Shown in pieces: positions 1 through 26,262 of a stretch of DNA of 26,262 nucleotides. Numbering within the stretch: the first letter of the stretch is position 1; the number at the start of each line of letters is the position of its first letter. The notes below the pieces were generated by a model. That model was not told the origin of the DNA. It was given only the letters and a program-made list of their open reading frames with translations, and searched no databases. Made by a program: the position numbers and the translations under genes. The DNA lies in IMG/VR virus record IMGVR_UViG_3300021091_000364, positions 1 to 26,262 of that record; one strand, given 5' to 3'. The stretch comes from a virus.

Positions 1-257
1 TTCCAAATTTGTAAATAGTGAAATGGTAAATCAGGATTTGGGGATTTAGGTTCAGTTAAAAGGGCATGACTTGGTAACTTATCTCTGAGAACCCCATTTT
101 CTAAAAGAACCTGAAATAATGCAGCTTGTCCTGGCATACACCTTACAGACATAACAACGCCAGGTGTAAATTCTCCATGTCCCTTGATGCCTTGATATAG
201 GTATTCATTTCTAAGAAACACCTTTAATGAAAAAAAATTATGTTCGATATATGCCAT
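1..257 (-). CDS. Hypothetical protein, 3' end outside window
   Basis: This reading frame was found by translating the minus strand. It starts at an ATG (positions 257-255) with MAYIEHNFFSLKVF and stays open for 85 codons to the left edge, so the C-terminus is missing. The visible part contains GVVMSVRCMPGQAALFQVLLE and a proline-rich stretch ending in FHYLQIW. No catalytic motif or membrane segment is visible. The combination of a short N-terminal strand region, a V-S-x-x-C-x-x-G-x-A core and the LLENGVLRDKLPSHAL segment resembles small uncharacterised phage proteins, but I cannot name the family. It lies downstream of the DnaA-like gene on the same strand, separated by about 200 bp holding a hairpin and a possible promoter, so it may be a separate transcription unit. 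Confidence 0.7.
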   Translation of the reverse strand, partial: MAYIEHNFFSLKVFLRNEYLYQGIKGHGEFTPGVVMSVRCMPGQAALFQVLLENGVLRDKLPSHALLTEPKSPNPDLPFHYLQIW

Positions 258-309
258 TATATCCTACCTCTTATTGACTTCGTGGTTTAGAAATGTAAAA
301 CTATGCAAA

Positions 310-345
310 AAGTATCGTATTTCAATACCTTACGCAAAAAAAACT
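310..345 (-). promoter_or_regulatory. Possible promoter for the left-edge gene
   Basis: On the minus strand, TTTTTTTTG is followed about 20 nt later by TACTTTTTG. This resembles the Bacteroidota -33 TTTG and -7 TAnnTTTG pair, but with one extra T in the -7 box. It lies 50-90 bp upstream of the ATG at 257. The match is imperfect, so this is a weak call. Confidence 0.25.
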
Positions 346-394
346 TTCTTCGTGACAAATCGTTCAAAGTAGTGTCCTATAGGGTATAAATTCG

Positions 395-430
395 TTTCCA
401 AACATGGATATTTTTTTCCATAAACGGAAA
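395..430. other. Imperfect hairpin after the DnaA-like gene
   Basis: Nested arms TTTCC/GGAAA (395-399 and 426-430) and ATGGA/TCCAT (404-408 and 417-421) are separated by the identical tetranucleotide AAAC on both sides of the loop, and the loop is T-rich. It lies about 30 bp beyond the stop of the gene at 462-899. It is AT-rich and lacks a proper terminal T-run, so I call it a hairpin rather than a confident terminator. Nothing else was recognised in the 258-461 gap. Confidence 0.4.
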
Positions 431-461
431 TCAATCGTGCCGTTTTGGTGTAAATTTTCCA

Positions 462-899
462 CTAATTGGTACTTAATCGGTAAGAATTTTCCAGTAAACC
501 AGGTGCGACCCAGTAGTTAATCCTTTTATTGCCAAACTTGTTTGGCTTGACTTCAGACAAGTAATTCGCCAAAGGCTTGTACAAACCTTTTGGATCCCAA
601 TTAACTTGCTCTTCCACATGCTGAACAGCTTTAATCACCGATGAATAGTCCATGCCAAAGGCAGAACCAATCGTACAAAAGTTAAATCCATCCTTCACTC
701 TGAGCATATACCAAACCATCCTCCGGAGAGTGTTAATGGGCTTGGTCCTCTTCTTGGAGAAGATGTCGTCCAACGTAAATCTCTTCTTAATCAAGACTGG
801 TTTTTTATCGCCATTAGAGCGATAGAACACGCATCTAGACTCAAACAGGTTGAAGTACAACTCTATTCTATCGTGTATATCGTGCTGAAAATCAATCAC
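462..899 (-). CDS. DnaA domain IV-like DNA-binding protein
   Basis: A 145-residue protein. Residues about 57-96 match the helix-turn-helix of DnaA domain IV: the basic helix TLRRMVWYML is followed by IGSAFGMDYSSVIKAVQHVEE, equivalent to the DnaA signature IG-x-x-FGGRDHTTVLHA-x-x-KIE. In DnaA this helix reads the DnaA box. Here the second Gly of FGG, the Arg and the His of the signature are replaced (M-D-Y), so binding specificity is probably altered. There is no AAA+ ATPase domain, so this is not an initiator by itself. It could be a decoy or regulator of host DnaA, or a phage origin-binding protein (inference). The ATG at 899 overlaps the stop of the upstream gene (ATGA), which indicates translational coupling. 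Confidence 0.85.
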   Translation of the reverse strand: MIDFQHDIHDRIELYFNLFESRCVFYRSNGDKKPVLIKKRFTLDDIFSKKRTKPINTLRRMVWYMLRVKDGFNFCTIGSAFGMDYSSVIKAVQHVEEQVNWDPKGLYKPLANYLSEVKPNKFGNKRINYWVAPGLLENSYRLSTN

Positions 900-1219
900 T
901 CTTCGGGATTTAGACCAATGAACTTAGCATCCCTATACCCTTCTTCATCTTCAAAGTGAACGGCTCTGCCGTTCATTGGAAATGACTTTGAGTAGTACTC
1001 TTTTGCTACCACAAGGGAAGAGGATTTCTTACCGTCTTGGTAGGACTGACCAATCATCTTGTATTCACGCTCGAGAAGGGCTTTAGCCTTCTCGATGAAG
1101 GCCGTCTTCATCTTCTTCGTTTTGAAATCCTCTCCCCAGTGGTAAATGAAGAGAAGCATCTCGTACATGGGTGTCGCTCCAGGGTTCTTGTTTCCCAAAT
1201 CTTTGTCATTTCTAGTCAT
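896..1219 (-). CDS. Hypothetical protein coupled to DnaA-like gene
   Basis: From the ATG at 1219 this encodes 107 residues starting MTRNDKDLGNKNPGA. The frame stays open upstream to a TTG at 1306, adding 29 residues (GVAGIEILFELNDLWSERVV...). That TTG lies in the loop of a GC-rich hairpin, so I prefer the ATG, though the upstream frame reads like protein and the start is unsettled. The body is helical and charged: KTKKMKTAFIEKAKALLEREYKMIGQSY, then a hydrophilic C-terminus ending GLNPEE. I do not recognise the family. It is expressed together with the DnaA-domain-IV-like gene, with a 4-nt overlap, so a role near replication or its regulation is possible but unproven. Confidence 0.7.
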   Translation of the reverse strand: MTRNDKDLGNKNPGATPMYEMLLFIYHWGEDFKTKKMKTAFIEKAKALLEREYKMIGQSYQDGKKSSSLVVAKEYYSKSFPMNGRAVHFEDEEGYRDAKFIGLNPEE

Positions 1220-1291
1220 GGCGTGTTTATTACACGCCGAAGATACAACCCTTTCGCTCCACAAGTCATTCAATTCAAAAAGAATTTCAAT

Positions 1292-1366
1292 CCCGGCCAC
1301 CCCCAAGGTGAGCCGGGGGTATCACCACTCAAATACTTCTTCAAAAGGCGAAGCATTTGGTGGTGA
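1292..1366 (-). promoter_or_regulatory. Structured 5' leader with two hairpins
   Basis: Two hairpins precede the 896-1219 gene. The outer one pairs 1322-1328 with 1360-1366 (TCACCAC/GTGGTGA), continues through CAAAT/ATTTG and CTTC/GAAG, and has one bulge and one mismatch. The inner one pairs CCCGGC (1292-1297) with GCCGGG (1312-1317), with CACC/GGTG stacked inside. GGTGA at 1307-1311 can also pair with TCACC at 1322-1326, so the two structures are partly mutually exclusive, as in a switching leader. Function is inferred only from folding. Confidence 0.4.
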
Positions 1367-1375
1367 AAAATAAAA

Positions 1376-1406
1376 AAAATATATCACATTTAGTCAATCC
1401 GTCAAG
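1376..1406 (-). promoter_or_regulatory. Candidate promoter for the DnaA-like operon
   Basis: On the minus strand, CTTG (1406-1403) is followed after 19 nt by TATATTTT (1383-1376). This is one base off the Bacteroidota -7 consensus TAnnTTTG, with the expected -33 TTG and spacing. Transcription would begin near 1369, directly at the leader hairpin. Confidence 0.45.
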
Positions 1407-1428
1407 GTTAAAGGCTAAATATCCGATA

Positions 1429-1522
1429 GGATGACTACCTCGCCATCCCTTGGGGTTGGTTTCTATTGAGTCTTCATCGCTCACCCTGCGGTGAGCATTG
1501 GTTTAACCACCCCCTCGGGTGG
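1429..1522. other. Cluster of three further hairpins
   Basis: Perfect short helices lie left of the terminator: CCACCC/GGGTGG (1507-1512, 1517-1522), GCTCACC/GGTGAGC (1479-1485, 1490-1496, tetraloop CTGC) and GGATG/CATCC (1429-1433, 1444-1448). They may belong to a longer form of the structured RNA, or act between it and the promoter at 1376-1406. Confidence 0.4.
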
Positions 1523-1530
1523 CTTGGTGG

Positions 1531-1583
1531 TAAAAAAGAAGACCATTCGATTCGCCAAAAGGTGGTTTGGCAAATCTTTGGTC
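1531..1583 (-). terminator. Hairpin plus T-tract terminator
   Basis: The arms are GACCA/TGGTC, GATT/AATC and GCCAAA/TTTGGC (1541-1559 and 1566-1583), with a 6-nt loop, a small internal loop and one mismatch. On the minus strand the hairpin is followed by TTCTTTTTT (1540-1532). It would end transcripts arriving from the right. Confidence 0.5.
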
Positions 1584-1866
1584 AGAAAGATCCGCCCCCA
1601 TATTGGTTTATTTTGATTTTGAATGCCGTCAGCCACGTATCTCCGAAGGCGGATCACGAAACCAATAAAGGGGTTTCGAAGGCGTTTGCTGTGGGACTTT
1701 ACTTTGCTCGAACCAAGCATCTTGAGAATGCAAGTTTGGACTTGTTTTGTGCCGAGACAGTCTAAACTCCGGTAATCTTCCTATCGCTTGAGGTCTAACT
1801 CATGTGCTATTAACACCACAAAGTTAACCTTGGTTCGTACTAGTTTAGGTAAAGAAAACGGATCGT
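1531..1866 (-). ncRNA. Candidate structured non-coding RNA
   Basis: The 1307-1887 gap has no convincing gene but many hairpins. A perfect -7 box TACATTTG lies on the minus strand at 1880-1873, although no good -33 was seen. Reading left from about 1866, the RNA would contain TTAAC/GTTAA (1810-1814, 1823-1827), CAAGT/ACTTG (1731-1735, 1740-1744), CGAAACC/GGTTTCG (1657-1663, 1672-1678) and the 8-bp helix GATCCGCC/GGCGGATC (1589-1596, 1648-1655). A 15-bp hairpin at 1541-1583 is followed on the minus strand by TTCTTTTTT, like an intrinsic terminator. The open frames crossing here give implausible proteins. No match to tmRNA, RNase P, 6S RNA or intron signatures was found. Both ends and strand are inferred. 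Confidence 0.35.
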
Positions 1867-1887
1867 ATCTGCCAAATGTATTACCGA

Positions 1888-2121
1888 CTAATTGTCAGCG
1901 ATTTGTGATAATTGGTTGTAGGAAAACTTGGGTGTGGATATACCCAGCTCCTTGCAGACCTGCTTGATGTAGCCTTTATTGTCGGTATACCGGTGGATTA
2001 CTTCAATGTACTCTTCCCCATCAGGATTAATCTTTTTGGCAACCACCGGTTGGCAGGTGCATTGGTGTACGTTGTGGTTGGTTTGGATGTCATCCGCAGG
2101 AATCATATGAACTTTCTTCAT
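1888..2121 (-). CDS. Small hypothetical protein
   Basis: A 77-residue protein starting MKKVHMIPADDIQTNHNVHQ. The N-terminal third holds a CTC pair and two histidines (HNVHQCTCQP), a possible metal site. The middle (GEEYIEVIHRYTDN) is strand-like, and the C-terminus (IKQVCKELGISTPKFSYNQLSQI) looks like a small helix-turn-helix. I do not recognise a named family. The ATG at 2121 follows TTAACTAAAAACC, a version of the recurrent start linker of this phage. Its start lies only 22 bp from the divergent rightward gene at 2144, so both promoters must lie inside the opposite gene or be shared. Confidence 0.8.
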   Translation of the reverse strand: MKKVHMIPADDIQTNHNVHQCTCQPVVAKKINPDGEEYIEVIHRYTDNKGYIKQVCKELGISTPKFSYNQLSQIADN

Positions 2122-2143
2122 GGTTTTTAGTTAATTTAGCGGA

Positions 2144-2395
2144 ATGGAACAAGATACAAGTTACGGCAGAATAAACGTGAATTATGACCACAAACCCGAC
2201 TTTTCGGTGGAGGAGAGTGTCATATTGGAAATCAAAGAGAGAGCCAAGAAGGGGTACAGTAAGTATGGTACCACCATGACAAGGCAGGACCTGTCTACAA
2301 GAGAATGGTTGCAGCATGCCTTAGAAGAAGCCTTGGACCTAGCGATATACCTTAAACGTGTCATAAGAGACCTAGATGCCCAGAATAAGCCTTGA
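2144..2395 (+). CDS. MazG-like phage protein
   Basis: An 83-residue protein with the layout of small phage MazG-like proteins. A charged helix (EESVILEIKERAKKGYSKYG) is followed by TTMTRQDLSTREWLQHALEE and the C-terminal helix ALDLAIYLKRVIRDL. The KYG-T-x-x-R-x-DL-x-x-x-EWLQH-x-x-EE-x-x-D pattern is widely seen in phages. MazG enzymes are all-alpha nucleoside triphosphate pyrophosphohydrolases whose E-E-x-x-D residues bind magnesium. Only one such helix is evident, so catalytic activity is uncertain. It is one of the few rightward genes in the left half and overlaps the next gene by 20 nt. Confidence 0.8.
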   Translation: MEQDTSYGRINVNYDHKPDFSVEESVILEIKERAKKGYSKYGTTMTRQDLSTREWLQHALEEALDLAIYLKRVIRDLDAQNKP

Positions 2396-2648
2396 GCTGT
2401 GTAAGAAGGCCAATTACCCACTCCTGACCATAGAGCATTACATCGAGGTCTACAAGGAGAAATACAAGGCTTGGATGGGGTATGAGCAGGTCTACCGGTT
2501 GATTACCGCAGACAAAATAGACCACGTTAAGCATGAGAATCGCATTTACGTGGTCATTAATCACCGCTCTATGGATGGTTTAAGGACACCAAAGAAAGCC
2601 AAGGTCTTGGTAAAGAAGTCCCGGCATGATCGGGCTAAGTGGAGGTAG
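2376..2648 (+). CDS. Small helix-turn-helix protein
   Basis: A 90-residue basic protein starting MPRISLELCKKANYPLLTIE. Residues about 35-62 (MGYEQVYRLITADKIDHVKHENRIYVVI) fit the helix-turn-helix plus wing of excisionase/MerR-type DNA-binding proteins, in which a VYRLI helix precedes a K-I-x-x-V-K-x-x-x-R-x-Y-V-I strand. The lysine-rich tail (PKKAKVLVKKSRHDRAKWR) would add non-specific DNA contacts. It overlaps the end of the MazG-like gene by 20 nt in another frame, so the two are probably co-translated. Its last 88 nt overlap the convergent gene at 2561-3121 on the other strand. A regulatory or excisionase role is an inference from the fold only. Confidence 0.75.
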   Translation: MPRISLELCKKANYPLLTIEHYIEVYKEKYKAWMGYEQVYRLITADKIDHVKHENRIYVVINHRSMDGLRTPKKAKVLVKKSRHDRAKWR

Positions 2649-3121
2649 AAGGGTTCATCAACCCGAATAACCTCCATATCCCAAGGAGCAGGAAGTACAC
2701 CACCAAAGTACACCGGCAAGGTGTACGTTACAAGGGGTAGCCTAACTTTGAAGGTGGTGGACACGTCGTTGATCCACACCGAGCAGTTGTTTCCTTGATT
2801 GGAAATCAAGCATCTTATCTTGTCCCCAGGTCTAGCAGAGGTTAGTTCTCTAATCTCTCTATGCCCATTGACGTACGCAGTAGCGTACAGAATAAAGTAC
2901 GTACCGGATTCGTGAGGCATCCAGCATACACGGACTGAATTGCGCTTGTGGTAAGGGAATCCGGATATACCCCAAAGCTTGTTAATGCCGTAACCCCCTT
3001 TTATGGGGTGTAGGCAGCTTTCTGTGAGCATATAGGTCCTGTTCCATATTGTTCCCATAGTGGGAAGCATAAAGTCGTTCTGAGCCCAGTTCTTGCCTTC
3101 TTTGATGTAGATTGTCTTCAT
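2561..3121 (-). CDS. Conserved Bacteroidota beta-rich protein
   Basis: A 186-residue protein. Its core, GINKLWGISGFPYHKRNSVR followed by YATAYVNGHREIRE and LPVYFGGVLPAPWDMEVIRV, follows a pattern I know from uncharacterised Bacteroidota proteins: an N-K-L-x-G-x-S motif with H and NS, a strand with Y-x-Y-V-N-G-x-R, and a terminal YFGG-x-x-x-AP-x-D-x-x-I. The family looks like an all-beta sandwich of unknown function. No signal peptide is visible. It has its own promoter (3142-3149 box) and is insulated from upstream transcription by a terminator. The last 29 residues lie opposite the 3' end of the rightward HTH gene, and the family core ends before that overlap, so the tail may be a late addition. 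Confidence 0.85.
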   Translation of the reverse strand: MKTIYIKEGKNWAQNDFMLPTMGTIWNRTYMLTESCLHPIKGGYGINKLWGISGFPYHKRNSVRVCWMPHESGTYFILYATAYVNGHREIRELTSARPGDKIRCLISNQGNNCSVWINDVSTTFKVRLPLVTYTLPVYFGGVLPAPWDMEVIRVDEPFYLHLARSCRDFFTKTLAFFGVLKPSIER

Positions 3122-3141
3122 AGGTTTCTTTGTTTAGATAA

Positions 3142-3171
3142 CAAAAGTATTCCGAAATTGTATCCCAAAAA
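3142..3171 (-). promoter_or_regulatory. Promoter nested in terminator tail
   Basis: A perfect -7 box TACTTTTG lies on the minus strand at 3149-3142. The T-tract of the upstream terminator (TTTTTTTTG) ends 16 nt before it and would serve as the -33 TTTG, a slightly short spacing. Transcription would start near 3136, giving a leader of about 15 nt before the ATG at 3121. Confidence 0.55.
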
Positions 3172-3192
3172 AAAGGGGAGCCTAAGCTCCCC
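3167..3192 (-). terminator. Terminator, copy 1
   Basis: A perfect 7-bp stem GGGGAGC/GCTCCCC with loop CTAA (3175-3192) is followed on the minus strand by eight T residues (3174-3167). The same sequence recurs at 3306-3329. Confidence 0.85.
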
Positions 3193-3207
3193 GTACTTTC
3201 GGTAATA

Positions 3208-3230
3208 TTGTCAAATTGACAAATTGACAA
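3208..3230. repeat. Operator-like TTGTCAA palindrome and repeat
   Basis: TTGTCAA-A-TTGACAA (3208-3222) is a perfect inverted repeat, and the right half recurs as ATTGACAA at 3223-3230. Its placement between two terminators and upstream of a promoter suggests a protein-binding site. No binding protein is identified. Confidence 0.5.
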
Positions 3231-3245
3231 CACACATTTACCAGT

Positions 3246-3304
3246 GTTTCCCGTTTCCCGTTTCCTTACCCCCCTAGGGTATTGGGAAACAGGAAACCGG
3301 AAAC
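3246..3304. repeat. Large inverted repeat of GTTTCC units
   Basis: The left arm (3246-3265) has three GTTTCC units at 7-bp spacing. The right arm (3284-3304) carries three inverted GGAAAC units. They can pair over about 21 bp with two internal mismatches. The loop contains a further TACCC/GGGTA helix. The element sits exactly between two identical terminators. Confidence 0.75.
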
Positions 3305-3305
3305 C

Positions 3306-3329
3306 AAAAAAGGGGAGCCTAAGCTCCCC
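3306..3329 (-). terminator. Terminator, copy 2
   Basis: The same GGGGAGC/GCTCCCC hairpin as at 3175-3192, with six T residues on the minus strand (3311-3306). It ends transcription of the SSB-tailed gene, whose stop lies about 25 bp upstream. Confidence 0.85.
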
Positions 3330-3354
3330 CTCTTATCACTATCAACTAGGCTGA

Positions 3355-3630
3355 TTAGAATGGCAAATCAGCCTCCTCTTGTTGACGGCGATTGGCCGGT
3401 TTGGATGTAGGAACAAAGTCGTTCAGCGAAGCGTTATGCGTGTCACCGAACCTGCCTGGTTGGTCTTTCTCCCAAGAGTCTACATTTACGTAGCCTCGTT
3501 CGTTCACATGCTTACGCAGGAACGCACAGAACTTCTCTACATTGTAGGAGGTGGAGATAACTGACTTGCCGTTACGCAAGGAGGCTTTGACAATCATGCC
3601 GTCAGCCCAGATTTTGGGTTTTTTTTCCAT
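3355..3630 (-). CDS. Small protein with SSB-like C-terminal tail
   Basis: I chose the ATG at 3630 because it follows TTAAACCCTTTCCAA, the start linker used across this phage; the open frame extends further upstream but without protein-like sequence. The 91-residue product starts MEKKPKIWADGMIVKASLRN. It has a compact strand-rich body (KSVISTSYNVEKFCAFLRKHV, then RGYVNVDSWEK), a low-complexity linker and the terminus EEADLPF. That terminus resembles the acidic D-x-(I/L)-PF tip by which single-stranded DNA-binding proteins recruit replication and repair partners. A full OB fold is not evident at this length. It may be a reduced phage SSB or a protein that docks onto SSB-partner pockets. A near-consensus promoter lies just upstream. 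Confidence 0.8.
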   Translation of the reverse strand: MEKKPKIWADGMIVKASLRNGKSVISTSYNVEKFCAFLRKHVNERGYVNVDSWEKDQPGRFGDTHNASLNDFVPTSKPANRRQQEEADLPF

Positions 3631-3655
3631 TTGGAAAGGGTTTAAGTTGTGATGG

Positions 3656-3686
3656 TAAAGGTAAGTATAAAGCTTTAATAATCCAA
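3656..3686 (-). promoter_or_regulatory. Promoter for SSB-tailed gene
   Basis: On the minus strand, TTG (3686-3684) is followed after 20 nt by TACCTTTA (3663-3656), one base off TAnnTTTG. It overlaps the 3' end of the preceding gene and starts transcription about 20 nt before the ATG at 3630. Confidence 0.5.
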
Positions 3687-4121
3687 GGGTTGCTCTGCTA
3701 AATGATGCATAATTCTCATAAGAGATTGACTGGTTACTTTCTTCTCCCGCATGATCTCCTGCACGGTCTTTCCCTCGTTGCACATTCTCTCCACATCAGG
3801 AATAATCTCTGCATTCAGCCTGACATTGGATTCCAGTTCTCTACCGAAAGAACGGAATGCGCTTGCCATAGCGTGAAAGGCTAAAGAGGTATTCATCCTC
3901 ATTCTGTTCTTTCTAAACACGCATTTCCATACGTCAGTCTCTTTGGCATCAGGGGTCTTGGTTAGATCCACAAACTCCTTCTCACATTCAAGAAGAAGTT
4001 CTCCACGCCGGTATATCCGGCGTACAATCATTGCCTTTCTATCCCGGAAGTGGGATACCAGGTATGGGTACAGGGTAGGGTCGCAATCGTACTGCACACG
4101 ACCCATTACTTCACTTGGCAT
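3675..4121 (-). CDS. Hypothetical protein with C-terminal HTH-like helices
   Basis: A 148-residue basic protein starting MPSEVMGRVQYDCDPTLYPY. The first half is strand-rich and arginine-rich (SHFRDRKAMIVRRIYRRGELLLECEKEFVDL). The middle helix (LAFHAMASAFRSFGRELESNVRLNAE) leads to a C-terminal EGKTVQEIMREKKVTSQSLMRIMHHLAE, which fits a helix-turn-helix where the second helix starts at TSQSL. That suggests a DNA-binding or transcription-related role, but I do not recognise the family. The ATG overlaps the end of the 51-residue gene at 4111-4266 by 11 nt, so translation is probably coupled. Confidence 0.8.
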   Translation of the reverse strand: MPSEVMGRVQYDCDPTLYPYLVSHFRDRKAMIVRRIYRRGELLLECEKEFVDLTKTPDAKETDVWKCVFRKNRMRMNTSLAFHAMASAFRSFGRELESNVRLNAEIIPDVERMCNEGKTVQEIMREKKVTSQSLMRIMHHLAEQPLDY

Positions 4122-4266
4122 TTCTTTCTCCCTTCATTTGTTTCTCTCTGTTTATAAGAACCTCATCAGAAACCTCCATCTTGTATTTCATTTGGAGGTA
4201 TCTCTTCACCACACGAATGGACTTTCCACTCAGCAGTGCTGTAAAGATAATGTCAAGTTGTTTCAT
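4111..4266 (-). CDS. Small basic hypothetical protein (51 aa)
   Basis: A short frame starting MKQLDIIFTALLSGKSIRVV and ending with QMKGERNAK. It overlaps both neighbours: its ATG at 4266 lies 14 nt inside the end of the gene at 4253-4483, and its TGA at 4113-4111 overlaps the next start by 11 nt. This tight packing, on the same strand and filling what would otherwise be a 130-bp hole in an operon, supports a real gene. It is helical and basic, with a possible small DNA- or RNA-binding role. The protein carries no recognisable motif. Confidence 0.65.
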   Translation of the reverse strand: MKQLDIIFTALLSGKSIRVVKRYLQMKYKMEVSDEVLINREKQMKGERNAK

Positions 4267-4483
4267 TGTTTATGTTTTTATGGATTTGATCGGTAATGTC
4301 AAAGGGCAATTGGTGTAGGTTAACGCCAATAAGAACACCGCTATCCCCGACAATAGACACGAACTTCACTTGGTATCCGCATGGTTGTAGTCCATAAATC
4401 GTCATGCTCTCCGATGTTGAGGTAACAACCTGGAACTTCATGCCATCAATGACAAACTGGTGCATGGTTTCGTCTTGCTTCAT
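4253..4483 (-). CDS. Small hypothetical protein
   Basis: A 76-residue protein starting MKQDETMHQFVIDGMKFQVV. It alternates strand-like segments (HQFVIDGMKFQVVTSTSESMTIYGL, then YQVKFVSIVGDSGVLIGVNLHQL), suggesting a compact beta domain, and ends in a polar tail NINNETT. No motif points to a function. Its ATG overlaps the stop of the resolvase-like gene (ATGA at 4480-4483), so the two are translationally coupled. The downstream 51-residue gene starts inside its last codons. It may assist the nuclease, but nothing in the sequence shows this. Confidence 0.8.
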   Translation of the reverse strand: MKQDETMHQFVIDGMKFQVVTSTSESMTIYGLQPCGYQVKFVSIVGDSGVLIGVNLHQLPFDITDQIHKNINNETT

Positions 4484-4827
4484 TTCTTAAAGAATTTAGT
4501 CTTGTTGAGGTGTTTAAGTATCCGATACCAATCGTCCTTGTTCAAGCAAACGACAGTTCCAAGCCGGTTCCTTTTGTGGAACACGGCTCGGACCTGATCG
4601 CTCGGCATATCAGCAAGAATCTTGTGCATACTTGGAGAAAGCTTCTCTACGGCCTTGCATTGGATGTGGTAGGGCAGACCTACTAGGTCAACGCCTTTGT
4701 CATCCATACGCTTGGATTCATTGCGAGAGGTGAACACCTCTCCGAAGCCCATCTCGATGTGCTCGTTCTTGACTGCTAGTTCGTAGCTATTGCCTTTGGC
4801 TCTAGCCGACCTTCCACGTGTAGCCAT
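4480..4827 (-). CDS. Hjc-like PD-(D/E)XK Holliday junction resolvase
   Basis: A 115-residue protein with the core of the archaeal Hjc / phage PD-(D/E)XK nuclease family. A basic N-terminus (MATRGRSARAKGNSYELAVK) includes the catalytic Glu16 after a K-G-x-x-Y-E pattern, R35 lies in FTSRNES, Asp47 in KGVDLVG, and Q56-C-K58 on the next strand. The glutamate, aspartate and Q-x-K residues would bind the metal that cuts branched DNA. The length is typical of a single-domain resolvase. The C-terminal part (RAVFHKRNRLGTVVCLNKDDWYRIL) closes the sheet. In a phage it would resolve recombination intermediates or trim branched DNA before packaging. Another PD-(D/E)XK endonuclease activity remains possible. 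Confidence 0.85.
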   Translation of the reverse strand: MATRGRSARAKGNSYELAVKNEHIEMGFGEVFTSRNESKRMDDKGVDLVGLPYHIQCKAVEKLSPSMHKILADMPSDQVRAVFHKRNRLGTVVCLNKDDWYRILKHLNKTKFFKK

Positions 4828-5162
4828 TACTGAAGCAGTAGGTCTAAAATGGTTCTGCGTAGGCTAACCGCATGCAGTTGCCATGTGGACACGTTTAGGT
4901 ATCGCTTGTTCTTGGTGGCCTTGGCGTGCTTACAAGCATCTTCCCCGAAAGCGAAGTACCGGCAGACACGAATGCACTTTGACGCTCGGCATATCACAAT
5001 GTACTCGTCCTCGTTGAGCTTACCCTGATAGGTTGTCATCGCGTTTTGAATGGCTTTAGCCATCTGCCCATATTCAAACTGTGACTTGGTCTCACGCTTC
5101 GAAACAAGGTATCCAGAACTAAGCTTGACGGCTTTCATCTGATGGTTTATGTAGTCGTACAT
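4827..5162 (-). CDS. Cysteine-containing hypothetical protein
   Basis: A 111-residue basic protein starting MYDYINHQMKAVKLSSGYLV. A cysteine cluster in the middle (CRASKCIRVCRYFAFGEDACKH) gives C-x4-C-x3-C-x9-C-x-H spacing, which could bind zinc. The flanks are helical (EYGQMAKAIQNAMTTYQGKL) and end in RRTILDLLLQ. I know no family with this exact arrangement. Its stop shares one base with the start of the resolvase-like gene and its start overlaps the preceding gene by 16 nt, so it belongs to the same translational chain. A nucleic-acid-binding role would fit the company but is an inference. Confidence 0.8.
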   Translation of the reverse strand: MYDYINHQMKAVKLSSGYLVSKRETKSQFEYGQMAKAIQNAMTTYQGKLNEDEYIVICRASKCIRVCRYFAFGEDACKHAKATKNKRYLNVSTWQLHAVSLRRTILDLLLQ

Positions 5163-5434
5163 GGCTCTTGGGTTTCTATTGGTTCAAAGAATTGCTCACA
5201 AAAGGCGTATACCGAATGCTGACTACGCTGGGTGAAACGAGTGCTGTCACCGCTGTCAAAGGCGAAGGTACCGATGTCAAGTATCTCTTCAAGGGTTAAC
5301 CTCATTATGTCATCCTTGGTTCTTAGCACTTCGATGACCCTTGATGCACCCCTTGGGTACGAGTCAAGGCTGTCAATAATCGATTTGCGATAAGGGTCTT
5401 TGATCCGGTCGTAGAGAGTTTGCTTCTTGGGCAT
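5147..5434 (-). CDS. Small hypothetical protein
   Basis: A 95-residue protein starting MPKKQTLYDRIKDPYRKSII. It is mostly helical: a basic N-terminus, then SRVIEVLRTKDDIMRLTLEEILDIGTFAFDSGDSTRFTQRSQHSVYAF and an acidic tail. The segment after residue 35 resembles no motif I can name. The start is set by the linker CTAAACCCAACAAACT just before the ATG. It overlaps the downstream gene by 16 nt and is itself overlapped by the end of the upstream coiled-coil gene by 62 nt. Confidence 0.8.
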   Translation of the reverse strand: MPKKQTLYDRIKDPYRKSIIDSLDSYPRGASRVIEVLRTKDDIMRLTLEEILDIGTFAFDSGDSTRFTQRSQHSVYAFCEQFFEPIETQEPCTTT

Positions 5435-5585
5435 AGTTTGTTGGGTTTAGTTGTTGGTTGACGATTTTTCTAAGCATTTCGTTCTCTTGTTTAACAAGAG
5501 CTAGTTCCCGCTCCATCGTGTGGATGCGATCAACGTGGTACTCAATCAGTGAGTGAGCAAGTTGTCCTGTTGGGTATCTGTTCAT
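5373..5585 (-). CDS. Small coiled-coil protein
   Basis: A 70-residue protein starting MNRYPTGQLAHSLIEYHVDR. Residues about 11-44 form a heptad-like helix (HSLIEYHVDRIHTMERELALVKQENEMLRKIV), a likely dimeric coiled coil, followed by a polar tail ending RPLSQIDY. The helix spans the part before the next gene. The tail is read through the next gene's start linker: the linker's TAA is out of frame here, so translation runs 62 nt into the next gene. The tail may therefore be a by-product of losing the in-frame stop. Its own ATG follows CTAAACCCAAACAACC. Confidence 0.7.
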   Translation of the reverse strand: MNRYPTGQLAHSLIEYHVDRIHTMERELALVKQENEMLRKIVNQQLNPTNYAQEANSLRPDQRPLSQIDY

Positions 5586-5597
5586 GGTTGTTTGGGT

Positions 5598-5909
5598 TTA
5601 GAATGGATAAATAAGTACAGTACCCGGATCGTACCACTCGCAGTACCATCCGTGGTTGGCTAGTTCTTCAGAGAAAGCCTTGAGTACACCACCCTCATAA
5701 AGGTTTGAGTCGTTGTAGTAGTCAAAGATTCTCTTGCGTCGGTAGGTATCTCCGTGTTCACCGGAGACCCACAATCCCTTCACATAGTCAGGTGGAAGGG
5801 AGCTTGGATCGTCACCGAAGAACTCTTCGGAGTGTCGCACAAAGTCAATGTGCTTTTCAAGGTAGCACATAACGCCTACCCTGCATTTGGAAATGGTTTG
5901 TGTTGGCAT
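5598..5909 (-). CDS. Hypothetical protein
   Basis: A 103-residue acidic, aromatic-rich protein starting MPTQTISKCRVGVMCYLEKH. The second half (VSGEHGDTYRRKRIFDYYND, then AFSEELANHGWYCEWYDPGTVLIYPF) looks like a compact alpha/beta domain ending on a strand. I do not recognise a family. The ATG follows a variant linker (CTAATCCCATAAACT), and its TAA stop begins the linker of the next gene. It is one of the many single-domain accessory genes of the leftward array. Confidence 0.85.
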   Translation of the reverse strand: MPTQTISKCRVGVMCYLEKHIDFVRHSEEFFGDDPSSLPPDYVKGLWVSGEHGDTYRRKRIFDYYNDSNLYEGGVLKAFSEELANHGWYCEWYDPGTVLIYPF

Positions 5910-5912
5910 AGT

Positions 5913-6410
5913 TTATGGGATTAGTTTATACTTGCGTCCGTTGTGTTCAATGGTTTCAGGTGTGCGCTTGTCTATGATTCTGCCTTTTGAATCTTCAAAA
6001 TAGCTTTGATTAAATTCAGAATCCCATTCCATCTTTGCCCAATATCCATCTGAATACTCACGGTAGACTTCCATGCCTTTAGAATCGTATTCCCACTTTT
6101 CCCAAGTTCCATCGGAATACTTAATAGAGATTAGATTGCCTTGAGAATCATATTCCTTCCTATACCAATATTTATTTGAAGTCTCATGGTAGATTTCGTC
6201 ACTTTCAGAATTGTATTTCCACTTTTCCCAATCCCCACCTGAATCCTCAATACGGGTTAGATTACCTTTAGAATCGTATTCCGACTTTACCCAAAATCCA
6301 TCTGAATACTCAGCGTAGATTTTTTTACCATCCTTGTTCAGGATTTTTATCTCACCATTCACCTCAAAATCCCACTTCAGCCATTGGCCGATTGTTTTTT
6401 TGTTTTCCAT
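5913..6410 (-). CDS. Tandem 21-residue repeat protein
   Basis: A 165-residue protein built from five consecutive 21-residue repeats, residues about 35-140, with the consensus S-D-G-x-W-x-K-x-E-Y-D-S-K-G-N-x-x-x-x-E-Y, plus degenerate half-units at both ends. It ends NGRKYKLIP. The Y-D-S-x-G-N core recalls YD/RHS-type beta repeats and MORN-like strand hairpins, which form extended beta structures for binding. No enzyme motif or export signal is visible. The repeats are diverged in DNA, so the array is old rather than a recent slippage product. It has its own near-consensus promoter, unlike most neighbours, so it may be expressed separately. The partner it binds is unknown. Confidence 0.85.
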   Translation of the reverse strand: MENKKTIGQWLKWDFEVNGEIKILNKDGKKIYAEYSDGFWVKSEYDSKGNLTRIEDSGGDWEKWKYNSESDEIYHETSNKYWYRKEYDSQGNLISIKYSDGTWEKWEYDSKGMEVYREYSDGYWAKMEWDSEFNQSYFEDSKGRIIDKRTPETIEHNGRKYKLIP

Positions 6411-6429
6411 GCGTTGTTTGTTTAGATTG

Positions 6430-6461
6430 TAAATGTAAAAATTAAAGTTGACATTTCAAAA
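6430..6461 (-). promoter_or_regulatory. Internal promoter of the leftward array
   Basis: On the minus strand, TTTTG (6461-6457) is followed after 19 nt by TACATTTA (6437-6430), one base off TAnnTTTG with ideal spacing. It lies in the largest gap of this part of the array, upstream of the 21-residue-repeat gene. Confidence 0.6.
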
Positions 6462-6463
6462 TA

Positions 6464-6763
6464 TTAGTCGGTGAAATATTCCTTACGCTTAGATACCTCT
6501 GAGAAGTCATCAGGGAGATCGTAACTACCGGATGGATGTCTGAATACAAACACCTCGGTAATCGTGCTGTAATCGCACGCAGGAGCTTGGCTGACCCTTA
6601 CCGGGCCAACGGTGTTGACCCATGCAGAATCGTAATTGTCGTAAGACTCAGACTCAAATAGCTTGGGCGTACCGGTTGCGGGGTCTACCCTGTAGTGTTC
6701 TAAAAGGTAGTAGACAGAGTCGCATACATCGTGCAAACTCTTCTCATAATAAGGATTACTCAT
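6464..6763 (-). CDS. Hypothetical protein
   Basis: A 99-residue acidic protein starting MSNPYYEKSLHDVCDSVYYL. An N-terminal helix (LHDVCDSVYYLLEHYRV) is followed by a strand-rich part (VGPVRVSQAPACDYSTITEVFVFRHPSGSYDL) and a charged tail ending EYFTD. There is no recognisable motif. It begins 8 nt inside the end of the preceding gene, so it is probably made by coupled translation, and its end is followed by the promoter at 6430-6461, which closes this sub-block of the array. Confidence 0.8.
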   Translation of the reverse strand: MSNPYYEKSLHDVCDSVYYLLEHYRVDPATGTPKLFESESYDNYDSAWVNTVGPVRVSQAPACDYSTITEVFVFRHPSGSYDLPDDFSEVSKRKEYFTD

Positions 6764-7076
6764 AATTGTGGAATTTAACTTCGGTTTGAACTACTCTAAA
6801 AATAATCATTTGCGATTCTTCTTCAATCATTTGGATGATTCTGTTACGAAACTCTTCAATCGTTTCGTCTTCGTATGCAGGTTCTACGGGTAGGTACACG
6901 CCATTCGGTAGGCCAAGCTTTGCAAGAGAGAACCTAGTGCCATAGGATGAATGACCATCGTACAAGATATGCTTGATGGATCCGTCAACCAGGTTGGTTA
7001 ACAGCGTGTAGTCACCACCACCTATGTCGGTGAGTTGAAGGTGTAGTACTTTGGATTTGATAAATGGTTTGCTCAT
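6756..7076 (-). CDS. Hypothetical protein
   Basis: A 106-residue protein starting MSKPFIKSKVLHLQLTDIGG. The first half is strand-rich (VLHLQLTDIGGGDYTLLTNLVDGSIKHILYDGH) and the second has a helix (DETIEEFRNRIIQMIEEESQ) followed by a strand (MIIFRVVQTEVKF). This is a plausible single alpha/beta domain with no catalytic signature. Its ATG directly follows CTAAACCCTAAACCC, a clear example of the start linker. It overlaps the next gene by 8 nt. Confidence 0.85.
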   Translation of the reverse strand: MSKPFIKSKVLHLQLTDIGGGDYTLLTNLVDGSIKHILYDGHSSYGTRFSLAKLGLPNGVYLPVEPAYEDETIEEFRNRIIQMIEEESQMIIFRVVQTEVKFHNYE

Positions 7077-7080
7077 GGGT

Positions 7081-7326
7081 TTAGGGTTTAGTGATGTTGA
7101 TAGGAGAAAAGGTTTCGATAACTACTCTAGCACCGCAGGACATAAGAGCCTTGGTGTCGCATCCTGATCCTGAGTAGATGATTTTGCTAGGACCAAGGAT
7201 TTCCACCTCGTTGCAGTAGGTATTCTTTCTGCCCTGCTTGATGGTGATAACCGGTAGGTCCGTGCCATTTGTCTTGTTGGATCGGATGTGGTGTTGGTTG
7301 ACGTGGATTCTGGTAGGTGATTTCAT
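7081..7326 (-). CDS. Conserved small phage protein (RIHVNQH family)
   Basis: An 81-residue protein belonging to a small phage family I recognise by pattern but not by name: R-I-H-V-N-Q-H-x-I-x-x-N, a central P-V-I-T-I-K-x-G-x-x-N-x-Y-C-x-E-V-x-I-x-G-P-S and a terminal CGARVVIET. Members are found beside other small accessory genes in many phages and integrated elements, and their function is not known to me. The strand-rich sequence suggests a compact beta fold. The sequence is complete at both ends. It follows a variant linker (CTAAAACCATAATGT). Confidence 0.85.
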   Translation of the reverse strand: MKSPTRIHVNQHHIRSNKTNGTDLPVITIKQGRKNTYCNEVEILGPSKIIYSGSGCDTKALMSCGARVVIETFSPINITKP

Positions 7327-7344
7327 ACATTATGGTTTTAGTTG

Positions 7345-7737
7345 TTAACAGAACATAATTTCGCCCATAAACACCGTCTGAAGGATGACATCTGCGTCTT
7401 CGGCATCGTCTTGCTCTTCAATGAAGTTTAAGATGTTTCTGACAGGTGCATTGCAGACCTTGTCGTGTATGTCTTGCAAGTCGATAGGCCACGGCTCCTC
7501 TCCTCCTTCTACGTCGAAGTAGGTGAGATGACCACCTCCACGCAGTATCTCAAGGAGGATGTCTTCTAGACATGGTGACTCGCCCTTTTCTTTGAGGCGT
7601 TTCTTGGCTCGCACGTACGACTCGTCGTGCCAACGCAATTCCAGTCCATAGCCATTCATGTAGCCAGTGCTATACGCATTGCATAGCGCTGAGAAGAAGA
7701 TTTCTTCTGATTCTTGGGGTGTTAAAACGATTTTCAT
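7345..7737 (-). CDS. Hypothetical acidic protein
   Basis: A 130-residue acidic protein starting MKIVLTPQESEEIFFSALCN. The segment SALCNAYSTGYMNGYGLELRW is followed by a helix with many charges (SYVRAKKRLKEKGESPCLEDILLEILRGG), a G-G-H-L-T-Y-F-D motif, and a C-terminal acidic helix (DDAEDADVILQTVFMGEIMFC). It resembles uncharacterised proteins of Bacteroidota phages in which a L-x-x-I-L-x-x-G-G-x-L-x-x-x-D core recurs; no function is known to me. Its ATG follows CTAAACCCCAAACCCT, the most typical start linker in the window. Confidence 0.85.
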   Translation of the reverse strand: MKIVLTPQESEEIFFSALCNAYSTGYMNGYGLELRWHDESYVRAKKRLKEKGESPCLEDILLEILRGGGHLTYFDVEGGEEPWPIDLQDIHDKVCNAPVRNILNFIEEQDDAEDADVILQTVFMGEIMFC

Positions 7738-7752
7738 AGGGTTTGGGGTTTA
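7738..7752 (-). promoter_or_regulatory. Type example of the stop/start linker
   Basis: On the minus strand, TAA (stop of the gene at 7750-8034) is followed by ACCCCAAACCCT and then the ATG at 7737. It contains no G and no Shine-Dalgarno match. The same layout recurs before most leftward starts: 3630, 5434, 5585, 7076, 8034, 8459, 8670, 8903, 9415, 9678, 10437, 11038, 11274 and 11711, with looser forms at 2121, 3121, 5909, 6410, 7326, 9118, 12217, 12710 and 12859. Confidence 0.8.
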
Positions 7753-8034
7753 GAATTTGATGTTTAATTGTGCTAAGATAGATACGGATTTGTCTGGATG
7801 CTCATCTTCAATCTCTTGTTTGAGGTCTCCGAGTTGGTCAATGTCAAGGTCATCGAGCTTGATGGGGTTGTGGTACTGCTCCCCCCATAGGGGGCTTGGC
7901 TTGGCATCCTTGTCCTTCTCAAACAAGGTGCGTTCCTTGATGTGGAGGACGCATCCCTTTAGGAATACCAAGTCTTCTTGGTGTAGGCATATTTGTCGGA
8001 TGCCATTGCCGTAATTGAGGGTGGTGTTGTTCAT
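7750..8034 (-). CDS. Hypothetical protein
   Basis: A 94-residue acidic protein starting MNNTTLNYGNGIRQICLHQE. The middle (DLVFLKGCVLHIKERTLFEKDKDAKPSPLWGEQY) may carry a strand-helix pair, and the end is a helix (LDIDQLGDLKQEIEDEHPDKSVSILAQLNIKF). No motif is recognised. Start and stop are both set by linkers: it begins after TTAAACCCCTAAATC, and its TAA opens the linker of the next gene. Confidence 0.8.
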   Translation of the reverse strand: MNNTTLNYGNGIRQICLHQEDLVFLKGCVLHIKERTLFEKDKDAKPSPLWGEQYHNPIKLDDLDIDQLGDLKQEIEDEHPDKSVSILAQLNIKF

Positions 8035-8045
8035 GATTTAGGGGT

Positions 8046-8459
8046 TTAAGGGTCTATGAGATGATTTTTTAGATATAAGAGAATCGTAGGGAATCTTGAT
8101 TTGGAAAACAAGTCGGGGAAAATAGAGTCATCTCTGACCCACTGACCAAAGGGTATCGTTGGTTGAAGGAACGAGAGGATGTCGAGTAAGATGTCGTACT
8201 CCTGCATATCTGCCTCTACTTGGGTGTCCTTCTCGTAGTCTTGACACCATTGTTTGCCAGCGTCAAGCATAGGCCAAGGGTTCAGCGTGTCTACTCCTTC
8301 GTCGGTTAGCCTAGTGCCGAAGTGGTCCACGATGGCGTGCCTATCTTCACTTGCTTCGTCGGGCCTGCGATGTGCTACCTGACCATCCTCGGTTATGACG
8401 AGGTAGTCTGCGTTTGGTCCATGCGTTTGCTTGGACACAAAAATAATTCTGTATTTCAT
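8046..8459 (-). CDS. Hypothetical protein
   Basis: A 137-residue acidic protein starting MKYRIIFVSKQTHGPNADYL. The opening strands (YRIIFVSKQ and ADYLVITEDGQVAHRRP) are followed by a long mixed segment with several tryptophans (NPWPMLDAGKQWCQDYEKD) and a hydrophobic helical end (FPTILLYLKNHLIDP). No catalytic motif or signal peptide is seen. Its start follows CTAAACCCCAACCCT. The 30 bp just before it are nearly identical to those before the next upstream start at 8670. Confidence 0.85.
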   Translation of the reverse strand: MKYRIIFVSKQTHGPNADYLVITEDGQVAHRRPDEASEDRHAIVDHFGTRLTDEGVDTLNPWPMLDAGKQWCQDYEKDTQVEADMQEYDILLDILSFLQPTIPFGQWVRDDSIFPDLFSKSRFPTILLYLKNHLIDP

Positions 8460-8461
8460 AG

Positions 8462-8491
8462 GGTTGGGGTTTAGATGTTTGCTTCTACAAA
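8462..8491. repeat. 30-bp direct repeat, copy 1
   Basis: This differs by one base from 8673-8702. It covers the start linker of the gene at 8046-8459 plus the last bases of the gene at 8485-8670. Here the shared bases that encode FVEANI in copy 2 are read in another frame and end early at TAG. Confidence 0.85.
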
Positions 8492-8670
8492 TCTTGCTCT
8501 AACGCTCGGCATTCAATCTCGGCGAGCGACACCTCGATGTGGTGCTCGTCGCATGACATTTCGCTACCGACGATGATGTAAACACATCCGCCGTCTTCGT
8601 ATGCGGTGATGCCTTTGCTCTCGTACCATGCAAGGCATAAGGCAATGTTGCGGGGGTCAAGTTCTATCAT
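8485..8670 (-). CDS. Small hypothetical protein flanked by direct repeat
   Basis: A 61-residue acidic protein starting MIELDPRNIALCLAWYESKG. The pattern is helix, strand (AYEDGGCVYIIVGS), loop and helix (HHIEVSLAEIECRALEQDL), i.e. a small alpha/beta domain without known motifs. The gene is bracketed by a 30-bp direct repeat (8462-8491 and 8673-8702). It ends with TAG inside the left copy, six codons earlier than the frame that uses the right copy. This is the sort of junction expected if the gene was inserted as a cassette by recombination between linkers. Confidence 0.8.
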   Translation of the reverse strand: MIELDPRNIALCLAWYESKGITAYEDGGCVYIIVGSEMSCDEHHIEVSLAEIECRALEQDL

Positions 8671-8672
8671 GG

Positions 8673-8702
8673 GGTTGGAGTTTAGATGTTTGCTTCTACA
8701 AA
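8673..8702. repeat. 30-bp direct repeat, copy 2
   Basis: This partner of 8462-8491, with one mismatch, covers the linker before the 8670 start and the last codons (FVEANI, stop) of the gene at 8682-8903. Confidence 0.85.
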
Positions 8703-8903
8703 GGATGTGATTTCGTCTTGTTCTTCATCGGTTAGTTCCTTTTGGTCTGGAGGCCATATCCTAGCGTGGATTTCAAGTTCCCATTCGCCGGATCGTACCA
8801 TCACGGATCCCGATATGGTCTTCCCATTGTACTCGAGTTCCCATTCGTAGTCCTTCTTTATCTCTTCGGATGTTAGGTCTAATTTAAGGTTTTGTGGTTT
8901 CAT
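8682..8903 (-). CDS. Small acidic hypothetical protein
   Basis: A 73-residue acidic protein starting MKPQNLKLDLTSEEIKKDYE. It has a meander of strands (YEWELEYNGKTISGSVMVRSGEWELEIHARIW) followed by an acidic helix (TDEEQDEITSFVEANI). The repeated W-E-L-E motif in two strands hints at a small beta sheet. No function is recognised. Its strong negative charge and size are typical of phage proteins that inhibit host nucleic-acid enzymes by mimicking DNA, but that is only a possibility. Its last codons form part of the duplicated 30-bp segment. Confidence 0.8.
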   Translation of the reverse strand: MKPQNLKLDLTSEEIKKDYEWELEYNGKTISGSVMVRSGEWELEIHARIWPPDQKELTDEEQDEITSFVEANI

Positions 8904-8914
8904 TTGATAAGGGT

Positions 8915-9118
8915 TTAAAGGTTGGTTTCTTCTTCGTCAAGGTAGTATTCGGCTTTGTGCCCAAGGTTGCAGAGAACGTCTTCTAAATAGTCTGCATCAT
9001 ACGAATCAACATCTCCGTCTTTGATTGCTCGGACTGCTTCCTCAAAAGTTTCCGCTTCTATCTTAAAGCGACGCACCATTAGGATTGGAGTTTCTTCGAT
9101 TATGTTGAATATTTTCAT
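8915..9118 (-). CDS. Small acidic hypothetical protein
   Basis: A 67-residue acidic protein starting MKIFNIIEETPILMVRRFKI. The central E-A-E-T-F-E-E-A-V-R-A-I-K-D-G-D-V-D pattern matches small one-domain proteins built as strand, helix (EEAVRAIKDG) and acidic strand or helix, often annotated only as hypothetical in phages. About a third of residues are Asp or Glu. The start follows TTTAAACCC-like bases only loosely (CTAAAACCAATGTCAA belongs to its own leader). No enzyme motif is present. Confidence 0.8.
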   Translation of the reverse strand: MKIFNIIEETPILMVRRFKIEAETFEEAVRAIKDGDVDSYDADYLEDVLCNLGHKAEYYLDEEETNL

Positions 9119-9130
9119 TTGACATTGGTT

Positions 9131-9415
9131 TTAGATTACAGGTAATACACTAAGTTCCTCGCCTTCTTGTTGGTAGAACAAGCTGCCGCCATCATTTCCC
9201 TCATCGTCCATAGATGGAATACATAGTGTTCCGTTGTCCAACTCAAAACAAATAGGTCGTTTGTGCCAGTCCATAAGTTCCATTTCTTCGTCGGTAAGAT
9301 AACGAACGCGCTTAATAAATCGTCCTAGCAAGACTCTCTTACTTTGTCTTATCCAATAGGTGTTTAATTCTTGATTTCTTTTTTGTCTGTTGGTTTCTTG
9401 CATATTTGTTTTCAT
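9131..9415 (-). CDS. Conserved small phage protein (RYLTDEEM family)
   Basis: A 94-residue protein. The part from residue 30 (LLGRFIKRVRYLTDEEMELMDW, then ICFELDNGTLCIPSMDDEGNDGGSLFYQ, ending LPVI) matches a small phage family I recognise by pattern: I-x-x-V-R-Y-L-T-x-E-E, a L-D-N/D-G-T strand, P-S-x-D-D-E-G-N-D-G-G and a final LPV. Its function is unknown to me. The linker CTTAAACCCCAAACCT selects the ATG at 9415 rather than the internal ATG four codons on. The first 25 residues are polar and probably disordered. Confidence 0.85.
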   Translation of the reverse strand: MKTNMQETNRQKRNQELNTYWIRQSKRVLLGRFIKRVRYLTDEEMELMDWHKRPICFELDNGTLCIPSMDDEGNDGGSLFYQQEGEELSVLPVI

Positions 9416-9435
9416 AGGTTTGGGGTTTAAGGGTT
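9412..9435. repeat. 24-bp start-linker repeat, copy 1
   Basis: Identical to 9675-9698. It includes the ATG of the gene at 9131-9415 and the stop of the gene at 9427-9678. Confidence 0.85.
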
Positions 9436-9678
9436 GTTTAGTTTAGAAATTTCATCGTAGATTGAGTCGTTGATTATTGCCATAATTTGGTCTTCAACTT
9501 TTGTGATGGCATTCTCAAGAAGATTTCGTTTGTCGGCATTTGACATATTTTCTACCAATGCCTGATTAGGATGTCCTTCGGCTTGAAGATCCACATCCTC
9601 CTCCGACCAGATGAGTGATGAACATCTGTGAATCGTAAGAGTTGAATAGGGGTTTGGGTTTGGTTCAGTGTTGTTCAT
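9427..9678 (-). CDS. Small hypothetical protein
   Basis: An 83-residue acidic protein starting MNNTEPNPNPYSTLTIHRCS. The N-terminus is polar and proline-rich, the centre is acidic (WSEEDVDLQAEGHPNQAL), and the C-terminal half is one long helix (NADKRNLLENAITKVEDQIMAIINDSIYDEISKL) that could pair as a coiled coil. No motif points to a function. Both ends lie in an identical 24-bp linker sequence, so the whole gene is a clean cassette between two copies of the same junction. Confidence 0.8.
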   Translation of the reverse strand: MNNTEPNPNPYSTLTIHRCSSLIWSEEDVDLQAEGHPNQALVENMSNADKRNLLENAITKVEDQIMAIINDSIYDEISKLNNP

Positions 9679-9698
9679 AGGTTTGGGGTTTAAGGGTT
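9675..9698. repeat. 24-bp start-linker repeat, copy 2
   Basis: Identical to 9412-9435. It includes the ATG of the gene at 9427-9678 and the stop of the gene at 9697-10437. Confidence 0.85.
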
Positions 9699-10437
9699 AG
9701 TGTACATTGATGCTGACTGCTTTCTTGCCCTTGCCCAGGATGCCCGAGCATAGGCCACATTTCTCACAGGTGGACTTGTATCCTGCCTCCTTGGATGCAG
9801 GGCACTGCACCCCAACAACGGGGTCGTCCTTGCCCTTGGCTAGGAAGGAACGGTAATCAATCTCCCCGGCCAACTCGACCTCGGATTCGGTATGCACCGA
9901 AGCCATGAACCAGGATGCGTAAGGCTTCGCCCAATCCTTCGCCCACTGATGGGTGTACCCAGTCCACGTGGATGAGACACGAGCCATTTGGGAGACCAAG
10001 GTTGCATCCATTAGGCTTGGCTCACCATAAGTACCAAAACGGATGTATCGCCCCTCAGAGAGGCTGAGAATGCGTGTACGCTTATCCTCGTTGAAGGGGG
10101 TGAGGTGTTCTCGCTTGATGCTACGCAGTTGGGCGAGGAATCCGGTGTACTGCTGAAACTTGTGGGTGTAGCATTCCCCATTGCCCGAGTTGCCCGAATA
10201 AGGGCAGTCCAAGCAGTTGGATGAGTCGAGTGCGAAGAAGTCTTGCATCGTAATCTTCCTCCCGCAGTTGGCTATCTCCCATTGCTCAAGGGAATAGGTA
10301 TTGGTTTGGATGATGGATGCATTGGACTCGGTGATCTTCTCGTTGGAGGATGGAGCCAGGGCGATGACGAACAGGTTTGGCCCGTCAACATAGACGATTT
10401 TCTCGGTGTGTCGTCGCGGGATTTTGCGTGGTTTCAT
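9697..10437 (-). CDS. Conserved phage protein with cysteine clusters
   Basis: A 246-residue protein. The ATG at 10437 (MKPRKIPRRHTEKIVYVDGP) follows a linker and is preferred to an upstream start inside the neighbouring gene. A first cysteine pair lies at SNCLDCPYSG, then GECY. The centre has the R-F-G-T-Y-G-E-P-S-L and TGYTHQWA motifs and a strand ASWFMASVHTESE. The end has a four-cysteine zinc-ribbon-like cluster (CPASKEAGYKSTCEKCGLCS). I recognise this as a phage family of unknown function that occurs in many phages and that always keeps the G-x-Y-G, G-Y-T-H-x-W and terminal C-x-x-C motifs. The conservation of polar and cysteine residues suggests a metal-dependent enzyme, but the reaction is not known to me. 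Confidence 0.85.
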   Translation of the reverse strand: MKPRKIPRRHTEKIVYVDGPNLFVIALAPSSNEKITESNASIIQTNTYSLEQWEIANCGRKITMQDFFALDSSNCLDCPYSGNSGNGECYTHKFQQYTGFLAQLRSIKREHLTPFNEDKRTRILSLSEGRYIRFGTYGEPSLMDATLVSQMARVSSTWTGYTHQWAKDWAKPYASWFMASVHTESEVELAGEIDYRSFLAKGKDDPVVGVQCPASKEAGYKSTCEKCGLCSGILGKGKKAVSINVH

Positions 10438-10447
10438 ACATAGGGGT

Positions 10448-11038
10448 TTAGGTGGTTTGTTCTTCTTCGTTGTACGTTTCAAGGACGTGTAACCGGTCTT
10501 CTTCTTTTAGGAATGGTAGTCCTTCCACGAAATCCTCGGCACTGAGACCTTCTTCTTTGGCGGACTCTATTTGCCACTCCAATTCATTTTTCATCCATTG
10601 GTCGGAGTCCATTGTGTACACTCCTTCGTGGTATTCCCATTCCTCCTCATGGACGCATAGTTCTCCTTCCTCTTTGCCTTCCCACTCAAGGGTTACCCTC
10701 CCTGCGAAGTTGCAACCACACTCGCTATACTCCAGTACCGCATTGGTTCTGTACTTTTCGCATAGGGTTATCACGAATGGCACACATGGAGACCAAGCCG
10801 TGTCAAAGCTCAAGGCCAGTTCGATATCCCCGTCCTCGTAAAAGGTACTTATTTGTTCGATGTCCCACTTTGTCCCGTATCGGGAGCAGTTGTGTTTATA
10901 CCAATCATCCTCTGCAAAGGATGGGTCTTTGCCGATGAGATTCTCAAATGCGTTTTCCTTTTGGAAACCTTCGTTGATTTGACGGATTGCATCCGCACTA
11001 CCTGTAACGACGAGGTAGTTTGAGCACCAGTTTGGCAT
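10448..11038 (-). CDS. YubB/Api92-like ferredoxin-fold protein
   Basis: A 196-residue protein starting MPNWCSNYLVVTGSADAIRQ. The MPNWC-x-N-x-L-x-V-x-G start, the DWY-x-x-N-x-x-x-(Y)GTKWD motif, the D-T-A-W-S-P motif and Y-x-E-x-G-C-x-F-A-G are the signature of the YubB/Api92-like ferredoxin-fold domain (DUF1281 type) common in phages and plasmids. Despite the name it has no iron-sulfur cluster; the fold is a small alpha/beta sandwich. The role is not established. An acidic C-terminal helix-rich extension (HEEEWEYHEG to EDRLHVLETYNEEEQTT) follows the domain. Its ATG follows CTAAACCCCATCTATC. Confidence 0.9.
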   Translation of the reverse strand: MPNWCSNYLVVTGSADAIRQINEGFQKENAFENLIGKDPSFAEDDWYKHNCSRYGTKWDIEQISTFYEDGDIELALSFDTAWSPCVPFVITLCEKYRTNAVLEYSECGCNFAGRVTLEWEGKEEGELCVHEEEWEYHEGVYTMDSDQWMKNELEWQIESAKEEGLSAEDFVEGLPFLKEEDRLHVLETYNEEEQTT

Positions 11039-11058
11039 GATAGATGGGGTTTAGAGGG

Positions 11059-11274
11059 TTAGATGTTGTTTTGTTGGCAGAAATTGTCGAAGTAGGCATC
11101 CTCTTGGGCTTTGATGAATCCGGCCAAATCGTCAACATCTTTCGTCAACGAATCTTTGGCGGTTGGATGGTAGGCTTTGCGGGTGTTGGTGTCGTAAAGG
11201 CAGGGCGATCCCTTGCGGATCGTCATTCCGGTACGAGGGCAAAGGGAGGTGAATTTAGCGGTAATGTATTTCAT
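11059..11274 (-). CDS. Small phage protein with C-P-R-T-G motif
   Basis: A 71-residue protein starting MKYITAKFTSLCPRTGMTIR. The ATG at 11274 follows AATAAACCCCAAACCA. The open frame extends upstream but the extra sequence is low-quality and overlaps the neighbouring gene. The pattern A-K-F-x-S-x-C-P-x-T-G-x-x-I-x-K-G-x-x-C-x-Y-x-x-x-x-x-K-A-Y matches small phage proteins with two cysteines in short strands, thought to be a small treble-clef-like or OB-like module. The C-terminal helix is acidic (DDLAGFIKAQEDAYFDNF). No function is known to me. Confidence 0.85.
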   Translation of the reverse strand: MKYITAKFTSLCPRTGMTIRKGSPCLYDTNTRKAYHPTAKDSLTKDVDDLAGFIKAQEDAYFDNFCQQNNI

Positions 11275-11285
11275 TGGTTTGGGGT

Positions 11286-11711
11286 TTATTGGTTGAGGTA
11301 TTGGTTGTATTCTTCTACTTCTTCTTCGAGGATGCTTGTTGCCTTGGCTACAAGGGATGCCGTTACACGTTTCACTCCGTATTCCTTGCGGAGTTTCTCC
11401 TTGGATACGAAGATGAAGCCGATGCGTCCGCTGTCCCAAGGGCAGGAGAACGGTTTGGTGCTTACAGCGATGCCGGAATGTTCGTACATGTAGATAGGTA
11501 GGCAGACCGCTAGGTCGTGTACCTCGTGAAAGTATTTGCCTAAGTCAGTCCATCCCCAAAAGTCGCCTGAGTTGGGTTTGTAGTGGCCAGGTAGGTATTC
11601 ATTCTTGTCGCCTAGATTGTACCCACGACGGTAGCAGACCATCGAGCCTAGGTTGTCGTTCTCCCTTGGGTTGTCAAGGGTTTCTTGGATTTCGTCTTGG
11701 ATGTCGTACAT
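11286..11711 (-). CDS. Conserved phage protein (YDIQDEIQ family)
   Basis: A 141-residue protein starting MYDIQDEIQETLDNPRENDN. It shows a pattern I recognise from phage genomes: P-R-E-x-D-N-L-G-x-M-V-C-x-x-R-x-Y-x-L-G-D, then a central acidic/aromatic region (WTDLGKYFHEVHDLAVCLPIYMYEHSGIAVST), W-D-S-G-R-I-G-F-I-F-V-S-K-E-K-L-R-K-E-Y-G and a final helix (ILEEEVEEYNQYL). The family is widespread among phages of different hosts but its role is unknown to me. The ATG at 11711 follows CTAAACCCTTATATC, which favours it over a start nine codons upstream. Confidence 0.9.
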   Translation of the reverse strand: MYDIQDEIQETLDNPRENDNLGSMVCYRRGYNLGDKNEYLPGHYKPNSGDFWGWTDLGKYFHEVHDLAVCLPIYMYEHSGIAVSTKPFSCPWDSGRIGFIFVSKEKLRKEYGVKRVTASLVAKATSILEEEVEEYNQYLNQ

Positions 11712-11731
11712 GATATAAGGGTTTAGAGGGT

Positions 11732-12217
11732 TTACCATGATGATGCATAAGTGAAATCAAAGTCTCCTTCTTGCTCAAGTATCGGAGTGAGCGTGTCTAC
11801 GGTTTCTTGTAGTGAGCCGTAATAGTATTCATCGTACTCCGTTCCACCAAAGAAGAATCCTTTTAGTGTAGGTAGCACATCCTCGGGCTTCTCCTTCTTG
11901 TCTAGGATTGACTTGCATAGGTCTACGAGTTCTTGGATTTGCTCTCGGTGTACATAGTATTCCCCACAATTATCATCGCCCTTTTGAACATTCTCCACGA
12001 ACCAACGATGGATGTGGTTTGCTTTCCTCCAATACATGGCGCTCTCTACAATGTAGGTGACTCCCTTTGGATTGATGTGAGGATGCTTCTTGCCGCCAAG
12101 TTTCACGTCCACCTTGTGGATTTCTGACGGTTGCATGTGCGACCAATTCTGCACATACGTTTTCTTGGATAGATACATGTCTAGTCCCATAATATTTTTG
12201 TTTGGTATATCTCCCAT
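11732..12217 (-). CDS. Conserved phage protein (MGLDMYL family)
   Basis: From the ATG at 12217 this gives 161 residues. Family members I know begin at MGLDMYL, which would be the internal ATG at 12190, so the start is uncertain: the linker CTAAACCAAACTCCGGG favours 12217, family precedent favours 12190. The body shows the usual motifs Y-W-R-K-A-N-H-I-H-x-W-F-V-E-N-V-Q, D-D-N-C-G-E-Y-Y-V and G-F-F-F-G-x-x-E-Y-D-E-Y-Y-Y. The conserved His/Asp/Glu and tyrosines suggest ligand or metal binding, but the role of this phage family is not known to me. It lies at the start of the conserved accessory block. Confidence 0.85.
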   Translation of the reverse strand: MGDIPNKNIMGLDMYLSKKTYVQNWSHMQPSEIHKVDVKLGGKKHPHINPKGVTYIVESAMYWRKANHIHRWFVENVQKGDDNCGEYYVHREQIQELVDLCKSILDKKEKPEDVLPTLKGFFFGGTEYDEYYYGSLQETVDTLTPILEQEGDFDFTYASSW

Positions 12218-12269
12218 CCCGGAGTTTGGTTTAGTTAATTAAAGAGGGATTTTGGATTGTTTGTTAGGG

Positions 12270-12710
12270 TTAGAGTAGTCCTTTTTCCCTGAATGATAGG
12301 AATGAGTCTTCAGTTAGGATAATGTGGTCGATTACGTCAATGTCCAAGTACGAGAGTGCTTGGGATATTTTCTTGGTTAGTTCTTTGTCTTGTGGGGATG
12401 CGTCTGTGTTTCCGCTTGGATGGTTGTGCACCAAGATTACCCCACTGCAAAGGGAGTCCACTGCTAGTTTGCAGACGATTTTGGGGTCTACAACGGTTGC
12501 CGATACGCCTCCTTGGGATATTTTGGCGTATGCAATGGTCTTATTTGCTCGGTTCAGCATGATGATAAAGAAGGATTCGTACAGGACTAGGTCTTCATGG
12601 TAGAACTGCCGAGCATACTCAACGGATGCCCACGGATTTTGGATTTTAACTTGCTCGAATGGGGATGTCTCGGCTACCGAGGTAATCCTGCGGAGGGATG
12701 CGTACTTCAT
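12270..12710 (-). CDS. radC: RadC-like JAB/MPN domain protein
   Basis: A 146-residue RadC/JAB domain. Glu45 lies in VLYESFF, and the metal ligands are in HNHPSGNTDASPQD (residues about 95-108, H95, H97 and D108 with S105), giving the E, H-x-H-x(n)-S-x-x-D JAMM pattern. All catalytic ligands are present. Full-length host RadC has an N-terminal helix-hairpin-helix region; here it is absent, as is common in phage and plasmid versions. RadC is not a proven repair enzyme; the JAMM fold in other settings is a metallo-isopeptidase. The function in the phage is unknown, perhaps connected with recombination or conjugative/anti-defence islands. The ATG follows CCCCTAAATCCTTAATGTA. Confidence 0.9.
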   Translation of the reverse strand: MKYASLRRITSVAETSPFEQVKIQNPWASVEYARQFYHEDLVLYESFFIIMLNRANKTIAYAKISQGGVSATVVDPKIVCKLAVDSLCSGVILVHNHPSGNTDASPQDKELTKKISQALSYLDIDVIDHIILTEDSFLSFREKGLL

Positions 12711-12733
12711 TACATTAAGGATTTAGGGGTGGA

Positions 12734-12859
12734 TTAGGTTAGGGAAATGAGCCAACGAATGATGAACCAATAAAAGGATACCGCTACGAGGATTTTGGTA
12801 TACAAGGATACGGTTCTACCTTGGTGCTTGGGTGGTGGTGGTGGGGAATTGTAGTACAT
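12734..12859 (-). CDS. Small membrane protein (41 aa)
   Basis: A short frame missed by length cut-offs, found by the start linker (TTTAACCCTTTAATATC before the ATG at 12859). The product starts MYYNSPPPPPKHQGRTVSLY with five consecutive prolines and then has one membrane segment, KILVAVSFYWFIIRWLISL (about residues 23-40). A basic stretch before the segment would keep the N-terminus in the cytoplasm. It could be a small membrane effector, but no holin or antiholin family is recognised. It is the first gene after the terminator at 12973-12997, so it opens the leftward accessory array. Confidence 0.6.
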   Translation of the reverse strand: MYYNSPPPPPKHQGRTVSLYTKILVAVSFYWFIIRWLISLT

Positions 12860-12905
12860 GATATTAAAGGGTTAAAGGGTGAATGCACCGAATTTGAGGG
12901 CACCG

Positions 12906-12951
12906 GTGCGGGGATGCCGAATGAATGAACCCGTGCGGGGATGCCGCACGG
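12906..12951. repeat. GTGCGGGGATGCCG direct repeat with hairpin
   Basis: GTGCGGGGATGCCG occurs at 12906-12919 and 12933-12946. The second copy lies in a perfect 8-bp hairpin, CCGTGCGG/CCGCACGG (12931-12938, 12944-12951). A GCACCGGTGC palindrome precedes the first copy (about 12900-12909). The segment sits between the terminator and the small membrane gene, and no promoter box is visible between 12860 and 12972. Confidence 0.7.
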
Positions 12952-12972
12952 AATGATAGTGATAGTGAAAAC

Positions 12973-12997
12973 AAAAAAAAGAGGGCCGAAGCCCTCT
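12973..12997 (-). terminator. Terminator with UUCG tetraloop
   Basis: A perfect 7-bp stem AGAGGGC/GCCCTCT (12980-12986, 12991-12997) with a minus-strand TTCG loop is followed by eight T residues. It stands a few bases after the stop of the gene at 13002-13886. Confidence 0.9.
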
Positions 12998-13001
12998 CTT
13001 T

Positions 13002-13886
13002 TCATCGTGCGATGCGGATGTGGTCGCTGTCAAAGGTAGTGTAGTCGGTATCCTCTAAACTATCCTCTAAACTATCCTCTAAACTTTGTTCGTATTGTTC
13101 TATTATTTCTTTGTCGGCTTCGCATTTCTCGGTATGTCTTAAGATCTTTTCAAACATAGCACGAAGCACAAACGAAGGGACATTAGACGAAACGAGGTAG
13201 GGTTTAGCCTTGTTTTTAGGGCTGTGTATAATGTTTAGTGTAATATCTTCCCTTACATCATTCTCAAATCCAAATAATACGGGATTAAATAAATACCTTG
13301 CTTCATTTGGCCTTGCTTCGGCCTTGGCTTCGGCTTGGCTTGTTCCCTTGGCTTCGGCTTGTTCCTTGGCCTTGGCTTCGGCTTTGGCTTTGGCTTCGGC
13401 TTGTTTCTTTAACCTATCGTTTTCTTTCCTATTTTCTTCGGCTTGTTGTTGCTCCTCACTTGGATAAATTTCTTCGCCTTTAAGGAATTTTGTTAATGCG
13501 TCTATGCCGTAGTTTACTTTTGAGCCGTTATTAATACGGCTTTGGTTCAATTTCTTAAAGTTTGCAACGGCTTCGGCTTCGGCTTCATCCAAGGCCTTGG
13601 CCAAGCCTATGTATTTTTTCACCATAGGCAAACTAAATTTCAAGGCTTTGCTCAATTCTTCTTGCTTTAATTGTTTGTTCGCAATTTGCGAAGCAGTTAA
13701 AACAAGTTTGGAGCGTTTTATTGTATTGTCTAAAACTTGCTCAAAATTTCGCAAACTACTTAAAGAGTCCTTTGCGCTTAGTTCTTCCAAGGCTTTCACT
13801 ACTTTGTAGAATTTGAGCCTTAAGGCTTCGGTTTTGAAAGTATAATGCATTATACTTTCGTTTGGGTTTTGGGTTTGGGTTTTCAT
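13002..13886 (-). CDS. HTH protein with coiled coil, probable autoregulator
   Basis: A 294-residue protein starting MKTQTQNPNESIMHYTFKTE. Residues about 63-98 (LTASQIANKQLKQEELSKALKFSLPMVKKYIGLAKA) fit a ParB/KorB-like helix-turn-helix. A charged, alanine-rich coiled coil with K-A/E-A repeats follows (about 150-195). A globular C-terminal part contains EDITLNIIHSPKN and PYLVSSNVPSFVLRAMFEKI, and a triple LEDS-type repeat comes from three 12-bp tandem units (13049-13084). A 24-bp perfect palindrome (13836-13859) lies inside codons 11-19, and a partner lies upstream of its promoter. That arrangement suggests the protein binds both and represses itself. Partition or replication roles are alternatives. 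It is the first leftward gene from the divergence region and is closed by a strong terminator. Confidence 0.8.
   Translation of the reverse strand: MKTQTQNPNESIMHYTFKTEALRLKFYKVVKALEELSAKDSLSSLRNFEQVLDNTIKRSKLVLTASQIANKQLKQEELSKALKFSLPMVKKYIGLAKALDEAEAEAVANFKKLNQSRINNGSKVNYGIDALTKFLKGEEIYPSEEQQQAEENRKENDRLKKQAEAKAKAEAKAKEQAEAKGTSQAEAKAEARPNEARYLFNPVLFGFENDVREDITLNIIHSPKNKAKPYLVSSNVPSFVLRAMFEKILRHTEKCEADKEIIEQYEQSLEDSLEDSLEDTDYTTFDSDHIRIAR
13049..13084. repeat. Three 12-bp tandem repeats
   Basis: TATCCTCTAAAC is repeated three times without gaps and encodes the S-L-E-D repeat near the C-terminus of the 13002-13886 protein. The length is a multiple of three, so copy-number changes would keep the frame. 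Confidence 0.9.
13836..13859. promoter_or_regulatory. 24-bp perfect palindrome, operator candidate 1
   Basis: A perfect palindrome with half-site GAAAGTATAATG lies in the first codons of the HTH gene. Its central 18 bp, plus TTTC on the right, recur at 13997-14017. Confidence 0.8.
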
Positions 13887-13946
13887 GATATAGGTATTAA
13901 TAGGGTTAAAATTTGATTTAATACTACATTTCTTAAATCATTAAAA

Positions 13947-13978
13947 CAAAGGTAAGGAATAAATTTCAATTATCCAAA
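13947..13978 (-). promoter_or_regulatory. Leftward promoter, near-perfect consensus
   Basis: On the minus strand, TTTG (13978-13975) is followed after 20 nt by TACCTTTG (13954-13947), matching the Bacteroidota -33/-7 consensus. The start would be near 13941, giving a leader of about 55 nt before the ATG at 13886. It is bracketed by the two palindromes. Confidence 0.75.
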
Positions 13979-13996
13979 TTTTTTTTCAATTATTTT

Positions 13997-14017
13997 AGTA
14001 TAATGCATTATACTTTC
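13997..14017. promoter_or_regulatory. Palindrome, operator candidate 2
   Basis: An 18-bp perfect palindrome (13997-14014) shares 21 bp with the palindrome at 13836-13859. The two centres are about 158 bp apart, close to 15 helical turns at 10.5 bp per turn. Confidence 0.8.
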
Positions 14018-14021
14018 CGGC

Positions 14022-14058
14022 TGTCCACTATTTTGGACACTGTCCATTTTATTGGACA
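14022..14058. promoter_or_regulatory. Tandem TGTCCA-N6-TGGACA inverted repeats
   Basis: Two identical-architecture sites lie 19 bp apart: TGTCCA-CTATTT-TGGACA (14022-14039) and TGTCCA-TTTTAT-TGGACA (14041-14058). Only the 6-bp centre differs. This is the signature of a dimeric regulator or initiator binding site. Confidence 0.8.
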
Positions 14059-14094
14059 CAATTACTTTTCAACCTAACCAATCAAAAAATGATA

Positions 14095-14350
14095 GTGTTA
14101 TAACACAAGATAAATTCAGTTTTACTTTTGGGCAATATGGCAAAAGGAAATAGGGATATGTAATTTGTTACAACACAAGATCAATTCATTTTTGTGTTTA
14201 GTGTTACCAACACTGAACACATTCCCTAATCCTTGTTTTGTTTGTTTTGTGTTACCAACACAATACGAACAAAACGATTTAGGTATGCTCGTCCCTTTGT
14301 ACATAACAACAGACACACTAACCCTATTGTTTACAATGTGTTATATAACA
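14095..14350. repeat. Family of GTGTTA-type palindromes
   Basis: Five related sites: GTGTTATAACAC (14095-14106), TTGTTACAACAC (14165-14176), GTGTTACCAACAC (14201-14213), GTGTTACCAACAC (14249-14261) and TGTTATATAACA (14339-14350). The first two sit at the heads of imperfect 29-bp direct repeats (14095-14123 and 14165-14193). The series looks like operators or origin iterons. Confidence 0.7.
14123..14130 (+). promoter_or_regulatory. Possible rightward -7 box
   Basis: A perfect TACTTTTG lies 16 bp after the GTGTTATAACAC palindrome, which covers the expected -33 position. There is no TTG there, so this is weak. A tiny frame MAKGNRDM (14137-14163) follows at a leaderless distance; I do not call it a gene. 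Confidence 0.35.
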
Positions 14351-14660
14351 ATAGTTAGACGGCTAATGGATTGTTTACTGACTGACAGCAAGAGGGGGGA
14401 GTGCTTTCCGAACGACCGGATCGAGCCGGAGGATGGGGGGGTATGCCCAAATTTCCATTTACTCAAAATTTACGCTTATTATGCCAAAATTTCCATTTTG
14501 TAGTACCACCGTCAGCTTTAGGCTGACGATTTGACTACAATTAGTTTACAGTATTGTTGCATTGTAAACAAACTTGTCAGATTTTGGCTACTAATTCGGA
14601 ATAATTCCGACTTAACGTGCCTTTTAAGGCACGAAATGGTTCAATAAGGGCGTAGCCGCC
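14351..14660. other. Gene-free segment with nested hairpin
   Basis: No gene was recognised here. It contains a direct repeat around AAATTTCCATTT (about 14449-14460 and 14488-14498) and a nested hairpin TTGTAGT-ACCAC-CGTCAGC-loop-GCTGACG-ATTTG-ACTACAA (14498-14540) with symmetric 5-nt internal loops. It also holds GTTTACA/TGTAAAC arms (about 14546-14571), TCGGAAT-A-ATTCCGA (14596-14610) and CGTGCCTT/AAGGCACG (14616-14633). An AAGGGCG/CGCCCTT hairpin (14646-14663) and GTTACA/TGTAAC (14673-14687) follow. Confidence 0.6.
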
Positions 14661-14840
14661 CTTGTTGGACTGGTTACAAGCTGTAACAGGTTGTGGTACC
14701 GATTGGGATTATGGGAATTGCACTAAAGTACAATCCCCAAAAATGTGTTCATATCTCTATATAAGAGTGTTTTTGGGTGATTTGAAAATAGTGCCTCTAC
14801 GCTATCAAAAACAGCGTTTTTTACCCCTTCAAAAAGTGAC

Positions 14841-14882
14841 AATGTGGTAAGAATCCACCAAAAATGTGGTAAGAATCCACCA
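14841..14882. repeat. Tandem 20-bp repeat upstream of rep-like gene
   Basis: The same 20-bp sequence (AATGTGGTAAGAATCCACCA) occurs at 14841-14860 and 14863-14882, a 22-bp period (about two helical turns). Each copy contains the inverted repeat GTGG-N7-CCAC. It lies about 45-85 bp before the initiator gene, suiting an autoregulatory or origin site. Confidence 0.85.
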
Positions 14883-14913
14883 CAAATTGAGAAACAATTT
14901 TATCAAAAATGGT

Positions 14914-14921
14914 TATATTTG
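14914..14921 (+). promoter_or_regulatory. -7 box for a leaderless rep-like mRNA
   Basis: A perfect TATATTTG ends five bases before the ATG at 14926. In Bacteroidota the start of transcription lies a few bases after this box, so the mRNA would begin at or very near the ATG. The best TTG (14887-14889) is 24 nt upstream, longer than usual. Confidence 0.6.
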
Positions 14922-14925
14922 TAAC

Positions 14926-15360
14926 ATGGCAAGGTATTCTAGGAGGAGGGATTTGGTAGACCCAGATACAGGGGAGTTATTTTTTGCAGATGAGCGAATA
15001 AGCGTTATTGGCAGGGCAAATTGGGACAACGGAAGGTTCGTCAAGTTGTTTATGCCCGGTGTAGACGTTTTAATCCGTTTTAAGCCATCCGAATTGGTTT
15101 TGGTAACGTATGTACTCTCCAAGTTAAAACGCGGCTCTAGAGAGCTGCAATTGAGTTTTCAGAGGTACAACGACTGGCATGAGATGTGCTTCTCTAAGCC
15201 TATGGATAGATCCGCGTACCACAAGGCGGTGAACGCATTGGTAAGAGAGGGATTGCTTGTGAAGGCTGGGAAAGACTACCTAATCAACCACAAGATGGCT
15301 TTTGTGGGGGATAGGACAAAGTTTTTGTATTTGGATAGCCAAATTGGGAAACTAACTTAG
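14926..15360 (+). CDS. RepL-like winged-helix replication protein
   Basis: From the ATG at 14926 this encodes 144 residues starting MARYSRRRDLVDPDTGELFF; the open frame extends upstream but crosses the repeats. The N-terminal V-D-x-D-T-G-E-L motif, then RFVKLFMPGVDVLI, a helical LVLVTYVLSKLKRGSRELQL and a winged helix (RSAYHKAVNALVREGLLVKAGKDYLINHKMAFVGDR) follow the pattern of RepL-type plasmid and phage replication initiators: a D-T-G-E opening, a helix-turn-helix, and a final Y-x-I-N-x-x-x-x-F-x-G-D-R wing. Such proteins bind iterons at an origin. The tandem repeats and palindromes just upstream fit. It could alternatively be a transcription regulator. Confidence 0.75.
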   Translation: MARYSRRRDLVDPDTGELFFADERISVIGRANWDNGRFVKLFMPGVDVLIRFKPSELVLVTYVLSKLKRGSRELQLSFQRYNDWHEMCFSKPMDRSAYHKAVNALVREGLLVKAGKDYLINHKMAFVGDRTKFLYLDSQIGKLT

Positions 15361-15383
15361 GGTTGTCTTGTTATTGGGGTATC

Positions 15384-15635
15384 ATGCAGAATTACTTATT
15401 GAACCGTCATCCTGGCGTTATTGTGGAGTTGATGGAGGATTACCACCAAAGGTTGGCAATCAACCCTGAGATTGGGTTTCTACCGGTCTTGCAGGAGCAT
15501 GCCATGTACATCAAGAACATGGACTTTGACTTGTACAAAGAGATGGTGCATACGGGGCTACCGGAGTTTGAGAGGCTTTATGCTTCTCTGGTAGAGTCAA
15601 GCAACTACAAAAGGAGGATACTGGACAATGAGTAA
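15384..15635 (+). CDS. Small hypothetical protein
   Basis: From the ATG at 15384 this encodes 83 residues starting MQNYLLNRHPGVIVELMEDY; a TTG seven codons upstream is an unlikely start. It is helical throughout (VELMEDYHQRLAINPEIGFLPVLQEHAMYIKNMDFDLYKEMVHTG) with a polar C-terminus. No motif or membrane segment is visible. It lies 24 bp after the RepL-like gene and its end overlaps the next start by 8 nt, so the three genes probably share one transcript. A role in replication or its control is a guess from position only. Confidence 0.8.
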   Translation: MQNYLLNRHPGVIVELMEDYHQRLAINPEIGFLPVLQEHAMYIKNMDFDLYKEMVHTGLPEFERLYASLVESSNYKRRILDNE

Positions 15636-15972
15636 GGAAAAGGATGTTCTAACGAGTTACGGCTTTGAGTTCAAGAAGCGGTCTTGGATTGACGAGGAGT
15701 CTGATGGTCCTGGGTATTGGGAGAGTGCTACGCACAAAGTGGTACCGCATAACGACGACCGGTACAGCATTGTCCAGTTTGCTCAAATTGTAGATTACGA
15801 TGATGAGACCAAGACTTTTGAGACGGAGAGCATGGACTGCTCATCGGTATGCTACTGGGGGATGATTGATTGGGAGGACGAGGACTTCTGCGATAAGTTG
15901 CTTACGATGCTTGGTGCGATTATTGAGATTGACCACGGCTTTGACGACGTCTTTGGCGAAGACGAGGAGTGA
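15628..15972 (+). CDS. Acidic hypothetical protein
   Basis: A 114-residue, very acidic protein starting MSKEKDVLTSYGFEFKKRSW. It has a strand-rich front (YGFEFKKRSWIDEESDGPGYWE, then RYSIVQFAQIVDYDDETKTF), a tryptophan- and cysteine-containing middle (MDCSSVCYWGMIDWEDEDFC) and a helix ending in GFDDVFGEDEE. The charge distribution is compatible with a protein binding a basic partner such as an initiator. I know no family that matches. It overlaps the previous gene by 8 nt and is the last member of the small cluster before the virion genes. Confidence 0.8.
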   Translation: MSKEKDVLTSYGFEFKKRSWIDEESDGPGYWESATHKVVPHNDDRYSIVQFAQIVDYDDETKTFETESMDCSSVCYWGMIDWEDEDFCDKLLTMLGAIIEIDHGFDDVFGEDEE

Positions 15973-16018
15973 ACCATAGCCAAAGTCATATTGTTAATGA
16001 TGCAGAACTAACAAAACT

Positions 16019-16714
16019 ATGGCAAGTGCAATTCGTTTTACCGAGGTTATCAACAACAACGGTACCGCTTTAACTGGCAACACTCTTCGTCAGTGTGCTA
16101 TTTCAACAGATAATTTCAAGTGGGCTTATTCAGGTAGCGGGTCTAACCGCTACGTCGAGTTCTACGATGAGTCGGTTGGTGCAGAAAGGGTAGCAACCAT
16201 TACTACCGGGTCTTATGCGGCTCTTACGGGTACTTCAGGGACGCTTACGCAGGTTACCAGCTCGGTGAGTGGCATTGGTAAATACGATGCTCCGGTAAGC
16301 GGTGTGTCTACAGCTACAGGGGTATTTATCCTAAATTTGGAGAATGTTTCTGTGGCTTACCTTACGGCTGCAGGTTCTTCCAACGTGCAATACGGATTTA
16401 ACGGAAGATGCTACGAGTTTGCAGTTTCTAGAACCCCACAACAGCTTTACGATGTGGTGTCAGGTAATGCGCTGAAGGTTCTTTCAGCGCCATTTGCCCT
16501 GCGGTTCATTAACAACAACCAAATATTGACTTTGGCTACGGGATCTGCTGGTTGCGTGTTTTCTTACAAGTTCTTGAAGACTGGTAGCACAATTGCCGGC
16601 GACACGGCTTATGCCGCCGTGGCGAATACGGTAAGTGAAATCTACCTAGATACCCCCGATAACTTAGTTTTAGCATCTACTACGGCACTTACAGCAATTG
16701 TACCCGGATTCTAA
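16019..16714 (+). CDS. Probable virion structural protein
   Basis: A 231-residue protein starting MASAIRFTEVINNNGTALTG. It is rich in Ser, Thr, Gly, Ala and short beta strands with no long helices, low in Lys and Cys: typical of head decoration, tail-sleeve or fibre proteins. An aromatic/basic motif (FNGRCYEFAVSRTPQQLYDVV) interrupts the beta pattern mid-way. It has no signal peptide. The gene starts the virion block and precedes a second protein of similar size and composition. Sequence identity between the two is too low to call a duplication by eye. The exact place in the particle cannot be told. Confidence 0.75.
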   Translation: MASAIRFTEVINNNGTALTGNTLRQCAISTDNFKWAYSGSGSNRYVEFYDESVGAERVATITTGSYAALTGTSGTLTQVTSSVSGIGKYDAPVSGVSTATGVFILNLENVSVAYLTAAGSSNVQYGFNGRCYEFAVSRTPQQLYDVVSGNALKVLSAPFALRFINNNQILTLATGSAGCVFSYKFLKTGSTIAGDTAYAAVANTVSEIYLDTPDNLVLASTTALTAIVPGF

Positions 16715-16728
16715 ATCCTTAATCTGAC

Positions 16729-17481
16729 ATGAGTCAACTATTTAACTTTTCCTTTCAAAATCTGCAAAGCGTTGCAGACTCACCCGGTGCTATCAACAAG
16801 AATCAAGTAGTCTATGCGTACACTACACAGTCTACAAAGACCCTGTTGGTTTTAACCAACGGGGAGTCCCGCATTGCCGACAACACATTGGCTACGGTTA
16901 AGTCAACCTTTGGATTGACTTCTATTGGATCCCCTACTGCTGTAAACAAGCAAGTGGTATCCCTTGGAGAGGTTTTGGTAAACAACGATTACATCACGCA
17001 GGTCTTTGACGATACAACGTCTAGAAGGGTGGAGATGAATCAACCCGCCAGCGCACCCGTGGTCTTCACGACAACTGCTACAATTTCAGCCATCGTTAGC
17101 GCTTCTAAAGCGGCAGAAAAGGGTTATGCGGAGTTTGTATGTTTAATAACCCAAACCGGAACTGGAAGCCCGACATTAACGACAATTAAAAACGAAATCT
17201 CCGAGTCTGTAGCGGCAGCTAGAACGAGCACTGGAACATACACGTTGACCTTTACGTCTATTGCTTCAACCATTCAAGGCGGATCGCTTCCGGCAAACAA
17301 TGGGGCTCTTAACATAACAGTACAGGAAGGAACTGTCGCCGCTCCTAGCTTTAATGATCCTATTTCTTTTCTTGCGGGAAGATCTTCTAGCTCGGCAATC
17401 ACAATTACGTCTGTGGAGGGCATTGTCCCCGCAGATGGATTGCTGACGAACGCAATGATTCAAGTGCGTCTCTACTACTAG
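16729..17481 (+). CDS. Probable virion structural protein
   Basis: A 250-residue protein starting MSQLFNFSFQNLQSVADSPG. A composition of T, S, A and V with many short strands is again typical of an exposed virion component. Internal stretches (TTTATISAIVSASKAAEKGY, then TLTFTSIASTIQGGSLPANN) look like beta sandwiches. It lies 14 bp after the previous gene and is followed by a 9-bp hairpin, so the pair may be a separate late transcript. No conserved motif identifies it as decoration, sheath or tail protein. Confidence 0.75.
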   Translation: MSQLFNFSFQNLQSVADSPGAINKNQVVYAYTTQSTKTLLVLTNGESRIADNTLATVKSTFGLTSIGSPTAVNKQVVSLGEVLVNNDYITQVFDDTTSRRVEMNQPASAPVVFTTTATISAIVSASKAAEKGYAEFVCLITQTGTGSPTLTTIKNEISESVAAARTSTGTYTLTFTSIASTIQGGSLPANNGALNITVQEGTVAAPSFNDPISFLAGRSSSSAITITSVEGIVPADGLLTNAMIQVRLYY

Positions 17482-17484
17482 TAG

Positions 17485-17507
17485 AACCAAGACAGCGAGT
17501 CTTGGTT
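17485..17507. terminator. Hairpin between virion and terminase genes
   Basis: A perfect 9-bp stem AACCAAGAC/GTCTTGGTT with a 5-nt loop directly follows the stop of the gene at 16729-17481. It has no T-tract, so it is more likely an mRNA-processing, stability or attenuation hairpin than a full terminator. The start of the next gene lies 8 bp after it. Confidence 0.55.
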
Positions 17508-17515
17508 AATAGTGC

Positions 17516-17995
17516 ATGCTATTTAAGATAAGTCAAGAGGACGTCTTTGAAGACAACCCTCACCTTTCCATCCTACCGCAGTTTAAGGGCATTACGTCGG
17601 ACGAGTTCAAGTTCGTGGCCCTTTATGCGGATTGGAAATCCCCTTACAAGAACCTCGGTCCTGACGAACGCTACCAGCGAGCCATTGGCTCCGTGGCGTC
17701 CATTAGAAAGGACAAGATGGACAAATACATCCAGGCATACTACGAGATGCAGGGCATTGGCTCCGAGAGGGAGTCTTTGGAGGCTTTAGAGGCTGCTCTG
17801 TCGGAAATCCGTAAACGACTCAAAGACGCTGCTAACTTGGAGGCCGATGAAATTAAGAAGCTTTCCGCTTCGCTCATTGACCTAACCAAGCAACGCAAGG
17901 CCATTGAGTTGCTCATCAATAACGAGATGAACATGGAGCAACCTCAAGACAGCGAGGTAGGCAGCATGTCAGCGATTGACGATTTCCACGCATGA
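17516..17995 (+). CDS. Candidate small terminase subunit
   Basis: A 159-residue protein starting MLFKISQEDVFEDNPHLSIL. It opens with a helical domain (DEFKFVALYADWKSPYKNLGPDERYQRAIGSVASIRKDKMDKYI), followed by a long coiled coil (ESLEALEAALSEIRKRLKDAANLEADEIKKLSASLIDLTKQRKAIELLINNEM) and an acidic tail. Position (directly before TerL, overlapping it by 4 nt) and the DNA-binding-plus-coiled-coil layout suit a small terminase. However, the first domain also resembles crAss-like proteins of unknown role next to terminase. Call by context, not by motif. Confidence 0.6.
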   Translation: MLFKISQEDVFEDNPHLSILPQFKGITSDEFKFVALYADWKSPYKNLGPDERYQRAIGSVASIRKDKMDKYIQAYYEMQGIGSERESLEALEAALSEIRKRLKDAANLEADEIKKLSASLIDLTKQRKAIELLINNEMNMEQPQDSEVGSMSAIDDFHA

Positions 17996-19875
17996 AGCAG
18001 AGCCTTATTGACTTTTTGTACAACCAGGCTTACGACGTCAATGAAAGGGTTAAGTACTATTTGGACAAGATTGGTCAATTGGACATGTCCATGTACAAGC
18101 CTCAGCGCATGATCATCCCTAGTTTCTCAAACAGGACCGAGCAGTCCAAGTGGGAGAACGAGCAGATACGAAGAACTAGGTTTGGCTACAACGGCATTTG
18201 TGGGATGATGTACATGTACACCTACTTTTGGAAGATGAAGTCCAAGAACGGGGGGCTTATCTCCCCGGAGTTTCGGCGTTGCAATTCCGAGTTCTTTAAC
18301 TTGATTGAGTCATGCCTCTATGGTGGTTCGGACCTTTATGCCGATAATACTGGCAAGGGAGTCATCCTTGGTGGGCGAAGACGTTGGGGTAAGTCCTACA
18401 GCTTGGCGAATGCTATGTACTGCACGGCAATCCACAATCCCTACTCGGAGATTGGTTTTACCTCCAAGACCGAAGAGGACATGAAGAAGTTCATGAACGA
18501 CGTGTTGAAGACTGGTTACAACAACCTACCGCAGTTTCTGAGGGCTACGTCCATGGCGGGGAACTCGGCGTCCAGATTGGAACTAGCCAAGAAGATTCGG
18601 GACAAAGACGGCAACATCAAAAAGGTTGGCTTAAACTCGGTTATCTTCGGCAGATCTCCCGAACCGACATCCTTTGAAGGTGCTGGTATGCGCATGGTGG
18701 TTTACGAAGAGCCCGGCAAGTGGTTGCCTGGGCAGTTGAAACAGAACTGGTCGTATACGGAACCAGCTTTAGCGGCTGACGATGGGGTAACGAGAAAGGG
18801 TGTACCCATCCTTGCCGGTACGGCAGGGGATGCAGCGGAGAACGGAGATGACTTTAAAGACTTTTGGTACAATGCAGAAAGCTACGGCCTGATGAGGTAT
18901 TTTGCTGCCGGGTGGAGTGGGTTTATGATCGACAACGAGATGGGCAACGAGAACGTGATTGAAGGTCTCAAGTACATCCTTAGCGAGCGTGAGAAGAAGA
19001 AAAAGCAGTCCATGAAGCGTTACTACGACTTCGTGGTGCAGTACCCCTTGGAACCTGAAGAGATGTTCATTCAAGTAGGGGAATCGCCATTTGACGTGGA
19101 ACTGCTCAATAACCGTATGGGATTCTTGGATACCAATCCTCCGATGCTTAAACGCGGTTTGTTCCGCAAGTCGGGCGACAAGGTGGTGTTTATCCCAAAA
19201 GAAGACGGGGACATCATTATGCGTGAAGAGCCGGAAGACGATGTGATGTACGCAGCAGGCTGTGACCCTACGGATGGTGCTAAAAAGGAAGGCGTTGGCT
19301 CAGACTTGTCGTTCTTTATCGCCAAGGGTTTGTCCTTGGACGAGGAAACCGCTAGCCAAGGAGCGGTCTTGCAGTACACGGCAAAGCCTAAGGATATGAA
19401 CGAGGCATACGAGCAATGTGCTTTAGCGTTGGAGTACTACAGCAAGAAAAACCCGTGTACGGTGCTGATTGAAAGAAACCGGGCAAGGATGATTGCTTAC
19501 TTCCAAGATAGGGAGCTGACAAAGTTTTTAGCGAAAAAACCGCCCAAGATTGGCAAGTTAGCCAGACCAGGCACCAGCGTGGAATACGGGGTGTATATGG
19601 ACGAAATGATTCAAGACCAAATGATTGGTATCTTGGACGACGACATCTCCAACAACATCGAGCAGTACTTTTATGGGGACTTGTTGGCAGATTTGGCAAA
19701 CTATAATCCCGATAACCGAAAAAGAAAATACGACCGAGTGGACGCTTGGGGCTTAACTTTGATAAACTTACGAACCGCATCCAAAAGCCGTTTGTTAAGA
19801 AAAAAGACGGACGACAACCTTTTTGTCGGTATGGACTTCGTCACCAACAAAGCGGGCAAACTAGAACGTAAATGA
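17992..19875 (+). CDS. terL: Terminase large subunit
   Basis: A 627-residue motor-nuclease. Walker A is GGRRRWGKS (residues about 127-135) after a VIL strand, Walker B is MRMVVYEE (about 233-240) and the coupling motif is VPILAGTAGD (about 271-280). The RNase H-like nuclease shows acidic residues D425 (CDPTDG), E494 (TVLIERNR) and D584 (DRVDAW), with D438 nearby. TerL translocates DNA into proheads through the portal using ATP and cuts the concatemer at the start and end. The length and domain order are normal. The gene overlaps the small upstream gene (ATGA) and the portal gene downstream by 4 nt, so the three are translated together. I can see no frameshift or intein. Confidence 0.95.
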   Translation: MKQSLIDFLYNQAYDVNERVKYYLDKIGQLDMSMYKPQRMIIPSFSNRTEQSKWENEQIRRTRFGYNGICGMMYMYTYFWKMKSKNGGLISPEFRRCNSEFFNLIESCLYGGSDLYADNTGKGVILGGRRRWGKSYSLANAMYCTAIHNPYSEIGFTSKTEEDMKKFMNDVLKTGYNNLPQFLRATSMAGNSASRLELAKKIRDKDGNIKKVGLNSVIFGRSPEPTSFEGAGMRMVVYEEPGKWLPGQLKQNWSYTEPALAADDGVTRKGVPILAGTAGDAAENGDDFKDFWYNAESYGLMRYFAAGWSGFMIDNEMGNENVIEGLKYILSEREKKKKQSMKRYYDFVVQYPLEPEEMFIQVGESPFDVELLNNRMGFLDTNPPMLKRGLFRKSGDKVVFIPKEDGDIIMREEPEDDVMYAAGCDPTDGAKKEGVGSDLSFFIAKGLSLDEETASQGAVLQYTAKPKDMNEAYEQCALALEYYSKKNPCTVLIERNRARMIAYFQDRELTKFLAKKPPKIGKLARPGTSVEYGVYMDEMIQDQMIGILDDDISNNIEQYFYGDLLADLANYNPDNRKRKYDRVDAWGLTLINLRTASKSRLLRKKTDDNLFVGMDFVTNKAGKLERK

Positions 19876-22097
19876 GCGCAACAGCGATACAGACCACATT
19901 TCCAAACATGTGGGTTCCCGACTCCCAAAAAGACGAGGATTACCACAAAAACGCCATCTTAGCCATTCTTGGGCAGACTGTGGCTAACGGGTATATCCCG
20001 AACCTGTATACCGCTATGGACAAAAGCATGAACTTCTACAACGGAGACTACGATTTGTCCAAAAAGTTTGACTTCCTTCAAAAAGACTACAACGGCAAAA
20101 GCCTACCGGCTTTGTGGATTAACTTCAACAAAATTCGCAACAAGATTAACTTGCTGGAAGGAGAGGTAGCGGTACAAAAGCTGGACGTCAGTTGCAAGAC
20201 GCTGAACCGTGACGCTGTGTCACGGAAGATGAAGAAGAAGGCTCAAATCATGGCTGAGAAGATTATGGCTATGGTTATGCCTCAGATTGACCCAACCGGT
20301 GAGCTTATTCAGATGAAAGAACCGGCGTTTGTGCCGTATTCCGAAGAAGAGTTGGAGTTGTACATGAAGTCTTCCTACAAAGAGCCTATTGAGCGTACAA
20401 TGGATTCAATCCTGCGATACGAGGTAGAAAGGGATAAATACGTGCAGACGAGGTTGGCTTTTTGGAGGGACATCCTGATTGTCGGCAGGGCGATTGGCAA
20501 GCACGAACTGAGGTACGGAAAGCCACATATCCGCAGGGTTGACCCGAGGTATGTCATTGCGGATCCGTATGTCTTTGACGATAGCTTCAGTACATCGGCA
20601 TTCATTGGTGAGTGGAGATATGCTCCGGTTACCGAAGTCTGTGACACGTATGGCTTAACGCTGCAAGAACTCAACACCATCCGCTACGACCAAGGTTCTT
20701 GGCTATGGGGTGGTTATTCGCAGAACGGCACTAACTTCTTGTTGCCTTACATCACGGTAAACAACCAGTTTATGTGCTTGGTGTTTTACGCTGAGTGGAG
20801 GGACATCCGCCAGGTAAAAGCCAAGGTCACTGTAGACCAATATGGCGGTGAGCACGTCAAAATCCTAGCCAAAGGCGAAAAGGGTAAGCTTAGTGACAAG
20901 GAAAAAGAAGCTGGTGGCAAGATTGAAGAAAGGAATATTGAAACAATTAGGAAAGCCACCTTGGTGGGTTCTAGTATTGTAAAGGAATGGGGCGAAGCCA
21001 ACAACATCGTTAGGGATAGCGTAGATAACCCGGTAAGGGCTGAGTACAGCTATACAATTATTTCTCCGCAGTACACCAATTTCAGGACGGTGTCCAAGGT
21101 TGAGGAACTTTCTGCCTTGCAGGAGTTTAAAGACCTGATTATGTACACGGTACAGCAGGAGATGTCTTCAGCGGGCCGTAAGGGTTTTGTGTATGACTTG
21201 CGGTATAAACCCGACAATCTGCAATTGCAGGACGTCATGTACTACTTGAAGACGGCGGGTATTGCCTTTACGAGCAGTGGTCAAGAGGGTGTTCCTCCTG
21301 CGGGAAATCCATTTCCAACGATTGACACGGGAATCTCCAATTCCATCAATCTGTACTTGAATTTGGCTAACTACATCGACATGGAGATTGACAAGGTCTC
21401 CGGGATTAACGATGCTAGGCAAGGTTTCCAAAAGGGCGATGCCTTGGTGGGGGTTAGTCAGATGGCGGTTATGCAGAGCAGTTTGATTACACAGCCTTTG
21501 AACAAGGCTTTTGAGATATTTGAGAACGAACTGTTGCAAAAGTACGCCAACTACATCAAAACGATATTCCCGTTCTTGAAAGACCAATACGAGCCTATTG
21601 TCTCGGAGATTGGTGTTGACATTATGGAGGTAGACGAGGATGTTCCTTTGCAGGACTACGGCATCTTCGTAAAAGTCAATTCGGACGACATTATGAACAA
21701 CCGTCAGAAGTTCGAACAACTTGTCAGCGCTGCCGTACAGGCCAACAGCCTAAGCATTGCTGAAGCGATGGTGCTGCTGTTTAACCCTGACACGAAGGAA
21801 AGCGTGAAGAAGTTCTTGGCGTTGACGGATAGGAAGATGGCTCAAGCACAGCAATCCCAAGAGCAACAGATGATGATGCAGCAACAAGCTGTACAACAGC
21901 AGATTTTGGGTGATACGGAGAAGCAAATCCAAGTGGATAGAGCCAGGTCCGAGAACAAAGGTCAACTTCAGATGTTAAGAGAAGAGTTAAAGAACCGAAC
22001 TATGGAACAACAAACTCAGCTTGACATGCTCAAAAAAGAGCAGGAACAGAACTTCAACCTCATTTTAGAGGCATTGAAAGAACAAAAAAACCAATAA
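19872..22097 (+). CDS. Portal protein
   Basis: A 741-residue protein starting MSATAIQTTFPNMWVPDSQK. The early segment (ALWINFNKIRNKINLLEGEVAVQKLDVSCK) matches the N-terminal motif of large portals of the crAss-like type, in which F-N-K-I-R-x-K-x-N-L-L-x-G is followed by a R-K-L/M-K-x-K helix. The middle has a wing-like beta part (RRVDPRYVIADPYVFDDSFS), and the C-terminus has a stem-like helix then a long glutamine-rich coiled coil (about residues 655-741). Twelve copies form the channel for DNA at one head vertex, where TerL docks. It is read directly after terL with a 4-nt overlap. The large size and Gln-rich tail are the basis for suggesting a crAss-like relationship, not proof of it. Confidence 0.9.
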   Translation: MSATAIQTTFPNMWVPDSQKDEDYHKNAILAILGQTVANGYIPNLYTAMDKSMNFYNGDYDLSKKFDFLQKDYNGKSLPALWINFNKIRNKINLLEGEVAVQKLDVSCKTLNRDAVSRKMKKKAQIMAEKIMAMVMPQIDPTGELIQMKEPAFVPYSEEELELYMKSSYKEPIERTMDSILRYEVERDKYVQTRLAFWRDILIVGRAIGKHELRYGKPHIRRVDPRYVIADPYVFDDSFSTSAFIGEWRYAPVTEVCDTYGLTLQELNTIRYDQGSWLWGGYSQNGTNFLLPYITVNNQFMCLVFYAEWRDIRQVKAKVTVDQYGGEHVKILAKGEKGKLSDKEKEAGGKIEERNIETIRKATLVGSSIVKEWGEANNIVRDSVDNPVRAEYSYTIISPQYTNFRTVSKVEELSALQEFKDLIMYTVQQEMSSAGRKGFVYDLRYKPDNLQLQDVMYYLKTAGIAFTSSGQEGVPPAGNPFPTIDTGISNSINLYLNLANYIDMEIDKVSGINDARQGFQKGDALVGVSQMAVMQSSLITQPLNKAFEIFENELLQKYANYIKTIFPFLKDQYEPIVSEIGVDIMEVDEDVPLQDYGIFVKVNSDDIMNNRQKFEQLVSAAVQANSLSIAEAMVLLFNPDTKESVKKFLALTDRKMAQAQQSQEQQMMMQQQAVQQQILGDTEKQIQVDRARSENKGQLQMLREELKNRTMEQQTQLDMLKKEQEQNFNLILEALKEQKNQ

Positions 22098-22103
22098 AAA
22101 CTT

Positions 22104-23243
22104 ATGGAAGATTTAGAATTGTTGGCTCTCCAGAAGCTGGAGGGCAACGCATCTACCGGTATGCCCGGTGGCGACGAGAACGAACAAGCCGCTCTAAGGG
22201 CGCAAGGCATTGTAGAAGAGCCTCCCGCGCAGATTGAAACACCTGCAGAGCCCGAGGCCCCTGCTCCGGCAGACGTGGATGTAGATACGGACGGTGAGCC
22301 GGAAACTATTGAAACAAACGAAACGCCAACTGAAAATGTTAATGCTGATGAGAACCCTGAAAAGGACCTCAATTTCGACATTGACCTTGACGAAGGCAAG
22401 GAGGTACCGGTAGCAGATGACTTTGTTGCCAAGTACCAATCGGAGTTTGAGACGCTGGGTCTTGAAGACGTAAAGAGCTCTTCGGAGTTTGTCGACAAGT
22501 TCAAGCAGCTCAAGCAGGAATTGGAGGAAACGAAAGAATCCAACAAGACCGTCTTCGCCAACGATATGATCCGAGAGGCCAACGAAATCATGAAGCAGGG
22601 GGGAGACTGGCTCGGTTATTTGGGCTTGGCTTCCTTTGATTACGATGCAGTTCCCGATGTGGATTTGTTGTCGTATGAGCTGAAGTCCGACTTCGATTCG
22701 AAGGAGGAACTCGATGATTACCTAGCCTCCCTTGACGAGACCCAAATTCGCCTTAACGCGAAGAGGATACGAAAGGACTTGAAGTTGCAGCAGGATACTC
22801 AGAAGCAACAGATTGCCTATCAAGCAGAGCAAAGCCAAAGGGCTTACGATGACAACTTGAAACAAGCAATCAAGAGCGTTGAACGTGTAGATCGTGTCAA
22901 AGTCAAAGACCAAGACCGGGCGAGTATCGAAAAGATGCTCACCACCTACAACGACAAAGCCAAAGCTACTGAGTTCCAGATTAAGCACTTCCTGAAGCCT
23001 AGTGGAGAACCAGATTTCCAAAAGATGGTGCAAAGCGCCTATAAGCTGGAGATGTTCGACAAGGTGCTTGAGTACGCTACACGCAGTGCCAAGAACTCAG
23101 GAAAAGCCGCTGTGATTCAAAACTTGTCTAACGTGGATAAGCCAAAGACGACCAACATCGCCGAGGTTACACCACGAAAGGCGCTTTCTCTCGTTGAATC
23201 CGAAGTTGAAAGGTTGATGAAAGGGGAAAAACCTTTATTCTAA
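22104..23243 (+). CDS. Probable scaffolding protein
   Basis: A 379-residue acidic protein starting MEDLELLALQKLEGNASTGM. The N-terminal 110 residues are disordered and Glu/Asp/Pro/Ala-rich, the centre has helices (EFVDKFKQLKQELEETKESN) and the C-terminal half is coiled-coil and charged (RLNAKRIRKDLKLQQDTQKQQ and KALSLVESEVERLMKGEKPLF). It has no enzyme motif and lies between portal and capsid genes, the usual place for a scaffold. A protease domain, as in some prohead proteases fused to scaffolds, was not seen. Scaffold proteins guide capsid assembly and leave before DNA entry. Confidence 0.75.
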   Translation: MEDLELLALQKLEGNASTGMPGGDENEQAALRAQGIVEEPPAQIETPAEPEAPAPADVDVDTDGEPETIETNETPTENVNADENPEKDLNFDIDLDEGKEVPVADDFVAKYQSEFETLGLEDVKSSSEFVDKFKQLKQELEETKESNKTVFANDMIREANEIMKQGGDWLGYLGLASFDYDAVPDVDLLSYELKSDFDSKEELDDYLASLDETQIRLNAKRIRKDLKLQQDTQKQQIAYQAEQSQRAYDDNLKQAIKSVERVDRVKVKDQDRASIEKMLTTYNDKAKATEFQIKHFLKPSGEPDFQKMVQSAYKLEMFDKVLEYATRSAKNSGKAAVIQNLSNVDKPKTTNIAEVTPRKALSLVESEVERLMKGEKPLF

Positions 23244-23262
23244 ACTTTAATTAAAAAACAAA

Positions 23263-24651
23263 ATGGCTTACGTTAATGTAACAAACCCAAACAATGCTGC
23301 CCCCAATACCATTCAGATTGGTAATGTAAACGGGCAATACGTTTTTGGAGGCATCCAAAAACCCGATTTCAGCGACTACATCACGTATCGCTTCCCTCAG
23401 TACACCATCACTACTTTGTTGAACCGCATTGGTCGCAAAAACCCAGTTGCTGGTAACGACTTCTTCAGCTGGTTTGAAAAGGGCAAGTTCCGTCAATCGG
23501 TCACTTCAACTACATCTACCGCTAGCGGTGCGACTGGTGCTACTAGTGTAACCGTAGCTTACGCCGCTGGAGCCGGCGTTCAAGCCACTTTCTTGGTGGG
23601 AGACGTTATTCGTTTTGAAAACAACGAATACGCTATTGTTACGGCAACCACTGGAGGAACAGGTGCAGGGGCGTCTGGAACACTTGCGTGTAACGTCGTT
23701 TCTAGTGGAGCCGGAACATCAAGCCTTATCACAAATGGCATGAAGTTCGCCCACCTTTACAACTTGCAACAAGAATACTCCGACAGTCCATCCGGTCGTG
23801 TGTGGGCAGAAAACCAAGTGAATGAGTACTTGGGCATTATGCGTCGTTCGGTAACTTGTTCGACTACCCAAGGATCCAACATGAAGTGGGTGAAGAAGTC
23901 TGACAGCGAGTGGTCTTACTACTACATCAACGAGATGGAGACCATGCAGGAAATGGCTATGGACCGTGAAATGTACATCTTGGCTGGTAAGGCTACGACT
24001 TCGGGAACCACCAACAACGTGTTTTCCGGAACTACTCGCTTGGGCGGTAATGGTATCCTTCCACGTGTCATCGCTGACGGTGTTGTAGGTACTTACTCTT
24101 CAGCCATCGCCGAGACCGACCTTGCCGAGCAAATCCGCTTGATGTGCTTGAACAGCCAAGGCTCTGAGTTTACCGTTCTTTGCGGTAGTTCTGCCTACGC
24201 TGACGCTCAGTTCGCCTTGCGTGACTACACCTTGAATGGTGGTATCAGCTTCGGGGTATTCGGAAACGAAGGCTTGATGACCGGTATCAACATCACCAAG
24301 TACAAGTTCATGGACAAAGTTCTGAACTTCGTGTTGTACTACCCATTCGCCAACGAAGCGTTGTTCCCTGCCCCTGCTACCTCTGGTATCAACTGGGACA
24401 AAGCGATGTTGTTCTTGAACATGGGTACCGACGACCGTGGCAATCCGCTGATCAACTTGCGCTACAAGCAAGACTTGCTCGGTCAGAGCCTCGAGTTCCG
24501 TCGTACGGTCCAAGAGGGTATCACCTCTCCTGAGGCCGGTGCTTCAGCATCTCGTTCGAATGGTAGGGACGGATTCACCGTGGATTTCTACTCATCCATT
24601 GGTGTGGAACTCCGTGCTGCCAATAACCACGGGTTGTTGTACGCTGCTTAA
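23263..24651 (+). CDS. Major capsid protein
   Basis: A 462-residue protein starting MAYVNVTNPNNAAPNTIQIG. A hydrophilic N-arm is followed by the Y-I-T-Y-R-F-P-Q-Y-T-I motif and a Ser/Thr/Gly/Ala-rich insertion (about residues 82-160) that would form an extra beta domain on the capsid surface. The core helix YYINEMETMQEMAMDREMYI resembles the spine helix of HK97-type capsid proteins, and the C-terminal part (LLGQSLEFRRTVQEGITSPE and FYSSIGVELRAANNHGLLYA) is typical for such capsids. Position after the scaffold and strongly biased, well-translated codons support the call. A strong terminator follows 20 bp after the stop, which isolates the capsid transcript. Confidence 0.9.
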   Translation: MAYVNVTNPNNAAPNTIQIGNVNGQYVFGGIQKPDFSDYITYRFPQYTITTLLNRIGRKNPVAGNDFFSWFEKGKFRQSVTSTTSTASGATGATSVTVAYAAGAGVQATFLVGDVIRFENNEYAIVTATTGGTGAGASGTLACNVVSSGAGTSSLITNGMKFAHLYNLQQEYSDSPSGRVWAENQVNEYLGIMRRSVTCSTTQGSNMKWVKKSDSEWSYYYINEMETMQEMAMDREMYILAGKATTSGTTNNVFSGTTRLGGNGILPRVIADGVVGTYSSAIAETDLAEQIRLMCLNSQGSEFTVLCGSSAYADAQFALRDYTLNGGISFGVFGNEGLMTGINITKYKFMDKVLNFVLYYPFANEALFPAPATSGINWDKAMLFLNMGTDDRGNPLINLRYKQDLLGQSLEFRRTVQEGITSPEAGASASRSNGRDGFTVDFYSSIGVELRAANNHGLLYAA

Positions 24652-24674
24652 ACGCAGTGGTTCTACGAAGAGAG

Positions 24675-24704
24675 CCCTCACCGAAAGGTGGGGGTTTTCT
24701 TTTT
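24675..24704 (+). terminator. Terminator after capsid gene
   Basis: An 8-bp stem CCCTCACC/GGTGGGGG (one G-T pair) with a GAAA tetraloop (24675-24694) is followed by TTTTCTTTTT. It lies 23 bp after the capsid stop. Confidence 0.9.
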
Positions 24705-24751
24705 GGAACTAATTTGAACGTTCGGTGTTATAGTGTCATAAATCTAAAACA

Positions 24752-25546
24752 ATGCCAGTTAAACAAAGCGACTTTGAGTTCTTCGTCCTGCAGCCAGGAA
24801 ACGGAAGCACTTTTCACTTTTCGGAGTACAAAACCCTGGATGGGGTTGTGCATCGCCTTACGGAGACTATTCTTCCGGATGGACGTACACGCTACAAGCG
24901 TTTTCATTTCAACATTGATGAACCAATGTTGGTTCATAAAGCCAACAAGGAATTGATGGATTTCCTTGGAAATCACCCAAACAACCCCGAATCTCCGTGG
25001 TTTAACGGAACGTCATTGTTTAAAAGGCTTCAGCCTGAGGTTGAATCTAAGCAACGAATTGAAGACAAGCTGTTAAACGCTAAAGCGCTCACCTTGGCTT
25101 CTGAGCTGAAAGGACGTAGGCTCTTGGAGGTTGCTTCGCTTTGCGGAATGTTCTACGATGAAGAAGACGAGGTTTTGGCCTTTGAAGGCGTTTTAACCTA
25201 CGCAGAGCGCAATCCTAAGCAGTTCTTGAAGGTTTACAACATCCCGAATCGGGAGGCTCGTATGAGGCACTTGGTGCGTACAGCGGTCGGCAAAGGAGTT
25301 ATCACCACGGGCGATGGAGTCTATCGCTTTGGTAGCTATACTTTGGGAGTAGACGAAAACTCTACGATTGGCAAATTGGTCAACGAAAAAGAGGTTTTGG
25401 AGATGATTGAGAGCCGCATTGGTTTCTTGGACTCCGAGAAGGAGGAAGCCAAGGCTCCTGCACAGGAAGCCCCTAAGGAGCAAGAGCCGGAGTTAACGAT
25501 GGCTGACTTAAACAAGTATACCAAGCCTAAAAGGCCACAGCAGTAA
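24752..25546 (+). CDS. Hypothetical protein in head module
   Basis: A 264-residue protein starting MPVKQSDFEFFVLQPGNGST. The front half is strand-rich (FHFSEYKTLDGVVHRLTETILPDGRTRYKRFHFNI). The centre has LLEVASLCGMFYDEEDEVLAFEGVLTYAERNPKQFLKVYNI, and a wing-like region follows (AVGKGVITTGDGVYRFGSYTLG). The tail is Pro/Glu/Ala-rich and ends KYTKPKRPQQ. Genes of this kind follow the capsid gene in some crAss-like and other Bacteroidota phages; I do not know the function. A DNA- or capsid-associated role is a guess. It starts 47 bp after the capsid terminator with CTAAAACA before the ATG and ends in its own terminator. Confidence 0.8.
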   Translation: MPVKQSDFEFFVLQPGNGSTFHFSEYKTLDGVVHRLTETILPDGRTRYKRFHFNIDEPMLVHKANKELMDFLGNHPNNPESPWFNGTSLFKRLQPEVESKQRIEDKLLNAKALTLASELKGRRLLEVASLCGMFYDEEDEVLAFEGVLTYAERNPKQFLKVYNIPNREARMRHLVRTAVGKGVITTGDGVYRFGSYTLGVDENSTIGKLVNEKEVLEMIESRIGFLDSEKEEAKAPAQEAPKEQEPELTMADLNKYTKPKRPQQ

Positions 25547-25568
25547 TTGAGTTTTGTTTGGTTTGAAT

Positions 25569-25589
25569 AAGGGGCTTCGGCCCCTTTTT
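25569..25589 (+). terminator. Terminator after post-capsid gene
   Basis: A perfect 7-bp stem AAGGGGC/GCCCCTT with a TTCG tetraloop is followed by a T-tract of five (25585-25589). It separates the 24752-25546 gene from the connector gene. Confidence 0.85.
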
Positions 25590-25640
25590 CATTGAACCCA
25601 TGCGTAAGATTGTTTGTTAAAAGAAAGATAGCAACATCCA

Positions 25641-26262
25641 ATGACAGCAACAGAGCTAAGTGCGAGGTTTGACCTCATTTGCGATAAAGTTGGTTCGCCT
25701 TACTTTACATCAACGGAGAAAGACCATTTCTTCAATACGGCTCAATTGAGCCTTGTTGATGAGATTCTTTTTCCGTCCAAGAAGCAAGACCGAAAGGATG
25801 TCGACGCTCTTGATTTTAGCAGAGAGGACGCCTTTCAGCAAGGCATTGGAACGCTTGTTAGAACGGCAACTGTTACCGGTATTGCTTCAGGTACCACCAA
25901 TATAACCTTTGCCCAAGTCAACACGGCTTTAGTTACAGGCACGGTATACAAGGTGGTTAACTTCCTCGTACAGGCCGCTACAGGCTCTACAACGAATTAT
26001 GTCAGCGCCAAGAGGGTTAGAACCATCACCGCGGCTTCAAACGTCTACAAAGGGCTTAGAACCTTTAATGAGGCAACGTCCAATAGCAATAGAAATGCTA
26101 TCTACACGATTTCATCGTATTACTCAGGATCTACTGGAACGACAAGTCTTGGGCAGATTGAGTTCTTTCCGTCTGCTCCGGTAAATGGGTCATCCTACCT
26201 TGTCGAGGTTGTGGTGTTCCCAAGGGCTATCGTTACTTCACCTTCCGGTAGTGTTGTCAATC
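25641..26262 (+). CDS. Head-tail connector protein, 3' end outside window
   Basis: A rightward frame starting at the ATG at 25641 and open through the right edge, 207 codons. It begins MTATELSARFDLICDKVGSP, then YFTSTEKDHFFNTAQLSLVDEILF. This opening (M-T-x-x-E-L-x-x-x-F-D-x-x-x-D, a short loop, E-x-x-x-F-x-N-x-A-Q) matches the N-terminal helices of head-tail connector/neck proteins of crAss-like phages. A strand-rich part follows (GTLVRTATVTGIASGTTNIT, then SYLVEVVVFPRAIVTSPSG). Connectors of this type bind below the portal after packaging and receive the tail. The position fits. No other frame in this stretch gives a plausible protein. Confidence 0.8.
   Translation, partial: MTATELSARFDLICDKVGSPYFTSTEKDHFFNTAQLSLVDEILFPSKKQDRKDVDALDFSREDAFQQGIGTLVRTATVTGIASGTTNITFAQVNTALVTGTVYKVVNFLVQAATGSTTNYVSAKRVRTITAASNVYKGLRTFNEATSNSNRNAIYTISSYYSGSTGTTSLGQIEFFPSAPVNGSSYLVEVVVFPRAIVTSPSGSVVN

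Follow-up and report, generated by a model that had tools for sequence, protein, structure and literature searches.

Between its two oppositely directed gene arms, the window (the whole stretch of DNA analysed here, a single 26,262-base record taken from a collection of viral contigs) carries a conserved control region with several families of DNA sites. The region is the 1,039-bp non-coding divergence (13887-14925, AT-rich at 35% GC) between L1, which runs leftward, and R1, which runs rightward, and contains no fewer than four site families (A, B, C and D), with a pattern across relatives that differs from one family to the next. We favour, with moderate confidence, the view that this divergence is a combined transcription and replication control hub, and we infer that L1 would act on family A and R1 on family D, that a multi-site complex would assemble on family C and that replication would start here. 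Replication control at the hub is likely because the adjoining gene is predicted to be of RepL type. The sequence-only reading had described two site families, to which A and D are additional, and had suggested that at least two DNA-binding proteins meet in this region; this suggestion is supported by the four or more site families and by the flanking predicted DNA-binding proteins, the prediction being fair for R1 and weak for L1.

The predicted terminase, portal and SU10-type major capsid protein place the window in a tailed phage, as a fragment of its genome. Among named phages, the portal and the terminase find their best matches in crAss-like and Flavobacterium phages, with an identity of about 22-25% that indicates a distant crAss-like relative rather than a close member; the capsid protein had no match, and direct tblastn of R1 and L1 against named phages returned no matches. 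The host group is probably Bacteroidota, and a pattern-based search of 84,980 bacterial and archaeal genomes with the terminase and portal queries found no relative and no host. Relatives were retrieved with R1, terminase and capsid queries, and an exact 17-mer scan of viral contigs gave six matches, two of them already-known relatives. Two are used repeatedly below: G002, of 61.8 kb, and G001 (L052; 71 kb), which looks near complete because its gene order runs on across both ends when compared with G002. Genes of the window are directed mostly leftward to the left of 13.9 kb and rightward to the right of 14.9 kb. The leftward genes include a RadC-like JAB protein (12270-12710, minus strand), present in relatives too, and a short-repeat protein (WEKWEYDSKG-like; 5913-6410, minus strand) with a shorter relative in G001. 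G001 also encodes three consecutive paralogue-like proteins of 426-453 aa (L052:11631-15609), likely surface proteins, with a similar trio at 0.9-4.9 kb of G002.

The general layout of the hub is shared: in relatives that cover both genes, an L1-type gene of 275-314 aa and R1 diverge around 1.1-2.1 kb of non-coding DNA. In distant groups the hub DNA hardly aligns, yet the TGTGTTA core of family C and a 14-mer are kept. The 14-mer and a second conserved block lie at:
14364-14377, plus strand: 14-mer TAATGGATTGTTTA, directly following the final palindrome of family C on the side of R1, found in relatives covering the stretch (in L016 and L031 the alignment puts it in another column)
14785-14822, plus strand: conserved block AAAATAGTGCCTCTACGCTATCAAAAACAGCGTTTTTT, about 105-140 bp upstream of R1
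Two hairpin-like inverted repeats, CGTCAGCTTTAGGCTGACG (14510-14528) and CGTGCCTTTTAAGGCACG (14616-14633), lie between the family C array and R1 and are largely kept in close relatives.

Family C consists of five GTGTTA-type palindromes, all of them present where the sequence-only reading had placed them (unstranded):
14095-14106: palindrome GTGTTATAACAC
14166-14175: palindrome TGTTACAACA, at the start of the second copy of a 28-nt repeat
14201-14213: palindrome GTGTTACCAACAC
14249-14261: palindrome GTGTTACCAACAC
14339-14350: palindrome TGTTATATAACA, kept in most relatives covering the stretch
Direct repeats had also been reported, with a length of 29 bp; the repeats exist, and their actual lengths are 28 nt (14096-14123 and 14166-14193, 89% identical) and 25 nt (14189-14213 and 14237-14261, 88%). 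The non-coding region contains the pattern TGTT-N2-4-AACA five times, with 0.32 occurrences expected and none of 1000 exact dinucleotide shuffles reaching that number; the remaining 25 kb of the window contain it once. In all 10 relatives tested, as in the window, family C palindromes are more frequent than in such shuffles (0/1000, or 1/1000 for L026). It is very improbable that the palindromes of the hub are chance products without function in AT-rich non-coding DNA: the low GC content would favour such an origin, as would the TGTTA half-sites taken alone, which are not significant in the window hub (10 against 5.75 expected, 60/1000 shuffles), but the shuffles, the conservation in relatives and the co-varying copies contradict it for families A, C and D.

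Half-sites alone are significant in relatives with larger arrays. In the group of L010, L014, L015, L016 and L031 the region contains 38-40 TGTTA half-sites, where about 12 would be expected, and 17-19 copies of TGTGTTA, where the expectation is about 1. L023 carries 32 half-sites (13 expected), many of them at steps of 47-52 bp; the counts for L019 and L020 are 22 and 19, with about 8 expected. The sequence-only reading had regarded sites scattered through the genome as an argument against its interpretation; they cluster at the hub, most clearly in G002, where the 1-kb bins of the hub (30-33 kb) hold 16, 23 and 27 half-sites and bins elsewhere 0-6. Family C in the window is a small version of this large clustered array, and L026 and L028 also carry a reduced one. 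We propose that a protein of conserved DNA specificity, either R1 or a nucleoid-type factor of host or phage, would build a multi-site nucleoprotein complex on family C and that this complex may couple the choice of arm to DNA copying. A DnaA-type binder was discarded: the core is not a DnaA box, and PF08299 was not found in the near-complete G001. A protein with DnaA domain IV (PF08299) is predicted at 462-899 (minus strand) of the window, and PF08299 proteins also occur in G002-G005.

On the leftward side, L1 and the elements around its start are arranged as follows:
13002-13886, minus strand: L1, 294 aa, with a predicted HTH-like N-terminal domain, a coiled coil and a C-terminal alpha/beta part
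13836-13859, unstranded: family A copy 1, a 24-bp perfect palindrome within the first L1 codons, with AGTATAATGCATTATACT at 13839
13947-13954, minus strand: TACCTTTG, a Bacteroidota-type -7 box for L1, with TTTG (13975-13978, minus strand) 20 bp upstream
13997-14014, unstranded: family A copy 2, AGTATAATGCATTATACT, upstream of the L1 promoter-like boxes and 158 bp away from the first copy
The promoter-like boxes, here and upstream of R1, were read from the sequence against the known consensus TTTG/TAnnTTTG. AGTATAATGCATTATACT occurs only twice in the window, and its two copies bracket the boxes of L1. The same two positions are occupied by GGATAATGCATTATC(C/T) in L026 and by TTCTACCGCGGTAGAA in L019, with copy starts relative to the L1 start of -47/+111, -49/+114 and -45/+124 in the three phages: the sequence of family A varies among phages, and the copies within a phage match with 0-2 mismatches. 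In L028, whose L1 is about 30% identical, the coding copy is a different perfect palindrome and there is none upstream. The simplest reading is that the family A sites are operators of a self-controlling regulator whose specificity changes along with them. We infer that L1 is this regulator; it would bind the identical pair around its own promoter and control itself.

The nature of L1 bears on a different proposal, namely that L1 is ParB-like and the TGTGTTA array a parS-type, centromere-like partition site keeping the phage genome as a low-copy plasmid. L1 matches no sequence family, nor ParB in Pfam or among PDB sequences; its structural model has a confident N-terminal helical part with weak fold matches to ParB/Spo0J DNA-binding domains (E 0.28-1.1), so that a ParB/Spo0J-like DNA-binding protein is a lead only. 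These fold matches, the arrays of L023, which are long, clustered and stepped at about 49 bp, and the RepL-type gene next door are consistent with partition. We nevertheless consider it quite unlikely: no ParA (PF13614) was found over the cut-off in six records, one of them near complete and the others incomplete contigs, and L1 and its likely palindromes vary, in contrast to the conserved core of family C. For this latter reason L1 is also a poor candidate for binding family C and was rejected as first choice, since it diverges strongly and the TGTGTTA core is constant. L1 proteins of distant groups are 13-18% identical to that of the window, and at this level they are equivalents by place and outline, not proven homologues.

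Next to the upstream family A copy lie the two family B sites, both of them exact TGTCCA-N6-TGGACA matches, as had been described:
14022-14039, unstranded: family B copy 1, TGTCCACTATTTTGGACA
14041-14058, unstranded: family B copy 2, TGTCCATTTTATTGGACA, 19 bp on
The start-to-start distance is 19 bp and the window holds no third exact match. Only two relatives keep family B: L026 has one exact site and a second in which one arm is changed, and L028 has one exact site. In the other relative groups it is absent from the same place. The TGTCCA pair may be a further operator limited to closer relatives.

On the rightward side, R1 is preceded by a tandem repeat and a promoter-like box:
14839-14882, unstranded: family D, a 22-bp tandem repeat in two copies, ACAATGTGGTAAGAATCCACCA and AAAATGTGGTAAGAATCCACCA
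14914-14921, plus strand: TATATTTG, a TAnnTTTG-type -7 box whose end lies 4 nt ahead of the R1 ATG
14926-15360, plus strand: R1, a predicted RepL-type, winged-helix, initiator-like protein of 144 aa and the first gene of the structural arm
The ATG at 14926 was taken as the R1 start instead of the mechanical GTG start at 14866, and most relatives have a -7-type box at a like place. The family D element is 21-22 bp long, with GTGG and CCAC-like arms. In 11 of 13 sequences two tandem copies of it are present, beginning 79-108 bp ahead of the R1 ATG; copies from one phage share 77-95% identity, and the sequence changes from one phage group to another. The self-match test missed the tandem of L023 and that of L021, whose two copies have diverged. 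R1 may bind the tandem just upstream of its own promoter, and it may start or control plasmid-style replication.

The assignment of R1 comes from sequence comparison and structure modelling: (i), an alignment of 13 sequences gave a winged-helix model (mean pLDDT 66, core blocks about 80-90, ends poor), for which a PDB fold search returned generic winged helices only; (ii), a Foldseek search of the viral structure library BFVD placed RepL and crAss replication proteins among the matches (E 1e-4 to 5e-3), one of each being included in the five matches at E <= 0.001; (iii), tblastn against 72,556 plasmids gave eight matching records, all with coverage of at least 89% of R1 and individually weak (E 1e-3 to 0.3), two of which carry a RepL annotation; (iv), of six plasmid proteins scanned, five match Pfam RepL, and two of these exceed the cut-off, and (v), hhalign of the R1 profile against the RepL plasmid proteins together gave 97.8% probability (E 8e-13). 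The Pfam RepL profile (PF05732) had no direct match to R1 or any member of its family, and we thus call R1 a RepL-type plasmid replication initiator and not a proven RepL.

With R1 adjoining the 22-bp tandem and the TGTTA array, the hub has one trait of a replication origin. GC skew, which had been suggested as a check, does not place an origin here: in the window, G001 and G002 alike the cumulative skew turns some 8-10 kb away from the hub, within the left arm, third-position skews show no clear switch at the hub, and placing the origin at the hub by skew was rejected. Since a skew turn is lacking at many phage origins, this result is only a mild argument against an origin. The turn lies at about 4-7 kb in the window, 21-22 kb in G002 and 58-61 kb in G001, in a zone of small ORFs on one strand inside the left arm, and it is possible that it marks the true origin or a composition boundary. 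The earlier proposal of a genetic switch or replication origin therefore stands in part: an origin is favoured by the RepL-type R1 and disfavoured by the skew, whereas a switch is plausible from the paired, co-varying L1 palindromes and is weakened in that neither integrase nor ParA turned up in the near-complete relative, nor any relative in the bacterial genomes searched. No integrase (PF00589) was found in six records, one near complete (the incomplete contigs limit the search), and no lysogeny module is shown.

The skew turn away from the hub is among the observations expected from a purely transcriptional switch, in which operators and divergent promoters would choose the arm and R1 would be a RepL-derived regulator with no replication start. 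Divergent arms with promoter-like boxes on both sides, the paired L1 palindromes and the position of R1 at the head of the structural arm, not of a replication arm, all fit this reading. It is possible but not probable, because RepL proteins are plasmid replication proteins (PMC7551546) and the 38-40 half-sites of some relatives exceed the usual need of two promoters. Rather unlikely, in our opinion, is a plasmid-type replicon in which the RepL-type protein would bind a long TGTGTTA array as the origin or copy-control element, L1 would be an autoregulator whose operator specificity changes among relatives in the manner of phage immunity groups, and the hub would switch between plasmid-like persistence and lysis.

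A combined control hub would belong to an already-known kind, that of divergent regulatory regions lying close to a RepL-type initiator, known from the vicinity of some crAss-like strand switches; what is new is the detail, the TGTGTTA array and the co-varying operator pair. The crAssphage reference encodes two RepL paralogues (PMC7551546) and Carjivirus communis is a putative phage-plasmid with repL (PMC11652158). In the crAss-like phage cr11_1, gp17 (L087:8746-9456, annotated hypothetical; RepL-like) aligns to the R1 profile (E 3.6e-5) and the control neighbour gp20 does not. As in the window, the RepL-type gene of cr11_1 lies near a non-coding strand switch, of 1.5 kb, but in the left arm, whereas R1 heads the structural arm. 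The cr11_1 gap shows no TGTGTTA array or enrichment and no paired operator, and was rejected as a homologous array for lack of TGTGTTA enrichment. RepL proteins of small plasmids (Paracoccus p5041, Sulfuriferula, Acidisoma, Comamonas) align over 89-92% of R1 at 23-30% identity; most of them have an N-terminal extension that R1 lacks, and R1 sits in a phage.

Two other systems invite comparison. Temperate-phage immunity regions (the lambda-like repressor and operators, N15/PY54) share with the hub divergent regulators, palindromic operators and a specificity that varies between relatives; they differ in that L1 matches no repressor family and no integrase or lysogeny module was found here. Iteron origins and DnaA-box clusters are likewise short-repeat clusters beside an initiator-type gene, but the spacing of family C is irregular or about 49 bp, its TGTGTTA core is no DnaA box and family D has two copies only.

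The hub bears on the persistence of crAss-like phages and their environmental relatives, for which RepL-based plasmid replication is one proposal (PMC11652158). Family A, both copies of which change together, is a natural experiment in the co-evolution of a regulator and its operators. The hub is a short and defined piece of DNA that combines a gene of initiator type, two sets of sites likely to serve autoregulation and an array that can be counted, and it is suited to direct origin, promoter and binding tests of how such phages switch their genes and start to copy their DNA.
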